NCBI RefSeq assembly: GCF_023516435.1 | Contig: NZ_CP097332.1 | Location: 4,030,001-4,094,000, forward strand | DNA from: Jatrophihabitans telluris | Lineage (GTDB): Bacteria > Actinomycetota > Actinomycetes > Mycobacteriales > Jatrophihabitantaceae | Reading direction: 5' to 3' | Length of the DNA stretch: 64,000 nucleotides | In this document: positions 1-64,000 of the stretch, in pieces | Numbering within the stretch: position 1 is the stretch's first letter | Layout of the letters: every line of letters begins with the position of its first letter | Notes under the pieces: model-generated | Told to the model about the DNA's origin: nothing | Databases searched by the model: none | The model's input: the letters and a program-made list of their open reading frames with translations, nothing else | Translations under genes and position numbers: made by a program

Positions 1-381
1 GCGATGGCGCGGGATCTGCGAGAGGCGGGCAAGGACGTCCACACCGTCGATGACGTGCTCCGCTTCCTGCAGACCGGGGACGTCACCGCCCAACAACTGC
101 TCCGCCGCGCCGGTCGAATCCTCGGGCGGGCGGTCGCCGACGCTGTGAACCTCTTCAACCCGCGAGTCATCGCGGTCGGTGGCCAGCTCGCCCATACCGA
201 CGAACAGCTGCTGGCCGGCATTCGCGAGATCGTCTACCAGCGTTCTCTGCCGCTGGCCACGCGAAATCTGCAGATCGTGCGCAGCCGGCTCGATCCGCGC
301 GCCGGGCTCGTCGGCCTGTCGGCGCTGCTCTCGGACGAGATCTTCTCCCTGGAACGCCTGGGCAGACTCTTCGCGCTCTGA
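1..381 (+). CDS. ROK family protein, C-terminal part (5' truncated by window edge)
   Basis: The reading frame is open from the first base, so this is the last 126 residues of a longer protein; ROK proteins are usually 300-400 aa. The segment carries the ROK C-terminal pattern: a long helix (ILGRAVADAVNLFNP) followed by the strand RVIAVGGQLA, equivalent to the 'NP..I.IGG' part of the kinase fold, then a helical tail. ROK members are either sugar kinases (glucokinase type) or NagC/XylR-like repressors with an N-terminal winged helix. The deciding N-terminal half lies outside the window, so the two cannot be separated. It is transcribed in the same direction as purN, about 125 bases upstream of it. 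Confidence 0.8.
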   Translation, partial: AMARDLREAGKDVHTVDDVLRFLQTGDVTAQQLLRRAGRILGRAVADAVNLFNPRVIAVGGQLAHTDEQLLAGIREIVYQRSLPLATRNLQIVRSRLDPRAGLVGLSALLSDEIFSLERLGRLFAL

Positions 382-506
382 AACCCGGACGGGACCGGTC
401 CGGAGCGAGCGGTGGGTAGCGGGCCGATCGGCCGGAGGCGGATTGGTAGGTTGTGCTGCGGTCGGGGGCGGAGCGGTCCCGCCGAACCAGCGAAGGGCAA
501 GCCCGC

Positions 507-1115
507 ATGAACGATCGGCCGGACCGAGTCTCGGTGGCGGTACTCGTATCGGGTGCCGGCTCGAACCTGCGCGCCCTGCATGCGGCGTCGCTGACAGCCG
601 ACTCGCCGTTCCGAATCGTGCTCGTGATCAGCAACAACAGCGGCTCGGGCGGTCTGGCCTACGCGGCCGACCACGCCATCCCCACCCTCCACGTGTCCGG
701 CCGAACCCATCCCGATCCCGGTGCCCTCGACGCCGAGCTGGTGCGTCAGCTGCAGGCACACCAGATCGAGCTCATCGTCACCGCCGGCTACATGAAGAAG
801 GTCGGCCCGCGGGTCCTGGCCGAATACGCCGGACGCATCCTCAACATCCACCCGTCGCTGCTGCCGGCCCACGGCGGTCCGGGCATGTACGGCGCAGCGG
901 TGCACCGGGCCGTACTCGCTGCGGGAGATCGGCTGAGCGGGCCGTCGGTGCACCTGGTCACCGACGAGTACGACGAGGGCGAGATCATCGGCCACCAGGA
1001 GGTCCCGGTGCTCGACGGCGACACCCCAGAGACGCTCGCCGCCCGCGTCCTCGTCGCCGAACACGAGCTGCTGCCCATGGTGGTGACCGAGCTCTCCCGT
1101 CGGCTTCGCCGCTGA
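507..1115 (+). CDS. purN: phosphoribosylglycinamide formyltransferase (PurN)
   Basis: Transfers a formyl group from 10-formyl-tetrahydrofolate to GAR, the third step of de novo IMP synthesis. The 202-aa product is the usual PurN length. The fold starts with VAVLVSGAGSNL (nucleotide loop). The catalytic set is present: N113 and H115 in ILNIHPSLLP, and D156 in VHLVTDEYDEGEI. The ATG at 507 is chosen because GAAGGGC stands about 10 bases upstream; a longer frame from 453 has no such site. The stretch after the catalytic motif reads AHGGPGMYGAAVHRAV instead of the LPxFPG...HGVRDAL form common in actinobacteria, so the gene may belong to another PurN lineage. It lies 16 kb from the main purine block and is not next to purH. 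Confidence 0.92.
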   Translation: MNDRPDRVSVAVLVSGAGSNLRALHAASLTADSPFRIVLVISNNSGSGGLAYAADHAIPTLHVSGRTHPDPGALDAELVRQLQAHQIELIVTAGYMKKVGPRVLAEYAGRILNIHPSLLPAHGGPGMYGAAVHRAVLAAGDRLSGPSVHLVTDEYDEGEIIGHQEVPVLDGDTPETLAARVLVAEHELLPMVVTELSRRLRR

Positions 1116-1249
1116 CCGCCCACTCCGTGCCAGTTCACAGACGGCGTCGCGTAATCTGATCGAGACCTTCCGGTTCACCGCTCCCCACCAGGGTGGCGCC
1201 GGCCGGTCACCGCCGAATCGACACTCGTTCCGCCGACCGCCCCTCGTGG

Positions 1250-1400
1250 CTGGCCGGCGGAACTCGTTGAGCCGAGGACCCACTCAAGTTCTGGGGTGAA
1301 TCGGCGCGAACGTCCAGGCCACCCCGCCCGGACACCGCGCCGTAGGGCACCTTCCCAGCCCGAACCCGGCAGCTAACTTGGTAGGCGGTCGAGTGGAAGA
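1250..1400 (+). promoter_or_regulatory. c-di-AMP riboswitch (ydaO-yuaA type) leader
   Basis: The leader of the NlpC/P60 gene carries the conserved blocks of the ydaO/c-di-AMP riboswitch in order: GAGCCGAGGACCCA (about 1269-1282), GGGGTGAATCGG (about 1293-1304), then CCCGAACCCGGCAGCTAACT followed by TGGTAGGCG (about 1359-1387). In actinobacteria this class typically precedes rpf and NlpC/P60 cell-wall hydrolase genes and shuts expression off when c-di-AMP is high. Boundaries are approximate. It fills most of the 300 bases between purN and the hydrolase. Recognition is from motif memory, without a covariance-model score. Confidence 0.88.
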
Positions 1401-1415
1401 GGAGTCTCGCCAGCC

Positions 1416-2462
1416 GTGGCGCCAGCTCGAATCGCACCAAAGCGCACCATCCGACTTGCCGTCGCCACTGGCCTGACCGTTGCCGCTCTCGGCCTCGGCA
1501 GCGTGTCCGCCCTGGCGAATCCGCACCTGCAGACGCCCGGCAGCGCTGACACCACCGGATCGGTGACGGACAAGCTGGCCACCCTCGCCACGGCCAGCGA
1601 GAAGCTGAGTGAACAACTCAACGCCGCCAAGCTCACCCTCGCCAATGCCTCGAAGGCGGCCAGGCTCGCCGACGACGCCGCGACGACCGCCGCGGCACAG
1701 GCAGCCGGCGCCCAGCGCGCGCTCGCCTCGTCGCTGGCGCAGCAGTACAAGGCCGGCTCGTTCGGCCAGACCGCGGCACTGTTCACGAGCGGGTCGGGCC
1801 AGAACTACCTCGACGAGTTGCAGTCGCTCAGCCAACTCAGCGCCCACCAGAGCGCCATCGCCGCCCAGGCAGTCGCGGCCAACGAGCAGGCGAAGTCGGC
1901 TCAGAGCCGGTCAGCCCAGGCGGTCGCCGAGGCCACCGCCCAGGAGCGGGCGGTCCAGCAACGGCAGACAGACCTCAAGGCTCAGATCAGCAAGTACCAG
2001 ACCACGCTCGCCACGCTGACGGCGTCGGCCCGCAGCGCCTACTACGGCTCGTCCACGCCCAGCTCCGCCGAGATCGCGGCTGCGGTGGCCAACTACTCCC
2101 ACGGCGCGTCGGCCCAGGACGTGCTGGCCATTCGCGCGGCGCTGGCCCAACTCGGCAAGCCCTACGTCTGGGCTGCAGCCGGACCGAGCACCTTCGACTG
2201 CTCGGGATTGACGATGTGGGCCTGGAACGCCGCCGGGGTTGCGCTTCCGCACCTGGCCTCGTCCCAGCAGGGCATGGGCACGCCTGTGGACAGAGCGTCG
2301 CTGCGGCCGGGCGACCTGGTCTTCTTCGGCTCGCCGGCGTACCACGTCGCGCTGTACATGGGCAGCGGCATGATCATCCAGGCCCCGACTTCCGGCGACG
2401 TGGTCAAGATCAGCCTGCTCGCCGGCATGCAGGACTACTCCAGCGCGACTCGCCTGGGCTGA
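1416..2462 (+). CDS. secreted NlpC/P60 peptidoglycan hydrolase
   Basis: A 348-aa exported cell-wall hydrolase, similar in plan to RipA-type endopeptidases that cut D-Glu/DAP bonds in stem peptides. A signal peptide covers roughly residues 1-35 (basic start, hydrophobic VATGLTVAALGLGSVSA). Residues about 45-200 are an Ala/Gln/Ser-rich helical coiled-coil segment. The NlpC/P60 domain follows, with catalytic C262 in STFDCSGLTMWAW and H310 in SPAYHVALYMG, plus the RPGDLVFFG strand. The GTG start at 1416 is preceded by GAAGAGGAG. The upstream c-di-AMP riboswitch indicates control by the cell-wall/osmotic second messenger. Confidence 0.9.
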   Translation: MAPARIAPKRTIRLAVATGLTVAALGLGSVSALANPHLQTPGSADTTGSVTDKLATLATASEKLSEQLNAAKLTLANASKAARLADDAATTAAAQAAGAQRALASSLAQQYKAGSFGQTAALFTSGSGQNYLDELQSLSQLSAHQSAIAAQAVAANEQAKSAQSRSAQAVAEATAQERAVQQRQTDLKAQISKYQTTLATLTASARSAYYGSSTPSSAEIAAAVANYSHGASAQDVLAIRAALAQLGKPYVWAAAGPSTFDCSGLTMWAWNAAGVALPHLASSQQGMGTPVDRASLRPGDLVFFGSPAYHVALYMGSGMIIQAPTSGDVVKISLLAGMQDYSSATRLG

Positions 2463-2510
2463 AGCCGGCACGGAGCCGGAACCGGAACGGCGGCCGGAAC
2501 CGGCCCGGGA

Positions 2511-2538
2511 CGGCGGCCGGGCGGCCGGGCGGCCGCCG
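2511..2538. terminator. GC-rich hairpin between convergent nlpC and tex
   Basis: CGGCGGCC (2511-2518) can pair with GGCCGCCG (2531-2538) around a 12-base loop. It sits in the 81 bases between two genes transcribed toward each other. No T-run follows on either side, which is common for terminators in high-GC actinobacteria. The surrounding sequence is very GC-rich, so chance pairing is possible. Confidence 0.4.
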
Positions 2539-2543
2539 GCCCT

Positions 2544-4991
2544 TCACCGACCGAAGCCGGCCCTGCGCAGCGCGTCGGCCAACGCCCCGTCCGCGGGTTT
2601 GGAGCCCGCGGCACCTCCCTGAGGACGGCTCGGGCGCTGCCCCCGCCGATCGCCTCGGCCGGGCTGTGAACGATCGGTCGATGCCGCCGACCCTGCCGAC
2701 CCTGCTGCCGATGCCGACCCTGCCGACCCCGACCCCGATGCCGATGCCGATGCTCCCGAGGATGCCGGTTCCTCGTCCAATCGCAGGCTCAGCCCGATCC
2801 GTTTGCGGTTGACGTCCACCGCCGTGACCTTGACCCTGACGATGTCGCCCGGCTTCACGACGTCGCGGGGATCGGCGACGTACCGGTGCGACATCGCCGA
2901 GATGTGCACCAGCCCGTCCTGGTGGACGCCGACGTCGACGAAGGCTCCGAAGGCGGCCACGTTGGTGACCGCCCCCTCCAGCACCATGCCCACCGACAGA
3001 TCGCCGATGGTGTCCACGCCCTCGGCGAACGCCGCCGTCGCAAACGCCGGACGGGGGTCGCGGCCGGGTTTGTCGAGCTCGGACAGGATGTCGGTGACGG
3101 TCGGAAGGCCTACGGTGTCGGTCACGAAGTCGGCGGGCCGCAGCGAGCGCAACAACGACGAGTTGCCCAACAGCTGCGGCAGTGCCACCGACGTAGCGGT
3201 AACGATGCGGCGCACCACCGGGTAGGACTCGGGGTGCACGGCCGACGCGTCGAGGGGATCGTCGCCGCCCAGGACCCGCAGGAATCCGGCGCACTGTTCG
3301 TAGGCCTTGGCACCCAGTCGGGGCACGTCGAGCAGGCCGGCCCGCGAACGGAACGGGCCCACCCGGTCGCGGTGGGCCACGATGTTCGCCGCAAGACCGT
3401 CGCCGATTCCCGACACCCGGGCCAGCAGCGGCACGGAGGCGGTGTTCACATCCACGCCGACGGCGTTCACGCAGTCCTCGACCACGGTCTCCAGGGACCG
3501 GGACAGCGCCACCTCGGACAAGTCGTGCTGGTACTGACCGACTCCGATGGACTTCGGATCGATCTTGACGAGCTCGGCCAACGGGTCCTGCAGGCGACGG
3601 GCGATCGAAACCGCGCCACGCAGCGACACGTCCATCCCCGGCAGCTCCGCGGCCGCATAGGCCGAGGCCGAGTAGACCGAGGCGCCTGCTTCGGAGACGA
3701 CCGCCTTGGTCAGGGACAGTTCCGGGTGCCGGCTGATCAGTTCGGCGGCGAGTTTGTCCGTCTCACGCGACGCGGTGCCGTTGCCAATGGCGATCAGATC
3801 CACCGCGTGGGCGGCGCACAGCGTGGCGAGCGTCGCCAGCGACTGTTCCCAGCGCTGGGCCGGAACGTGGGGGTAGATGGTGTCGGTGGCCAGCACCTTG
3901 CCCGTCCCGTCGACCACGGCGACCTTGACCCCGGTCCGCAAGCCGGGATCGAGCCCGAGCGTCGCGCGGGTCCCGGCCGGCGCGGCGAGCAGCAGATCCC
4001 GCAGGTTCGCGGCGAACACCCGGATCGCCTCGTGCTCCGCGTTCTGGCGCAGCCGCATCCGCAGGTCCAGAGCGAGGTGGTGGTAGATCCGGGTACGCCA
4101 CGCCCACCGGACCGTGTCGAGCAACCAGCGGTCACCCGGCCGACCGGCGTCGAGGATGCCGAACCGCGCCGCGATCCGGCCCTCGTAATAGGTAGGCGCC
4201 TGACCGACCGGGGTGCCCGGGGCCGAGTTCAGTGCGCTGGCATAGGCCCCTGAACCGTCCGGAACGTCCTCGATGTCCAGCGACAGGGTGAGGATGTCCT
4301 CCTTCTCTCCGCGCAACAACGCCAGAGTGCGATGGGACGGCAGCTTCGGCAGGGGTTCGGAAAAGGCGAAGTAGTCGGAGAACTTCGACCCGTCGCTCTG
4401 CCGGCCCTCGCGCACGGCGGAGGACAGCCGCCCCCGTGACCAGAGAGTCTCGCGTAGCTCCCCGAGCAGGTCGGCGTCCTCATCGAATCGTTCGATCAGA
4501 ATCGCCCGGGCGCCGCCGAGCGCCGCGGCCGCGTCGGGCACCCCGCGCTCCGGCGAGACGAAACCAGCCGCGGCGTGCTCGGGGACACCCGTGGGGTCGC
4601 CGAGCAGCGATTCGGCCAGCGGTTGCAGCCCGGCCTCACGCGCGATCTGCGCCTTGGTGCGACGTTTCGGCTTGTAGGGAAGGTAGATGTCTTCCAGCCG
4701 GGCCTTCGTCTCGGCGCCCACGACGGCAGCGCGCAACTCGTCGGTGAGCTTGCCCTGCGCCTGGATCGACTCCAGGATCGCGGTCCGGCGGCCGGCCAGC
4801 TCACGCAGGTAGGAAAGCCGCTCCTCCAGGGCCCGCAGCTGAGTGTCGTCGAGGGTGCCGGTGACCTCCTTGCGATAGCGGGCGATGAAGGGCACCGTGG
4901 CACCTGAGTCCAGCAAACCCACGGCCGCGACCACCTGGGCCGGCCGGACCCCGAGTTCGGTCGCGATCTGCTGTTCAATCGTTGCCGTCAC
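2544..4991 (-). CDS. Tex-family RNA-binding transcription accessory protein
   Basis: An 815-aa Tex homologue, a conserved nucleic-acid-binding protein. Domains in order: Tex N-terminal helical domain (from IEQQIATELGVRPAQVVAAV), YqgF/RuvC-like RNase H fold (GLDPGLRTGVKVAVVDGTGK, near residues 330-350), helix-hairpin-helix (SGIGDGLAANIVAHRDRVGP), and a C-terminal S1 domain (GMVLEGAVTNVAAFGAFVDV). The frame stays open far upstream, but homology begins at the GTG at 4991, so that start was used. The last 70 residues are a low-complexity Ser/Ala/Gly and then basic tail, encoded partly by repeated GCATCGG hexamer-like DNA (about 2685-2760). The gene is divergent from the PAC2 gene. Confidence 0.93.
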   Translation of the reverse strand: MTATIEQQIATELGVRPAQVVAAVGLLDSGATVPFIARYRKEVTGTLDDTQLRALEERLSYLRELAGRRTAILESIQAQGKLTDELRAAVVGAETKARLEDIYLPYKPKRRTKAQIAREAGLQPLAESLLGDPTGVPEHAAAGFVSPERGVPDAAAALGGARAILIERFDEDADLLGELRETLWSRGRLSSAVREGRQSDGSKFSDYFAFSEPLPKLPSHRTLALLRGEKEDILTLSLDIEDVPDGSGAYASALNSAPGTPVGQAPTYYEGRIAARFGILDAGRPGDRWLLDTVRWAWRTRIYHHLALDLRMRLRQNAEHEAIRVFAANLRDLLLAAPAGTRATLGLDPGLRTGVKVAVVDGTGKVLATDTIYPHVPAQRWEQSLATLATLCAAHAVDLIAIGNGTASRETDKLAAELISRHPELSLTKAVVSEAGASVYSASAYAAAELPGMDVSLRGAVSIARRLQDPLAELVKIDPKSIGVGQYQHDLSEVALSRSLETVVEDCVNAVGVDVNTASVPLLARVSGIGDGLAANIVAHRDRVGPFRSRAGLLDVPRLGAKAYEQCAGFLRVLGGDDPLDASAVHPESYPVVRRIVTATSVALPQLLGNSSLLRSLRPADFVTDTVGLPTVTDILSELDKPGRDPRPAFATAAFAEGVDTIGDLSVGMVLEGAVTNVAAFGAFVDVGVHQDGLVHISAMSHRYVADPRDVVKPGDIVRVKVTAVDVNRKRIGLSLRLDEEPASSGASASASGSGSAGSASAAGSAGSAASTDRSQPGRGDRRGQRPSRPQGGAAGSKPADGALADALRRAGFGR

Positions 4992-5135
4992 GATCGGACA
5001 CCCTACGACGTAGGCCGATACCGGCCGCGGGTGCGCAGGACCCGGGCGCCCTATGCAGATGCCTGAGGGCAGCAGGCACACTGGAGCAAGCGCGCCGGTC
5101 AGCCCCGACCGGCTCGAAGATTCGAGGAGTTCTCC

Positions 5136-6086
5136 GTGCTCGACCCGCAGGACCTGTTCCAGATCACCCCGAACCTGCCCCCTCTGGACAACCCGGTACT
5201 GGTGCAGGCGCTGGAGGGTTTCAGCGACGCCGGACACGCGGCGCGGCTGGCCCGCGAACACCTGCTGGACAGCCTGGAGTCCGAGGTCGCCGTGACCTTC
5301 GACGTCGACCAGCTCTTCGACTATCGCGCTCGCCGGCCCGCGATGATCTTCGCGACCGACCACTGGGAGTCCTACGAGCAGCCGGTCCTGGCCATCCACC
5401 TGGTGACCGACGGCCGGGGTACCCGGTTCCTGGTGCTGACCGGACCCGAACCCGACGTCCAGTGGGAGCGGTTCACCCGGGCGGTGCAGTTGATCGTGGC
5501 CGAACTCGGCGTCCGCCGCGTGATCGGTCTCAACGCGATCCCGATGGGGGTGCCGCACACCCGTCCGAGCAGCGTGATCGCCCACGGCAGCCCGCGGGAG
5601 CTCGTCGCCGATTACAACGCGTGGCTGGGCACCGTGCAGGTTCCGGCCAGCGCCGGTCACCTGCTGGAGTTCCGGGTCGCCCAGTCGGGCATCGAGTCGA
5701 TGGGATTCGCCGTCAACGTCCCCCACTACGTCGCTCAGCTGGAGTACCCGGACGCGGCGGTCACCTTGATCGAATGCATCGCCCGTGCCGGGGATCTCGA
5801 CCTTCCGCTGGAAGCCCTGGCGGAGGCGGCGCAGAGCGTCCGAACCGGGATCGACGAGCAGGTGGCCGGCTCGGAAGAGGTCGCTCAGGTCGTGCGGGCC
5901 CTGGAGCAGCAGTACGACTCGATCGTGGCCGGGCGCACCGGTGGGTTGATCGCCGACGGAGCGACCCTGCCGACCGCTGACGAGATCGGGGCGGAGTTCG
6001 AGCGCTTCCTGGCCCGCCAGGACCCGCCGGACACCGGTGACTGGACGAACCCCACCAACAACCCGACGAACCCGGACGCCCGCTGA
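5136..6086 (+). CDS. PAC2 family protein
   Basis: A 316-aa member of the PAC2 family, whose eukaryotic relatives help assemble proteasomes and whose actinobacterial members have an ATP-grasp-independent, poorly known role. Recognisable segments are NPVLVQALEGFSDAGHAARL at the N terminus, the strand RFLVLTGPEPDVQWERF, and the core IGLNAIPMGVPHTRPSSVIAHG. The GTG start at 5136 follows GAGGAG at good spacing. The C-terminal 30 residues are polar, with a short Asn-Pro-Thr repeat (NPTNNPTNP). No proteasome gene lies nearby, so a proteasome link is not supported here. Confidence 0.85.
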   Translation: MLDPQDLFQITPNLPPLDNPVLVQALEGFSDAGHAARLAREHLLDSLESEVAVTFDVDQLFDYRARRPAMIFATDHWESYEQPVLAIHLVTDGRGTRFLVLTGPEPDVQWERFTRAVQLIVAELGVRRVIGLNAIPMGVPHTRPSSVIAHGSPRELVADYNAWLGTVQVPASAGHLLEFRVAQSGIESMGFAVNVPHYVAQLEYPDAAVTLIECIARAGDLDLPLEALAEAAQSVRTGIDEQVAGSEEVAQVVRALEQQYDSIVAGRTGGLIADGATLPTADEIGAEFERFLARQDPPDTGDWTNPTNNPTNPDAR

Positions 6087-6110
6087 GCTCAAACCCTGGG
6101 CACGAAGCCC

Positions 6111-6151
6111 CGAGCGCCGAGCGCCGAGCGCTTAGCGCTGAGCGCTGCGAG
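6111..6151. repeat. short tandem/inverted CGAGCGC repeat between convergent genes
   Basis: Three CGAGCGC units run into CTTAGCGCTGAGCGCT, giving several ways to form AGCGCT-based hairpins. Flanking CTGAGC and GCTCAG segments (about 6083 and 6155) could close a larger stem. The block lies between the convergent PAC2 and GGDEF genes, so a bidirectional terminator is a reasonable guess. Confidence 0.5.
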
Positions 6152-6156
6152 TCAGC

Positions 6157-7323
6157 TCAGGACGCCACGGCGCCGCGTAGCCGCTCGGTGACCTCGGGGC
6201 CGGTCAGGGCGTGCAGCATCCCGACGCGGTCGCGTCCGGAGCGCTTGGCCTGGTAGAGCGCGGTGTCGGCCGCGGCGTACAGCGGCCGGAGGTCGGTGGC
6301 GTGGGTTGGTGCGTGGGCGACCCCGGCACTGACCGACAGCGTCAGCTGCGTGCCGTCGGAGAGCATGAACGCGTGCGCGCGAACGTCCGAGCAGAGTTGC
6401 TCGGCGCGCCGGATCGCGGCGGACTCCGAGCAGCCTGGCAGCAGCAGGGCGATCTCGTCACCGCCCATCCGACTGACGATGTCGGCACTGCGCGCGCTGC
6501 GCAACAGGATGTGGGCGAGCTGAATGAGGACCTCATCGCCCGCGAGGTGTCCGTACTGGTCGTTGACGCTCTTGAACTTGTCCACATCGAGCAGGATCAG
6601 TGCGGTGCCGTACACGCTGGCGGCCCCGGAAAGAGCGGAACGGGCGGCCTGATCGAGCACGCGCCGAGTGACCAGCCCGGTCAGCGGGTCGATCGCGGCC
6701 TGGCGCTGAAGACGTTCTACCAGCGCGGCCCGCCGATCCTCGGCGTAGACGAGCAGGCCCGCCGAAGTCACGATGGCCGCAACGACATAGGTGGCGTCGA
6801 TGGTGGCCTGGCGAGCCGGGAGCAGGGTGAAGGCGATGACGATGTCACCCGCGATCGAAGCCGCCGTCAGGATCACCGCACCCCAACGCGGTAGTTGCGA
6901 GGAACCGTAGAGAGCGGGAAAGAAGAGGAAGACCTGGGCGGAGGTGGACACGTCCTTGGTGAGCAGGTCCAACGAGACGATCGCGACGACCGTGAGCAGC
7001 GGGATCACCGCCCAGCCGATGGGGTGGTCGCGTTCGCTTCGGGTCAGTAGCCACGCGGCACCGACGACGACGGCGACTACCGGGACGATCACGGCCAGGG
7101 CGATCAGCCGGCCGCCGGCACTCTGCGGGTTGACCAGGGCCAGCACGGAGGTGACCACGGCAGCGACAGCCGACAGCGTCAGGATGGTTCGGGCAGCTTC
7201 CGAACGGTCCCGAGGCTGCAGCACGTCGAGTAGGGCCACGTCCCCTTGATCGGCCGTCAATGATCCAACTACAGGGCGTAGTCGAAAAATCTGCGGTTGC
7301 CTACGCGCGGTAGGCGCGATCAT
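6157..7323 (-). CDS. membrane GGDEF-domain protein (putative diguanylate cyclase)
   Basis: A 388-aa protein with about six N-terminal membrane segments (residues roughly 45-215) followed by a GGDEF domain. The domain shows DPLTGLVTRR, LLDVDKFKSVNDQYGHLAGDE and SVSAGVAH. The signature loop reads GGDEI instead of GGDEF or GGEEF: the catalytic acidic residues are kept but the final aromatic residue is replaced, so activity is likely but unproven. No EAL domain is present. The ATG at 7323 has GAGGTG upstream; an in-frame GTG at 7356 would add 11 residues. The gene ends in the repeat block that faces the PAC2 gene. Confidence 0.85.
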   Translation of the reverse strand: MIAPTARRQPQIFRLRPVVGSLTADQGDVALLDVLQPRDRSEAARTILTLSAVAAVVTSVLALVNPQSAGGRLIALAVIVPVVAVVVGAAWLLTRSERDHPIGWAVIPLLTVVAIVSLDLLTKDVSTSAQVFLFFPALYGSSQLPRWGAVILTAASIAGDIVIAFTLLPARQATIDATYVVAAIVTSAGLLVYAEDRRAALVERLQRQAAIDPLTGLVTRRVLDQAARSALSGAASVYGTALILLDVDKFKSVNDQYGHLAGDEVLIQLAHILLRSARSADIVSRMGGDEIALLLPGCSESAAIRRAEQLCSDVRAHAFMLSDGTQLTLSVSAGVAHAPTHATDLRPLYAAADTALYQAKRSGRDRVGMLHALTGPEVTERLRGAVAS

Positions 7324-7497
7324 CGCGGCGGCGCACACCTCACGACCGCCGCTCACGCGGAGTTGCTCGACCCGGTGAGGGGCGCGGGACTAGCGTCTGC
7401 CGGGTAGGTAGAACGTTCCGTCTTCCTCGACGCGACAGGTGAACGACCCCGCGAAACCGAAACCGCCGTACCCCGACGCCAGAAAGAGAGCGTTCCC

Positions 7498-8286
7498 ATG
7501 ACGACTCCGGTCATCTTCGTCCATGGCTTGTGGCTGCACTCCAGCAGTTGGCAGGCGTGGGCTGATCTGTACAGCGAGGCCGGCTACCAGACCGCCACGC
7601 CGGAGTGGCCTGGCGTCGCGGACACGCTGGAGGAGACGCGTGCCCACCCCGAACGCCAGGCCGGCAAGGGCTTGGCGGAAATCATCAAGCATCACGCCGA
7701 CTATCTGAAGACCTTCGACTCCAAGCCGATTCTGATCGGCCACTCCTTCGGCGGCCTGATCGTGCAGAGCCTGCTCGGCCAGGGCCTGGCGGCCGCGGCC
7801 ATCGCGGTGGATCCGGCCCAGATCCGCGGCGTCCTGCCGCTGCCGATCCCGCAGCTTCGCTCGGCGCTGCCGGTTCTGGGCAACCCCCTCAACTTCGGTA
7901 AGACCTTCCGCCCCAACCTCGACCAGTTCGCCTACGGTTTCGGCAACGCGCTGCCGCGAGCGGAGTCCGACGACCTGCACGAGCAGTGGACCATTCCCTC
8001 ACCCTGCCGCCCGCTGTTCGAGGCCGCGCTGGCGAACTTCAACCCGAAGTCACCGGCGAAGGTGAACGTGAAGAACTCCGCGCGCGGACCGCTGTTGATC
8101 ATCTCCGGCACCCAGGATCACACCGTGCCCGACGCGGTGAGCAAGGCCGCGTACAAGCTGTACCGGCACTCCAGCGCGGTCACCGAGTTCAAGCAGTTCG
8201 ATCGCGGACACTCCCTGACCGTCGACCACGGTTGGCGCGAGATCGCACAAGCCGGCCTGGACTGGTTGAAGTCCCAGGGCCATTAG
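7498..8286 (+). CDS. alpha/beta hydrolase
   Basis: A 262-aa alpha/beta-hydrolase-fold enzyme. The oxyanion region is FVHGLWLHSSSW, the nucleophile elbow is GHSFGG (Ser near residue 83), the acid is probably the Asp in ISGTQDHTVP, and the catalytic His is in RGHSLTVDHGW. There is no signal peptide, so it is cytoplasmic. The ATG at 7498 is preceded by AGAAAGAGAG. The substrate cannot be inferred: the family covers esterases, lactonases, haloperoxidase-like enzymes and epoxide hydrolases. It stands alone, convergent with the hemerythrin-like gene. Confidence 0.85.
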   Translation: MTTPVIFVHGLWLHSSSWQAWADLYSEAGYQTATPEWPGVADTLEETRAHPERQAGKGLAEIIKHHADYLKTFDSKPILIGHSFGGLIVQSLLGQGLAAAAIAVDPAQIRGVLPLPIPQLRSALPVLGNPLNFGKTFRPNLDQFAYGFGNALPRAESDDLHEQWTIPSPCRPLFEAALANFNPKSPAKVNVKNSARGPLLIISGTQDHTVPDAVSKAAYKLYRHSSAVTEFKQFDRGHSLTVDHGWREIAQAGLDWLKSQGH

Positions 8287-8303
8287 CGACGGCGACGCCG
8301 TCG
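8287..8303. terminator. compact hairpin between convergent genes
   Basis: CGACGGC, loop GAC, GCCGTCG form a perfect 7-bp stem right after the stop codon of the alpha/beta hydrolase gene and 17 bases before the end of the opposing hemerythrin-like gene. This fits a bidirectional terminator. No T-tract is present. Confidence 0.55.
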
Positions 8304-8319
8304 AAGTGGGACGGTCGGG

Positions 8320-9066
8320 TCAGGACGCGGCGGGAAAGAGCGCGTCGAACCAGTCGGGGTCGTCCAGCAGGGGGCCGCACACCGAGTCCAGCACCCGCCG
8401 ATAGCGCCTGGCACCCCGCAACCGGAAGGCCGCCCGTCCGATGAGGGAGGCGTGGACCAAGACCCGCCGCCGCTCGGCCGGGTCCGTCTCGGCCAGCAGG
8501 TGCCCGAGCAACAGGAACCGCCGACTTCGCGGGACCGAGCGCAACCGTGCCCGGCCGAACGCGTCCCACGCCCGTTGGTCCAGGTGCTGTTGTACGAGCG
8601 GCAGCAGGTGCTCCCGCTCGTCGCGGAACAGTTCGTCCACCGCCCGGCTGACCGGTCCCAGCACCGTGAGCAGGACCGTGCGGAACTCCAGCGTGGCGGC
8701 GCTGCGCCACTCGAGCAGCAACGTCGTGAGCTCGCCCGAGGCGCGGCCGAGGAATTCCTGCCGGCGGTCCAGTTCGGCGTGCAGCGCCTCGACGGCCAGT
8801 TCCACCGGTGCACAACGATCGATCGCCGGCCAGACCTCGAGCGCCGTGGCGGCTCGGTGGCGGTCGAGCATCTCGATCAGGGCCAGCGCGTGCTCGGCGA
8901 CAACCCGGGCCCGGGCCACGTCGAAGGGGGCCGCCGTCGCGACGAGCTCGGGCAGCAGCGCGAACTCCCGCTGCAGGGCGCGATGGGCAAGTTCGAGGTC
9001 ACCGGTGTCGCAGCCGGGCCGGTCCGGCCCCACCGTGGGCGTGTGCGCTTGCTCGAGCTGAGTCAT
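8320..9066 (-). CDS. hemerythrin-domain-like helical protein
   Basis: A 248-aa, almost entirely helical protein with no signal peptide or membrane segment. The spread of His and Glu residues (LAHRALQREF, EMLDRHRAAT, LHAELDRRQEF, DEREHLLPLVQQHL) suggests a divergent hemerythrin/HHE-type four-helix bundle that might bind a di-iron centre, but the canonical pattern is not complete. The ATG at 9066 follows GGGGGAGCG at good spacing. The upstream neighbour on the opposite strand is the TadE/G-like gene. If the metal site is not real, the protein is simply of unknown function. Confidence 0.5.
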   Translation of the reverse strand: MTQLEQAHTPTVGPDRPGCDTGDLELAHRALQREFALLPELVATAAPFDVARARVVAEHALALIEMLDRHRAATALEVWPAIDRCAPVELAVEALHAELDRRQEFLGRASGELTTLLLEWRSAATLEFRTVLLTVLGPVSRAVDELFRDEREHLLPLVQQHLDQRAWDAFGRARLRSVPRSRRFLLLGHLLAETDPAERRRVLVHASLIGRAAFRLRGARRYRRVLDSVCGPLLDDPDWFDALFPAAS

Positions 9067-9210
9067 ACCTGTTCGCTCCCCCACGCGGTGCGGCCTCGTC
9101 GGTGAGCAGGAGGCCACCCGCGCCGGGTTGATACCCAGGCAGCCACGACGTTGTCCACAGATGCGCGAAACGACTGCCTCGCTTCGGTCCGGCCGAATAC
9201 CGTCGCGCTC

Positions 9211-9732
9211 GTGCGATGGGTTCGGGGGCGGTCGGTTCGGGGGCGGTCGGTTCGGGGGCGGTCGGTTCAGCGGCGGTCGGTTCGGGGGCTCTGGGTTCGC
9301 GCAGGCGACGGCCCCGATCGCGACGAAGGGTCGACGATCCCGCTGATTCTCGGGTTCTACGTCATCGCCCTGCTGCTCGTCAGCGCCGGTGTGCTCGCCA
9401 GCCACGTGGTCGGCAACCAACGCGAGTTGCAGGCGATCTGCGACGGGACGGCCCTGGCCGCCGCCAACAGCGTCGCCCGACCCACACTGCACGAAACCGG
9501 CGTCCCCCGCGATGCCCTGACCCTCGGCCCCGTCGAGCAGGCCGCGGCGACGTACCTGGACGAGGACCCGGTTCGGTCCGGCGTCCAGGCGGCCGCCGAA
9601 CTGTCCACCGATGGAACCCGGGTCACCATCACCTGCCGCCGGCGCAGCAAGGTGCCGTTCGGGTCGGTGTTCGGTTTCGGGGACGGCGTGCTGCAAACCG
9701 CGACCGCGCAGGCGCGCAGCCCCCTAGGGTGA
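9211..9732 (+). CDS. TadE/TadG-like membrane protein (Flp pilus-assembly type)
   Basis: A short protein, about 173 aa from the GTG at 9211. Its core is the TadG-like pattern: GSTIPLILGFYVIALLLVSA (membrane helix with preceding acidic DRDEGS), followed by NQRELQAICDGTALAAA, as seen in actinobacterial Flp-pilus-associated TadE/G-like proteins. The start is uncertain: no ribosome site is visible before the GTG at 9211 or the TTG at 9151, and the N-terminal 45 residues are encoded by 15-bp tandem repeats giving RSVRG units. No tad ATPase, prepilin or other pilus gene is nearby, so this is an orphan. Confidence 0.6.
   Translation: MRWVRGRSVRGRSVRGRSVQRRSVRGLWVRAGDGPDRDEGSTIPLILGFYVIALLLVSAGVLASHVVGNQRELQAICDGTALAAANSVARPTLHETGVPRDALTLGPVEQAAATYLDEDPVRSGVQAAAELSTDGTRVTITCRRRSKVPFGSVFGFGDGVLQTATAQARSPLG
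9219..9293. repeat. 15-bp tandem repeat, five units
   Basis: Units of GGTTCGGGGGCGGTC begin at 9219, 9234, 9249, 9264 and 9279; the first three are identical and the last two carry substitutions. The period is a multiple of three, so the array adds repeated Arg-Ser-Val-Arg-Gly units in the TadE/G-like frame without breaking it. Such arrays change copy number by slippage. Confidence 0.85.
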
Positions 9733-9740
9733 GCACCTGA

Positions 9741-9808
9741 GCCAGAGGCCAGAGGGCTAGAGGGCCAGAGGGCCGGAGGGCCGGAGGGCCGGAGGGCTAG
9801 AGGGTCGG
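9741..9808. repeat. 9-bp degenerate tandem repeat
   Basis: A run of GGCCGGAGG / GGCCAGAGG / GGCTAGAGG units fills the space between the convergent TadE/G-like and thioesterase genes. It is non-coding and strongly purine-biased on the plus strand. No stable hairpin is obvious. Confidence 0.75.
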
Positions 9809-9834
9809 GGTTGCTCGCTGCGACGGTGGGGTCG

Positions 9835-10299
9835 TCAGGTCGCGACGCTGGTCGGTGGCGCTTCGGCGGGCGCGGGGAGGGCGACGTTCTGCAGCCGCAC
9901 CTGGCCGCGGGCGAGCACCGCGCCGTCGTCCGAGCTGATCACCACCAACCACAGCTGCTGGACGCGTCCCTGCTGTAGCGGCTCGGCGACGACCCGGGCG
10001 CGGCCGTGGGTCGCTGCCTTGATGAAGTCGGTCGCGTTGTGGACTCCGACCGCGAACTGGCCCCGGTCGGCGACGGCCAGACTGGCCCCGAGGCTCGCGG
10101 CGCTCTCGACCGCGCTCGTGTACACGCCGCCGTGCACGACGCCCCAGGGGGTGTGGTGTTGTGGCCCGAGGTCGAGGTGACCGGTCAGGCGCGTGGGCGA
10201 GGCCGAGTCCAGCACGAGCCCGGCCGCAGCGACGAATTGCGACGCGCGTTCCAGGCTGAACGGGGACAGGTCGGCAGCGGTCTCGGCCATGTCAGTCAC
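9835..10299 (-). CDS. PaaI-type hotdog thioesterase
   Basis: A 154-aa single hotdog-fold protein of the PaaI/acyl-CoA thioesterase group. The central helix motif is HGGVYTSAVESAASLGA, preceded by the strand HTPWGVV, and the active-site Asn/Asp region is NATDFIKAA. Such enzymes hydrolyse aryl- or acyl-CoA esters; the substrate is not evident. The GTG at 10299 overlaps the stop of the HxlR gene by 8 bases and follows GAAGG; an ATG at 10290 is an alternative just after that stop. The overlap argues for translational coupling with the regulator. Confidence 0.85.
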   Translation of the reverse strand: MTDMAETAADLSPFSLERASQFVAAAGLVLDSASPTRLTGHLDLGPQHHTPWGVVHGGVYTSAVESAASLGASLAVADRGQFAVGVHNATDFIKAATHGRARVVAEPLQQGRVQQLWLVVISSDDGAVLARGQVRLQNVALPAPAEAPPTSVAT

Positions 10300-10864
10300 G
10301 GGCGCCTTCGCCGGTCGGGCCGGCCAGATCCCACCCGGGCGTGGTGACCTCGCGCTCGACGTCGCGGCCGACCGGCTCGCCGCAGGTCGCGCAGTACCAG
10401 GCGGTGGTGATCTCGTGACCGTGATGGTGCAACGTCAGCGTCGGGGCGTCGACCACGTACTCATCGCCCCACTGGCGCAGCGCCTGCAGGACCGCGCCGA
10501 GAGCCCGGCCGGCGCCCGTCAGGTGATACGACGAACGGGGTGGGCTGTCCTGGTACTGGCGCTTCTCCAGGACTCCGGCCTCGACGAGAACCTTCAAACG
10601 GGCCGCCAGCCGGTCCCGGGGTGCGCCGGTGTTGCGGACGATCTCGGAGAACCGGTGGTTGCCGAACAGCACCTCGCGGACCGCGAGCAGCGACCAGCGG
10701 TCCCCCACGACCAGCAACGCCGCTGCCACCGAGCACGGCCTGCCCTTGATCTCGTCCAGATCGACGTGGCCGTGGTGCGGTGCGGCGGCCTGCGGGCCGG
10801 GCGAGGAGGTCTGCGGGCCGGCCGAGGGGGCCGGAGCGGCGACATCGATGGGAGCGGCACTCAT
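10292..10864 (-). CDS. HxlR-type winged-helix transcriptional regulator
   Basis: A 190-aa regulator. Residues about 1-35 are Ala/Pro-rich and disordered. The HxlR winged helix follows (CSVAAALLVVGDRWSLLAVR, then GNHRFSEIVRNTGAPRDRLAARLKVL, then a wing ending SSYHLTGAGRAL). A short C-terminal module contains WYCATCGEPVG, a CxxC pair that could bind metal or sense redox state; some HxlR proteins sense electrophiles through cysteines. It heads a two-gene operon with the thioesterase. Two inverted repeats lie directly upstream and may be its own operator. No ribosome site is visible, so a leaderless transcript is possible. Confidence 0.88.
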   Translation of the reverse strand: MSAAPIDVAAPAPSAGPQTSSPGPQAAAPHHGHVDLDEIKGRPCSVAAALLVVGDRWSLLAVREVLFGNHRFSEIVRNTGAPRDRLAARLKVLVEAGVLEKRQYQDSPPRSSYHLTGAGRALGAVLQALRQWGDEYVVDAPTLTLHHHGHEITTAWYCATCGEPVGRDVEREVTTPGWDLAGPTGEGARD

Positions 10865-10871
10865 CAGTCAA

Positions 10872-10902
10872 GGTTTGCACATCAAACCAACTAGCGCTAG
10901 TT
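10872..10902. promoter_or_regulatory. paired inverted repeats in the HxlR / response-regulator intergenic region
   Basis: GGTTTG-CACAT-CAAACC (10872-10888) is followed at once by the perfect 14-bp palindrome AACTAGCGCTAGTT (10889-10902). Both sit between the divergent hxlR-like and response-regulator genes, immediately upstream of the HxlR start. HxlR proteins bind dyad sites near their own promoters, so autoregulation is the likely role. Confidence 0.55.
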
Positions 10903-10966
10903 CGTCGCTCCGACGATCTCGCTGGCAGCGAAACGGTCGCGGTGCACGTAACCCCACGGCCATAGG

Positions 10967-12643
10967 ATGGCTCGCATGCAACCGAGCGAGACCTCGCGTC
11001 CGGCCATCCTCACGGTCGACGACGACCCGAGCGTCTCTCGGGCGGTCGCTCGCGATCTGCGCCGCCACTACGGCGAGACTCATCGCATCGTCCGGGCCGA
11101 GTCGGGTCCCCAGGCGCTGGACGCGCTGAAAGAGATGAAGCTGCGCGGTGACCAGGCCGCGGTGCTGCTGGCCGACTACCGGATGCCCGGCATGAGCGGC
11201 ATCGAATTCCTGGAACAGGCGATGGATATCTTCCCCGCCGCCCGGCGCGTGCTGCTGACCGCCTACGCCGACACCGACGCCGCGATCGAGGCGATCAACG
11301 TCGTCGACCTGGACCACTACCTGCTCAAGCCCTGGGACCCGCCCGAGGAGAAGCTCTACCCGGTCCTCGACGCCCTGCTCGAAGCATGGGCGGCCGTCGA
11401 ACACAAGACCATCCCGGAGACCAAGGTGATCGGACACCGCTGGTCGGCCCGCTCGTCGCAGGTCCGCGAGTTCCTGGCCCGCAACCAGGTGCCCTATCGC
11501 TGGTTCCCGATCGACGAACCCGAGGGCCAGCGGCTGCTCGCCGCGGCCGGCGGCGAGGAACACCGCTTGCCGGTGGTGATCACCGTGGACGGCGACGTGC
11601 TGATCGAGCCGTCCGACACCGAGGTGGCCAACCGGGTCGGCATCGTCACCACGGCGTCCGAGCACTTCTACGACCTCATCGTCATCGGCGGTGGCCCGGC
11701 GGGCCTCGGGGCGGCGGTGTACGGAGCGTCCGAGGGGCTGCGGACGGTGCTGATCGAGCGGACCGCCACGGGTGGGCAGGCCGGTCAGAGCAGCCGGATC
11801 GAGAACTACCTGGGCTTCCCCGACGGTGTCTCCGGCGCTCAGCTGACCGAGCGAGCGCGCCGGCAGGCCCACAAGTTCGGAGCTGAAGTCATCACCACCC
11901 GCGACGTCGTCGGCCTGGAGGTCAAAGGCGCCGCCCGCAAGGTGCGCTTCGCCGACGGTGACTCCCTCGCCGCCCACACCGTCATCCTCGCCACCGGGGT
12001 GTCCTACCGTCAGCTGTCCGCCCCGGGCCTGGACGAGCTCACCGGCCGCGGCGTCTACTACGGCAGCGCCCTGACCGAGGCGGCCAACTGCAGCTCGCAG
12101 GACGTCTACATCGTCGGCGGCGCCAACAGCGCGGGCCAGGCCGCGGTGTACCTGTCGCGAGCCTGCAAATCGGTCAACATCCTGGTTCGCGGGGACTCCC
12201 TCGAAGCCTCGATGTCGTACTACCTCGTCCAGCAGATCGCCGGCATCGACAACATCCACGTGCACACCTGCACGGAGATCGCGCAGGCCCACGGCGAGGA
12301 ACACCTGGAAGCCATCACCCTCAAGCACCAGGACGGCAGCACCCGCCGGGTCGATACCCAATGGGTTTTCGCCTTCATCGGTGCCGCGCCACGCACCGAC
12401 TGGCTCGACGGGCCGGCCAAGGACGCGAGGGGATTCGTGCTCGCGGGGCCTGATCTGCCGCCGGTGGAAGAACTGGGGGACGAATGGACGTTGGACAGAG
12501 CGCCGTACCACCTCGAGACGAGCGTTCCCGGAGTCTTCGTGGCCGGTGACGCGCGGGCCGAGTCGGCCAAGCGGGTCGCCAGCGCCGTCGGCGAGGGAGC
12601 GATGGCCGTGATGCTGGTACACCGGTACCTGGAAAAGTTGTAG
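10967..12643 (+). CDS. response regulator fused to thioredoxin-reductase-like FAD oxidoreductase
   Basis: A 558-aa three-part protein. Residues 12-140 are a receiver domain with D18-D20, phospho-acceptor D70 (LLADYRMPGMSG) and K121. Residues about 150-225 resemble a glutaredoxin/thioredoxin fold, but the position of the redox CxxC reads ARSS (161-164). From 230 onward is a TrxR-like flavoprotein with GGGPAG (241-246), an NADPH-binding GGANSAG (384-390) and a C-terminal FAD motif GVFVAGDARAES. Where TrxR has CATC, this protein has YYGSALTEAANC, with only one Cys. It therefore cannot work as a classical dithiol reductase. It is followed 45 bases later by a histidine kinase and a UBP zinc-finger gene. 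An ATG at 10976 is an alternative start. Confidence 0.9.
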   Translation: MARMQPSETSRPAILTVDDDPSVSRAVARDLRRHYGETHRIVRAESGPQALDALKEMKLRGDQAAVLLADYRMPGMSGIEFLEQAMDIFPAARRVLLTAYADTDAAIEAINVVDLDHYLLKPWDPPEEKLYPVLDALLEAWAAVEHKTIPETKVIGHRWSARSSQVREFLARNQVPYRWFPIDEPEGQRLLAAAGGEEHRLPVVITVDGDVLIEPSDTEVANRVGIVTTASEHFYDLIVIGGGPAGLGAAVYGASEGLRTVLIERTATGGQAGQSSRIENYLGFPDGVSGAQLTERARRQAHKFGAEVITTRDVVGLEVKGAARKVRFADGDSLAAHTVILATGVSYRQLSAPGLDELTGRGVYYGSALTEAANCSSQDVYIVGGANSAGQAAVYLSRACKSVNILVRGDSLEASMSYYLVQQIAGIDNIHVHTCTEIAQAHGEEHLEAITLKHQDGSTRRVDTQWVFAFIGAAPRTDWLDGPAKDARGFVLAGPDLPPVEELGDEWTLDRAPYHLETSVPGVFVAGDARAESAKRVASAVGEGAMAVMLVHRYLEKL

Positions 12644-12688
12644 CGCCGCCGACGGGCGACGTTTCGGAGCAGAGATCAGGCGAGACCG

Positions 12689-14215
12689 ATGAGGACAGAC
12701 GGGTTGGCACCGATGGATCAACCGAAACTTCCGTGCGACCCGGCGGAGCTCGGCAGCACCTTCCTGTTCGAGAAGCTCACCCCGCAACAGCTCAACTGGC
12801 TGTGCGAAGAGGGCTCGGTCGTCGACATCGAGGCCGGTCCGGTCTACCGGCAGGGCGAGCCGGCCACCTGCTTCTACGTGCTGCTCGACGGCGAGATCGC
12901 GCTGTCGCGCAAGGTCGGCAATGACGACGTCGAGGTCACCCGCACGTCCCAGCGCGGCGTGTACGCCGGCGCCTGGCGGGCTTTCCTGGGCGACCAGGTC
13001 GACCAGAACTACGACAGCTCGCTGCGGGCGGTGACCGATTCCCGGTTCTACGTCCTGGACGCCGCACTGTTCACCCAGCTCATCCGCGACTGGTTCCCGA
13101 TGGCGCTGCACCTGCTGGAAGGGCTCTTCTTCGGCATCCAGAACACCCAGCAGGTCATCGGGCAACGGGAGCGGCTGCTGGCCCTGGGCTCGTTGTCGGC
13201 CGGGCTGACCCACGAGCTCAACAACCCGGCCGCCGCCGCCGTCCGAGCGACGTCCTCGCTGCGCCAGCGGGTCGCCGGTATGCGCAGCAAGCTGAAGATG
13301 ATCGCCTCTGGCCCCTACGACCGGGTCGAGCTGGAGGCGTTGATCGCCCTGCAGGAGGACGCGGTCGAGCACGTGGCCAAGGCCGCGGAACTGTCGCCGA
13401 TGGAGGCCGCCGACCGCGAGGACGAGATCGCCGACTGGCTGGAGGGCCGCGGTATCAGCGGCGGCTGGGACATCGCGCCGACCTTCGTCTCCTCCGGTTT
13501 GGACGTCGAGTGGCTCGAGGGTGTGGCCGAACACGTCAACCCGGCCATCTTCGAGGGTGCGATGCGCTGGCTGAACTACACCCTCGAGACCGAGCTGCTG
13601 ATGAACGAGATCGAGGATTCGACCACCCGCATCTCCAGCCTGGTCGGCGCGGCCAAGCAGTACTCCCAGATGGACCGCGCGCCGTTCCGGGTGGTCGATG
13701 TCCACGAACTGCTCAAGAGCACCCTGGTCATGCTGAACAGCAAGATCGGCGACAAGATCACGGTGGTCAAGGACTTCGACCGGAGCCTGCCGCCGATCCC
13801 GGCCTACGCCGCGGAGCTGAACCAGGTCTGGACCAACCTGATCGACAACGCCGTCGCCGCCATGCCGGACGGCGGAACGCTGACGGTCTCCACCCACCGC
13901 GACGGCGACTCGCTGGTGGTGACCATCGGCGACACCGGCACCGGCATCCCGACCGACATCAAGAACCGCATCTTCGAACCTTTCTTCACCACCAAGCCGA
14001 TCGGCCAGGGCACCGGCCTCGGGCTCGACATCTCGTGGCGGATCGTGGTCAAGAAGCACCACGGCGACCTGCGGGTCAGCTCCGAACCCGGCGACACCCG
14101 CTTCGAGGTCCGGTTGCCCTTCTCCTCCGCCGAACTGCCCGATCCCGTCCCCGACGAGGACGCCGCCGAGCCGGCCCGCTCGCAACAGTCCGCAACAGCG
14201 AGGACCGCTTCATGA
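12689..14215 (+). CDS. sensor histidine kinase with N-terminal cyclic-nucleotide-binding-like domain
   Basis: A 508-aa soluble kinase with no membrane segment. Residues about 20-145 form a Crp-like effector domain (VYRQGEPATCFYVLLDGEIAL). The dimerisation/phosphorylation helix follows, with H175 in GLTHELNNP. An insertion of roughly 100 residues separates this from the second helix. The catalytic domain has N box NLIDNA, G1 DTGTGIP, F box FEPFFTTK and G2 GQGTGLGL. The gene is downstream of the receiver-flavoprotein fusion, which is its likely partner, and its stop overlaps the next gene as ATGA. Another ATG at 12713 could be the start. The ligand of the effector domain is unknown. Confidence 0.88.
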   Translation: MRTDGLAPMDQPKLPCDPAELGSTFLFEKLTPQQLNWLCEEGSVVDIEAGPVYRQGEPATCFYVLLDGEIALSRKVGNDDVEVTRTSQRGVYAGAWRAFLGDQVDQNYDSSLRAVTDSRFYVLDAALFTQLIRDWFPMALHLLEGLFFGIQNTQQVIGQRERLLALGSLSAGLTHELNNPAAAAVRATSSLRQRVAGMRSKLKMIASGPYDRVELEALIALQEDAVEHVAKAAELSPMEAADREDEIADWLEGRGISGGWDIAPTFVSSGLDVEWLEGVAEHVNPAIFEGAMRWLNYTLETELLMNEIEDSTTRISSLVGAAKQYSQMDRAPFRVVDVHELLKSTLVMLNSKIGDKITVVKDFDRSLPPIPAYAAELNQVWTNLIDNAVAAMPDGGTLTVSTHRDGDSLVVTIGDTGTGIPTDIKNRIFEPFFTTKPIGQGTGLGLDISWRIVVKKHHGDLRVSSEPGDTRFEVRLPFSSAELPDPVPDEDAAEPARSQQSATARTAS

Positions 14216-14556
14216 CCGTGCCCGGAGTAGATCCGTCGGTTGCCCCGTCCGGGGCGGGCTGCGTCGAGTGCACCGCCACCGGCGGGTGGTGGCTGCACCT
14301 GCGCCGATGTGCCCAGTGCGGCCACATCGGCTGCTGCGACACCTCGCCCATGCAGCACGCGTCCAAGCACGCCGCCGAGACCGGCCATCCGATCATCCGG
14401 TCCTTCGAACCCGGCGAGTCCTGGTTCTGGAGCTTCGAGACCGACGGTTACTACGACGGGCCCGAGCTCGCCCCGCCGGACTGCCATCCAGTTGATCAGA
14501 CCGTGCCCGGACCGGCCGAGCGAGTGCCCGCCGACTGGCGAGCGCAGCTCAACTGA
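14212..14556 (+). CDS. UBP-type zinc finger protein
   Basis: A 114-aa protein made essentially of one UBP-type zinc finger. The ligand pattern is visible: CVEC near residue 20, CAQCGHIGCCD around 38-48, then HASKHAAETGHPII. In eukaryotes this finger binds the free C terminus of ubiquitin; in bacteria its role is unclear and it may be a protein-docking module. Translation is coupled to the histidine kinase (ATGA overlap), so it should be made with the kinase and the receiver-flavoprotein. The C-terminal 35 residues are Pro-rich and polar. Confidence 0.88.
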   Translation: MTVPGVDPSVAPSGAGCVECTATGGWWLHLRRCAQCGHIGCCDTSPMQHASKHAAETGHPIIRSFEPGESWFWSFETDGYYDGPELAPPDCHPVDQTVPGPAERVPADWRAQLN

Positions 14557-14561
14557 CCGGT

Positions 14562-14888
14562 TCAGTGACCGGCGCCGCTGGCGTTGATCGCGACGACGCC
14601 CAGGATCACGGCTGCGATGCCGGCGACCTTGAGCGCGGTGACCTTCTCGTCGAAGACCAGGACTCCGATCACCGCGATCGCCGCGGTTCCGACGGCGGAC
14701 CAGATGGCGTAGGCCGATGACAGTGGGACGTGCCGTTTGAGGGCCAGCGACAGGAAGTAGAAGGACAGGCCGTAGCCGACGGCCACGATCACCGAGGGGC
14801 CGAGCACCCGAAAGCCGTTGGTGTACTTCAGCGAGACGGTACCGACGATCTCCAGGCCGATGGCCAGCGCCAAGAACACCCAACCCAT
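14562..14888 (-). CDS. SMR-family multidrug/guanidinium-type efflux protein
   Basis: A 108-aa protein with four membrane helices, the length of EmrE/QacC/Gdx proteins. The essential membrane Glu is E13 (ALAIGLEIVGT), and AYAIWSAVGTAAIAVIG carries the conserved Trp and GxG region. The sequence alone does not settle whether it is of the Qac (drug) or Gdx (guanidinium) subtype. It is a single gene, convergent with the zinc-finger gene 5 bases away, and divergent from nothing nearby: the acyl-CoA synthetase downstream is on the same strand. Confidence 0.9.
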   Translation of the reverse strand: MGWVFLALAIGLEIVGTVSLKYTNGFRVLGPSVIVAVGYGLSFYFLSLALKRHVPLSSAYAIWSAVGTAAIAVIGVLVFDEKVTALKVAGIAAVILGVVAINASGAGH

Positions 14889-14924
14889 GGCGTCATTATT
14901 ACCTAACGTTTCGAAATCGAAAGA

Positions 14925-16547
14925 CTAGAGGCCGAGCCGCTGGACCGCCGCGTCGCGAATCCGGTACTTCTGCACCTTGCCGGTCACCGTCATCGGGTAT
15001 TCGTCCACGAACTGCACGTACCTCGGCACCTTGAAGTGGGCGAGCCGGCCGCGGCAGAAGTCCCGGACGTCCTGCTCGGACAGTTGCGATCCGGCGCGCA
15101 CCCGAATCGCGGCCAGCAGTTCTTCGCCGTAGCGCTCGTCCGGGACGCCGACGACCTGGACGTCCTCGATGTCGGCGTGCTGGTAGAGGAACTCCTCGAC
15201 CTCCCGCGGATAGACGTTCTCCCCGCCTCGAATGACCATGTCCTTGGACCGGCCGACGATCGACAGGTAACCCTCGGCGTCCATCACGGCCAGATCTCCG
15301 GTGTGCATCCAGCCGTTCACCAGTACCTCCGCGGTCTTGTCGGGCTGTTGCCAGTAGCCCCGCATCACCGAGTACGCCCGGGTGCACAGCTCTCCGGTGG
15401 TCCCGCGTGGGACGATCCGGCCGGTCGCCGGATCGATCACCTTGACCTGAACGTGCGGGTGGACCCGGCCCACGGTGCCGGTCTGCTGCTCCAGGGTGTC
15501 GCCGATCCGGGTCTGGGTGGACACCGGGCTCGTCTCGGTCATGCCGTAACAGATCGTCACCTCGGTCATGCCCATGTCGGCCACGACTCGTTTCATGACC
15601 TCCGTCGGGCACGGCGAGCCCGCCATGATCCCGGTCCGCAGCGAGCTCAGGTCGTAGTCGGCGAAGTCCGGCAACGACAGTTCGGCGATGAACATGGTCG
15701 GCACGCCGTAGAGGGACGTGCACCGCTCCTGCTGCACCGCCCGCAGCGTGTCGGCCGGGTCGAAGCCGGGGGCCGGGATGACCAGGCAGGCCCCGTGTGT
15801 GGTCGAGGCCAGGTTGCCCATGACCATGCCGAAGCAGTGATAGAACGGCACCGGCACGCAGACGACGTCCCGTTCGGTGTAGTGACACAGCTCGCCCACG
15901 AAGTAGCCGTTGTTCAGGATGTTGTGATGGGTCAGCGTCGCGCCCTTGGGGAACCCGGTGGTGCCCGAGGTGTACTGGATGTTGATGGGGTCGTCGGGGT
16001 CGAGACCGGCAGCGATTCCGCGAACGATCTCGATCGGTACTGCCTGCCCGGCCGCGACCACCTCGTCCCAACTGGACTCACCCAGATAGACGACGTGCTT
16101 GAGGTCAGGACAGTCGCCGGCGACCTCATCGACCATGGCACGGTAGTCCGAGCCCTTGTGCGTGACCGCGCTGAAGAGCACAGCCACGCCTGACTGGGCG
16201 AGGACGTAGCCGAGCTCGTGGCTGCGGTACGCGGGATTGATGGTGACGAGGATGACGCCGACGCGCGCCGTGGCGTACTGGACCAGCATCCAGTCGATGC
16301 CGTTGGGTGCCCAGATCCCGGCTCGGTCGCCGGCCTGCAGGCCCAGCGCGACCAGCCCGCGTGAGAGCCCGTCCACCGCGGCGTCGAACTCGGCATAGCG
16401 AAGCCGCCTGCCCGAGGCACACTCGACGACGGCCGTGCGATCGGCGAACCGGGCGGCCGTGCGGGCGAGGTTCTCACCGATGGTGTCGCCGAGTAGCGGT
16501 GTCGTCGAGGTTCCACTGGCGTAGGAGGGGAGGTTCGCGGCGGTCAT
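14925..16547 (-). CDS. long-chain fatty-acid-CoA ligase / acyl-CoA synthetase (AMP-binding)
   Basis: A 540-aa ANL-superfamily enzyme that activates a carboxylic acid via an acyl-adenylate to the CoA thioester. Motifs: P-loop-like [11 protein letters not shown] near residue 195, [11 protein letters not shown] near 335, the hinge [20 protein letters not shown] and the C-terminal catalytic Lys in [13 protein letters not shown]. No membrane anchor is present. The sequence plan is that of FadD-type enzymes, but the chain-length preference cannot be read from it. The gene is single, and a strong hairpin lies just upstream that probably ends bldC transcription. Confidence 0.9.
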
Positions 16548-16596
16548 GAAGGGCAGTCAACCGCCAATCCGGGCGCGCGGCCAGACCGGGGCATGA

Positions 16597-16634
16597 CGAA
16601 GGCCGCACCCTCGCCATTGAGGATGCGGCCTTCG
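16597..16634. terminator. strong hairpin downstream of bldC
   Basis: A 16-bp stem (16597-16612 with 16619-16634; arms CGAAGGCCGCACCCTC and GAGGATGCGGCCTTCG) with one mismatch and a 6-base loop. It lies 67 bases beyond the bldC stop and before the start of the acyl-CoA synthetase gene, so it most likely terminates bldC transcripts. A smaller hairpin (GCAAGC/GCTTGC) abuts it. No T-run. Confidence 0.75.
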
Positions 16635-16700
16635 CAAGCCTGCTTGCGCAGCCCTGTCAGCTGGTTCGACGCCCCGGATCCCTGTACCGGGGGGACGGAC

Positions 16701-16913
16701 TCAGACCTCTACAGGGGTGTTCGTGTTTCCTTCGAGGAGCGAGCGAACCTCAGACTCGCGGTACCGGCGGTGACCGCCGAGCGTGCGAATCGAAGTCAGC
16801 TTGCCGGCCTTGGCCCACCGGGTGACCGTCTTGGGGTCAACTCGGAACAGCGTGGCCACCTCGGACGGAGTCAACAGAGGCTCCGACTCGGTGCGTTGAC
16901 GAGGGTTGGTCAT
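16701..16913 (-). CDS. bldC: BldC, MerR-like developmental DNA-binding protein
   Basis: A 70-aa MerR-type winged-helix protein nearly identical in plan to Streptomyces BldC: SEPLLTPSEVATLFRVDPKT, then VTRWAKAGKLTSIRTLGGHR and RYRESEVRSLL. BldC binds direct repeats as head-to-tail oligomers and controls the onset of development in streptomycetes; in non-sporulating relatives its role is less clear. The ATG at 16913 is chosen because AGGAAGGGGG precedes it; an upstream in-frame start at 16940 would add nine residues with no homology. Its position beside DUF3073, purM and purF is a conserved actinobacterial arrangement. Confidence 0.95.
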   Translation of the reverse strand: MTNPRQRTESEPLLTPSEVATLFRVDPKTVTRWAKAGKLTSIRTLGGHRRYRESEVRSLLEGNTNTPVEV

Positions 16914-17382
16914 GATCCTCGCCCCCTTCCTGGTATTCACAAAACGCGCATCCCGTTGCGTCGTCCTAGGAAGTATGCACCAAATTCCCGGCCAGAATCT
17001 TGTCTAGGCACTGTGAAGTGGGGCGCAAATGGTATCGCTTTGGTAACGATGGGCGGTTTTAGGTATAACTCGACACCGCTGGTGACGGCCCGTGTTCGTT
17101 GTGTGCTCAATTGGTTAGCCGCGCTCACGGAGAGCGTGCTCATGGCGGTATCACTCGGATTTCGGTAACCACGCGGCGCTAGATGAGCCGGAGCCAAGAG
17201 TGGACTCTGTCGCTTACGTGACTCAACGTCCTATCGGTGTGCGCTCCAGGCCCGGCCCGATGTACTCTCGGGGCACGAATTGATAACCAGATTCCCGGCG
17301 TGGACCGCGGATGACCGTCAGTCGACCCACTGCCGGTGTTCGCCTCCGCCCCGGATGACCGTGTGAGCGAGGGGGTCGAGCC
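16914..17382. other. long divergent intergenic region between bldC and the DUF3073 gene
   Basis: Some 469 bases without a convincing gene. The bldC-proximal half is unusually AT-rich for this window (for example about 16975-17070). It presumably holds the promoters of both genes and perhaps a long bldC leader. No riboswitch, palindrome or small ORF with a ribosome site could be recognised in it. Confidence 0.6.
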
Positions 17383-17607
17383 ATGGGGCGCGGCCGTGCG
17401 AAGGCAAAGCAGACCAAAGTGGCCCGGGAACTGAAGTACCACACCCAGGACACCGACTTCTCCGCACTTCAGCGTGAGCTCGGGCAACCACCGCCCACGG
17501 GCTACCGCCGCGAAGAGTCGGACCACGACCCGTACAGCGACCCCTATCGGGAGTCAGACGCCGACACCGGCTTCGACGACGACACCTGGGCCCGCCGCTC
17601 CGGCTGA
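17383..17607 (+). CDS. DUF3073 family protein
   Basis: A 74-aa hydrophilic protein. The first 40 residues (MGRGRAKAKQTKVARELKYH, then TDFSALQRELG) are the DUF3073 signature; the rest is acidic and disordered. The function is unknown. It is found across actinobacteria next to purM and bldC, as here. The ATG at 17383 is preceded by GAGGGGG. It is convergent with purM, 23 bases apart. The basic N terminus suggests nucleic-acid or ribosome contact, but that is only inference. Confidence 0.9.
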   Translation: MGRGRAKAKQTKVARELKYHTQDTDFSALQRELGQPPPTGYRREESDHDPYSDPYRESDADTGFDDDTWARRSG

Positions 17608-17630
17608 ACCCGGAGACGACGCGGGCATGG

Positions 17631-18698
17631 CTAGAAGCCGCAGTTGGAGTAGTCCCCCGTGAGCACCACGGCCGCCGTGGCCGCGTGCCCCGCCTGTCGT
17701 ATGTCGCCCAGCCGCCATGCCGGCACCCCGCGCGCGCTCAGCAGGTCCATGGCGGCGTCGGCGCGATCGGCCGACACGACCGCGACCATCCCCACGCCGA
17801 GGTTGAACGCGGGTTCGAGGTCGGTGCGCCCGACGCCGCCCTGAGCGGCCAGGTACTGAAAGATCGGCAACGGCGACCAGCTCGCCCGGTCGACCACGGC
17901 CTCGACCCCAACCGGAAGAATGCGCACCAGGTTGCCCGCCAGGCCCCCGCCGGTGATGTGCGAGAGGGCGTGCACGCCCACCTCACGAATGAGCGCCAGG
18001 CAATCCTGTGCGTAAATGGTGGTCGGCGTCAGCAACTGCTCCCCTAGGGTGCTGCCACCCAATTCCGCCGGGCGCGAGGACAACTCCAGCCGCGCCGCGG
18101 ACAGGACATGGCGCACCAGCGAGTACCCGTTGGAATGAACGCCCGAGGAGCCCATCGCGATCAGGACGTCGCCCGGACGGACGAGGTCGGCGGAGAGCAT
18201 TTCGTCGGCGTTCACCACCCCGGTGCCTGCGCCGGAGATGTCGTAGTCGTCGACGCCCATCACTCCGGGGTGCTCAGCCGTCTCGCCGCCGACGAGCGCG
18301 CAGCCCGCTCGCACACAGCCTTCGGCGATGCCCGACACGATCGCGGCGATCTTGTCCGGGACGACCTTGCCCGTGGCGATGTAGTCGGTCATGAACAGCG
18401 GCTCCGCCCCGACCACGACGAGGTCGTCGATGACCATGGCCACCAGATCGATTCCGATGGTGTCGTGGACGTCGAGCTGCTGGGCGATGACGAGTTTCGT
18501 GCCGACGCCGTCGGTGGAAGTGGCCAGCACCGGGCGGGGGTAACGGGCGAGATCGAGGGAGAACAGCCCCGCGAAACCGCCCAGGCCCCCCAGCACCTCC
18601 GGTCGCCGCGTCCGTCCGACCGAGCTCTTCATCAGCTCGACCGCATGGTCACCGGCCTGGATGTCGACCCCGGCGGCGGCATAGGACATGTCACTCAT
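17631..18698 (-). CDS. purM: phosphoribosylformylglycinamidine cyclo-ligase (PurM, AIR synthetase)
   Basis: Closes the imidazole ring: ATP-dependent conversion of FGAM to AIR, step five of purine synthesis. The 355-aa product shows ATSTDGVGTKL near residue 60, VGGETAEHPG, GSSGVHSNGYSLVR and SHITGGGLAGNL, all PurM hallmarks. The frame remains open upstream through the end of purF, but the family begins at MSDMSYAAAGVDI, giving the ATG at 18698 (an ATG at 18689 is a close alternative). purF lies 32 bases upstream on the same strand, so the two are probably one transcript. Confidence 0.95.
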   Translation of the reverse strand: MSDMSYAAAGVDIQAGDHAVELMKSSVGRTRRPEVLGGLGGFAGLFSLDLARYPRPVLATSTDGVGTKLVIAQQLDVHDTIGIDLVAMVIDDLVVVGAEPLFMTDYIATGKVVPDKIAAIVSGIAEGCVRAGCALVGGETAEHPGVMGVDDYDISGAGTGVVNADEMLSADLVRPGDVLIAMGSSGVHSNGYSLVRHVLSAARLELSSRPAELGGSTLGEQLLTPTTIYAQDCLALIREVGVHALSHITGGGLAGNLVRILPVGVEAVVDRASWSPLPIFQYLAAQGGVGRTDLEPAFNLGVGMVAVVSADRADAAMDLLSARGVPAWRLGDIRQAGHAATAAVVLTGDYSNCGF

Positions 18699-18730
18699 GG
18701 CTGAACCACGTCTCCGATCGACTGCCCGCA

Positions 18731-20269
18731 CTACGGGCGCTGCAGGGCGTCCGCACCCGGGTAGCCCTCGGCCAGCTCGGGCTCGCGAGCACCGGAAGGG
18801 GCACCGGCGCCGACTGCCCGACCGATGCCTTCGAGTACGTGCTTGCCGACCACATCCGGCAACGCGATCGGGTACTCGCCGTCGAAGCAGGCCCGGCACA
18901 ACCGTGTCTTGGGCTGTTCGCTGGCGGCCACCACGCCGTCGAGAGAGATGTAGCCGAGGCTGTCCGCGCCGATGGACGCGCGGATGCCCTCGGTGTCCAG
19001 GCCGCTGGCGAGCAGCTCGGCCTTCGATGCGAAGTCGATGCCGTAGAAGCAGGGCCACTTGACCGGCGGCGAAGCGATCCGCACGTGGACCTCGACGGCG
19101 CCCGCCTCACGCAGCATCCGGATCACGGCGCGCTGGGTGTTGCCGCGCACGATCGAGTCGTCGACCACGATCAGGCGCTTGCCGCGGATCACGTCTCGCA
19201 GCGGGTTGAGCTTGAGCCGGATTCCGAGCTGGCGGATCGTCTGCGAGGGTTGGATGAAGGTCCGGCCGACGTAGGCGTTCTTGACCAGACCCATGCCGTA
19301 GGGGATGCCGGATTCCTCGGCATAACCGATCGCGGCGGGGGTGCCGGACTCCGGCGTGGGCATGACCAGATCGGCCTCGACGGGGTGTTCACGCGCGAGC
19401 CGCCGGCCGATGTCAACGCGGGTCGAATGAACCGATCGGCCACCGATCGTGGTGTCGGGGCGGGCGAGGTAGACGTACTCGAACAGGCAACCCTTGGGAT
19501 CGGGGTTGGCGAAACGCTGCGAGCGCAAGCCGTCCTCGTCGATCGCGATGAGTTCGCCCGGTTCGATCTCACGGACGAAGGCGGCGCCGACGATGTCCAG
19601 GGCCGCCGACTCGGACGTGACCACCCAGCCTCGTTCCAGCCGTCCCAGCGACAACGGCCGGACGCCCTGGGGATCACGCGCGGCGTAGAGCGTGTGCTCG
19701 TCCATGAAAACCAGCGAGAAGGCACCCTTCAGCGTGGGCAGCACCTCCATCGCGGCCTGCTCGAGACTGACGTCCGGACGGGCCGCGAGCAGCGCCGTCA
19801 TCAGATCGGAGTCCGACGTCGATCCGTTCTTGTCCCCGCGATGGGGCGTGGTCTCGTTGGCGGCGGCCAGCTCGGCGGTGTTGACGAGGTTGCCGTTGTG
19901 ACCGAGAGCGATGCCGGTACCGGTGACCGTGGTGCGGAAGATCGGCTGGGCGTTCTCCCACGTCGTCGACCCGGTGGTCGAGTAGCGCGTGTGGCCGAGG
20001 GCGATGTGACCCTTGAGTGTCGCCAGGGTCGACTCGTCGAAAACCTGGCTCACCAGCCCGAGATCCTTGAACACCAGGATCGAGGAGCCGTCGCTGACCG
20101 CGATGCCGGCTGCCTCTTGCCCCCGATGCTGCAGGGCGTACATACCGAAATACGCCAACTTGGCGACCTCTTCGCCCGGTGCCCAGACCCCGAAAACGCC
20201 ACAGGCGTCCTGGGGACCCTGGTCTTGGGGGTTGAGGTCGTGGGTGAGCCGTCCGTCTCCGCGCGCCAC
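18731..20269 (-). CDS. purF: amidophosphoribosyltransferase (PurF)
   Basis: First committed step of purine synthesis: PRPP plus glutamine to phosphoribosylamine. The 512-aa protein starts with a 22-residue propeptide before nucleophile C23 (DACGVFGVW), and continues with YGMYALQHRGQE-like glutaminase motifs and the PRPP loop RLIVVDDSIVRGNTQRAVI. Four cysteines in CLFEYVY, CFYGID and CRACFDGEYP match the Bacillus-type [4Fe-4S] ligands, so an oxygen-sensitive cluster is predicted. The GTG at 20269 is the start. It leads purM. Confidence 0.95.
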   Translation of the reverse strand: MARGDGRLTHDLNPQDQGPQDACGVFGVWAPGEEVAKLAYFGMYALQHRGQEAAGIAVSDGSSILVFKDLGLVSQVFDESTLATLKGHIALGHTRYSTTGSTTWENAQPIFRTTVTGTGIALGHNGNLVNTAELAAANETTPHRGDKNGSTSDSDLMTALLAARPDVSLEQAAMEVLPTLKGAFSLVFMDEHTLYAARDPQGVRPLSLGRLERGWVVTSESAALDIVGAAFVREIEPGELIAIDEDGLRSQRFANPDPKGCLFEYVYLARPDTTIGGRSVHSTRVDIGRRLAREHPVEADLVMPTPESGTPAAIGYAEESGIPYGMGLVKNAYVGRTFIQPSQTIRQLGIRLKLNPLRDVIRGKRLIVVDDSIVRGNTQRAVIRMLREAGAVEVHVRIASPPVKWPCFYGIDFASKAELLASGLDTEGIRASIGADSLGYISLDGVVAASEQPKTRLCRACFDGEYPIALPDVVGKHVLEGIGRAVGAGAPSGAREPELAEGYPGADALQRP

Positions 20270-20290
20270 AGCACGAAGTCTACGGGTTGG

Positions 20291-21340
20291 TCAGCCGTGC
20301 TGCTGACCGCCACTACCCGAGCCGCCCGCGCCGTCGGAGAACGGATCCGGGTAGGACGGTGGTCCGGTGTACGGGGCCGGCGGCATCGCCCCGGCCTCGG
20401 GCGGGTAGCTCTCGGATTGCGGCAGGTACGGCGCACGTTCCTGTGGGTACGGCGGCGGGTACTGCTCGGGCTGTGGCGGGTACGGCGGCGGGTATGGCGA
20501 TTGGTACTGCGGCGGGTACGGCTCGGGCTGTGGCGGGTAGGGCGGCGGGTATGGCGGCGGGTATGGCTCGGTTCGTGGTGCGCTCTGCGAGGATGCGGCC
20601 AGCAGGCGAAGCCGGCGATAGACGACATCGACGGCCGCGCCCGCGCCAAGCACGGACAGCGCGGCGGCCGCAATGGCCAGCCAGAACCCGGTCTCGAGAT
20701 GGAGCACGAAGTTCGACGCGCCGATCTGGTTGAGCTGCGACCTTTCCGCGTCCCACTCCAGCACGACCCCCGCGACTGCGCCCAGCATCAGGAACGAAGC
20801 CGCCAGGCCGATGAGCAGCGGCCACACGGCCCGGCGGAAGGCCAGCACCGCGACCAGAGCCACGACGAGGATGACCGCCGCGACCGCGAGGACGATCCCG
20901 AAACGCTGGGTGTGGATGTTGCCCGAACCCGAGTCGCCCGTCGACAGCGAGATGACCCCCCAGCCGCTGACCGACTGCGTTTCGATCGCGAGCGAAGACG
21001 GCTCAGGATTGGGGAAGCTGATGGTGAAGTAGGTGAGGAAGGGGGAAATCGCCGCCGCCAGTACCGACAGCGTCCACAACCCGAGCAGCGCGACGGCGAG
21101 GACTCGATCCAGCGGGCTGTGCATGCCGGGGTCTGTCCAAGGAGCGGCGAATCGGGTCCATGATGGGCCGGCCCCACCGTCCCTGCCGCCCGTGCCGTCC
21201 CCACCGCCCGTGCCATCTGACTCGTCTTGCCCGTGAGCGCCGCTACCGTCGCCGAGGTTCTGATCGGCGGCGTCTTCCACGATCGCCTCGCCCCAGGGCG
21301 TGCTCAGGTAGCTGACGGGTTCAGGGGACGGCTGGGACAT
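20291..21340 (-). CDS. membrane protein with Tyr/Pro-rich C-terminal tail
   Basis: Unrecognised 349-aa protein. Residues about 1-75 are acidic and Gly/Asp-rich, then four predicted membrane helices (around 80-110, 145-170, 178-205, 220-245) with an extracytoplasmic loop between the first two, then a tail of about 100 residues built from YPPPYPP and YPPQPE repeats. Such tails are intrinsically disordered and are common in actinobacterial division and envelope proteins. Its ATG at 21340 overlaps the stop of the next upstream gene (TGATG), so the two are co-translated. It ends 21 bases before the purF start. Confidence 0.8.
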   Translation of the reverse strand: MSQPSPEPVSYLSTPWGEAIVEDAADQNLGDGSGAHGQDESDGTGGGDGTGGRDGGAGPSWTRFAAPWTDPGMHSPLDRVLAVALLGLWTLSVLAAAISPFLTYFTISFPNPEPSSLAIETQSVSGWGVISLSTGDSGSGNIHTQRFGIVLAVAAVILVVALVAVLAFRRAVWPLLIGLAASFLMLGAVAGVVLEWDAERSQLNQIGASNFVLHLETGFWLAIAAAALSVLGAGAAVDVVYRRLRLLAASSQSAPRTEPYPPPYPPPYPPQPEPYPPQYQSPYPPPYPPQPEQYPPPYPQERAPYLPQSESYPPEAGAMPPAPYTGPPSYPDPFSDGAGGSGSGGQQHG

Positions 21341-22389
21341 CAGGCTCCCGGTGGGGCAGCGGGCGATGGTGGTCGGCCGGGATCGGCCAACGCGGTTCGG
21401 TACACCGACCGTACGGCCAGGCACGTCCGCGCGTGTGAGCGGGCACCGGCGGTCAGGCTGGTCCGCATCGCGGTATCCGTGCTGGCGGTGACCACGAAGT
21501 AGAACGCGCTGAACACGCCGAGGAACGCTGCGACCCGCACGTGCTCGCTGGACAGTGCGTAGTCGTGTCCGGCCAGACGTGCCTGCCACCAGACCTGAGC
21601 CCGTTCGATGGACCAGGCGGTGACCGTGGCCGTATCGACCGTCAGCACTCCGAAGACGATGAAGAACGCGAAGATCAACAGTCCGACGACTGCCGCGACG
21701 GTCAGTTGGGCCAGCGCCGTGACGGCTCGTAGGTTCCACGCCTCCGCCCGGCCGAGCGCGGGCTGCGGCGCCGCGGTGGCCCGTTCGGCGAGGTGGTCGG
21801 GCACCGCCAGCTCGTCAGGTAATGCCGCGCGCAGCCCGTCCACCCCGACGAAGGCAATTTCGTCCAGGTCCGGACGTACCTGCTTGCCGACGAACACGAT
21901 GCCGATGCCAGCGAACAGCAACGCGGTCAGGGCCAGGGGCAGTCCATGCAGGCGGCCGACCGTCTGCCAGGTCTCCGCTCCGAGGAAGAAGAAAGCGACG
22001 GCAACGAGCAGCAGCGGAATCACCGACATCATCGAGGTCCCGCCGCGCACGACGATCTGCCACAGCAGGCGCAGCGCGAACAACGCCAAGGGGACGATGC
22101 CGGTGGCCAGCGCCAGGTACCCCGCCGCGGAGCCCACCAGCGCGGCGAGCACCGCCACGCCCAGATTCGGGAACACGCCCGCCGGTCCGACTCCGACCAC
22201 GACCGGGACCGTGATCACCAGCTCGGCGAACAGGATGCCGGCCACGGTCCAGGGCACCGCGCGTCGCGGCCGGGCATAGCCGATCACGAAGGTCGGCACT
22301 CCGTGTCCGGTAAGCCAGCGCTCGATGCTCGACCGATCTGGTCGGCCATGGCTCGCAGGGCGGCGCGGGGCGGGATCGGGCTCAGGCAC
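21340..22389 (-). CDS. polytopic membrane protein of unknown function
   Basis: A 349-aa protein with about seven to eight membrane segments (PWTVAGILFAELVITVPVVV, LGVAVLAALVGSAAGYLALA, PLALFALRLLWQIVV, SVIPLLLVAVAFFFLG, LPLALTALLFAGIGIVFVG, LTVAAVVGLLIFAFFIVFGV, VAAFLGVFSAFYFVV). No family was recognised. The frame extends to 22467 inside a tandem-repeat array, which is unlikely to be coding; the GTG at 22389 is the best start, though without a clear ribosome site. It is coupled to the following membrane-protein gene by TGATG overlap, suggesting that the two products work together. Confidence 0.7.
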   Translation of the reverse strand: MPEPDPAPRRPASHGRPDRSSIERWLTGHGVPTFVIGYARPRRAVPWTVAGILFAELVITVPVVVGVGPAGVFPNLGVAVLAALVGSAAGYLALATGIVPLALFALRLLWQIVVRGGTSMMSVIPLLLVAVAFFFLGAETWQTVGRLHGLPLALTALLFAGIGIVFVGKQVRPDLDEIAFVGVDGLRAALPDELAVPDHLAERATAAPQPALGRAEAWNLRAVTALAQLTVAAVVGLLIFAFFIVFGVLTVDTATVTAWSIERAQVWWQARLAGHDYALSSEHVRVAAFLGVFSAFYFVVTASTDTAMRTSLTAGARSHARTCLAVRSVYRTALADPGRPPSPAAPPGA

Positions 22390-22444
22390 GACACGAGTCT
22401 GCCTGACTGTGCGTGCGGCGTGGGGCTCGTTCGAAGAGGTCGGC

Positions 22445-22570
22445 GCGCGCAACAAGGGCAACGTCAACGGTCAGCGGCGCGCAACAAGGGCAACGTCAAC
22501 GGTCAGCGGCGCGCAACAAGGGCAACGTCAACGGTCAGCGGCGCGCAACAAGGGCAACGTCAACGGTCAG
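22445..22570. repeat. 32-bp tandem repeat array A (four units)
   Basis: Four head-to-tail units with exact 32-bp spacing (GCAACAAGGG begins at 22449, 22481, 22513 and 22545). The core is GGCGCGCAACAAGGGCAACG followed by TCAACGGTCA. Copies are identical apart from the edges. The array fills the space upstream of the membrane-protein operon, and its last unit contains the stop codon of the DinB-like gene (22567-22569). There are no unique spacers, so it is not CRISPR. A related array lies at 36944. Confidence 0.9.
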
Positions 22571-23352
22571 AGGAGGGGGAGGTAGGGCGCCAGGTCGGCG
22601 CGGTTGCCGCTGGCGCGCACCGACGATCCGGCCCGGGCCTCGGACCAGGCCAAGCGCCCGCTCGCCAGCCGAAGCCAGGTGAGGCCGTCGGTCTCGATCA
22701 CGTTCGGCGGCGTGCCCCGGGTGTGCCGGGGGCCCTCAATGGCCTGGACCGCCACGAAGGGCGGAACCCGGACCTCGACGGAATGTCCTGGGTACCGGTC
22801 GGCCAACACCGTCGCCAGCGTCCGCACCGCATCGGTGAGCGCTGCCTTCGCCAGCGGTACCGCCGGCCGGTCCGGCAATGACCGGGTCAGATCATCGGCG
22901 TGCACGACCAGCTCCACGATCCGGGTACGGGCCCAATCCTCGGCGGTGAGCGAGCCGCGCATCCCGGCCACCACCGCGGGGTGCGGTTCACCTGCCGACG
23001 CTCGCGCAGCGGCGACCGCCTCGTGGAAGGCCACCCGCAGCTCCTGCGGACCGGCGGCACCGATCGTCTCCTGCGTCGCGGCAGCGATCTCCTTCGCCGC
23101 CGGGGCGTAACGGCTCAGGTACTCGCCCACCGGCAAGGCCTTCCCGTCCGACGGGGTGCCGTTGACCCGGGCGTAGCTACGCAGCGATCCCAGCAGGTGA
23201 CCGGCCAGGGCGCGCACATCCCAGCCGGGCAACACCGACGGCCGGGCGAAGTCGGACTCCGGCAGCTGCGCCAACCAGTCGTCGAGGATCTCGGCTTGGG
23301 CGATCAGCGCCTGCCCGCGTTTGGCGGCGCCCCGGGCGTTGGCGGCGGCCAC
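22567..23352 (-). CDS. DinB-like / maleylpyruvate isomerase-type family protein
   Basis: A 261-aa protein of the actinobacterial DinB-fold group related to mycothiol-dependent maleylpyruvate isomerase. The N-terminal helical bundle is visible ([20 protein letters not shown], then [20 protein letters not shown]), with a His in [15 protein letters not shown], followed by a small alpha/beta C-terminal domain. These proteins are thought to use mycothiol or bind metal through His residues; the true reaction is unknown. The GTG at 23352 lies 7 bases after the purL stop, so it is likely cotranscribed with purL. The stop codon is supplied by the tandem-repeat array. Confidence 0.78.
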
Positions 23353-23359
23353 CGCCGAC

Positions 23360-25630
23360 TCAGCCGAACAGGGCCGGCAGCGTCTCGCTCCAGGCCCGGC
23401 GGATCTCCGAGACCGGCAACCGGAACTGCCCGGCGACGTCGATCGCCGTCTCCAGGATGTCGGTCCGGCCGATGTTGACGGCCGGCACATTCTTGTCCCC
23501 ACACAGCGCGGTGAACGCCTCGACCTGGCCGCGGGGTACCGCGACCACAGCGCGTCCGGCCGACTCGGAGAACAGGAACACGAACGGGTCCAGCCCCTCG
23601 GGCACGCTGACCCGCACGCCCGTCTTACCCCTCAGCGCCGATTCGGCCAGGGCGACGAACAAGCCTCCGTCGGACAGATCGTGCGCGGCCGATACCAGTT
23701 GCCGACCGGACGCCTCGACGAGGACTTCGGCCAGCACCCGCTCGCGTTCGAGGTCCACCGCGGGCGGCTTGCCCCCTAGGAAGCCGTGGACGACGTGGGC
23801 CCACTCGGACCCGCCGAACTCGTCCGCGGTGTCGCCGAGCAGGAACAGGTGATCGCCGTCGTGGTTGAACGCGATCGGAGTGCGTTGGTGAACGTCGGCG
23901 ATCAGGCCGAGTACGCCGATGACCGGGGTCGGCAGGATCGGTGACGTCCCGGTCTGGTTGTAGAAGCTGACATTGCCGCCGGTCACCGGAATGCCCAGCT
24001 GCTGGCAGCCGTCGGCCAGGCCGCGAACAGCCTCGGAGAACTGCCACATCACGGCCGGATCCTCCGGCGAGCCGAAGTTGAGGCAGTTCGTGACCGCCAG
24101 CGGTTTGGCGCCGGTGGTGGCGACGTTGCGGTAGGCCTCCGCCAGCGCGAGCTGAGCCCCGGTGTACGGATCGAGCCTGGTGTACCGGCCGTTTCCGTCG
24201 GTGGCCAGGGCCAGCCCGAGGTTCGAGTTCTCGCTCACCCGGATCATGCCCGAGTCCTCCGGCTGCGCCAGCACCGTGTTGCCGAGCACGTACCGGTCGT
24301 ACTGATCGGTGATCCACGACTTGTCGGCCAGATTCGGGCTCGCCATCAGCCGCAGTGCGGTGGCCCGGAGCTTCTCGCCGGTGTTGGGGCGGGGCAGGCC
24401 GTTACCGTGCTCTCCGTTGAGAGCGTCCTGGTCGTAGGGCCGGCTGATCGGCCGCTGGTAGACCGGGCCCTCATGGGCCAGCGTGCGCGGCGGGACGTCG
24501 ACGATCTTGTCGCCGTGCCAGCGCATGGTCAGGCGGCCGGAGTTGTTGACCTCGCCGATGACGGTGGCGGTGACGTCCCACTTCTTGCAGACGTCCATGA
24601 ACGCGCCGAGGTTTTCGGGCGTGACCACGGCCATCATGCGTTCCTGGGACTCACTCATCAGGATCTCTTCGGGCACCAGCGTCTCGTCCCGCAACGGCGC
24701 GCGGTCGAGGTCCACCGACATGCCACCCGTTCCGGCGGCTGCCAGTTCGGTCGTCGCGCAGGAAAGGCCGGCCGCACCGAGATCCTGGATGCCGGTCACC
24801 AAATCGGCGGCGAAGATCTCCAGACAGCACTCGATGAGCACCTTCTCCGCGAACGGGTCACCGACCTGGACCGCCGGTCGCTTGCGCTCACCCTCTGCCT
24901 CGAAGGTCGCACTGGCCAGCACGCTCGCCCCGCCGATGCCGTCACCGCCGGTGCGGGCGCCGAACAGCACGACCTTGCTGCCAGGCCCCTCGGCCTTGGC
25001 CAGCTTGATCTCGTCCTTCTTCAGGACGCCGACACACAGGGCGTTGACCAGCGGATTGCCGAGGTAGGTCGGATCGAAGACGACCTCGCCCCCGATGTTC
25101 GGCAGGCCCAGGCAGTTGCCGTAGCCGCCGACTCCGGCGACGACACCGGGCAGCACCCGTGCGGTGTCCGCGGCGTTCGCAGGCCCGAACCGGAGCGAGT
25201 CCATCACCGCGACCGGCCGCGCACCCATGGTCAGGATGTCCCGGACGATGCCGCCCACGCCCGTGGCCGCGCCCTGGTGCGGTTCGACGAAGGAAGGATG
25301 GTTGTGCGATTCGATCTTGAAGGTGACCGCGTAGCCCTCGCCGACATCGACCACGCCGGCGTTCTCGCCCATGCCGACGAGCAGGACGTCCTTGGCCTGA
25401 GCCGGCACCTTGTCCCCGAATTGACGCAGGTGGACCTTCGACGACTTGTACGAACAGTGTTCGGACCACATCACCGAATACATCGCCAGCTCGCTGCTGG
25501 TGGGCCGGCGGCCCAGGATCTCCCTGATGCGGGCGTACTCGTTGTCGGCCAGGCCCAGCTCGGCGTAGGGCTGCTCGAGCTTCGGGTTCTTCTTGGCGTC
25601 CTTGACGGTGTCCACGTTGTAGTTCGCCAT
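23360..25630 (-). CDS. purL: phosphoribosylformylglycinamidine synthase subunit PurL
   Basis: Large subunit of the three-part FGAM synthase, which aminates FGAR using glutamine-derived ammonia and ATP. The 756-aa length is that of the short PurL found with separate PurQ and PurS. Motifs: [20 protein letters not shown] near residue 40, [38 protein letters not shown] and ISDLSDGG-like [10 protein letters not shown] near the C terminus. The ATG at 25630 lies 4 bases after the purQ stop, consistent with the purS-purQ-purL order seen here. Confidence 0.96.
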
Positions 25631-25633
25631 GGG

Positions 25634-26320
25634 TTAGATGCCTACCAGTTTCTGCAGGATGGAGGTGAAGAAGGGCAGGCCGTCCGTCCCGTGGCCCGCG
25701 GGGCCGGTCAGATCCTCGACCGCGTGCTCGGGATGGGGCATCAGGCCGACGACGTTGCCCTCGGCGTTGCTGATGCCGGCGATGTCGCGGTACGACCCGT
25801 TCGGATTGTCCTGCAGGTAGCGGGCCACCACCCGGCCCTCGGATTCGAGTTCGTTGAGGGTGTTCTCGTCCGCGACGTAGCCGCCCTCGCCGTTCTTGAG
25901 CGGGATGACGATCTCCTGACCCTGCTGGTAGCCCGACGTCCAGAGCGTGTCGGCGTTCTCGATCCGTAGGCGCTGGTCGCGGCAGACGAACTTGCGATGG
26001 TCGTTGCGGATCAGCGCGCCGGGCAGCAGATGCGCCTCGCACAGCACCTGGAATCCGTTGCAGATTCCCAGTACCGGCATGCCCTGCCGGGCGCCGTCGA
26101 TGATCGACTCCATGGCGGGGGAGAAGCGGGCGATGGCGCCCGCGCGCAGGTAGTCACCGTAGGAGAAGCCGCCGGGCAGAACCACGGCGGCGACGTCGGA
26201 CAACCACTTCTCGCCGTGCCAGAGCGGAACTGGTTCGGCTCCCGCGATCCGGATCGCGCGAAGTGCATCACGATCGTCCAAACTGCCGGGGAAGGTCACG
26301 ACGCCAACGCGAATAGCCAC
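25634..26320 (-). CDS. purQ: phosphoribosylformylglycinamidine synthase, glutaminase subunit PurQ
   Basis: Class I glutaminase that feeds ammonia to PurL. The 228-aa product carries the nucleophile Cys in [13 protein letters not shown], the preceding oxyanion strand [16 protein letters not shown] and the catalytic His-x-Glu in [12 protein letters not shown]. The start is GTG at 26320. It follows purS by 34 bases and precedes purL by 3 bases, forming one operon. Confidence 0.96.
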
Positions 26321-26354
26321 CCGGCAAGATTACCGGGCTGCGTCGGCGCCGGAT

Positions 26355-26585
26355 TCAGCGGCGGATCGTGAAGTCCTCGATGACCGGATTCGCCAGAAGC
26401 GTGTCGGCCAGCCGTGTGAGGGTCTCGTCGTCGAGGTTGTCATCGACGTCCAGCTCGAAATGCTTGCCCTGCCGGACGGAGTTGACGCCCTCGATCCCGA
26501 GCCGACCCAGCGCGCCCAGGATCGCCTGGCCCTGCGGGTCGAGAATCTCGGGCTTCATCACGACGTCGACGACGACTCGCGTCAC
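26355..26585 (-). CDS. purS: phosphoribosylformylglycinamidine synthase subunit PurS
   Basis: A 76-aa small subunit that bridges PurL and PurQ. The family pattern is clear: VTRVVVDVVMKPEILDPQGQ at the start and LADTLLANPVIEDFTI at the end. The frame is open 11 codons further upstream, but the GTG at 26585 has GAGGAG at correct spacing and matches the family start. It is the first gene of purS-purQ-purL and so its upstream region (26586-26665) should carry the operon promoter. Confidence 0.95.
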   Translation of the reverse strand: MTRVVVDVVMKPEILDPQGQAILGALGRLGIEGVNSVRQGKHFELDVDDNLDDETLTRLADTLLANPVIEDFTIRR

Positions 26586-26660
26586 TTCGGGTCTCCTCAC
26601 GGCGGTGGAATGCCGCATCAGCTTAGCGAGCCGTGGAGTGGCTCACCGCCAACCCCGACG

Positions 26661-26712
26661 GAGAGCCTCGGCCACCCGCAGCGGGGTCGGCGGCGGGTGG
26701 CCGAGGAATCTC
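26661..26712. terminator. strong hairpin between the GNAT gene and purS
   Basis: CCTCGGCCACCCGC (26666-26679) pairs perfectly with GCGGGTGGCCGAGG (26693-26706), extended by GAGA/TCTC outside. It lies 68 bases beyond the end of the GNAT gene and about 80 bases before purS, on the same strand, so it most likely terminates the upstream transcript. A leader attenuator for purSQL cannot be excluded. Confidence 0.7.
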
Positions 26713-26773
26713 GACTCTTGCACGTCGACGCTCAGTTGGCAGGCGAACGGAGAAACTAGTTATGTGAGCTGGG

Positions 26774-27310
26774 TTATGCCGCGCCGCGGCGGTCCCAGTC
26801 CGTCCTGAGAAGTCCCATCAGCACCAGGTCCACATACTCGCCGCCGGAGTAGACGTGGGAGCGCTGCAGCCCCTCTTCGACGAAGCCGACCGCCTGATAG
26901 CACCGGAGGGCGCGCTCGTTGGTCGCGTGGGTCTCCAGCCAGATCTTGCGCAGGTTCTGCATTCGGAAGCCGTATTCGACGATCAGCCGCATGGCCTCGC
27001 GGCCGTAGCCCTTGCCCCAGTAATCCTTGTCACCGATGCCGATGCCGACTTCGGCGGTGGCACTGAGCCGGTCGAGATGAAACAGTCCGATGTCGCCGAT
27101 GCACGTGCCGTCGGCCTCGATGACGAAGCCGAAACTGTCCTTCTCCTTGACCAACTCGTCGAAGAATTCGCTCAGCATCGCCAGCGACCGTGGGCGCGGA
27201 GCTGCACCCCCGGACAGCAACTCGACCTCGACGTCGTTCTTGAACTCGGTCATGCGCGGGTAGTCAGCCGAGCTCATCGCCCGCAAGGTCACCCGGTCTC
27301 CGTACAGCAC
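26774..27310 (-). CDS. GNAT acetyltransferase, RimJ/RimL type
   Basis: A 178-aa N-acetyltransferase. The fold is seen in the order RVTLRAMSSADYP, GFVIEADGTCIGDIGLFHLD, AEVGIGIGDKDYWGKGYGRE (acetyl-CoA loop GKGYGREA) and NLRKIWLETHATNERALRCY followed by QAVGFVEEG. RimJ/L-type enzymes acetylate protein N termini, antibiotics or small amines; the substrate is not evident. The GTG at 27310 was chosen because the longer frame runs through purC and GAAGGGAC lies upstream. It follows purC by 23 bases and is probably cotranscribed with it. Confidence 0.88.
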   Translation of the reverse strand: MLYGDRVTLRAMSSADYPRMTEFKNDVEVELLSGGAAPRPRSLAMLSEFFDELVKEKDSFGFVIEADGTCIGDIGLFHLDRLSATAEVGIGIGDKDYWGKGYGREAMRLIVEYGFRMQNLRKIWLETHATNERALRCYQAVGFVEEGLQRSHVYSGGEYVDLVLMGLLRTDWDRRGAA

Positions 27311-27333
27311 CGTAACCGTCCCTTCGTCCCCGC

Positions 27334-28275
27334 TCAGCCGCGCGGCGCCAGCCAGTCCGAGAACCGTAGCCCGGTAAGGCGCTCGTACGCCTCCACATAT
27401 CGCTGCCGGGTCGCGGCGGCCACCTCGTCGGGCAACGGCGGCGGCGGCAGGTCCGAGCCGCGGTCCCATCCGGAGGCGGGCGAGGTCAGCCAGTCCCTGA
27501 CGTACTGCTTGTCGAAGCTCGGCTGGGTCCGTCCCGGCTGGTAGGTCTCGGCCGGCCAGAAGCGCGAGGAGTCGGGGGTGAGCACCTCGTCGGCGAGCAC
27601 CATCGAGCCGGACGAGGGGTTCAGGCCGAACTCGAACTTGGTGTCGGCGAGCAGGATGTCACGCTCGGCGGCGATCTCAGCGGCCCGCGTGTAGATGCTG
27701 AGGGTGAGCTCTCGCAGTTCGTCCGCACGCTCGCGACCGATCTGGCGGGCGACCACCTCGAAGCTGACGTTCTCGTCATGCTCTCCGACGGCGGCCTTGG
27801 TGGCCGGGGTGAAGATCGGCGCGGGAAGCCGCGACCCGTCGACCAGGCCAGGCGGCAGGGGCACTCCGCACACGGCGCCACCGGCCCGGTACTCGCTAAG
27901 GCCACTACCGGCCAGATAACCCCGGGCCACCGCTTCGACCGGGATCATGTCCAGTCGCGTGCAGAGCAGGGCACGACCACGCCAGGACTCGGGGATCAGC
28001 TCGTCGTCGTAGGACACGAGATGGTTGTCGACCAGGCCGGACAGCTGATCGAACCACCACACCGTCATCGCGGTGAGGATCCGGCCCTTGTCCGGGATCG
28101 GCGTCGGCAGCACGTGGTCGTAGGCCGAGATCCGGTCACCGGCGACCATCACCAGATGGCCGGTCTCGGTGGCGTAGAGGTCGCGTACCTTGCCCGAGTG
28201 CACGTGGGTCAGCCCGTCGTGCCGATCCAGAAAATCGTCGGAGGGCGCGGCAGAACCGCTGTCCGGGATGCTCAC
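27334..28275 (-). CDS. purC: SAICAR synthase (PurC)
   Basis: ATP-dependent ligation of aspartate to CAIR, giving SAICAR. The 313-aa protein has the substrate loop [12 protein letters not shown] near residue 25, [20 protein letters not shown], and [11 protein letters not shown] in the C-terminal half. Actinobacterial PurC proteins have about this length, longer than the E. coli enzyme (237 aa). The start is GTG at 28275. purB lies 22 bases upstream on the same strand, so purB-purC-GNAT form a likely operon. Confidence 0.95.
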
Positions 28276-28297
28276 GGCGCCGATCCTGTCACACGGG

Positions 28298-29758
28298 TCA
28301 GAGGATGGGTTCGGGCACGTAGTCAGCCGCGGCGGGTTCGCTGGACAGGGCCAGCTCCACCGCGGCGATCACGGCCTGGACCTGCGCCTGGGCGGCGCCG
28401 GTGAAGGCGAGTGGGTCGGCCAGCTCCGCACGCAGGGACGTCTCGTCCAGGCCGAGTCGCTCGTCGGCCGCCAGCCGGGCGATCAGGTCGTTGTCGGCCG
28501 CGCCCTGCTCGCGCATGTCCAGCGCGACACGGACGGCGTGCTCCTTGATCGCCTCATGAGCCTGCTCGCGACCGCGCCCGGCGCGGACCGCCGCCATCAG
28601 GACCTTGGTCGTGGCGAGGAAGGGCAGGTACCGGTCGAGCTCGCGGGCGATCACGGCCGGGAAGGCACCGAACTCGTCGAGCACGGTGAGCGTCGTCTCC
28701 AACAGGCCGTCGAGGGCGAAGAACGCGTCCGGCAGGGCGACCCGGCGAACCACCGAGCAGGAGACGTCCCCCTCGTTCCATTGATCGCCGGCCAGCTCGC
28801 CCACCATGGCCGCATAGCCGCGCAGGATGACGGCAAAGCCGTTGATCCGCTCGGCCGAACGGGTGTTCATCTTGTGCGGCATCGCGCTCGAACCGACCTG
28901 CCCGGGTTTGAAGCCTTCGGTCACCAGCTCGTTGCCGGCCATCAGGCGCACCGTCTTGGCGAACGACGACGGGGCCGCCGCGACCTGGACCAAGGCGCTG
29001 AGGACGTCGAAGTCGAGTGAGCGGGGATAAACCTGCCCGACCGAGGTCAACACCCGCTCGAAGCCCAGGTGCGCCGCCACCCGTTGCTCGAGCTCGGCCA
29101 GCTTCGCGGCGTCGGAATCGAGCAGGTCGAGCATGTCCTGGGCGGTCCCGACCGGGCCCTTGATCCCCCGCAGCGGATACCGCGCGAGCAGGTCGTCCAG
29201 CCGGCCCAGGGCCACAAGCAGTTCGTCGGCCACCGTCGCAAAGCGTTTGCCCAAGGTGGTGGCCTGGGCTGCGACGTTGTGCGAACGACCGGCCAGCACC
29301 AGGGTCTCGTACTCGGCCGCACGGCGGGCCAGCCGGACGAGCACGGCCAGCACCTTCGTGCGGACCAGAGCCAGCGCCTGGCGAACCTGCAGCTGTTCGA
29401 CGTTCTCGGTCAGGTCCCGGCTCGTCATGCCCCGGTGGATGAGTTCGCGGATCTGGTCCGTGCTGGCGAGCTCGTTGAACTCCTCGATGCGGGCCTTCAC
29501 ATCGTGCCGGGTGACCCGCTCGCGAGCTGCGATCGAGGACAGGTCAACGGCGGCGATGCCCTGGTCGACCACCTTGGCGTACGCCTCGATGGCCCCGTCG
29601 GGCGTGCTGATGCCGAGGTCTCGCTGAGCGGTGAGGACGGCCAGCCACAGCTGCCGCTCGAGCACGATCTTGTTTTCCGGACTGAAGAGGACGGCCATCG
29701 ATGTCGAGGCGTAACGCCCGGCCAGCACGTTCGGAATGACGGGTTTCGCAGAAGTCAC
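28298..29758 (-). CDS. purB: adenylosuccinate lyase (PurB)
   Basis: Removes fumarate from SAICAR and from adenylosuccinate, acting twice in purine synthesis. The 486-aa protein carries the fumarase/aspartase superfamily signature [17 protein letters not shown] (mobile catalytic Ser loop) near residue 290 and [31 protein letters not shown] in the middle domain. The sequence of the second catalytic-His segment reads [11 protein letters not shown] where many PurB proteins have RTHGQPATPTT, a variant known from actinobacteria and eukaryote-like forms. GTG start at 29758. Divergent from the 5'-nucleotidase gene. Confidence 0.93.
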
Positions 29759-29783
29759 CGGCCAATTGTCCCAGAGGACCGAT

Positions 29784-29824
29784 GTCCACCTGAACGTTCA
29801 TCGGCAGGTCACCGAAACTGCACA
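29784..29824 (+). promoter_or_regulatory. putative PHO box upstream of the exported 5'-nucleotidase
   Basis: GTTCATC (29796-29802) and GGTCACC (29807-29813) are spaced exactly 11 bases start to start, with GGCA between and GAAA after; GTCCACC (29784) and CTGCACA (29818) are weaker flanking units. This is the layout of PhoP-binding PHO boxes in actinobacteria (repeated GTTCACC-like heptamers every 11 bp). It lies about 80-100 bases before a gene for an exported phosphate-releasing enzyme. Recognised by eye only. Confidence 0.55.
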
Positions 29825-29894
29825 TTAACCACTTTAGGGTTCTTATTCGGCACACAATGCCGCACCGCAGCTCGACGACCGGACAGGACGTACC

Positions 29895-31781
29895 GTGGAC
29901 CATCTCACCATGAGCCGCCGTCAGATTCTCGCCTCCGCCGCCGTCACCGGCGCCGGCGCTGCGCTCTGGGCAGCCGGGGCTGCCACCGCCTCGGCGAGCG
30001 CGCCGGCCGAGCACCCGGATCGCTTCACCCTGACCGTGCTCGGGACCACGGACACCCACGGCAACGTCTTCAACTGGGACTACTTCAAGGACGCCGAGTA
30101 CGACGACGCCGCGCACAACGACATCGGCCTGGCCAAGATCGCGACCCTGATAGCGGCGGTGCGCGACGAGCGTGGGCGCTGCACCACCCTGACCCTGGAC
30201 GCCGGCGACACGATCCAGGGCACTCCGCTGTCGTACTACTACGCCAAGATCGATCCGATCACGGCCGGTCCCGTCCACCCGATGGCCGCCGCGATGAACG
30301 CCATCGGCTACGACGCGGCGGCGCTGGGCAACCACGAGTTCAACTACGGCGTGGCGCTGCTGCGCAAGTTCCAGGCCCAGTTGCACCACCCGCTGCTCGG
30401 CGCCAACGCGCTCGACTGGAACACCGGCGAGCCTGCGTTTCCCGAGTACGTGATCAAGAAGGTGCCGGTGGGTCCCAAGGCTTCGCACCACGGCCACGGT
30501 CACGGCCACGACCACGGTCGCGAAGCTGAGCACGTCTCAGTCGGCATCGTCGGCCTCGTCACCCCCGGCTGCGCCATCTGGGACAAGGCGAATCTCGACG
30601 GAAGGATCACCTTCAACGGCATCGTCGAGCAGGCGGCCGAACTGATCCCACGGGTGAAGCGAGCCGGAGCCGACATCGTCATCGTGTCCTGCCACTCGGG
30701 AGCGAGCACGTCCTCCTCATACGGCGACGCGCTGCCGTGGCCGGAGAACGCCTCCACCCTGCTCGCGGCGAACGTGCCCGACATCGACGCCATCCTGGTC
30801 GGGCACGCCCACGTCGAGATCGAGCAGCGCTACGTCCAGAACACCCAGACCGGCAGGCAGGTCCTGCTGTCCGAGCCGTTGAAGTGGGGCGAGCGACTGA
30901 CTGTCATGGACCTGGACCTGCAGCGCGACCGCCACGGGCGGTGGTCGGTGTCCACCGCGACCGCGACCCTGCTCAACGCGAACACCGCCGCCGAGGACGC
31001 CCACATCGTCAAGATCCTCACAGCCGCGCACGAGAAGACCCGCACCTACGTCAACGGCGTGATCGGCAAGTCCGCCGCGGCGATGTCGGCGGCCACCTCC
31101 CGCTACCAGGACACCGCAGCCATCGACTTCATCAACTACATCCAGGCCGACGCGGTGACGAAGGCGACTGGCACATCCCTGCCGGTGCTGTCGATCGCGG
31201 CTCCGTTCAACGCCGAGGCCGCCATTCCGGCCGGTGACGTGACCGTGCGCGACGTCGCCGGGCTCTACATCTACGACAACACCCTCGAGGCGATCCAGTT
31301 CACCGGAGCGCAGGTGCGGGCCTACCTGGAGTTCTCCGCGACCTACTTCAAGCAGGTCAGTGGCAGCGGACCGTTCGCCGCAGCCGACGTCACGAACGCC
31401 GTCACGCCCACCGCGCCGGGCGGGACACCGGACTACAACTACGACATCATGGGTGGTCTGGGCACCTCGGCGGGGACCCGGCTGACCTACGACATCGACA
31501 TCGCCAAGGCGCCGGGGTCCCGCATCGTGAACCTGGCCTACGGCGGCGCGGCAGTGGCCGACGAGCAGCAGTTCCTGATCGCGATCAACAACTACCGCGC
31601 CTCCGGCGGCGGCAACTTCCCCGGGGTCACGACCGCTCCGGTGGTCTACAACGCCCAGGTGGAGATCCGGCAGCTGATCATCGACTGGGTCAGCGCGGTC
31701 GGGACCATCGACCCGTCCGTCTTCGCCTCGGTGGACTGGAGACTGCTCGCCAACGGCCAGCCGATCACGATCACCGGCTGA
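29895..31781 (+). CDS. exported bifunctional 5'-nucleotidase / 2',3'-cyclic phosphodiesterase-like metallophosphatase
   Basis: A 628-aa exported enzyme of the UshA/CpdB family. The N terminus MSRRQILASAAVTGAGAALW is a twin-arginine-type signal. The metallophosphatase domain shows GTTDTHGNVFNW, LDAGDTIQGTPLSYY, ALGNHEFNYG and VGHAHVE (metal ligands), and the C-terminal nucleotidase domain follows from about residue 385. A His-rich insert (HHGHGHGHDHGREAEH, near residue 197) may bind metal. The GTG at 29895 and ATG at 29910 are both possible starts. It likely frees phosphate and nucleosides from extracellular nucleotides. It lies among purine genes on the opposite strand, and its 3' end overlaps purD by 11 bases. 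Confidence 0.9.
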   Translation: MDHLTMSRRQILASAAVTGAGAALWAAGAATASASAPAEHPDRFTLTVLGTTDTHGNVFNWDYFKDAEYDDAAHNDIGLAKIATLIAAVRDERGRCTTLTLDAGDTIQGTPLSYYYAKIDPITAGPVHPMAAAMNAIGYDAAALGNHEFNYGVALLRKFQAQLHHPLLGANALDWNTGEPAFPEYVIKKVPVGPKASHHGHGHGHDHGREAEHVSVGIVGLVTPGCAIWDKANLDGRITFNGIVEQAAELIPRVKRAGADIVIVSCHSGASTSSSYGDALPWPENASTLLAANVPDIDAILVGHAHVEIEQRYVQNTQTGRQVLLSEPLKWGERLTVMDLDLQRDRHGRWSVSTATATLLNANTAAEDAHIVKILTAAHEKTRTYVNGVIGKSAAAMSAATSRYQDTAAIDFINYIQADAVTKATGTSLPVLSIAAPFNAEAAIPAGDVTVRDVAGLYIYDNTLEAIQFTGAQVRAYLEFSATYFKQVSGSGPFAAADVTNAVTPTAPGGTPDYNYDIMGGLGTSAGTRLTYDIDIAKAPGSRIVNLAYGGAAVADEQQFLIAINNYRASGGGNFPGVTTAPVVYNAQVEIRQLIIDWVSAVGTIDPSVFASVDWRLLANGQPITITG

Positions 31782-33018
31782 CGGTGATGCCTCCCTGGAC
31801 CGCCTTCAGACCGATGTCGGTCCGGTGCTGCCCGCCGGGAAGGTCGATCGAGTCCACCAGCCGGTAAGCGGCGTCCCGCGCCTCGGCCAACGTCTGACCG
31901 GTCGCGGTCGCCGACAGCACCCGGCCTCCGGACGCGCGTAGGACCCCGTCGGCGTCACGGCGCGTTCCGGCGTGGATGACGCCCGGCTGGTCCCCGCCGG
32001 TGATCGGATCGTCCAGCCGCGGCGGATCCGGATACCGCGCCGCCGCGATGACCACCGTGACCGCGGCGCCGTCGGACCACCGCAGCGGCGGGACCTCCGC
32101 CAGCCGACCGGTCGCCGCCGCGTAGAGGACGCCGGCCAGCGGGGTCTCCAGCAGTGCGAGGACGACCTGGGTCTCCGGATCGCCGAAGCGCGCGTTGAAC
32201 TCGATGACCTTCGGACCGTTGCCGGTCATCGCCAGTCCCACGTACAACAGCCCTGAGAACGGGATGCCTCGTCGGGCCAGCTCGTCCACGGTCGGCTGGG
32301 CCACCCGGGCCACCACATCGGCGACGGTGCCCACCGGCAGCCAGTCCAACGGTGAGTAGGCCCCCATACCGCCGGTGTTCGGCCCCTCGTCGTGGTCGAA
32401 GATCCGCTTGAAGTCCTGAGCCGGCTGCAGCGGCACCACCGCGGACCCGTCGGTCACGCAGAACAGCGAGACCTCGGGGCCGTCCAGAAACTCCTCGATG
32501 ACCGCCCGCCCACAGGCCGCCGCGTGCGCCAGAGCAACGGCTCGATCGGAGGTGACCACGACACCCTTCCCGGCGGCCAGCCCGTCGTCCTTCACCACGT
32601 AGGGCGGCCCGAACTCGTCCAGGGCGTGCGAGGCCTCCTCCGGCGTCTCGCACACGTAGGCGCCCGCGGTCGGCACCCCGGCCGCGGTCATGACGTCCTT
32701 GGCGAAAGCCTTGCTGCCCTCGAGCTGAGCCGCCGCCCCGGACGGGCCGAAGCAGGCGATGCCGGCCCCGCGCACCGCATCGGCCACGCCCGCCACGAGC
32801 GGAGCCTCCGGGCCGATGATCACCAGATCGGCGGACACCTCACCGGCCAGCGCGGCCACGGCAGCCGGGTCCGTCGGCTGCACCGGACGCTGCTCGGCGA
32901 CCGAGGCGGTGCCGGCATTACCGGGCGCGCAGATGAGGGCCGTGACCGCGGGGTCGGCCGACAACGACAGGCACAGGGCATGCTCACGGGCCCCGGACCC
33001 GACGACGAGAACGCGCAT
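31771..33018 (-). CDS. purD: phosphoribosylamine-glycine ligase (PurD)
   Basis: ATP-grasp ligase joining glycine to phosphoribosylamine, the second purine step. The 415-aa protein begins MRVLVVGSGAREHAL and contains VKDDGLAAGKGVVV, the family signature DEGPNTGGMGAYSP and EFNARFGDPETQ. The frame is open upstream through purA, but the ATG at 33018 fits the family and follows the purA stop by 4 bases, so purA-purD are coupled. The last 11 bases overlap the convergent 5'-nucleotidase gene. Confidence 0.96.
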   Translation of the reverse strand: MRVLVVGSGAREHALCLSLSADPAVTALICAPGNAGTASVAEQRPVQPTDPAAVAALAGEVSADLVIIGPEAPLVAGVADAVRGAGIACFGPSGAAAQLEGSKAFAKDVMTAAGVPTAGAYVCETPEEASHALDEFGPPYVVKDDGLAAGKGVVVTSDRAVALAHAAACGRAVIEEFLDGPEVSLFCVTDGSAVVPLQPAQDFKRIFDHDEGPNTGGMGAYSPLDWLPVGTVADVVARVAQPTVDELARRGIPFSGLLYVGLAMTGNGPKVIEFNARFGDPETQVVLALLETPLAGVLYAAATGRLAEVPPLRWSDGAAVTVVIAAARYPDPPRLDDPITGGDQPGVIHAGTRRDADGVLRASGGRVLSATATGQTLAEARDAAYRLVDSIDLPGGQHRTDIGLKAVQGGITVSR

Positions 33019-33022
33019 CGGC

Positions 33023-35129
<2,107 letters not shown>

Positions 35130-35160
35130 CAACCCCTGCGGCCGTATCAACCAATGCGGC

Positions 35161-35220
35161 ATTGTGCGGCCCGAAATTTGGCGACACGCCGTGTCCGGAA
35201 CAAATTTCGGGCCGCACAAT
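35161..35220. repeat. palindromic element A (GCGGCCCGAA family)
   Basis: ATTGTGCGGCCCGAAATTTG (35161-35180) is a perfect reverse complement of 35201-35220. The 20-base loop contains a second small inverted repeat (GACAC/GTGTC). The right arm ends 5 bases before the possible GTG start of the PrsW gene, so the hairpin would lie in the leader of that gene or end the upstream transcript. It belongs to the same family as the elements at 39745, 42019 and 48910. Confidence 0.9.
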
Positions 35221-35225
35221 AGGCT

Positions 35226-36377
35226 GTGAGGATGCCGTGGCTGCGCCGCAAGACTCGCGCGACCGGCGCGCCGATTGCGGTCCTGATCGGGCTGGGCATC
35301 CTGGCGGCGGCCTTCGCGCTGCTGGCGGGGGTGCGCGATCCCGCCGGCCTGCTGATCGCGGTCCCGTCCACCACCGTCGCCATGCTCGCCGTCCTGGCCG
35401 GCTACTTCTGGCTGGATCGCTGGGAGCCGGAACCGACCCGCCTGTTGCTGCTGGCCTTCCTCTGGGGCGCCACCGTGGCCGTCATGGTGAGCATCGCGCT
35501 CGAACTGGCCACCAGCGAGGTGCTGGGTAAGGGCATCACGCTGACGTTGGTCGGTCCGGCCATCGAGGAGGCCAGCAAGGGCGCCTTCCTGCTGGTGATG
35601 TTGACCGGCGCCCGGCGGCGGGAGTTCGACGGGGTCGTCGACGGACTGGTCTACGCCGGATTCACCGCGGTCGGTTTCGCCTTCATCGAGGACATCGGGT
35701 ACATCGCCCAGAGTTTCGGCAGCGGGACGGACGCCGGCGTCGCCACGATCGTCCTTCGCTTGGTACTGGCCCCCTTTGCGCACCCGCTGTTCACGTCCTT
35801 CACCGGCATCGGGATCGGGCTGGCGGTCAGCCGACCGCGGGGCGTAGTGACGTGGGCGGCGCCGTTGGTCGGTTTCCTCGCGGCGATCGGCCTGCACGCC
35901 CTGTGGAATTCATCGACCACCTTCGGCTTCGGCGCGTACCTGCTGGTGTATGCCGTCGTGATGCTGCCGGCGTTGGCCGGCGCGATCCTGTGGGCTCGCC
36001 ACCATCGTCGCCGCGAACGTGACGTCGTCAATGCCCAGCTTCCGGCGATGGTCTATTACCGGTGGATCTCTCCGATGGAAGCGGGCTGGCTGGCCTCGAT
36101 CGCCGCACGCCGGGCGTGGGTGCGGGCTGTGCGCAAGCGAACCGGGCCCGAGGGCGCGCGGGCTCTGAAGGCCTTCCAGAACGCGGCGACGGAACTGGCC
36201 TTCCTGCGCGACCGGGTGGAGCGGGGTATCGGTCCGGCCGATGCCTACTACCTGCACGCCGACCTGGTGAACTCGCTGACTCGCAACCGGGCCGTGGCCC
36301 AGACGCCGCTACGCCAGCAGGCCGCGGGAACCCCACCGTTGGCCGCCGCACCCCCGCCGTATTCGTCACCGCGATGA
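35226..36377 (+). CDS. PrsW-family intramembrane metalloprotease
   Basis: A 383-aa polytopic protein with the PrsW motifs: EEASK at 114-118 in a membrane helix, FAFIEDIGY around 151-159, and His residues H186 (FAHPLF) and H224 (GLHALWN). PrsW in Bacillus performs site-1 cleavage of an anti-sigma factor; target and trigger here are unknown and no anti-sigma gene is adjacent. About eight membrane segments are followed by a cytoplasmic C-terminal region of 110 residues. The start is either the GTG at 35226 or the ATG at 35232. A 60-base palindrome sits immediately upstream. Confidence 0.87.
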   Translation: MRMPWLRRKTRATGAPIAVLIGLGILAAAFALLAGVRDPAGLLIAVPSTTVAMLAVLAGYFWLDRWEPEPTRLLLLAFLWGATVAVMVSIALELATSEVLGKGITLTLVGPAIEEASKGAFLLVMLTGARRREFDGVVDGLVYAGFTAVGFAFIEDIGYIAQSFGSGTDAGVATIVLRLVLAPFAHPLFTSFTGIGIGLAVSRPRGVVTWAAPLVGFLAAIGLHALWNSSTTFGFGAYLLVYAVVMLPALAGAILWARHHRRRERDVVNAQLPAMVYYRWISPMEAGWLASIAARRAWVRAVRKRTGPEGARALKAFQNAATELAFLRDRVERGIGPADAYYLHADLVNSLTRNRAVAQTPLRQQAAGTPPLAAAPPPYSSPR

Positions 36378-36396
36378 GCGCCGGCCGGAGCCGACC

Positions 36397-36981
36397 GTGA
36401 CCGCCCGAATGTTCGTGGCGATACGGCCACCTGAGGACATCCTCGACGATCTGGACCGCTTCGCCGAGCCTCGGCGGGCGGCCGACTCCACCGTGCGCTG
36501 GACGACGCCGGACAGCTGGCACCTCACGCTGGCCTTCGCCGAGGCCGTTCCGGCTGACGCCGAGGAGGAGTTCGTCGACCGCCTGCGGGCCGTGGCGGAC
36601 AAGCACGCGCCGTTTGACCTCCAGCTTGCGGGAGCGGGCAGTTTTCCCAGTCCTGCCAGGGCAAAAGTGCTGTGGACAGGGGTGGCTGGACAGACCGACC
36701 AGGTGATTCGGCTCAGCGCCGCCGTCCGCCGGGCCGCGTCCGTGGCGGGCATCGAGGTGGACGGCGGACGGTTTCGTCCGCACCTGACCCTGGCCCGGAT
36801 GAATCGTGCGCAGGAGGCCACCCGATGGTTGCGCATCTTCGAACTGTTCGCGGGCCGGCCCTGGCGCGTCACCGAGTTCGAGCTGATCGAGTCGGTGCTG
36901 CGCGCCGGTCGCGGCAACCGCTACCGAACCGAGGAACGCTTCCCGTTGAGGTTGCCCTCGTTGCGCGCCCCGACCCGTTGA
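36397..36981 (+). CDS. thpR: RNA 2',3'-cyclic phosphodiesterase / 2'-5' RNA ligase family (ThpR-like)
   Basis: A 194-aa two-lobed 2H phosphoesterase with both catalytic tetrapeptides: HLTL in SWHLTLAFAEA and HLTL in FRPHLTLARMN. Bacterial ThpR hydrolyses 2',3'-cyclic phosphates and can form 2'-5' RNA links in vitro; its physiological role is unclear. The GTG at 36397 follows GGAG; an ATG at 36409 is an alternative. The last ten residues (RLPSLRAPTR) and the stop codon are encoded by the first and second units of a 32-bp tandem repeat, so the original C terminus may have been extended or replaced. Confidence 0.88.
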   Translation: MTARMFVAIRPPEDILDDLDRFAEPRRAADSTVRWTTPDSWHLTLAFAEAVPADAEEEFVDRLRAVADKHAPFDLQLAGAGSFPSPARAKVLWTGVAGQTDQVIRLSAAVRRAASVAGIEVDGGRFRPHLTLARMNRAQEATRWLRIFELFAGRPWRVTEFELIESVLRAGRGNRYRTEERFPLRLPSLRAPTR

Positions 36982-37063
36982 GGTTGCCCTCGTTGCGCGC
37001 CCAGACCCGTTGAGGTTGCCCTCGTTGCGCGCCCAGACCCGTTGAGGTTGCCCTCGTTGCGCG
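36944..37063. repeat. 32-bp tandem repeat array B (four units)
   Basis: Units begin at 36944, 36976, 37008 and 37040 with exact 32-bp spacing and core CGTTGAGGTTGCCCTCGTTG followed by CGCGC. The reverse complement, GCGCGCAACGAGGGCAACCT followed by CAACG, matches array A at 22445 at nearly all core positions. The array begins inside the thpR-like coding region and ends beside the DUF3151 stop codon. No spacers separate the units. Confidence 0.9.
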
Positions 37064-37066
37064 GGC

Positions 37067-37468
37067 CTACTTCAGGTGGTCGGCGGCCGTCGGGTCGCAG
37101 TCGTCGACGAATTTCGCACATCGCTGGGCCTCGTCCGTCTCACCGATGGCCGCCGCGGCCAGCGACAGGGCGAAAAGCGCCCGCAGAAAGCCACGGTTCG
37201 GTTCGTGCGACCACGGGACGGGACCTGTGCCTCGCCAACCGGCACGGCGCAGCGAGTCCAGTCCTCGGTGGTAGCCGGTGCGAGCGTAGGCGTACCCCTC
37301 GACGGTGAATCCCCGTCCCAGGGCCTCCTCGGCCAGCGTGGCCCACGCCAGCGACGAGGACGGGTGTTGGGAGGCCACCTGCACCGGATCGCCACCCTCG
37401 GCCAGCTGAGCGGCGGCGGGGTCCTCGGGCAGTTTGGTCGGGGGTGCGAGCAGATCCATGGGTGCCAT
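37067..37468 (-). CDS. DUF3151 family protein
   Basis: A 133-aa soluble, helical protein matching the actinobacterial DUF3151 family: PSSSLAWATLAEEALGRG, YAYARTGYHRGLDSLRRAGW and EPNRGFLRALFALSLAAAAI are the conserved helices, resembling TPR-like repeats. The function is unknown. In many actinobacteria the gene lies near the class II aldolase gene fba, which is 2.4 kb away here, separated by a TetR/MFS pair. The ATG at 37468 or 37459 may be the start. The stop codon lies 4 bases from the tandem-repeat array. Confidence 0.88.
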   Translation of the reverse strand: MAPMDLLAPPTKLPEDPAAAQLAEGGDPVQVASQHPSSSLAWATLAEEALGRGFTVEGYAYARTGYHRGLDSLRRAGWRGTGPVPWSHEPNRGFLRALFALSLAAAAIGETDEAQRCAKFVDDCDPTAADHLK

Positions 37469-37483
37469 TATCCGCCGGGCGCC

Positions 37484-38179
37484 CTAGACCAGGGACAGCT
37501 GGGCGTGCCGGGAGCAGACGCCGGCCAGGAAGAGGTCGATTCCGTATCCGAAATAGCTGTCGTCGTCCTCGCAGGCAGTGAGCGCGCCGACGCTCTCGAT
37601 GACCCGCGGGTAGCGCTCAGCGGGGAGCTGGGAGATGGTGCGGCGCTTGTCGGCCAGCACCTGGTCCCGTTGCTGAGTGGCGACGGTGAACTCCCCACCG
37701 GGCTGGCCCGCAACGAGCATCATCACCGTCTGCAGAGCGGTCCGGGCGATGTCCGCACTTTCCTGCGTCGAGAAGCCCGCGTCGACCAGCAGTTGCAGGG
37801 TGAGTTCGGTCAGCGCGAGGCCGGAGGCGCATTGCAGGATGCGCGGCATGGCCAGTGACGACGAGGCCGGATGGCGACGAAGCGTGTCCACCAAGGCGTC
37901 GAGGACGCGCCTGAGCCGCTTGTCCCACTGCTCCCCCGGGTCGGACAGGGGACCGAGTTCGATGCGGTCGTAGAAGGCGTCGCCCATGGCGGCCAGTAGC
38001 GCTTCCTTGTTCTCGAAGTGCCAGTAGAGCGCCATGGGGGTGACCCCGAACTCGCTGGCCAGGCGCCGGATCGTGATGGCGTCCAGGGATTCGAGATCGG
38101 CAATGGCCAGGGCTCGCTCGACGAGCTGGCCCCGGTCGAGGTTCGGAGCGGCCTTCTTCGGTGAGGTTCGCGTCGCCAT
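37484..38179 (-). CDS. TetR family transcriptional repressor
   Basis: A 231-aa regulator. Residues about 15-65 form the HTH (LVERALAIADLESLDAITIR, then RLASEFGVTPMALYWHFENK), followed by a TetR_C ligand-binding region of the kind found in TetR/ActR/MFS-associated regulators. The ATG at 38179 fits the family; the frame upstream runs through the operator. A TATAGT box 7 bases before the ATG suggests a leaderless transcript. It is divergent from a DHA2 efflux gene, with a 30-base palindrome between, so it most likely represses that pump and itself until a drug-like ligand binds. Confidence 0.92.
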   Translation of the reverse strand: MATRTSPKKAAPNLDRGQLVERALAIADLESLDAITIRRLASEFGVTPMALYWHFENKEALLAAMGDAFYDRIELGPLSDPGEQWDKRLRRVLDALVDTLRRHPASSSLAMPRILQCASGLALTELTLQLLVDAGFSTQESADIARTALQTVMMLVAGQPGGEFTVATQQRDQVLADKRRTISQLPAERYPRVIESVGALTACEDDDSYFGYGIDLFLAGVCSRHAQLSLV

Positions 38180-38207
38180 GTTGACAACTATACAAGGTAG
38201 AGGGTTT

Positions 38208-38237
38208 CCTATACGACGTACATGTATCCCGTATAGG
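38208..38237. promoter_or_regulatory. TetR operator palindrome between tetR and the MFS gene
   Basis: CCTATACG (38208-38215) and CGTATAGG (38230-38237) flank a central TACATGTA (38219-38226), all sharing one centre at 38222.5. This nested dyad lies in the 67-base gap between the divergent regulator and efflux genes, 10 bases before the MFS ATG. It is a textbook position for a TetR-family operator. The MFS ribosome site TAGGAGTG partly overlaps its right end. Confidence 0.8.
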
Positions 38238-38246
38238 AGTGAACCG

Positions 38247-39707
38247 ATGGAGCGAGCACGAGCACGCTGGACCTTGACCGCGGTGGCGCTGGCCACCTTC
38301 ATGACCTACCTCGACAACAACATCGTGAACGTGGCGATGCCGGCCATCGAGCGCGACCTGCACCTGAGCATCTCCGGCCTTGAATGGGTCGTGAGCGCCT
38401 ACATCCTGGTGTTCGCCAGCCTCCTGCTTGCCGGCGGCCGGCTGGCAGACGTCTTCGGCCGGCGCCGGTTGTTCCTCATCGGCCTGACCATCTTCACCGG
38501 CGCCTCACTCATCGCGGGGCTGTCCGGCAACGTCGAGACCCTGATCGCGAGCCGCGCCGTGCAGGGCCTGGGCGCCGCGCTGGTCACGCCGACCACCCTC
38601 GCGATCATCTCCGCCACCTTCACTGAGACCCGCCAACGAGCCGCGGCAGTCGGGATCTGGAGCGGTGTCGGCGCCCTCGCGTTGGCAGTCGGCCCGCTGC
38701 TCGGTGGCCTGCTCAGCCAGCACGCCAACTGGGGATGGATCTTCTACATCAACGTTCCCGTGGGCATCGCCACCCTCGCGCTCGGCGCTTGGGCCATCAC
38801 TGAGTCCTCCGCCGCCGACGCCCCGACACGCATAGATCTGCCCGGTGTTCTCACCTCTGCCGGCGCTCTGCTCGCCCTGACCTGGGCGCTCATCGAGGGC
38901 GGCTCGCACGGGTGGACGTCCGGGCTCATTCTCGGCGCGTTCACGGTGTCCGCGGTTCTGGGGGCGGTGTTCGTCCGGCTCGAACTGAGCAGTTCAGCGC
39001 CGATGGTCGCGCTGAGCCTGTTCCGCGAGCGGGTCTTCTCCGGCGGTCTGGTCGCGCTGGTGATGTGGGGCTTCGGGCTGTTCGGGATCTACTTCTTCAC
39101 GAGCCTGTACCTGCAGAGCGTCCTCGGCTTCTCAGCGACGAAGGCCGGCACCGCGTTCGTGCCGATGGCGTTGCTGATGGCGGTCGGGGCAACGGTCTCC
39201 GAACGCATCACCCACCGCCTCGGGGCACACCGCGTCGTCGGTGTCGCGATGCTGCTCATGGCCGCCGGGATCGCGTCGGTCAGCCTGCTGGGCGCCGGGG
39301 CGGGCTTCGCGGACCTGATGCCCAGCTTCGCCGTGATCGGCATCGGCGGTGGGCTCACCGTCCCGCTGACCGCGAGCGTCCTGGAGGCCATGCCACGCTC
39401 GGAAGCCGGCGTCGCCTCGGGCATCTTCAATGCGTCCCGCGAGGTGGCGGGATTGCTGGGGATCACCGTGATCGGCGCGATCCTGACCGCTCGCCAGTCC
39501 CATGAATTGCGGCTTGGGACGGCTCCGGTGGACGCGTTCCTGTCCGGCTACCGGCTCGGGCTGCTCGTGGCCGCCGGGCTGGTCGCTCTGGGAGGCCTCG
39601 CCGCCTTCGTCGGTCTGCGGCCGGGCTCCTCAGCCTCATCGCCGGACGGTGGACAGGCCCAGGCGACCCAGGCGGACACGCCGGAGCCCGTGCTCATCCC
39701 CGCCTGA
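38247..39707 (+). CDS. MFS drug efflux transporter, DHA2 (EmrB/QacA) family
   Basis: A 486-aa proton-coupled exporter with about 14 membrane helices. The hallmarks are LDNNIVNVAMPAIERDL in helix 1 (DHA2 motif D1), GGRLADVFGRRRLF (motif A) and GLGAALVTPTTLAIIS (motif C). The C-terminal 35 residues are hydrophilic. The ATG at 38247 has TAGGAGTG at good spacing; the longer frame runs through the operator. Regulation by the adjacent TetR protein is expected. The substrate is unknown. Confidence 0.92.
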   Translation: MERARARWTLTAVALATFMTYLDNNIVNVAMPAIERDLHLSISGLEWVVSAYILVFASLLLAGGRLADVFGRRRLFLIGLTIFTGASLIAGLSGNVETLIASRAVQGLGAALVTPTTLAIISATFTETRQRAAAVGIWSGVGALALAVGPLLGGLLSQHANWGWIFYINVPVGIATLALGAWAITESSAADAPTRIDLPGVLTSAGALLALTWALIEGGSHGWTSGLILGAFTVSAVLGAVFVRLELSSSAPMVALSLFRERVFSGGLVALVMWGFGLFGIYFFTSLYLQSVLGFSATKAGTAFVPMALLMAVGATVSERITHRLGAHRVVGVAMLLMAAGIASVSLLGAGAGFADLMPSFAVIGIGGGLTVPLTASVLEAMPRSEAGVASGIFNASREVAGLLGITVIGAILTARQSHELRLGTAPVDAFLSGYRLGLLVAAGLVALGGLAAFVGLRPGSSASSPDGGQAQATQADTPEPVLIPA

Positions 39708-39744
39708 TCGCCCCACACCCGTCCCCACCCCCCCACCCCCCCGT

Positions 39745-39800
39745 TTTCGCGGCCCGAATACTCAATTTCAGCGTCAAATCTGAGTATTCGGGCCGCGAAA
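39745..39800. repeat. palindromic element B (GCGGCCCGAA family)
   Basis: TTTCGCGGCCCGAATACTCA (39745-39764) is a perfect reverse complement of 39781-39800, with a 16-base loop; CCG/CGG pairing extends the stem outward. The same 20-base left arm occurs at 48912 in element C. It sits between the convergent MFS and aldolase genes, so it may act as a bidirectional terminator. It is preceded by a C-rich run (39724-39742). Confidence 0.9.
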
Positions 39801-39829
39801 GCGGGAACGCGGGGGGCGGCGGGCGGGGG

Positions 39830-40858
39830 TCAGGCGTGGGTTCCGGAGCTGCCGAGGTTTTCGCAGGCCTCGACGACGCGGGCGGACATGCCGGTCTCGG
39901 CCGCCTTGAGGTAGGACCGCGGGTCGTAGGCCTTCTTGTTGCCGACCTCCCCGTCGATCTTGAGGACGCCGTCGAAGTTGGCGAACATGTGCCCGGCGAT
40001 CGGACGGGTGAAGGCGTACTGGGTGTCGGTGTCCACGTTCATCTTCACGACTCCGTAGGACACCGCCTCGGCGATCTCGGACGCCAGGGAGCCGGATCCG
40101 CCATGGAAGACCAGGTCGAACGGCTTGGCTCCGGGCGCCAGGCCTAGCTTGGCGGCCGCGGCCTCCTGCCCCTTCTTCAGCACCTCCGGACGCAGCTTCA
40201 CGTTGCCGGGCTTGTAGACACCGTGAACATTGCCGAAGGTCGCGGCGAGGATGTAACGGCCCTTCTCCCCGTCCCCCAAGGCATCGAGAGTCTGCAGGAA
40301 GTCGGCGTCGGTCGTATAGAGCTTGTCGTTGATCTCGCCGACGACGCCGTCCTCCTCGCCGCCGACCACACCGATCTCCAGTTCCAGGATGATCTTGGCC
40401 GCGGCCGCTTTGGCCAGCAGCTCCTGGGCGATCTGCAGGTTCTCGTCCAGACCGATCGCCGAGCCGTCCCACATGTGGGACTGGAACAGCGGGTTCTGGC
40501 CGGCCTCGACGCGCTTGCGGGAGATCTCCAGCAGCGGCCGGACGTAGCCGTCGAGCTTGTCCTTGGGGCAATGGTCGGTGTGCAGAGCGACGTTGATCGA
40601 ATACTTCTCCGCGACCACGTGGGCGAACTCGGCCAGGGCGACGGCTCCGGTCACCATGTCCTTGACCGCGAGGCCGGAGGCGAACTCGGCGCCGCCGGTG
40701 GAGACCTGGATGATGCCGTCACTGCCGGCATCGGCGAAGCCCTTCAGCGCGGCGTTGACGGTCTCCGACGACGTGCAGTTGATCGCCGGATAGGCAAAGC
40801 CTTCGGCCTTGGCCCGGTCGAGCATGTCGGCGTAGATCTCAGGGGTTGCGATGGGCAT
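39830..40858 (-). CDS. fba: class II fructose-bisphosphate aldolase
   Basis: Zinc-dependent aldolase of glycolysis and gluconeogenesis. The 342-aa protein has the metal-binding ALHTDHCPKDK segment near residue 92-102, FQSHMWDGSAIGLDEN, VFHGGSGS and KMNVDTDTQYA, all typical of the class IIA group found in actinobacteria. The frame extends upstream, but the family start MPIATPEIYADML gives the ATG at 40858. It is monocistronic and divergent from the epimerase gene. Confidence 0.96.
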   Translation of the reverse strand: MPIATPEIYADMLDRAKAEGFAYPAINCTSSETVNAALKGFADAGSDGIIQVSTGGAEFASGLAVKDMVTGAVALAEFAHVVAEKYSINVALHTDHCPKDKLDGYVRPLLEISRKRVEAGQNPLFQSHMWDGSAIGLDENLQIAQELLAKAAAAKIILELEIGVVGGEEDGVVGEINDKLYTTDADFLQTLDALGDGEKGRYILAATFGNVHGVYKPGNVKLRPEVLKKGQEAAAAKLGLAPGAKPFDLVFHGGSGSLASEIAEAVSYGVVKMNVDTDTQYAFTRPIAGHMFANFDGVLKIDGEVGNKKAYDPRSYLKAAETGMSARVVEACENLGSSGTHA

Positions 40859-40987
40859 GGAGGTCTCCGTCGGTTCAAATAGGTGTCGCGAGGGATGACG
40901 ATCTGGTGGCGAGTATTGCACTGCCCCTCGGTGCGCCCGCAGCGAACACGGCTTGCCGTGATGTCGAGCCGGTGATCTGGTTGCTCG

Positions 40988-42049
40988 ATGGACGTTCTGG
41001 TACTGGGCGGCACGGTTTTCCTGTCCCGGGCGATGGCCGAGACGGCCGTTGCGCGGGGTCACACGGTCACTGTCTTCAATCGAGGCCGGACGGGCACCCC
41101 GGTGGACGGCGTCGAGACCGTCACCGGTGACCGCGGCATCGACACAGACCTGCGCCAGCTGGCCGGACGCCACTTCGATCTGGTGTTCGACACTGCCTAC
41201 GATCCCGACCACGCCCGCGCCAGCGCTACGGTCCTCGAACCCACGGCGGGCCACTACGCCTACGTGTCCTCGATCAACGCCTACCCCGGCTGGCCTGAAG
41301 ACGTCGACTACCACTCTCGCGCTGAGTGGGACGCGCCCGCCGACGCGGACGAACCCGCCGGGCTCGAGCCGAATGAGGTGTACGGGTGGCGCAAGGTCAA
41401 AGCCGAGAACACGGTCCGCCGCATCTTCGGCCAGGCACGGGTCACCGCGCTTCGGGCGGGATGCATCGTCGGACCCCACGACGGCGTCGGGCGATTGCCC
41501 TGGTGGCTGCACCGGGTTGCGCGGGGTGGCGAGGTCCTCGTTCCCGGCCGTCCGACCGCGACCCTTCGGCTGATCGACGCCCGCGACATCGCCGAGTTCG
41601 CGCTCCTGCGGGCGGCCGGCGTTTTCGAAGTAACCGGTCCGGCGGATCAGATCAGCTGGGACGAGCTGCTGGCCGGAGCCAAGGAAGTCACCGGCTCCGA
41701 CGCCACGTTCACCTGGATCGACGATGTGGCACTGGCCGGCAAGGTCGAGGCGTGGACGGAGATCCCGCTGTGGGTGCCACCGGCCGAAGCCCCGAGCTTG
41801 TGGGCGCACGACACTGCGCAGGCTGAGGCGGCCGGCCTGTCCACCCGTCCGATCACGCAGACGTTGCGGGATGTCTGGGCGTGGATGCAAAGCGTCGAAG
41901 GCGGCTGGCGACCGTCAGCGCGCACCCCTGGACTGGACGCGGTCAAGGAACGGGAACTTCTCGCGGAGCTCGCGAGGGCGGCGGATGTGGCACCGGCGGG
42001 TGTGGCGCCGGCCCTAAGCGCACTGCGCGGCCCGAAACGTCCAGGCTAA
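40988..42049 (+). CDS. NAD-dependent epimerase/dehydratase (extended SDR)
   Basis: A 353-aa Rossmann-fold protein of the extended SDR group. The nucleotide loop is VLGGTVFLSRAMAE (GGTxFLS variant typical of the actinobacterial reductase/epimerase family), with acidic-free FNRGRTG after strand 2, SSINAYPGW, and the YGWRKVKAE catalytic YxxxK. The substrate is unknown; the fold would fit a sugar nucleotide or a related alcohol. No sugar biosynthesis genes surround it. The last codons fall inside the left arm of palindromic element D, so the C-terminal GPKRPG is encoded by that repeat. Confidence 0.85.
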   Translation: MDVLVLGGTVFLSRAMAETAVARGHTVTVFNRGRTGTPVDGVETVTGDRGIDTDLRQLAGRHFDLVFDTAYDPDHARASATVLEPTAGHYAYVSSINAYPGWPEDVDYHSRAEWDAPADADEPAGLEPNEVYGWRKVKAENTVRRIFGQARVTALRAGCIVGPHDGVGRLPWWLHRVARGGEVLVPGRPTATLRLIDARDIAEFALLRAAGVFEVTGPADQISWDELLAGAKEVTGSDATFTWIDDVALAGKVEAWTEIPLWVPPAEAPSLWAHDTAQAEAAGLSTRPITQTLRDVWAWMQSVEGGWRPSARTPGLDAVKERELLAELARAADVAPAGVAPALSALRGPKRPG

Positions 42050-42082
42050 CGGGGGAAGCTGGCGTTTCGGACCGCGCAATGC
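42019..42082. repeat. palindromic element D (GCGGCCCGAA family)
   Basis: GCACTGCGCGGCCCGAAACG (from 42019) pairs with CGTTTCGGACCGCGCAATGC (to 42082); the three differences are transitions that would form G-U pairs in RNA. The left arm overlaps the 3' end of the epimerase gene, and the element lies between that gene and the convergent surface-protein gene. Confidence 0.85.
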
Positions 42083-42097
42083 TGATTCAGATGGGCA

Positions 42098-44353
42098 TCA
42101 GTCGCCGGTCCGTGTCCTACGACGGCGAGCAAGGACCAGCAGGAATCCGCCAGCGGCCAGTAGCACAGCTGCCGAAGCGGCGAGGGTTCGTGCTGCCGAT
42201 CCCGTCCAGGCCAGCGACCCGGATCCGGTCGCGGGGTGGCCGTGGTGCCCGGAGTCGGTGCCTGTGCCGCTACCGGTGCCGGTGCCAGTGCCAGTGCCAG
42301 TGCCAGTGCCAGTGACGCTCGCGTCTGCGACGAGGATCTTCAGCGTCGACGGCTTCGAGGTGACCGGCTGGGCCGTCCCGGGTGGCGTGCCTTGCGCAAC
42401 CGCGGTGTCCTTGACCGAGCCGTGGTCGAGGTCGGCCTGCTGGACGGTGTAGGTCGCGGTGCAGGTCTCCGACTCACCCGAAGCGAGCGACGTCTGCGGG
42501 CAGGCGATCACCGACAACGACCCATCCAGGGCCGGCGACACCTGCGAATCGGTCACCGTGATGTTCGACATCGTCAGAGGACCGGTGTTGGTCACCAAGA
42601 ACTCGTAGGGAACTTGCTGGCCGACCGACGTGATGCTCGTCGTGGACGAGGACTTCACCACCGTCAATCCCGAATCGGTCAACGGTGTCACCGTCGGCGT
42701 GTACGTCGTCGTCGCCGGAGTGCCGTTCTTGTCCTGCTGCGTCACCGTGATCGGCGGTGCCGTCCCGATGAACGCCGGGTCGGGCGTGAAGATGATCGTG
42801 CCCGGGTTCACCGGGTCCTTGACGTAACTACCGATCGGTGTGCCGTCCTTGCTGACACTGATCGAGCCATCCGGGTTCGGCGTGTAGGAAACACCAGCAT
42901 CCGGGCTGGAGGGAACACCGATCGAGGTCGTCGAGGGATCCATCGGCGCCGACGGGTCACCTGGGGTGAACGTCGGCGTACCCGACTGCGGCTGACCCTG
43001 CGGACCGGTCGAGGTCGCCGGACTCGCCGTCGGCACGATCGGTGTATTCGTGAACGTACACATCACGTCCGACTCGGCATTGTCCGTAGGCATGGTGAAC
43101 GTTCCGGACGTCCCGGCACCGGAACCAAGCGGCGCGTTATTGTTCGCGCTGTCAACGCAGACCCACGACGCCGTGTAAGCAGCAAGATTTGCTCCACTCG
43201 CACCGGTCTCGCTGACGGTGTACGTCGTCCCACCAAGCCCGAGTGACGGGCCAGCGATCTCGGCATCGCTGTCGGCCTGCAGGCCGCTGTCGGTACCTTC
43301 GGTCGTTCCGATGTTCTCGCTCTGGATACCGCCGCCGGTGATGGTCATGGTGAACTGATCGGCCGTTGCGGCACGCCCGCTCGGAAGATCCTTCTCGGCC
43401 GAAATCAACTTCGGATAGGAACACGTACCAAGATCGACCGCACCAGGGCTCAACGGGAACCCGTCCGTGTTTGAAACCGATCCGTCGGCAGGACTGACGC
43501 TGAGCACAACCCCGTCCCCTTGAACGGCCTGTCCTTTCACCGTTCCCGTGACGGTGATGGCGAGGCGGCCGTTGCCGTCGAAGGCAATGCCGTTGTACGC
43601 GCCACCTTCGTCGGGCATCATGGCGATTTGCCTCGGCGCCAGCACTGTCGTACCGGCCGTAGTGGGCATTGGCGCGCGGTAGCGGACCAAGGGGCCGGGC
43701 GGGTAGGTGAGGTCGGTGGGGCTGGCCACGTACCCATTGCTTACAGCGTAGAGGTTTCCCCGGGGGTCGAAGGCGATGTCACCGTTGCTGTAGAGCCCAG
43801 CCAAACTGCCGACCTGCCCGATGAAGGTGTCGGTGTTGGTGTCGAATCCGTAGAGCGGCCACGGCACGGGATCTGTCGTGTTTCGGTCATCCGCATGGTT
43901 CCCGGCCTGCGCGAGGTAGTAGATCCCGTTCGCCGGGTTCAAGGCTCCGCCAACAATGCCTCCACCGGCGGCGGGATCGATAGCAATCGGGAAGTCCGTG
44001 CTGGTGCCCGCCTGAATGTCGTACCGGTGCACGCTGCCGGCGCCGAAATACCATGCGTACTGGCCACCGCCGGAGGGCAACGCCAGCGCATTGTTAGCCG
44101 AACGCACTGCGTTCGCGATCTGACCCACCGTCGTGTAGGCACCGGTGCTGGAGTCGATTTGATAGAACGCACCGTCGACGCTCAGCGCGTACACGGTATT
44201 TCCGCCACAGAGAAAGGCCGGTGTATCGGCGTGCGCCTTCGCAGGCCGAAATACGGAAAGCACCGTGAGCGCCATCAAAAACACCGCGATCAACACGAGG
44301 TAGCGGCGCCTGAACGCCTCGACCGCGATCGCGAACGCACGACGGTTTTCCAT
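42098..44353 (-). CDS. large cell-surface protein with beta-propeller-like, DUF11-like domains and LAxTG sorting signal
   Basis: A 751-aa exported protein. An N-terminal hydrophobic signal (about residues 15-40) is followed by a domain of about 280 residues with repeated YxFDTNTDTF / GDIAFDPRGNLYAVS units, like DUF6923-type beta propellers. Next are a prealbumin-like segment, a Pro/Thr/Ser linker, an FTPDPAFIG fibril-type repeat, and a DUF11-like domain (YEFLVTNTGPLTMSNITVTD). A run of Thr-Gly dipeptides, encoded by hexamer repeats near 42258-42315, precedes LAWTG (714-718), a membrane helix and RRRRTRTGD. LAxTG is the motif used by class E sortases in actinobacteria. ATG at 44353 with GGGGAG upstream. 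Confidence 0.82.
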   Translation of the reverse strand: MENRRAFAIAVEAFRRRYLVLIAVFLMALTVLSVFRPAKAHADTPAFLCGGNTVYALSVDGAFYQIDSSTGAYTTVGQIANAVRSANNALALPSGGGQYAWYFGAGSVHRYDIQAGTSTDFPIAIDPAAGGGIVGGALNPANGIYYLAQAGNHADDRNTTDPVPWPLYGFDTNTDTFIGQVGSLAGLYSNGDIAFDPRGNLYAVSNGYVASPTDLTYPPGPLVRYRAPMPTTAGTTVLAPRQIAMMPDEGGAYNGIAFDGNGRLAITVTGTVKGQAVQGDGVVLSVSPADGSVSNTDGFPLSPGAVDLGTCSYPKLISAEKDLPSGRAATADQFTMTITGGGIQSENIGTTEGTDSGLQADSDAEIAGPSLGLGGTTYTVSETGASGANLAAYTASWVCVDSANNNAPLGSGAGTSGTFTMPTDNAESDVMCTFTNTPIVPTASPATSTGPQGQPQSGTPTFTPGDPSAPMDPSTTSIGVPSSPDAGVSYTPNPDGSISVSKDGTPIGSYVKDPVNPGTIIFTPDPAFIGTAPPITVTQQDKNGTPATTTYTPTVTPLTDSGLTVVKSSSTTSITSVGQQVPYEFLVTNTGPLTMSNITVTDSQVSPALDGSLSVIACPQTSLASGESETCTATYTVQQADLDHGSVKDTAVAQGTPPGTAQPVTSKPSTLKILVADASVTGTGTGTGTGTGTGSGTGTDSGHHGHPATGSGSLAWTGSAARTLAASAAVLLAAGGFLLVLARRRRTRTGD

Positions 44354-44500
44354 AATTGTTGCTCCCCTGGCTGAGTGGGGGGCCGGAGCCCAGGGCAAAC
44401 GGGAGCGCGGGGGGCGCTCCCTCTGCTACCTGGACGGACCACTCGCGGGGCTGTGTCGCAGAACCTCACACCGAATTTCTAGGAGCCAAAAACCGCGTGG

Positions 44501-44722
44501 CTAGCCTTCGACCGAAAGCCGCAGCGCCAAGGCGGGACAGACGCTGACCGCACGGCGGACGTCGCCACCCGACTGCTCGGTCAACCGCCGCTCATCGATA
44601 ACCGGATAGCCCCAATCGTCGAGGGAAATCGCATCCGGCAGCAAGGCCGCACACAAGCCGTGCCCATCGCAACGGCTCCAGTCGATGGTCAGCCCGGTCG
44701 GCGTCGAGGAAGGGGACCTCAT
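44501..44722 (-). CDS. ferredoxin ([3Fe-4S]-type)
   Basis: A 73-aa small ferredoxin with C18 and C24 in CDGHGLC and C62 in VCPALAL. Three cluster Cys with an alanine-like gap in the first motif indicate a [3Fe-4S] or modified [4Fe-4S] centre, like the P450-type ferredoxins of actinobacteria. Here no P450 gene is near. Its ATG overlaps the stop of the NuoF-like gene (ATGA at 44719-44722), so it should accept or supply electrons for that flavoprotein. It is the last gene of the five-gene operon. Confidence 0.88.
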   Translation of the reverse strand: MRSPSSTPTGLTIDWSRCDGHGLCAALLPDAISLDDWGYPVIDERRLTEQSGGDVRRAVSVCPALALRLSVEG

Positions 44723-46047
44723 CGGCCTTTCCTTCCAGCGGCGATGCGGAACGCGGCAGCCCGCGACAGGGGCAGGTCGCCGGCGTCGACGCGTCCGCAC
44801 CCGCCGAGCTGGCGGTGCCGGGCAACCTCGTCAGCCAATACCCGCAGGCCGCTCAGCACGAACCTGGAGGCCCCGTCCGGATGAGCGCAAGCACCACGCC
44901 CGCGTACCAGGGAGGCGTGCCTGGTAGCGAGAGTCGCGTCCGTTCGCCCAGCCGTCAGCGCGGTGAGATCGTCCACCAACGCGGGGAGCCCGAACGCACA
45001 CGGTCCGCACTGCCGAGCCGACTGGCCGGCCAGCCATTGAGCGACCCGGGTCAGCTCGGCGAGGCCGCAGGTGTGCTCACCGAGGAAGGTCAGCGCGCCG
45101 GCGCCGAGGGTGCCGCCAGCCGCGGCGAGCTCCACACGCCCCAGCACCAGGGCGGGGTCCGCGTCCAGCCACGCGCCGTGGAACCCACCGACGACGACCG
45201 CCTGGCTGCGAGCGGCGCCGACCACCTCGGCCACCGCCCCCACGCTGATCCCGTGCGGCACTTCGAGCACCGCCGGACGGGCCACCGCGCCGGTCACGGT
45301 CAGCAAGGTCGTACCAGGCTCGTTTGCCGTTCCCTGCGCGGCGAACGCGGGTGCCCCGACCCGAACCAGGCGTGCAAGCTGGGCGTAGGTCTCAGCGTTG
45401 GACAGCAGCGTCGGCCGCCCATCGACGCCGCGAACGGTGGGGATCACGCGCCGCCCCGGCGGCAACGCAGGCTCGCCATTCAATCCGGCGACGAGGGCAC
45501 GGGCCTCACCGCTGACGAAGTGATCCGGCAGCGTGTGCAGCTCGAACCGGCCTGCGTCCGGACGTCCGCGCAGCGCCTGGCTCAGTCGTACGCGGAGACT
45601 GACGTCGGTGACGGCGACGACGATTCGGTCCGCGCCGATGGCCTCGGCGACGATCGCGGCGCCGTCGAGAACCAGGTGCGGCACGGAGCCGAGCAACAAC
45701 AAGTCCTTCGCACTGGACGGCTCACCCTCACACCCGTTGACCACCACCACCGGACGCCGGCCGCCCTGCGGGTTGCTGAGGGAACGCAGCTTGCGCGCCA
45801 ACGGAAACGCGGCACCTCCGCGGCCGACCAGAGATACCTGGTCGAGCAGGTCCAGCAGCTGCGCGGTGCTCGGCGAACCGAATGCCTCGTGCTCGGCGAG
45901 GTGTTGCCGGTAGTCAGTGAGGTCGCGGCGGTCGATTCCGCGCAGCAGCTGGGGCTGTCCGAGCCAGCCCACCGGAATGGCCCCACTGTCGAACTGAGCC
46001 GCGGCGCCCGACGACGCCACCGGGGCAGGATCAAGCACGGCGGTCAT
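44719..46047 (-). CDS. NuoF-like flavoprotein (NADH-binding 51-kDa subunit/SLBB type)
   Basis: A 442-aa homologue of the NADH-dehydrogenase flavoprotein subunit outside any nuo operon. The FMN/NADH site is GRGGAAFP (75-82) and NGCEGEP (104-110). An SLBB-type ubiquitin-like domain is followed by a C-terminal cluster region with SARQCGPCAFGLPAL and RGACAHPDGASRF giving the [4Fe-4S] Cys ligands. The start is decided by AGAAGAGGAG before the ATG at 46047; an ATG at 46074 that overlaps the upstream stop is the alternative. It probably passes electrons from NAD(P)H to the ferredoxin or to the membrane heme protein encoded just upstream. Confidence 0.85.
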   Translation of the reverse strand: MTAVLDPAPVASSGAAAQFDSGAIPVGWLGQPQLLRGIDRRDLTDYRQHLAEHEAFGSPSTAQLLDLLDQVSLVGRGGAAFPLARKLRSLSNPQGGRRPVVVVNGCEGEPSSAKDLLLLGSVPHLVLDGAAIVAEAIGADRIVVAVTDVSLRVRLSQALRGRPDAGRFELHTLPDHFVSGEARALVAGLNGEPALPPGRRVIPTVRGVDGRPTLLSNAETYAQLARLVRVGAPAFAAQGTANEPGTTLLTVTGAVARPAVLEVPHGISVGAVAEVVGAARSQAVVVGGFHGAWLDADPALVLGRVELAAAGGTLGAGALTFLGEHTCGLAELTRVAQWLAGQSARQCGPCAFGLPALVDDLTALTAGRTDATLATRHASLVRGRGACAHPDGASRFVLSGLRVLADEVARHRQLGGCGRVDAGDLPLSRAAAFRIAAGRKGR

Positions 46048-46070
46048 GAACAGCTCCTCTTCTCGCAGGG

Positions 46071-46691
46071 TCATACGGAAACGTGGTGGTGGGCCCGAGC
46101 GGGTCGGGACGTCAAGGCGGCTGGTGCGATCGTGCTCCGGCGCCCGAGCTGCGGACGGTCGGACAACCGCGCCAGCACACCGGCCGCGACGACCGAGCTG
46201 CCGGCGACCAGGACGGCGCGAGCCCACCAGGTTCCCGAGTCGCTGCCGGTGAACAGGAAGTGTCCGGCCGTCAGGACCCACGCCACGTAGGACAGCAGGT
46301 GGACACCACGCCAGGCCCGGACCCCTTTAGCCGACTGAGCAAATCTCGATCGCAACGCTCCGGTGACCGATACGGCGACCAGTAGATACAGACCGAGAAC
46401 GCCCAGGCTCACCGGCCACGGCCGGTAGCCGGACGTCATCGGGACCAAGGCGCCGATCCAGCCGACCCGGGCGTAGGAATCGGCGAGAATGAAGGCGATG
46501 TGGGCGATCAGCAGCGTTACGCCGGACAGTGCCGCCGCACGGTGCACGTACTGCAGCACGATTCTTCTGGACAGGGCACCCCGTCCCGGCATCGAGGTAC
46601 GCCTGGCCGCGAATGCGCCGAGACCGGTGGCCACACTCAACGCAGCGAATGCCGCCAGACCCGCGCCTCGAGCCAGGTACCAGGTCAGCAC
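46071..46691 (-). CDS. ferric-reductase-like b-type heme membrane protein
   Basis: A 206-aa protein with about six membrane helices. Two pairs of His residues, H50/H64 and H131/H144, are spaced 13-14 residues apart in two helices, the arrangement of bis-His heme b ligands in ferric reductases, NADPH oxidases and YedZ/MsrQ. There is no FAD/NAD domain on the same chain, so electrons must come from a separate protein, likely the NuoF-like one. The GTG at 46691 overlaps the apbE stop by 7 bases. Confidence 0.82.
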   Translation of the reverse strand: MLTWYLARGAGLAAFAALSVATGLGAFAARRTSMPGRGALSRRIVLQYVHRAAALSGVTLLIAHIAFILADSYARVGWIGALVPMTSGYRPWPVSLGVLGLYLLVAVSVTGALRSRFAQSAKGVRAWRGVHLLSYVAWVLTAGHFLFTGSDSGTWWARAVLVAGSSVVAAGVLARLSDRPQLGRRSTIAPAALTSRPARAHHHVSV

Positions 46692-47662
46692 GGCCAGCCA
46701 CCGATCGTGACGACCGACCCCTCGCGGTCGATCAGGCGCGCAGCGACGCCCTGACCGGCCAGCCAGGCCAGCGCTTCGTCGCCGAGGACGAGGGCCGAGG
46801 TTGAACAGGTGTTGGCGTGCACGGCCGATTCGGCAGCGACCGTCGCCGTTCGCCAGCGTCCGGAGACCGGGTTACCCGTCGCAGGATGGACGATATGGCT
46901 GACCTCGCGCCCCGCCCGTGTCCAGCGCCGAATCGTGGTGGTCGAGGTCGCCAGGCCACCGGCCCCGAGAGTGACCTGCTGACCGGGCGCATCGACCCGC
47001 TCGCCGACCCGTACCTGCCAGTCACGTTTGGTCCCGGCGACGGCCAGGTCTCCGCCGATCTCGACGAGCACGCTGCACCCGTACCGGTCCCGCAGATCGG
47101 CCGCGGCCCAGTCGGCGGCCTGCGCCTTCGCGCTCGCGCCGAGATCCAGCGACACACCCGGAGGCACGGTCAGCAGGCCGCTGAACGGGTCGAGCCGGAC
47201 GTCGCCCCAATCCGTTCGACGCCGGTCCACGGTGGTCGCCGTGGCACTGATCCGGCCGGCGCGCATAGCCAGCGAGGGCCGTGCGGCGACCTCGTCGGAG
47301 GAGTCCATCACGAAGTGGATGTCCCGGTCGTAGCCCAGCCGGACGAGGTCACGTCCCACGGTGGGATCAAGAGCCCCATCGGAGCGCCGCGCCTCGGTGA
47401 GCGCGGTCTCCATCAGATGCACCATCGTGCGGGAAATCGCCACCGGACGTCCGGCGTTGATGTTGGCCCAGTTGATCTCGGACTCGGTCAGGAACCGGCT
47501 TGCCGCCCGTTCGACCCGATTCATCAGGGCGCGCACGTCGTTGACCGCCGGCTCGAGAGCCTTCGCGTCGGTGACGACGACGCGGACGAGGCAACTCCAG
47601 TCGCTCCAGGTGGCGGTCGGCAGGCTCGCCTGCGGGACCCTGGAAATCACCGATGCAGTCAT
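46685..47662 (-). CDS. apbE: FAD:protein FMN transferase (ApbE)
   Basis: A 325-aa flavin transferase that links FMN through phosphate to Thr/Ser in target proteins. Family segments: RVERAASRFLTESEINWANI near residue 50, SDGALDPTVGRDLVRLGYDR, LDLGASAKAQAAD (FAD-binding), LVEIGGDLAVAG and HIVHPATGNPVSG. No lipobox is visible, so it may be cytoplasmic or exported by another route, although most ApbE proteins act outside the membrane. It is coupled by ATGA to the upstream STSTG-repeat protein and overlaps the heme-protein gene. No gene for a canonical FMN-binding-domain target is in the operon. Confidence 0.88.
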   Translation of the reverse strand: MTASVISRVPQASLPTATWSDWSCLVRVVVTDAKALEPAVNDVRALMNRVERAASRFLTESEINWANINAGRPVAISRTMVHLMETALTEARRSDGALDPTVGRDLVRLGYDRDIHFVMDSSDEVAARPSLAMRAGRISATATTVDRRRTDWGDVRLDPFSGLLTVPPGVSLDLGASAKAQAADWAAADLRDRYGCSVLVEIGGDLAVAGTKRDWQVRVGERVDAPGQQVTLGAGGLATSTTTIRRWTRAGREVSHIVHPATGNPVSGRWRTATVAAESAVHANTCSTSALVLGDEALAWLAGQGVAARLIDREGSVVTIGGWPC

Positions 47663-48066
47663 GATCCGTTGCTCCCGCCGTTGGTCTGCTGATTGCTGTT
47701 GCCGCTGGACACCGATGAACCGCCCGTGGACGCCGCCCCGGTGCTGGTCGAGCCCGTACTGGTCGAGCCCGTGCTGGTCGACCCCGTGCTGGTCGAGCCG
47801 GTGCTGGTCGAGCCGGTGCTGGTCGAGCTCGATGCGCTGGCGGACCCGGTGGCCGTGTCGCTGGGGCTGCTGCTCGTGGGAGCCGCGCTCGAGGTCGTAC
47901 CGGAGGTCGTGCCCGTCGTCGATGCTCCCGATCCGCTGGCATTCTGGGTCGCGGCGGCCTGTTCCACGAACAAGCCGAACGCGGCCGCACTGGCGGCAAT
48001 GACGCCACCGATGGCCAGCTTGATGCGCCGGTTGAGCGAGACTGGGGAGTGTCCGGAGTTGTTCAT
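47659..48066 (-). CDS. small membrane-anchored or secreted Ser/Thr-rich protein with STSTG repeats
   Basis: A 135-aa low-complexity protein, first gene of the redox operon. Residues 1-16 are polar/basic, 17-40 form one membrane or signal helix (LAIGGVIAASAAAFGLFVEQ), and the rest is Ser/Thr/Gly/Ala with six STSTG units encoded by six 15-bp DNA repeats (47741-47830). No domain is recognised. A short SGAST sequence at residues 46-50 resembles the core of ApbE flavinylation sites (SGAT in NqrC/RnfG), though the usual upstream Asp and FMN-binding domain are missing. Coupled to apbE by ATGA. Confidence 0.75.
   Translation of the reverse strand: MNNSGHSPVSLNRRIKLAIGGVIAASAAAFGLFVEQAAATQNASGSGASTTGTTSGTTSSAAPTSSSPSDTATGSASASSSTSTGSTSTGSTSTGSTSTGSTSTGSTSTGAASTGGSSVSSGNSNQQTNGGSNGS
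47741..47830. repeat. 15-bp tandem repeat, six units, in the STSTG protein gene
   Basis: Six units of GTGCTGGTCGAGCCC or close variants with exact 15-bp period. On the minus strand each encodes Ser-Thr-Ser-Thr-Gly in frame, so copy-number change would lengthen or shorten the exported tail without a frameshift. Confidence 0.9.
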
Positions 48067-48197
48067 GGCTCAACTGTCCGACGATGTCTTCTGACGAGTC
48101 TTCGAGCTTGCTGTACGAATTCTGTGGATGCGGCGTTCTCAGCAGATTCTGCGGTTCACATCAGACTCGAAGAATCGGCTCCGTAGACTCAGACCAC

Positions 48198-48878
48198 ATG
48201 ACGACGCCCCAGTACGCCGCCGAACTGTTGCACGCGCAGTCTCACCAGATCCTGGCCAGTCCACTGTCGCCAGATCATTTGATCGGGACGTACGGCCTGG
48301 CGGGCCTGCTCATCATCATCTTCGCCGAGTGCGGGCTGCTCATCGGCTTCTTCCTGCCCGGGGACACCCTGCTGTTCTCGGCTGGTGTCCTGATCGCGGT
48401 CAACGACCCGAAGATCAACACGCCATCACTCGGGGTGCTGCTCGTGACCCTGCCGATCGCGGCGATCCTGGGCAATATCGTCGGGTATTGGATCGGCGCC
48501 AAGGCCGGCCCCGCCGTCTTCGATCGTCCTCGTTCACGGCTGTTCAAGCCTGAATACGTCACGCGGTCGCAGGCCTTCTTCGACCGCTACGGCGCCGGGA
48601 CGATCCTGCTCGCTCGCTTCGTCCCGATCGTGCGGACCGTGGCCACCGTCATGGCCGGTGTTTCCCGAATGCGCTACTCGATCTACGTGCTGTTCTCCGT
48701 GATCGGAGGCATCGTCTGGACCTGTGGCGTCCTGCTGCTCGGCTACTGGCTGGGTCACATCGAGTTCGTGCGCAAGAACATCGAACCGCGCATCGACATC
48801 ATCCTGCTGGCCGTCGTCGTCCTGTCCGTCCTGCCGACGCTGATCCACCTGGTGCGCAGCCGCCGCCGTCCCGCCTAA
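48198..48878 (+). CDS. DedA family membrane protein
   Basis: A 226-aa integral membrane protein of the DedA/SNARE-associated (VTT) family, which includes undecaprenyl-phosphate and phospholipid flippases. Family motifs are GLLIGFFLPGDTLLFSAGVL, GNIVGYWIGAKAG and the FxxRYGAGTILLARFVPIVRT stretch with the conserved Arg residues, then MRYSIYVLFSVIGGIVW. The ATG at 48198 matches the family start. It is divergent from the STSTG-apbE operon and convergent with pgi across palindromic element C. Confidence 0.9.
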   Translation: MTTPQYAAELLHAQSHQILASPLSPDHLIGTYGLAGLLIIIFAECGLLIGFFLPGDTLLFSAGVLIAVNDPKINTPSLGVLLVTLPIAAILGNIVGYWIGAKAGPAVFDRPRSRLFKPEYVTRSQAFFDRYGAGTILLARFVPIVRTVATVMAGVSRMRYSIYVLFSVIGGIVWTCGVLLLGYWLGHIEFVRKNIEPRIDIILLAVVVLSVLPTLIHLVRSRRRPA

Positions 48879-48909
48879 CGCACCGCTCCCCCGCCTCCCC
48901 GGCCTCCCG

Positions 48910-48971
48910 GGCTTTCGCGGCCCGAATACTCAGAATCTGGCCTCAGAACGAGAATTCCGGCCGCGAAAGCC
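48910..48971. repeat. palindromic element C (GCGGCCCGAA family)
   Basis: The left arm (48910-48931, containing TTTCGCGGCCCGAATACTCA) is identical over 20 bases to the left arm of element B. The right arm (48950-48971) pairs with it except at two positions. It lies between the convergent dedA-like and pgi genes, 31 bases after the former and 9 bases before the end of the latter. Confidence 0.88.
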
Positions 48972-48980
48972 GTCAAAGGC

Positions 48981-50618
48981 TCAGGCGGGGCGGGCGGCGC
49001 GGTACCGGTGGATGAGTTCGTTGGTGGACGAATCGTGGTGCAACTGCGGCTCGGCGGTGTCCTGCAACTCGGGGATCACCCGCTGGGCCAGCACCTTGCC
49101 CAGCTCAACGCCCCACTGGTCGAAGGAATCCAGCGACCACACGACGCCCTGGGTGAAGACGCTGTGCTCGTACAGGGCGATCAACTGACCGAGGGTGTAC
49201 GGCGTCAGGCTGTCCACCATCAGGGTCGAGGACGGGTGGTTGCCCTCGAAGACCTTGAACGGAACGAGGGATTCGTCCACCCCCTCCTTGAGCACCTCCG
49301 CTGCGGTCTTGCCGAAGGCCAACGCCTCTGTCTGCGCAAACACGTTCGCCGTGAGGTAGTCGTGGTGCTCACCGACCGGGTTGAGCGTGTGCCAGAAGCC
49401 GATGAAGTCGGCCGGGATCGTCAGCGTCCCCTGGTGGATCAGCTGATAGAAAGAGTGCTGTCCGTTGGTGCCCGGCTCGCCCCAGTAGACCGGGCCCGTC
49501 GCGTAGTCCACGCGTGCCCCGTCGAGGGACACCGACTTGCCGTTGGACTCCATCGTCAGCTGTTGCAGGTAGGCCGGGAACCGGTTCAGGTACTGGTCGT
49601 AGGGCAGGACGGCCTGGGTCTGCGCGCCGAAGAAATCGGAGTACCAGACCGTCAGCAATCCCATCAGCGCGGGAATGTTCTCGCGCAAGGGCGCCGTGCG
49701 GAAATGCTCGTCGATGGAGTGGAAACCACCCAGCAACTGGCCGAATCCGTCCGGGCCGACCGCGATCATGGTCGAGAGCCCGATCGCGGAGTCCATCGAG
49801 TACCGGCCGCCGACCCAGTCCCAGAAGCCGAACATGTTGGCGGTGTCGATGCCGAACTCGGCGACCTTCTCCGCGTTGGTGGACACGGCCACGAAGTGCT
49901 TGGCCACCGGGCTGTTGTCCGACTCGCTGCCCAGCCCCGCCAGCAACCAGGACCGGGCGGTCGTGGCGTTGGTCATGGTTTCCAGGGTGGTGAAGGTCTT
50001 GGACGAGACGATGAACAGCGTCTCGGCCGGGTCCAGGTCCAGGGTCTTCTCGACGAAGTCGGTGCCGTCGACGTTGCTGACGAATCGGAAGGTCAGATCC
50101 CGCTGGCTGTAATGCTTCAAGGCCTCGTAGGCCATCACCGGCCCCAGGTCCGAGCCGCCGATACCGATGTTGACGAGGTTGCGAATTCGCCTTCCGGTGT
50201 GACCGGTCCACTCGCCTGAGCGGATCCGCTCGGCGAACGCGCCCATCCGGTCCAGAACCTCGTGGACGTCCGGCACGACGTCGTGCCCGTCCACGGAGAT
50301 GTGGGCGTCCCGGGGGGCGCGCAACGCGGTGTGCAGGACCGCGCGGTCCTCGGTGATGTTGATGTGCTCACCGGAGAACATGGCAGCGCGGCGTCCGTCC
50401 AGATCCGATTCCTCGGCGAGCTTGATCAGCAGGTCGATCGTCTCCTCCGTCACCCGCTGCTTGGAGTAATCGAAGTACAGCCCCTCGAACTCGACCGCGA
50501 GGCGCGTGCCGCGCTCGGCGTCGGCGGCAAACAAGTCGCGCAGGTGCAGATCCTTCGCGCTCAGGTAGTGCGCGCTCAAGGCCTGGTAGGACGGGCGCTG
50601 CGGCAAGGGCTGGCTCAT
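48981..50618 (-). CDS. pgi: glucose-6-phosphate isomerase
   Basis: Interconverts glucose 6-phosphate and fructose 6-phosphate. The 545-aa protein shows [54 protein letters not shown], the catalytic-Glu region [13 protein letters not shown] and [19 protein letters not shown], followed by the [19 protein letters not shown] signature near the C terminus. ATG at 50618. It is monocistronic; the next gene upstream on the same strand is 96 bases away. Confidence 0.97.
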
Positions 50619-50714
50619 GGCTCACACTCCGGGCGTACTCGACTGATTCCAGCGCGACTGGTTTCCAACGCGGTCGTTCTTCGCTTGCAAAACCTACCCG
50701 GCGCTCGGACCGGC

Positions 50715-51449
50715 TCAGCGACCGAGCAGCCCACCGAGCCCGGCCGCGCCGCCCAGGCCCTCGCGCGGGTTGTTGCCCGGCGCGACGGAGGCGGCCCACT
50801 CGGCGAAGGCGTTGGGGTTGCGCGTCTGGAGCAGCACCCGACCCGGACCGACGAAGTCGAAGACGTAGCCCTCACCGGACTTCATGGACTGGAACGTCTT
50901 GCCCTCCACCGCGCGGCGCATCCGGAACTGGATGTGCAGGTCGTAGGCGACCACGTGACCGGTGTCGACCGTCACCACTTCGCCAGGCTGCAGGTCGAGG
51001 TAGTCGATGGCGCCGTAGACGTTCACCACGGCCAGGCCGTCACCGGTGGCGCGGAAGCCGAACCCGCCCTCGCCGCCGAACATGTTGGCCATCCCGCCCC
51101 ACTGCGTGTCGATCTCGACACCGTACGAGTTGGCGATCCAGCTACCTCGGGTGATGTAGAACGGCCGGTCGGGCGAGATCGGAATGTAGGTGACGTCACC
51201 GGGCAGCACCCCCGCCACGTCGACCCAGCCACCCTGATCAGGTGCGGTGTAGGTCGTGATGAAGAACGATCCACCCCCCAGCGCGGCTCGCTTGAGACCC
51301 TTGAGGATGCCGCCCTCCGCCTTGGCCTGTAGCTGCATGCCGCCGCTGTGGGCGATCATCGCGCCACCCTCGACCCGCAGCGGCTCACCCGGAGCCAGTA
51401 CGCATCGGGCCACGGTGAACGAGGGGTTGTGTCGAAGCTGTACCTGCAT
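50715..51449 (-). CDS. AIM24-like / TIGR00266 family protein
   Basis: A 244-aa protein built of repeated beta strands with alternating Gly-rich turns: VARCVLAPGEPLRVEGGAMI, GGSFFITTYTAPDQGGWVDV, RPFYITRGSWIANSYGVEID and GEGYVFDFVGPGRVLLQTRN. This double-jelly-roll pattern is that of the AIM24/YhjX-like TIGR00266 family of unknown biochemical function; in yeast AIM24 supports mitochondrial membrane complexes. The tail is Gly-rich. The ATG at 51449 was chosen since homology starts there. The same-strand SCO6745-like gene lies upstream, separated by 270 bases with a strong hairpin. Confidence 0.88.
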   Translation of the reverse strand: MQVQLRHNPSFTVARCVLAPGEPLRVEGGAMIAHSGGMQLQAKAEGGILKGLKRAALGGGSFFITTYTAPDQGGWVDVAGVLPGDVTYIPISPDRPFYITRGSWIANSYGVEIDTQWGGMANMFGGEGGFGFRATGDGLAVVNVYGAIDYLDLQPGEVVTVDTGHVVAYDLHIQFRMRRAVEGKTFQSMKSGEGYVFDFVGPGRVLLQTRNPNAFAEWAASVAPGNNPREGLGGAAGLGGLLGR

Positions 51450-51581
51450 GGCGCCGAACCTATTACAGCGACGGCGACGGGGACAGGACCAGGCCGGATT
51501 TGCCGTCACCGATCGCCCACAACTTCACAGAGTCTGCTCAGGGCAGGGACAGCGCGGTCCCGGCCGCAGCTGGTGTAGTGA

Positions 51582-51637
51582 GGTTCCGGCCGGGCCGCAC
51601 CACTCCCTCCTCCTCATGGAGCGGTCCGGCCGGAACC
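51582..51637. terminator. 17-bp hairpin between the SCO6745-like and AIM24-like genes
   Basis: GGTTCCGGCCGGGCCGC (51582-51598) pairs with GCGGTCCGGCCGGAACC (51621-51637) with one G-U-type mismatch. Outside it, GGCAGGGAC (about 51542) and GTCCC/CCCTGCC repeats (51638-51680) could form a longer cruciform. It is downstream of the SCO6745-like gene and probably ends its transcript. The rest of this 270-base gap holds only CCCTGCC-rich sequence. Confidence 0.65.
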
Positions 51638-51719
51638 ATGCCCTGCCGTGGCCCTGCCCTGCCGTTCGCGTGCCCTGCCCGGCCGAGATCCTCCCCCCAG
51701 CGGTACGGCGCGGCCAGCC

Positions 51720-52646
51720 TCAGGCGAAGATGCCGGGCGGAAAGGCCCCATTGCCGACCGCGGTGCGGGAGAACGCCTTACCGAGCTCGATGAATCGGTC
51801 CGTTCGTCCTTCGCCGAGGGTGCGCCAGAGCTTGGCCGCCATCCGGTCGGTCGCATGTTCGACGTCCGCGCGCAGCTGCACCCCGGATGAGGTGAGGGCG
51901 CCGTCGGCGGCGAGGATGCCCCGCTCCACCAGCCCGTCGGCCGCTGCCTGCCACTGCTCGTCCGACCAGCCGCGCAGCCGCTTGGCCGTCGGCTCGAGGA
52001 ATCCCCGGCCGGTGGCCGTGTGCGTCAGAATCGCCTCGATCCCGGACAGTTCGGCGCCCAGCAGCGCCGCGAGGTGTCCGTCGCCGCGGTACTCCCGGAT
52101 CAACGTCAGCGCGTGCCAGGTGACGGCGACCGGATCATCCGGCCAGCTCAAGGCGGCGTGGGCGGCGTAGAGGGGGCGTCCGGCGGGATCGAGATCGATG
52201 AGCGACGCGCGGGCCAACGCTCCGAACTCGGCGAACTCCGCACTCGCGTGCGCCTGCCCCAGCAGACGGCGCAGGGCGGCCGCGGCGCCCTCGAACCGGG
52301 CCGCGATGACCGCGGAGGGTTCGGCCAGGGTCCAGGCCCGCGGGATGTGTCGGGCCACGAGTTCGGGGTTGAAGTTGTAGAAGGTGGCCGCGGTGGTCGC
52401 CGGCGCCACCCGGCCCAGGGCGGCGGAGCGGCTGGCGAAGTAGGCCATCCGACCAGGGCGAAGACCGGTGGCGGTGAGCGCGGCCTCCATCTCGGCGGCG
52501 AAGTAGCCCATCGCGTGCAGGGGTTCGGCGGCTCTTGCGGCTCGGCCGGCCTGGCTGCGGGCGACGCTCGCGGCCCGGCCCAGGGTGCCGTGGTCGGCGG
52601 GTGTGGCCGGCGTGCCGGCACCGACGTCGGTCGGGGTCGTGTGCAT
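51720..52646 (-). CDS. SCO6745-like family protein
   Basis: A 308-aa helical protein of an actinobacterial family of unknown function. The pattern [40 protein letters not shown] and [20 protein letters not shown], then the [20 protein letters not shown] and [14 protein letters not shown] segments, is the typical core. The C-terminal part resembles a winged helix ([20 protein letters not shown]), so it has been compared to MarR-like folds, but no DNA-binding role is shown. ATG at 52646. It is divergent from dnaK. Confidence 0.8.
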
Positions 52647-52711
52647 GGCTCTGACCGTAGGCCGAGCACCGCGCCTGCTGCCCGTGACGCGGCTCACAGC
52701 GAGCCCGGGAA

Positions 52712-52732
52712 GTTGAGCGTACTCGACTCAGT
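52712..52732. promoter_or_regulatory. HAIR operator (HspR-associated inverted repeat)
   Basis: GTTGAGC-GTACTCG-ACTCAGT matches the HAIR consensus CTTGAGT-N7-ACTCAAG at five of seven bases in each half-site with the exact 7-base spacer. It lies upstream of dnaK, next to a good promoter, and hspR is the last gene of the operon, giving the usual DnaK-assisted autorepression loop. Confidence 0.8.
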
Positions 52733-52736
52733 TCTT

Positions 52737-52766
52737 TTGACAGAGGCCCGCGCGGGTGAGCACTAT
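52737..52766 (+). promoter_or_regulatory. likely dnaK promoter
   Basis: TTGACA (52737-52742) and CACTAT (52761-52766) are separated by 18 bases, a good housekeeping-type promoter. It starts 5 bases after the HAIR element, so HspR bound there would block RNA polymerase. The transcript leader would be about 100 bases. Confidence 0.6.
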
Positions 52767-52874
52767 GGAGCAGTCCCACCCGTCTGGCGCCGCGCACGAT
52801 CCCGCACAAACCCGCACGATCCTGCACCACCGACAGACACCAACAGCAACACCCGAACCAATAGAGGAGTTCCT

Positions 52875-54739
<1,865 letters not shown>

Positions 54740-54740
<1 letters not shown>

Positions 54741-55396
54741 TGACCACGCCCGGAAAGGGCGATGGAACTGGAGCTGGGGGCCGTCCGAACGTCGGCTCCC
54801 AGCCCGGTTTCACCTTCGCCGACAAGCGGAAAGTCAACCCGGACGGTACGCCCAAGCCCGAAGCGGCGACCACCGACGAGCAGGGCCCAGCCGCGGCCGA
54901 GCCCGTGGTCGAACTGACGGACTCAGGCTCGGGTTCCTTCGAGGAATTCGAGAAAGCCCTGCAGGAAAAGGACGATCTGGCCACCGAGCGGTTGGCCGAC
55001 CTGCAGCGACTGCAGGCCGAGTACGCCAACTACCGCAAGCGGGTCGAGCGGGATCGCGACGTCGCCCGTGAGACCACCGTCGCCGCGGTGGTCGAATCGT
55101 TGCTGCCGGTGCTCGACGACATCCATCTGGCTCGCCAGCACGGTGACCTCGACTCCGGGCCGTTCGTCAGCATCGCCGAGAAGCTGGAGAATGCCTTGGC
55201 CAAGTACGGCGTCGAACGATTCGGCGAACCGGGCGCGCCCTTCGATCCGGCCGTGCACGACGCGCTGATGCACGTCGAGGAGGAACTGGCCGAAGGCACC
55301 GAGGTGACCACGGTGGTCAGCGTGCTCCAGCCCGGATACAAGATCGGTGATCGCGTCGTGCGCCCGGCACGCGTCGCGGTGGCCGACCCGAGCTGA
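54740..55396 (+). CDS. grpE: nucleotide exchange factor GrpE
   Basis: A 218-aa partner of DnaK that speeds ADP release. Residues 1-55 are polar and disordered, a long coiled coil follows (LATERLADLQRLQAEYANYR, KRVERD), then the beta-wing domain with VVSVLQPGYKIGDRVVRPAR and VAVA near the C terminus, the GrpE signature. Its ATG overlaps the dnaK stop by one base (TGATG), so translation is coupled. Confidence 0.95.
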
Positions 55397-55450
55397 GCCC
55401 GTCGGCAGTGAGATTCATCAACGAGCACCCAGCAGGAAGGGAGGACGCCC

Positions 55451-56428
55451 ATGGCTAACCAGGATTGGTTCGACAAGGACTTCTACAAGGCTCTGGGCGT
55501 CAACCCGGACGCGTCAGACGGCGACATCAAGAAGGCCTACCGCAAACTGGCCAAGGACCTGCACCCGGACAAGAACCCCGACAACGCCGAGGCCGAGCAG
55601 CGCTTCAAGGAGGTCAGCGAGGCCTACTCCGTTCTCGCCGACGCCGAGCAACGCAAGGAATACGACGCCATCCGCACGATGAGCCACGGTGGCGCCAGGT
55701 TCACCGCAGGGGGCGGCGGCCCGTCCGGATTCTCCGACGATGTCTTCTCCGGTTTCTTCTCCCGGCAGTCCGGCCGCCAGCCCGGGGGCTCGGCCACCAG
55801 CATGGACGACCTACTCGCCGGACTTTTCACCGGCGGCGGCGGGGGATTCTCGACCGGCGGTGGTTTCAACCAGCCGGCCCGGGGCACCGACGTCGAGGCC
55901 TCGGCGTCGTTAACTTTTCGCCAGGCGGTCTCGGGAGACACCGTCACCCTTCGCCGGGCCGACGGCACCACCGTCACGACTCGCGTACCGCCGGGGGTGC
56001 GGGACGGACAGAAGATCCGGCTGCGCGGCAAGGGCAATCCCGGTGCGGCGGGCAATGGCGATCTCATCCTCACCATCGCCGTCGAACCGCACCCGGTGTT
56101 CGGGCGCGACGGCGACAATCTGACGATCACCGTTCCCGTGACCTTCGATGAGGCAGCCCTCGGCGCGCAGATCACCGTACCGACGTTCGAGGGTTCGAGC
56201 GTCACGGTCAAGCTCCCGAGCGGTACGCCGTCCGGACGGACCCTGCGGGTCAAGGGCCGCGGTGTGCAGCGCAAGGAGGGGACCTCCGGGGACCTGCTGG
56301 TCACCGTCTCGGTCACGGTGCCGCAGAAGCTGGACGGAGCGGCCCGCGACGCGGTAGAGGCCTACGCCGAGGCCACCAAGGGCGACGACCCCCGAGCGGG
56401 GTTGGCCGATCAGGCAAGGGCTTCCTGA
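55451..56428 (+). CDS. dnaJ: DnaJ-type co-chaperone lacking the zinc-finger domain (class B/CbpA-like)
   Basis: A 325-aa J-protein. The J domain occupies residues 10-75 with the HPD motif at 38-40. A Gly/Phe-rich segment (about 80-145) follows, then the two C-terminal beta domains ([20 protein letters not shown] and onward). The four CxxCxGxG repeats of classical DnaJ are absent and the protein has no cysteine at all. In other actinobacteria the operon copy is usually the zinc-finger DnaJ1. Codon 154 (55910-55912) is a rare TTA. ATG at 55451 after GAAGGGAGG. Confidence 0.93.
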
Positions 56429-56877
56429 TGGGCGAGCCGCGTTTCGACGAACACGCCGCCGTGTTCGTCATCTCGGTCGCGGCGGAGCTGGCCGGTATGC
56501 ATCCGCAGACGCTGCGCCAGTACGACCGGCTCGGGCTCGTGTCACCGGGTCGGACCGCCGGCCGAGGTCGCCGGTACTCCGCTCGCGACATCGCCCAGCT
56601 GCGCGAGGTGCAGCGGTTGTCGCAACAAGAAGGCGTCAACCTCGCCGGCATCAAACGGATCCTGAAGCTGGAGAACCAGGTCGACGCGCTGCGGTCCCGG
56701 CTGAGCGAGCTGGAGGCCGAGCTGGTCGAACGAGCCCGGCTCGTACGTGCGCCCAGCATGCCCGCGCGACGGTTGTTCTCCGCCGGCCGGGAGGGCGAGA
56801 TCGTCTCCGTCCCGCTCGGGCGCCGTGGATTCGCCGACCCGTCGACCTCACTGGTGGTCTGGCGTCCGCGGCCCTGA
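56428..56877 (+). CDS. hspR: heat-shock repressor HspR (MerR family)
   Basis: A 149-aa MerR-type repressor of the dnaK regulon. The winged helix is FVISVAAELAGMHPQTLRQY, DRLGLVSPGRTAGRGRRYSA and RDIAQLREVQRLSQQEGVNL, followed by a coiled coil (ENQVDALRSRLSELEAEL). HspR binds HAIR sites and uses DnaK as corepressor. Its ATG overlaps the dnaJ stop by one base. The C terminus is longer than the coiled coil by 40 residues without a recognised domain. Confidence 0.95.
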   Translation: MGEPRFDEHAAVFVISVAAELAGMHPQTLRQYDRLGLVSPGRTAGRGRRYSARDIAQLREVQRLSQQEGVNLAGIKRILKLENQVDALRSRLSELEAELVERARLVRAPSMPARRLFSAGREGEIVSVPLGRRGFADPSTSLVVWRPRP

Positions 56878-57095
56878 GCGATCTGTACGGCATGTTCACC
56901 AGTGGGCGCTTAGTCCGTCCCCAGCTCAGGCCGAGGCCCTACCTCGATTACCTGCGGCTGAGCTGAACCCTGGCTGAGCGCGGCCCGCAATGGGCTGTGT
57001 ATCGGCTGTTCAAGCCCCTGCGCGGACGGCCATGGCGGTTAACTGGGTGCGCCCCGGCAGATCAGCTGGTGGGGACGTTCAAGGAGCCCAGCCCG

Positions 57096-58343
57096 GTGAG
57101 TTCGACGTTCAATCCGACATCGCCCTTCGTTCTCGTGCTCATCTTCGGCGCGGCGATCGGGTGTCTGGTTGCGCTCGTTCTCCTGCGGTGGATCGCGGTC
57201 AAGGTCGTGGCCGGGGCGCTGGCACTCGGGCTCGCCACCTTCGGCGGCATCGTTGGGGTCAACGACTACTTCGGCTATTACCAGAGCTGGCATGACGCCA
57301 TCACCGATCTGTCCGGGCGCAGCCTGAGCACTGGTGGGGCACGCACGCTGGCCCAGAGCGCCAGCCAGAGCACTCCCGGCATTCCGCGCGGTCGGATCGA
57401 GCGCGTGACCATCACCGGCGCCGCCAGCAAGATGACTCGAATCGCCTATGTCTACCTGCCGCCGCAGTACGACCAGCCGGCGTACCGCCGCACCCGCTTC
57501 CCGGTTGTCGAACTTCTGCACGGCACGCCGGGCCGGGCGGCCGACTGGATCGTCTCGCTGCACGCCAACACCCTGGTCGACCGGCTGATCGCCACGCGCC
57601 AGATGGGACCGGTGATCCTGGTGGCCCCGATGCTGCGCGACAGCAACACGCCACAGGAATGCCTCGACACTCCCGCCTTCCTGGACGAAAGCTTCACCAC
57701 CAAGGACGTCCCGGCGTTCGTCCGTCATCACTACCGAACCGCGACCGACGGAGCCGAGTGGGGGCTGTTCGGGATATCCGGCGGCGGTTACTGTGCCGCG
57801 AACATCGCCTTACGGCACCGGGCCAACTGGGGTGCGATGGTGTCGATCGACGGCTATTACCTTCCCTCGGACGGGCCGGCGGGCAGCGTCGTCAAGCGGT
57901 TCCCGAGCGTGGCTGCGGCCGCCAACCCGATCGTCACCGCGGACCACCTGCCGGTCGGCGCGGCTCCACTGCCGTCCATGTGGCTTTCGGTGGGGACGGC
58001 CAACAGCGACGACATCACCGAAGAGAAGCTGTTCGTAGCGGCCATGAACCACCTCGAGCAAGTGCACGTGACCACACTGATCGGGGGCGGGCACACGGGT
58101 TACAACTTCCGCCAGACAATGCCGCAGGCGATGGAATGGATCTGGGGCCAGCTGGCTCCGCCCGGGTTGCGCGTGCAGTTCCCGATCAGCGGGCCGCCGA
58201 CGTCGACGGTGCAGAAGCGCATCCCGCCACCGCCGGGCAGGCTACCCACCGGCACTCACAAGCCCAGGAAGCACACCTCGAAAACCGTTGTGGCCAAGGG
58301 CTTCCGTCCGGTCAAACGCGCCAGCCCCGCCCGAGGTAGGTAG
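57096..58343 (+). CDS. membrane-anchored esterase of the esterase D / mycolyltransferase-like fold
   Basis: A 415-aa protein with two N-terminal membrane helices (PFVLVLIFGAAIGCLVALVL and VKVVAGALALGLATFGGIVG) followed by an extracytoplasmic alpha/beta-hydrolase domain. The fold shows VYLPPQYDQ, PVVELLHGTPGRAADW (oxyanion), the nucleophile elbow GISGGG near residue 228 and a catalytic His candidate in IGGGHTGYNF. The C-terminal 60 residues are Pro/Lys-rich. GTG at 57096 after AAGGAG. A TTA codon occurs at 57810. It is tail-to-tail with a second esterase and overlaps it by 32 bases. The substrate is unknown. Confidence 0.82.
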   Translation: MSSTFNPTSPFVLVLIFGAAIGCLVALVLLRWIAVKVVAGALALGLATFGGIVGVNDYFGYYQSWHDAITDLSGRSLSTGGARTLAQSASQSTPGIPRGRIERVTITGAASKMTRIAYVYLPPQYDQPAYRRTRFPVVELLHGTPGRAADWIVSLHANTLVDRLIATRQMGPVILVAPMLRDSNTPQECLDTPAFLDESFTTKDVPAFVRHHYRTATDGAEWGLFGISGGGYCAANIALRHRANWGAMVSIDGYYLPSDGPAGSVVKRFPSVAAAANPIVTADHLPVGAAPLPSMWLSVGTANSDDITEEKLFVAAMNHLEQVHVTTLIGGGHTGYNFRQTMPQAMEWIWGQLAPPGLRVQFPISGPPTSTVQKRIPPPPGRLPTGTHKPRKHTSKTVVAKGFRPVKRASPARGR

Positions 58344-59382
58344 CGACATCGGACAAGGTCGCGATCGCCCACTGACCGTTGTGGGCGCCGGGCGTGCGGA
58401 CCAGCTTGTACGGCGCACCGACCTTGGCCAGCAACACCCCGTACTGGTCGGCCGCGCGAGCGGTCAGCGGGTCGGTGTCCTCGGCGGCTTCGGCCAGGTA
58501 CCAGCGCAAGGATGCGGCTCGGTCGACCAGCGCGCTGGGATCATGTGCGTCCTGATCGGCCTGCGACGTCCCGAAGACGCTGTCGGGATCGTCGAGACGG
58601 AAGTACCCGGCCAGGCTGGCGACCTGGGCGTAGAGGCCCTGGTGGCGTAGGGCGATCGAGGCCGCGGCGAACGCGCCCATCGAGAAGCCGCCGATCGCCC
58701 GCATCCCTCGCGACCGCGGGTGGGCGCCTTCTACCGCCCGCACCGCGGTGACCGTCACGAACGTTTCGAGCTTGTCTCTGCCGTCGGCCGAGTCGGCCCA
58801 TTCCGCGTCGCCGTTGGCGGTCGGGTTGCCGTCGGGACAGGCGAGGATGAACGGGGCGGTCCCGTGCCGGAACTCCGTGGTGAGTTCGGCGGCCGAGGCT
58901 GCGGTACACAGGTTGTTGGCGTTGCCCGGCAGCCCGTGCAGGAAGTAGAAAACCGGCAGCGCGGCCGGGTCGGCCACATCAGGAGTGAAGACCTCGATAC
59001 GGCGGCGGGTCGTGCTGGATTCACCGGCGACCCGAGCCACGATCGAGCGCAGCGCCCCGGGGCCGGCTCCCACCGGCTGGCTCGCCTGCGCGGGCGTGGG
59101 CGATGCGCCTGCCGTCGCGCTCGCCGCGACACTGCCTGTCGCGCCGCTGGAAGTGTCGGTGGTGTTTGCCCCCGTTGCTTGACTGGTTTGCGTGCCGGCG
59201 GTGCCGGAGGCCGGTGAAGCGCTGGTGCCGGAGGCCGGTGAAGCGGAGGCGCCGGTCTGGGCGGGGATCGTGCCTGCGGGGGCGGGAGCGCAGGCCGTGA
59301 GCACAGCTGTAGCAATGAGGCAGCTGAGACCGCTCGCCGACAGCAGCGACCACGGGCGGCGGGGGTGGGCGGTCGCAGGCAT
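58312..59382 (-). CDS. lipoprotein esterase (esterase D-like alpha/beta hydrolase)
   Basis: A 356-aa exported lipoprotein. A signal peptide ends in the lipobox LTAC near residue 30, then come a Ser/Ala/Thr/Gly linker with ASPASGT repeats (about 31-105) and a catalytic domain: IEVFTPDVADPAALPVFYFL HGLPGN (oxyanion), GFSMGAFAA (nucleophile Ser in GxSxG) and a C-terminal His in PGAHNGQWA. The ATG at 59382 fits the signal peptide; a GTG at 59454 is an alternative. It has the same fold as the convergent upstream esterase, but the two sequences are not close copies. Lipoprotein attachment predicts an extracytoplasmic site of action. Confidence 0.8.
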   Translation of the reverse strand: MPATAHPRRPWSLLSASGLSCLIATAVLTACAPAPAGTIPAQTGASASPASGTSASPASGTAGTQTSQATGANTTDTSSGATGSVAASATAGASPTPAQASQPVGAGPGALRSIVARVAGESSTTRRRIEVFTPDVADPAALPVFYFLHGLPGNANNLCTAASAAELTTEFRHGTAPFILACPDGNPTANGDAEWADSADGRDKLETFVTVTAVRAVEGAHPRSRGMRAIGGFSMGAFAAASIALRHQGLYAQVASLAGYFRLDDPDSVFGTSQADQDAHDPSALVDRAASLRWYLAEAAEDTDPLTARAADQYGVLLAKVGAPYKLVRTPGAHNGQWAIATLSDVATYLGRGWRV

Positions 59383-59642
59383 CGCTGAGGAGTCTGCCGT
59401 CCGAGCCTGAGAATGAGCTGTCGGGTCGAGATAGCTTGTGTTCCTACTGACCACATACTGAAGTGCTCTGCTCTGTGATCTCAGGTGATTGCGCGAGCAC
59501 CCTCGGCATCGTCCATCCTCGTACAGTCGCCCAGGGGTCCATCAAAGCCATCCCAGGCCAATGCGCCTGACGCGCCCGGGAGGGGCGGCGCGAACCGACC
59601 GCGGGGCGGCGCGAGCCGGACGGACGTCGACAGCGGGCGGCG

Positions 59643-60368
59643 TCAGCCGCTCACGGGAAGCGGAACGGCGGCGCGAAGTTCGGCCATGCTCGCCGCCGCC
59701 GTGGCCGCATCCGTCGACAGCACGGTGAACAGGACGGTGCAATCGTCCACCCGCTGCGCCACGGCGCGCGGCGAGTCCACTACCGTCCGCGCCAGCACCC
59801 CGGGGCCCGTCATCACGGCGCTCGACAGCACACGCTGACCGTCGAGCACTCCTACCCAGGGCGACGGATCGCGTAGGTCGATGCTCTGGACGAGCAGGGG
59901 AGCGCCGTCACGTCGCACGGACCAGCGCAGCCGCGCCAACCCGGCGGCCTCACCACTGCGGCCCAGCACCAGGGTCTCTGACCACAGCATGCTGGCCGAG
60001 TCGGCAAGTTCGATGCACACCTCCACGTCGGCCGCACCGCCCGCGGCGACGATCAGCGGTGGCGGTTCGGCGATCAGTTCAGCCCCGTCTCCCAACCGGA
60101 TCACCGAGCGCTGCCGGGCCGTGCCGGTTCCGTCCCCCTGGGCGATGCTCGCGCCGGAAGCCGACAGCCGCACACGCGCGCCGTCCCCTAGGCTCAGCCG
60201 GAATTCGACCTCGTCACCGGCGAGCGGTCCGGCGGCACTGCCGACCAGGCACAGCGAGCAGACGTCCGGTTCGGCATCCTGGATCCGCCGGACCGTCAGG
60301 GGCGGCCCGCTCACCAGTTCGCGCAGGACGCCACCCTTCTCGACCGTCGCCACGACCACGGTCCTCAC
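59643..60368 (-). CDS. ureD: urease accessory protein UreD
   Basis: A 241-aa scaffold that joins UreF and UreG on apo-urease during nickel insertion. Compared with longer UreD proteins (about 270 aa) it is slightly short. Recognisable parts are [40 protein letters not shown] and [20 protein letters not shown]. The start is GTG at 60368, overlapping the ureG stop as GTGA. It is the last gene of the operon. Confidence 0.88.
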
Positions 60369-61069
60369 CGGACGAGCAGCTCGTTGCGCACCTGACGGAC
60401 CCACTGGGCGACGCCGGAAGCCGCAGGGTCTTCGACGAGCGATGTGAACAGCACCGGGCGCGACTCGCGAACCGCGTTCGCGTCCCGATCCATGACCGCC
60501 AGGCTCGCTCCGACCAGCGGGGCCAGGTCGATCTTGTTGATCACCAGCAGATCCGAGCGCGTCACACCCGGACCGCCTTTGCGCGGCACCTTGTCGCCTC
60601 CGGCCACATCGATGACGAAGATCTGGCGGTCGATGAGGCCGTAGGAGAAGGTCGCCGTGAGGTTGTCCCCTCCGCTCTCGACGATGATCAGGTCGAGGTC
60701 GGCGAAATCCTCCTCCAGGCTCTCAACGCAATCGAGGTTGGCGGAGATGTCGTCGCGGATCGCGGTGTGGGGGCAGGCGCCGGTCTGCACGGCGCGGATC
60801 CGGTCGGAGGCCAGCACTCCGGCTCGACGCAGAAACTCTGCGTCCTCCTCGGTGTAGATGTCGTTGGTGACCACCGCGAGGGACAGCTCGGAGGCCAGCG
60901 CCCGGCACAGGGCGGCGACCAACGCGGTCTTCCCGCTGCCGACGGGACCGCCGATGCCGATCCGAACCGCCGTGCGTCCAGCGGGCAAGCCGACCTCAGC
61001 CCGTCCGGCCGGCGCGGCGAACTGATGATCGTGCGGGCCGTTCGGGTCGTAGTGCCGTGGCGCGGCCAT
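60365..61069 (-). CDS. ureG: urease accessory GTPase UreG
   Basis: A 234-aa SIMIBI GTPase that drives nickel delivery to urease. P-loop [23 protein letters not shown], the metal-binding CPH in [26 protein letters not shown] and NKIDLAP (base specificity) are all present. The N-terminal 30 residues contain HDHQ, a short His-rich stretch. The ATG at 61069 fits the family; the longer frame runs into ureF. ureD follows with overlap. Confidence 0.95.
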
Positions 61070-61091
61070 CAGACCGGCGCGATCGAGACGA

Positions 61092-61811
61092 TCAGGACGC
61101 AAAGAGACGCACCTCCATACGAGCGTGGACGTCGGCCAACAGCTCGATGGCCGGAGCGGAATCGGCAGGAAGCTCCTCGGGACGACCGTACGCCAGCATC
61201 GCGAGGTCGGCAGCATGGTCGGCGATCGCCCCTATCTCGTCGGACAATTCCGCGGTGACGGCGTGCACCGCGTACGGGTCGAGCCCGAGCAGGCGAACGG
61301 CCGCCGACGCCGGCCCGGTGCACCCGAGCAGGGCGGCGGCACGGGCGGCGGCACGCGAATCGCCTCCGGTCAGAGCGGTTGCGGCGCCGAGCACGAGGGG
61401 GTGGTGCGGTGCTGGGCGCGGACAGCCAGACCATGCATCGGTCGTGCGGACCTGGGCGTCGGGCACCGTCGCCCGCAGCAGTCGCCGCAAACCGCTGCCC
61501 AGAGTGCGTGACGACGCGCGCGCGGCCTCGCTGGGCGTCCGGGCCGAGAATTCCGCGTCCAACAAGCGCCAGTGCCCTGGCTCGCCGTCATCGAGCCATA
61601 ACCGGCAGGCATAGGCGGCGCAGGACGCGGCGACGCCGGTCGCGGTCGCGAGCCTCCCACGGAGGAACTCGCAGACGTCGGAAGCGGCGGAGATCCACCC
61701 GGCCGCGACGGCGGCTTCCATGCCGGCGGAGTGGCTGTGTGCGCCCGCCGGAGAACGGGAATCGAGGAGCAGCAGCAGCCGCAGCGGCAGCTCGAAGTCG
61801 GTCGTCGACAT
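61092..61811 (-). CDS. ureF: urease accessory protein UreF
   Basis: A 239-aa all-helical protein that activates the GTPase cycle of UreG in the UreDFG complex. The start [20 protein letters not shown] with [16 protein letters not shown] is the UreF signature, and [20 protein letters not shown] lies near the C terminus. The sequence is Ala-rich, as common in high-GC genomes. It follows ureC by 14 bases and precedes ureG by 22. Confidence 0.92.
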
Positions 61812-61825
61812 GCTCAGCCCCCTGC

Positions 61826-63565
61826 TCAGAAGAGGAAATACCGCTGCGCCATCGGCAATTCGGCCGGTGGCGCCTCGGTGATCAGTTCGCCGTTCACGGT
61901 CACGGCGAAGGTCTCGGAATCGACCTCGATGCTCGGCAGGGCGTCGTTGTGCGGCAGATCAGCCTTACTGAGCCTTGAGGTATCCCGGGTGGCCACCAAC
62001 GGGCGATCGGACTCCCACCGGTCACCGAGACCGGCCTCCAGCGCCGCCGGCGACACGAACTGGCGCCCGAGCGGCGCCGGCAATGCACCGAAGGAGCCGA
62101 ACATCGGGCGCGGTAGTTGCGGCTGCGGAGTAGGGATCGAGGCGTTCGCGTCGCCCATGTTCGCCCAGGCGATCACCCCGGACTTGAGCACGAGTTCGGG
62201 CTTCACGCCGAAAAATGCCGGATCCCACAAAACCAGGTCGGCGAGTTTGCCCGTCTCCACCGAGCCGATCTCGCCATCCAGTCCATGCGTGATGGCCGGA
62301 GCGATGGTGTACTTGGCCACGTAACGCATCGCGCGATGATTGTCGTTACCCCCGTTGGGCCCCACGCCGTCGCCGGCCAACGCACCGCGCCCGGCCTTCA
62401 TCACGTGCGCGGTCTGCCAGGTGCGGGTGATCGTCTCACCGATCCGTCCCATCGCCTGGGAGTCGCTGCCGATCATCGAGATCGCGCCCAGGTCGTGCAG
62501 GACGTCCTCAGCCGCCATGGTGGAGGGCCGGATTCTGCTTTCAGCAAAGGCCAAATCCTCGGCGAGGGACGGATTGAGGTGATGGCAGACCATCAGCATG
62601 TCCAGGTGCTCGTCAAGGGTGTTGCGCGTGAACGGGCGGGTGGGGTTCGTCGAGGACGGCAGGACGTTGGCAAACGAGGCCGCCTTGATGATGTCCGGAG
62701 CGTGGCCGCCGCCGGCGCCTTCGGTGTGGTAGGTGTGGATGGGCCGATCGGCAATCGCGGCCAGGGTCGATTCCAGGTACCCGGCTTCGTTCAACGTGTC
62801 GGTGTGAATGGCCGTCTGCACGCCGGCGGCAAGCCCGACGGTCAGGCACGCATCGATCGCCGCCGGGGTCGTCCCCCAATCCTCGTGCAGCTTGAACCCG
62901 GCCGCGCCGGCGCGAAGCTGCTCCCACAGTCCTTCCGACGACACCGTGTTTCCCTTGCCCAGCAGGACGACGTTCACCGGCCAGGCCGTCATCGCCTGCA
63001 TCATGGCCTGAATCCAGAACGCCCCCGGCGTGACCGTGGTGGCCTTCGTCCCGTCCGCCGGGCCGGTCCCGCCGCCGATGATCGTGGTGATTCCGGCCGC
63101 CAGCGCAACGGGAATCTGTTGCGGCGCAATCAGGTGAACGTGGCTGTCGACCCCGCCCGCAGTGAGGATCTTGCCGTTGCCGGCGATGATCTCGGTCGAC
63201 GGCCCGATGACCAGCTCCGGCGTCACGCCGTTCATCGTGTCGGGGTTGCCGGCCTTGCCGATGGCCACGATTCGTCCGTCGCGAACGCCCACATCGGCCT
63301 TGACCACGCCCCAGTGATCGAGAATCACGACGCCGGTGATGACCAGATCCGGCGTTCCCTCGGCGCGGGTGTTGACCGCCTGCCCCATCGATTCGCGGAT
63401 GACCTTGCCGCCGCCGAAGACCGCTTCGTCACCGGCCAACGCGCCCGGCCCCCCGGCGAGATCCTCGGTGACCTCGATCAACAGATCCGTGTCGGCCAGC
63501 CGGACCCGATCACCGACCGTCGGACCGTACAGCGCGGCGTAGCGCCACCGCGGCAGGCTGCTCAC
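61826..63565 (-). CDS. ureC: urease subunit alpha (UreC)
   Basis: The 579-aa catalytic subunit that hydrolyses urea to ammonia and carbamate. The nickel ligands and catalytic residues are in place: [10 protein letters not shown] (two His), the Lys to be carbamylated in [34 protein letters not shown] and MVCHHLNP (flap His). The initiating GTG at 63565 overlaps the ureB stop as GTGA. The C terminus MAQRYFLF is typical. Confidence 0.97.
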
Positions 63566-63915
63566 GCGCGATCACCGCTCTCGTCGGTGATCGCGAACTC
63601 CGGACGCAGTCCCGGCACCAGCCGTCGCCCGGCGAGCTCGACCAGCGTCACCGTCCGCGCCATGCCCGGCTCGAAGCGCACCGAGGTGCCGGCCGGGATG
63701 TCCAGGCGATAGCCGCGGGCGGCGTCCCGGTCGAAGGACAGCGCGGGGTTCACCGCGCCGAAATGGTAATGACTACCTACTTGGACGGGACGATCACCGG
63801 TGTTCTCCACCGTCAAGTCCAGGTGGTGGCGGCCGATGTTCAGCGCGATCTCGCGGTCGGCGGGCAGGACCTCGCCCGGAATGCCGCGGCCAGGACCCGG
63901 TTGCCCGGCGTTCAT
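63562..63915 (-). CDS. ureB: urease subunit beta (UreB)
   Basis: A 117-aa beta subunit with the typical [16 protein letters not shown] start, [20 protein letters not shown] and [20 protein letters not shown]. It is fused to neither UreA nor UreC. Its ATG overlaps the ureA stop as ATGA. Confidence 0.96.
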
Positions 63916-64000
63916 ACGATCGGCCCGTGGACGGTGACCAGCTTCGTCCCGTCCGGAAACGTCGCTTCGACCTGAACGGACTCCAGCATCTCGGCGATGC
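63912..64000 (-). CDS. ureA: urease subunit gamma (UreA), C-terminal fragment at window edge
   Basis: Only the last 29 residues are inside the window: they read [20 protein letters not shown] followed by VTVHGPIV, the standard UreA ending. The reading frame continues beyond base 64000. The stop overlaps the ureB start (ATGA). The operon promoter lies outside the window. Gene order ureA-B-C-F-G-D without ureE is the common actinobacterial plan. Confidence 0.93.

Follow-up and report, generated by a model that had tools for sequence, protein, structure and literature searches.

Candidate C-terminal flavin tags on exported disordered peptides encoded beside variant ApbE proteins in Actinomycetota

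The operon described here lies in a 64,000-nucleotide stretch of DNA from Jatrophihabitans telluris (the window; all coordinates are positions in it), and its first gene most likely encodes, judging from comparative sequence analysis, a disordered exported peptide that would be flavinylated at its C-terminal serine, a naturally occurring counterpart of the engineered flavin tag. Taken together, the five genes can be read as an outward electron path whose last carrier is a flexibly tethered flavin, a reading to which we give a probability of roughly 0.7. We hold with somewhat less assurance, but still favor, the broader proposal that ApbE proteins in which Asn or Glu replaces a conserved Asp put FMN on the extreme C-terminal Ser of such peptides, with flavinylation preceding export; this would constitute a domain-free “flavin on a string” of the Actinomycetota.

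Results

Organization of the operon

The five genes that a preliminary description had placed here are all present on the minus strand, and its overlapping junctions measure 4, 7, 4 and 4 bases in the order from gene 1 to the ferredoxin. These genes and the features discussed below are as follows.

47659..48066, minus strand: gene 1, exported tail protein of 135 amino acids; a single hydrophobic stretch near the N-terminus, followed by disorder rich in Ser, Thr and Gly
47959..48024, minus strand: hydrophobic segment of gene 1, approximately residues 15–36, a signal peptide or anchor; kept in relatives L009–L011
47917..47931, minus strand: SGAST, residues 46–50, the flavinylation site proposed earlier; not conserved
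47737..47826, minus strand: six STSTG repeats, residues 81–110; read as a linker
47662..47673, minus strand: C-terminal SNGS, residues 132–135, candidate flavinylation motif; conserved at the C-terminus, with Ser in at least 90% of the last column of alignment A7
47662–47664, minus strand: Ser135, last residue of SNGS, candidate FMN acceptor
46685..47662, minus strand: apbE, predicted FAD:protein FMN transferase of the Asn type; overlaps gene 1 through ATGA and has no hydrophobic stretch at its N-terminus
46811..46813, minus strand: codon of ApbE Asn284, which replaces the conserved catalytic/metal Asp (Asp285 in V. cholerae, Asp280 in E. coli)
46071..46691, minus strand: predicted two-heme membrane protein, ferric-reductase/MsrQ-like; GTG start, His50/His64 and His131/His144
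44719..46074, minus strand: NuoF-like NAD(P)H-FMN-FeS flavoprotein, Complex1_51K and NADH_4Fe-4S
44501..44722, minus strand: small ferredoxin, Fer4_15, CxxHxxC...CP

The membrane protein has two conserved His pairs in its transmembrane bundle, and His 50, 64, 131 and 144 are invariant in 50 homologues. A Pfam search gave no match for it or for the window's gene 1; Ferric_reduct (PF01794) matches 36 of the 50 homologues but not the window protein, whose structural model (pLDDT 90.6) has NOX5, DUOX1 and STEAP as its nearest heme proteins at weak E-values (>0.1). The NuoF-like protein scores far below the NuoF equivalog cutoff despite its two domain matches, and of the Cys expected in a CxxCxxC...C pattern the first is replaced by Ala in 102 of 104 sequences; a later Cys (C426) is retained by 103 of them. 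The domain search gave no FMN_bind match in the operon, in agreement with the preliminary description.

A conserved ending on the tail proteins

The homologous operons were surveyed for gene 1, and tail genes were found in 62 of 71 apbE operon loci. The other nine comprise six in which the contig ends at or just before apbE (L044, L075, L081, L084, L087 and L108), one with an FMN_bind protein (L099), one with no tail (L110) and one with a shifted tail, GGGSGGSG, located after the ferredoxin (L137). A motif-blind pick upstream of apbE obtained a protein in 59 loci, and 56 of these picks show the C-terminal ending; the remaining three, two histidine kinases and one FMN_bind protein, were set aside. 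Four further tails were identified by visual inspection, the motif being known by then, and two more came from a motif filter. No tails were found in 34 related loci that lack apbE (six of these pieces are shorter than 5 kb), and tails appear to follow the presence of apbE and not the rest of the operon.

All 59 non-redundant tail proteins carry [S/T]-x-[G/A]-[S/T] at most four residues from the C-terminus, measured from the rightmost match, as compared with a mean of 13.2 and a maximum of 24 in 2000 shuffles. The motif forms the exact C-terminal end of 47 (shuffles: mean 2.9, maximum 10), and 5% of the internal 4-mers of the tails match it. This ending resembles the ApbE motif [S/T]GA[S/T], and none of the 59 proteins matches the FMN_bind domain (PF04205).

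These comparisons support the earlier idea that gene 1 encodes an unstructured ApbE substrate but relocate the site. That FMN would be attached to an internal Ser or Thr, such as SGAST at residues 46–50, is now very improbable: although SGAST fits [ST]GA[ST] exactly, and better than SNGS does, it is missing from the close relatives L009–L011, internal [ST]GA[ST] occurs in just 6 of 59 tail proteins at scattered places, and the conserved element, in 59 of 59, is the C-terminus. Likewise, the STSTG repeat holds for the window's gene 1, with its six units, but is not conserved in relatives. The description of the product as membrane-anchored is borne out as far as the N-terminal hydrophobic stretch; anchoring itself is uncertain, since an AxA-like signal-peptidase site, scored by a loose pattern, follows that stretch in 56 of 59 relatives.

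It is also worth considering whether the ending is a side effect of two translation signals of apbE, its ribosome-binding site and its start codon, which can overlap the end of gene 1. Such an origin would suit the 41 of 59 tails that overlap apbE through ATGA or GTGA, and the window, where GGGAG encodes part of GGS. However, 18 of the 59 have no such overlap, the last Ser of the tails is encoded by five different codons, and the tail gene lies after the ferredoxin in L120 and L122, with its ending kept, and probably in L137. For these reasons we rejected overlap with a start codon or Shine-Dalgarno sequence as the cause of the motif; the non-overlapping cases largely refute it, and we regard it as the most improbable of the explanations considered.

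ApbE variants and their targets

The window's ApbE has both the domain and the fold expected of the family, with a PF02424 match of 149 bits and Foldseek E-values of 5e-19 to 2e-17 against T. maritima ApbE, Listeria FmnB and T. pallidum ApbE. A review (PMC12052999) gives Ser241, His257 and Asp285 (V. cholerae numbering) as conserved ApbE residues; the window protein keeps the first two as Ser240 and His256, but has Asn284 in place of the Asp. The same Asp is replaced by Asn or Glu in every operon ApbE in which the position is readable (Asn in 53 of 72 rows, Glu in 17).

Because this conserved residue is Asn or Glu, the transferase may have lost or changed its activity, and the replacement is the main point against flavinylation of the tail. 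The operon ApbE might be a pseudoenzyme that binds FAD without transferring FMN, serving in the cytosol as a scaffold or to carry flavin, with the tail C-terminus docking to it or having some other purpose. Consistent with this are the loss of the Asp, the Lys found at the neighboring metal ligand in 18 of 23 Glu-type ApbEs, and an operon without an FMN_bind target. Nonetheless, across 46 ApbE sequences the catalytic His (H256) never varies and Ser240 hardly does. Each ApbE type retains its own Asn or Glu, a pattern unlike decay, and the tail motif resembles a site at which ApbE would attach FMN: 9 of 15 Glu-type tails read TGAS, precisely the published motif. We therefore consider a pseudoenzyme unlikely, although it is the alternative that we take most seriously.

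Flavinylation of the tail, the reading that we prefer, can also be examined in light of how the two partners vary together. ApbE type tracks tail type: most Asn-type tails end in SGGS, SNGS (the window's version) or SSGS and not in [ST]GA[ST], and Ala, found at the third motif place in 16 of 58 typed rows, occurs in 4 of 43 Asn-type as against 12 of 15 Glu-type tails (p = 7e-7, not corrected for phylogeny). The upstream Asp of the ApbE motif is mostly absent from the tails, and both this and the scarcity of Ala in Asn-type tails count against the reading.

A separate sample was drawn from 86 PF02424 matches, of which 60 were retrieved, 18 lay in operon loci already collected and 8 were left out. 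Asp-type loci in this sample have an FMN_bind neighbor in 40 of 43 cases and filtered tails in none, whereas the 17 Asn/Glu-type loci have no FMN_bind neighbor and 7 filtered tails, or 10 once these loci, and no others, had been inspected by eye. A protein with a transmembrane segment and low complexity accompanies Asn/Glu-type ApbE across the Actinomycetota. The correspondence has exceptions: 7 of these 17 loci lack a tail, as does L110, and L099, outside the sample, has an Asn-type ApbE nested among tail-type ApbEs and an FMN_bind protein encoded where the tail gene would be. L099 speaks for the preferred reading as well as against it.

At the level of whole genomes, PF04205 detects no FMN_bind gene in 10 genomes in which every ApbE examined belongs to the Asn/Glu type. 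This absence is not absolute, because PF04205 missed FMN_bind proteins in G084, G085, G096 and G119 that our own model found (the two-seed model, 45 open frames; a one-sequence model reached only two). The genome of the window does contain one FMN_bind protein by PF04205, a canonical target of the kind that the preliminary description had said would count against its proposal if it coevolved with this apbE. It lies approximately 80 kb away, however, directly adjoining a different, Asp-type apbE of its own, and we rejected it as the target of the operon ApbE. Searches of this genome for DUF2271 and DUF3570 found neither.

These data bear on a further alternative, in which the tail undergoes some other modification (glycosylation, proteolysis or cell-wall attachment) and the ApbE serves an unlinked target, for example the genome's FMN_bind protein. 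Ser/Thr-rich exported actinobacterial proteins are often O-mannosylated, and PMT_2-type mannosyltransferase domains occur in 2 of 90 flanking proteins. Against this stand the tails' association with apbE and not with other operon genes, the ApbE that the FMN_bind protein has to itself, and the genomes with only Asn/Glu-type ApbEs examined in which PF04205 finds no FMN_bind. We judge the alternative to be quite unlikely.

Discussion

It is informative to compare the proposed tail flavinylation with known systems. Meheust et al. 2021 (PMC8238504) describe MsrQ-like flavinylation gene clusters, mainly from Actinobacteria, 31 of them with a NuoF-like protein. These clusters share with the window operon a ferric-reductase-type two-heme membrane protein, apbE and a NuoF-like donor, but they typically include an FMN-binding-domain protein where the window operon has the disordered tail protein.

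A parallel to the ending itself is an engineered flavin tag (summarized in PMC12052999 from Tong et al. 2021), in which a 7-residue ApbE motif suffices and works best at a terminus. The tails likewise have their motif at the protein terminus; in contrast to the tag's D-x-x-[ST]-G-A-[ST], most of them have no Asp, and G frequently replaces A. According to the same review, changing the motif's Asp to Ala has a minor effect. In the fumarate reductase of Leptomonas and Trypanosoma (PMC8065229), FMN sits on Ser9 of a motif that, like those of the tails, is terminal, ends in Ser and has relaxed middle residues, although this motif lies at the N-terminus of a protein that is not exported and that includes ApbE-like and reductase domains of its own. 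Finally, FMN_red proteins carry flavinylation motifs on an unstructured C-terminal extension (PMC11334425). This is similar to what is proposed for the tails, except that the extension adjoins the flavin site of a folded domain, which the gene 1 tails do not have.

We found no description of such tails in the literature, as represented by open-licence PMC papers. We know of no natural ApbE substrate without a folded domain, and if our reading is correct the tail would be, as far as we are aware, the first. It would also mean that covalent flavins can act as tethered shuttles without a binding pocket, and might offer a shorter, Asp-free flavin tag. In addition, the tail proteins would account for some of the “orphan” apbE genes whose substrates, according to PMC8238504, were still to be identified.

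If the proposed reading holds, family membership suggests a path in which NAD(P)H reduces the NuoF-like flavoprotein and the ferredoxin carries electrons on to the two-heme membrane protein, which would move them across the membrane. ApbE would transfer FMN from FAD onto Ser135, before or during export, so that the gene 1 tail would serve as a natural C-terminal flavin tag in place of an FMN_bind domain. Flavinylation before export would be allowed by the disorder of the peptide. Nevertheless, the operon ApbE looks cytosolic, to judge from its lack of an N-terminal hydrophobic stretch, whereas the tail is expected on the outer side; the attached FMN would then need to travel through the translocon, which counts against the proposed mechanism. 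Once outside, FMN at the tip of an extended, inert arm could take electrons from the heme protein to acceptors outside, this direction and the existence of such acceptors being presumed. The 90 flanking proteins, considered as a clue to the acceptor, included no clear candidate. Among these same proteins, histidine-kinase ATPase domains occur in 10 and VIT1 in 3.

A proposed flavinylation substrate encoded beside apbE

The comparisons set out here lead us to propose that the ApbE of the operon in the window flavinylates a new class of substrate, the product of gene 1, here called the tail protein. All five genes of the operon were found, with junction overlaps of 4, 7, 4 and 4 bases:

47659-48066, minus strand: gene 1, exported low-complexity tail protein
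46685-47662, minus strand: ApbE
46071-46691, minus strand: heme membrane protein
44719-46074, minus strand: NuoF-like protein
44501-44722, minus strand: ferredoxin

ApbE, the NuoF-like protein and the ferredoxin have firm Pfam identities, whereas gene 1 matches no family and the membrane protein has no Pfam match of its own.

With a cutoff of E 1e-60, a model of the NuoF-like subfamily matches 126 of the 296 Actinomycetes genomes, a few of them near ordinary NuoF scores, and 100 stretches together with earlier loci gave 105 loci (L numbers) with a NuoF-like gene. In 71 of these apbE lies on the same strand, and 34 have none. Gene 1 recurs in homologous operons: tail proteins occur in 62 of the 71 apbE operon loci, a count that combines three routes. 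Specifically, a motif-blind pick, which took a frame that lies upstream of apbE and contains a hydrophobic stretch, yielded one protein each from 59 loci, comprising 56 tail proteins, histidine kinases in L110 and L122, and an FMN_bind protein in L099; four further tails upstream of apbE (L092, L094, L153, L164) were read by eye with the motif already known; and those of L120 and L122, which follow the ferredoxin, were found by a motif filter.

The 34 loci that have neither apbE nor tail (examples are L088, L096, L109, L111, L113-L115, L118, L128, L129, L135, L136, L140 and L142) usually carry a heme protein and/or ferredoxin with the NuoF-like gene; 6 of them are pieces shorter than 5 kb, and in some apbE or the tail may be lost to the contig end. 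Secreted or lipoprotein-like genes lie near L113, L136 and L140.

The conserved C-terminus

Thinning to ApbEs at most 80% identical left 59 tail proteins, 70-302 residues long as called, none of which matches FMN_bind. The N-terminus is positively charged (net +2 or more in 52/59) and is followed by a hydrophobic stretch, beyond which the sequence is rich in Ser, Thr, Gly, Ala and Pro, with aromatics at only 0.6% after residue 50. All 59 carry [ST]x[GA][ST] no more than 4 residues from the stop (shuffles 13.2 +/- 3.0, maximum 24), and in 47 it is the exact C-terminal end (shuffles 2.9, maximum 10); the motif is likewise present in all 56 tails from the motif-blind pick. When the partner ApbE has Asn at the conserved catalytic/metal Asp place (Asn type), the exact ending is found in 42 of 43 tails, mostly as SGGS, SNGS, SSGS or similar, and TGAS followed by 0-4 residues is found in 9 of 15 tails of Glu-type partners. 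Exact-ending tails also have Ala at -6 (26/49) and His at -7 (14/49). The window tail ends NGGSNGS, and its close relatives L009-L011 keep NGGSNGS or NGGSHGS at the end while the middle differs in length and sequence. Gene 1 had been suggested to encode a minimal, unstructured FMN carrier, with SGAST (residues 46-50) as the motif resembling known flavinylation sites; comparison makes its role as an ApbE substrate probable and that site probably wrong, since the conserved element is the C-terminus.

It could be argued that the motif is a DNA-level by-product, an explanation we reject because ATGA/GTGA is absent at the end of 18 of the 59 tail genes, the last Ser uses varied codons (TCA 19, TCG 17, TCC 9, AGC 3, AGT 1), and the tail gene lies after the ferredoxin in L120 (two copies) and L122. 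A motif-blind filter for low-complexity transmembrane proteins was run on loci with and without apbE. In apbE loci the C-terminal ending is present in 56 of 66 such proteins encoded on the operon strand and in 1 of 9 encoded on the opposite one; none of 4 from the 34 apbE-less loci has it. The 10 of 66 that lack it come from Glu-type operons, where each is a second protein, in most cases with an acidic end. These second transmembrane, low-complexity proteins lie on the operon strand in L007, L083, L085, L089, L093, L100, L102, L143, L150 and L155, and end in acidic ...DD in 8 of 10 (SAGG in L083, GSGGD in L085).

ApbE type and substrate type

The window ApbE has the ApbE fold, as judged from its predicted structure and a structure search. 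Spacing and alignment place its Ser240, His256 and Asn284 at Ser241, His257 and Asp285 of V. cholerae, the three conserved ApbE residues named in a review (PMC12052999), and Asn284 also matches E. coli Asp280, given in another report as a metal-site ligand with Thr284 (PMC4767422). Among 72 rows of operon ApbEs, this place is Asn in 53, Glu in 17, unreadable in one and Asp in one, the last being the FMN_bind partner from L006. In a quick tree the Asn type forms one group (SH-aLRT 100) and the Asp type another (93), with the Glu type in several places; the tail habit is thus either old or arose more than once.

A separate sample drawn by PF02424 alone matched 54 of 88 genomes; 60 of the 86 matches were fetched, leaving out 18 in loci already analysed and 8 others, and these comprise 43 Asp, 11 Asn and 6 Glu types. 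FMN_bind accompanies 40 of 43 Asp-type ApbEs and 0 of 17 Asn/Glu types, whereas a filtered tail accompanies 0 of 43 and 7 of 17, respectively. Reading by eye, applied to the Asn/Glu loci only, added three: L176; L170, where one residue follows SHGS; and L175, where SHGS ends a secreted protein of greater length. Filter and reading together found no tail in L171, L174, L179, L180, L181, L183 and L185. PF04205 finds nothing in the 10 genomes in which every examined ApbE is of Asn/Glu type (G029, G064, G070, G079, G090, G092, G103, G105, G111, G122), although this profile missed FMN_bind proteins of genomes G084, G085, G096 and G119 that our own FMN_bind model found. One Asn-type operon, L099 (3884-4894, 1734-2219), begins with a gene for an FMN_bind protein that carries a long Pro/Thr linker, and a separate tail gene lies nearby on the opposite strand.

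The J. telluris genome itself contains three apbE genes. One near 2.99 Mb belongs to another such operon, L007, with genes for the tail, ApbE, a heme protein, a NuoF-like protein and a ferredoxin, and one near 3.995 Mb directly follows the sole PF04205-detected FMN_bind gene and a 462-residue protein whose sequence reads as a full ferric reductase. The canonical FMN-binding target that the preliminary description had considered elsewhere in the genome is therefore present, but it adjoins its own apbE. For the window ApbE, profile searches of the genome found no separate partner from the FMN_bind, DUF2271 or DUF3570 families.

A proposed electron path

The membrane protein has four His residues (50, 64, 131, 144) invariant across 50 homologues, 36 of which match PF01794, and their x13 and x12 spacing is that of NOX/ferric reductases. 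Its predicted structure (pLDDT 90.6) has NOX5, DUOX1 and STEAP as nearest heme proteins, all weak matches (Foldseek E > 0.1). In the NuoF-like subfamily, including the window protein, the first Cys of CxxCxxC is Ala in 102 of 104 rows and a further Cys close to the C-terminus is kept in 103, so that the mode of Fe-S cluster binding is probably different. In the window ferredoxin the motif reads CxxHxxC. Of 102 relatives, 52 likewise have His at the position of the third ligand, and most of the rest have Arg, Val or Phe there, as is the case in actinobacterial ferredoxins of the three-Cys kind.

Judging from these families, electrons would pass from NAD(P)H through FMN/Fe-S to the ferredoxin and then to two hemes across the membrane. 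FMN would be placed on the terminal Ser of the tail, presumably before export, because an N-terminal hydrophobic stretch is absent in 59/59 tail-type and 42/43 Asp-type actinobacterial ApbEs. The outer heme could then reduce the tethered FMN, with iron a possible external acceptor. According to the review cited for V. cholerae ApbE (PMC12052999), a 7-residue motif is enough for ApbE flavinylation, a terminal position suits tags best, and substitution of the motif's Asp has a minor effect; the tail therefore fits what ApbEs in general can do, and the Asn/Glu types may be capable of it too.

Iron is suggested as acceptor by VIT1, which occurs in 3 of 90 proteins flanking the operons, and an earlier study reports the same link (PMC8238504). 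Histidine-kinase ATPase domains occur in 10 of the 90 flanking proteins scanned, which suggests two-component control. Just downstream of the window operon, 42098-44398 encodes a large secreted protein with a (GT)n-rich stretch, a C-terminal hydrophobic segment and a basic tail, resembling a cell-surface protein.
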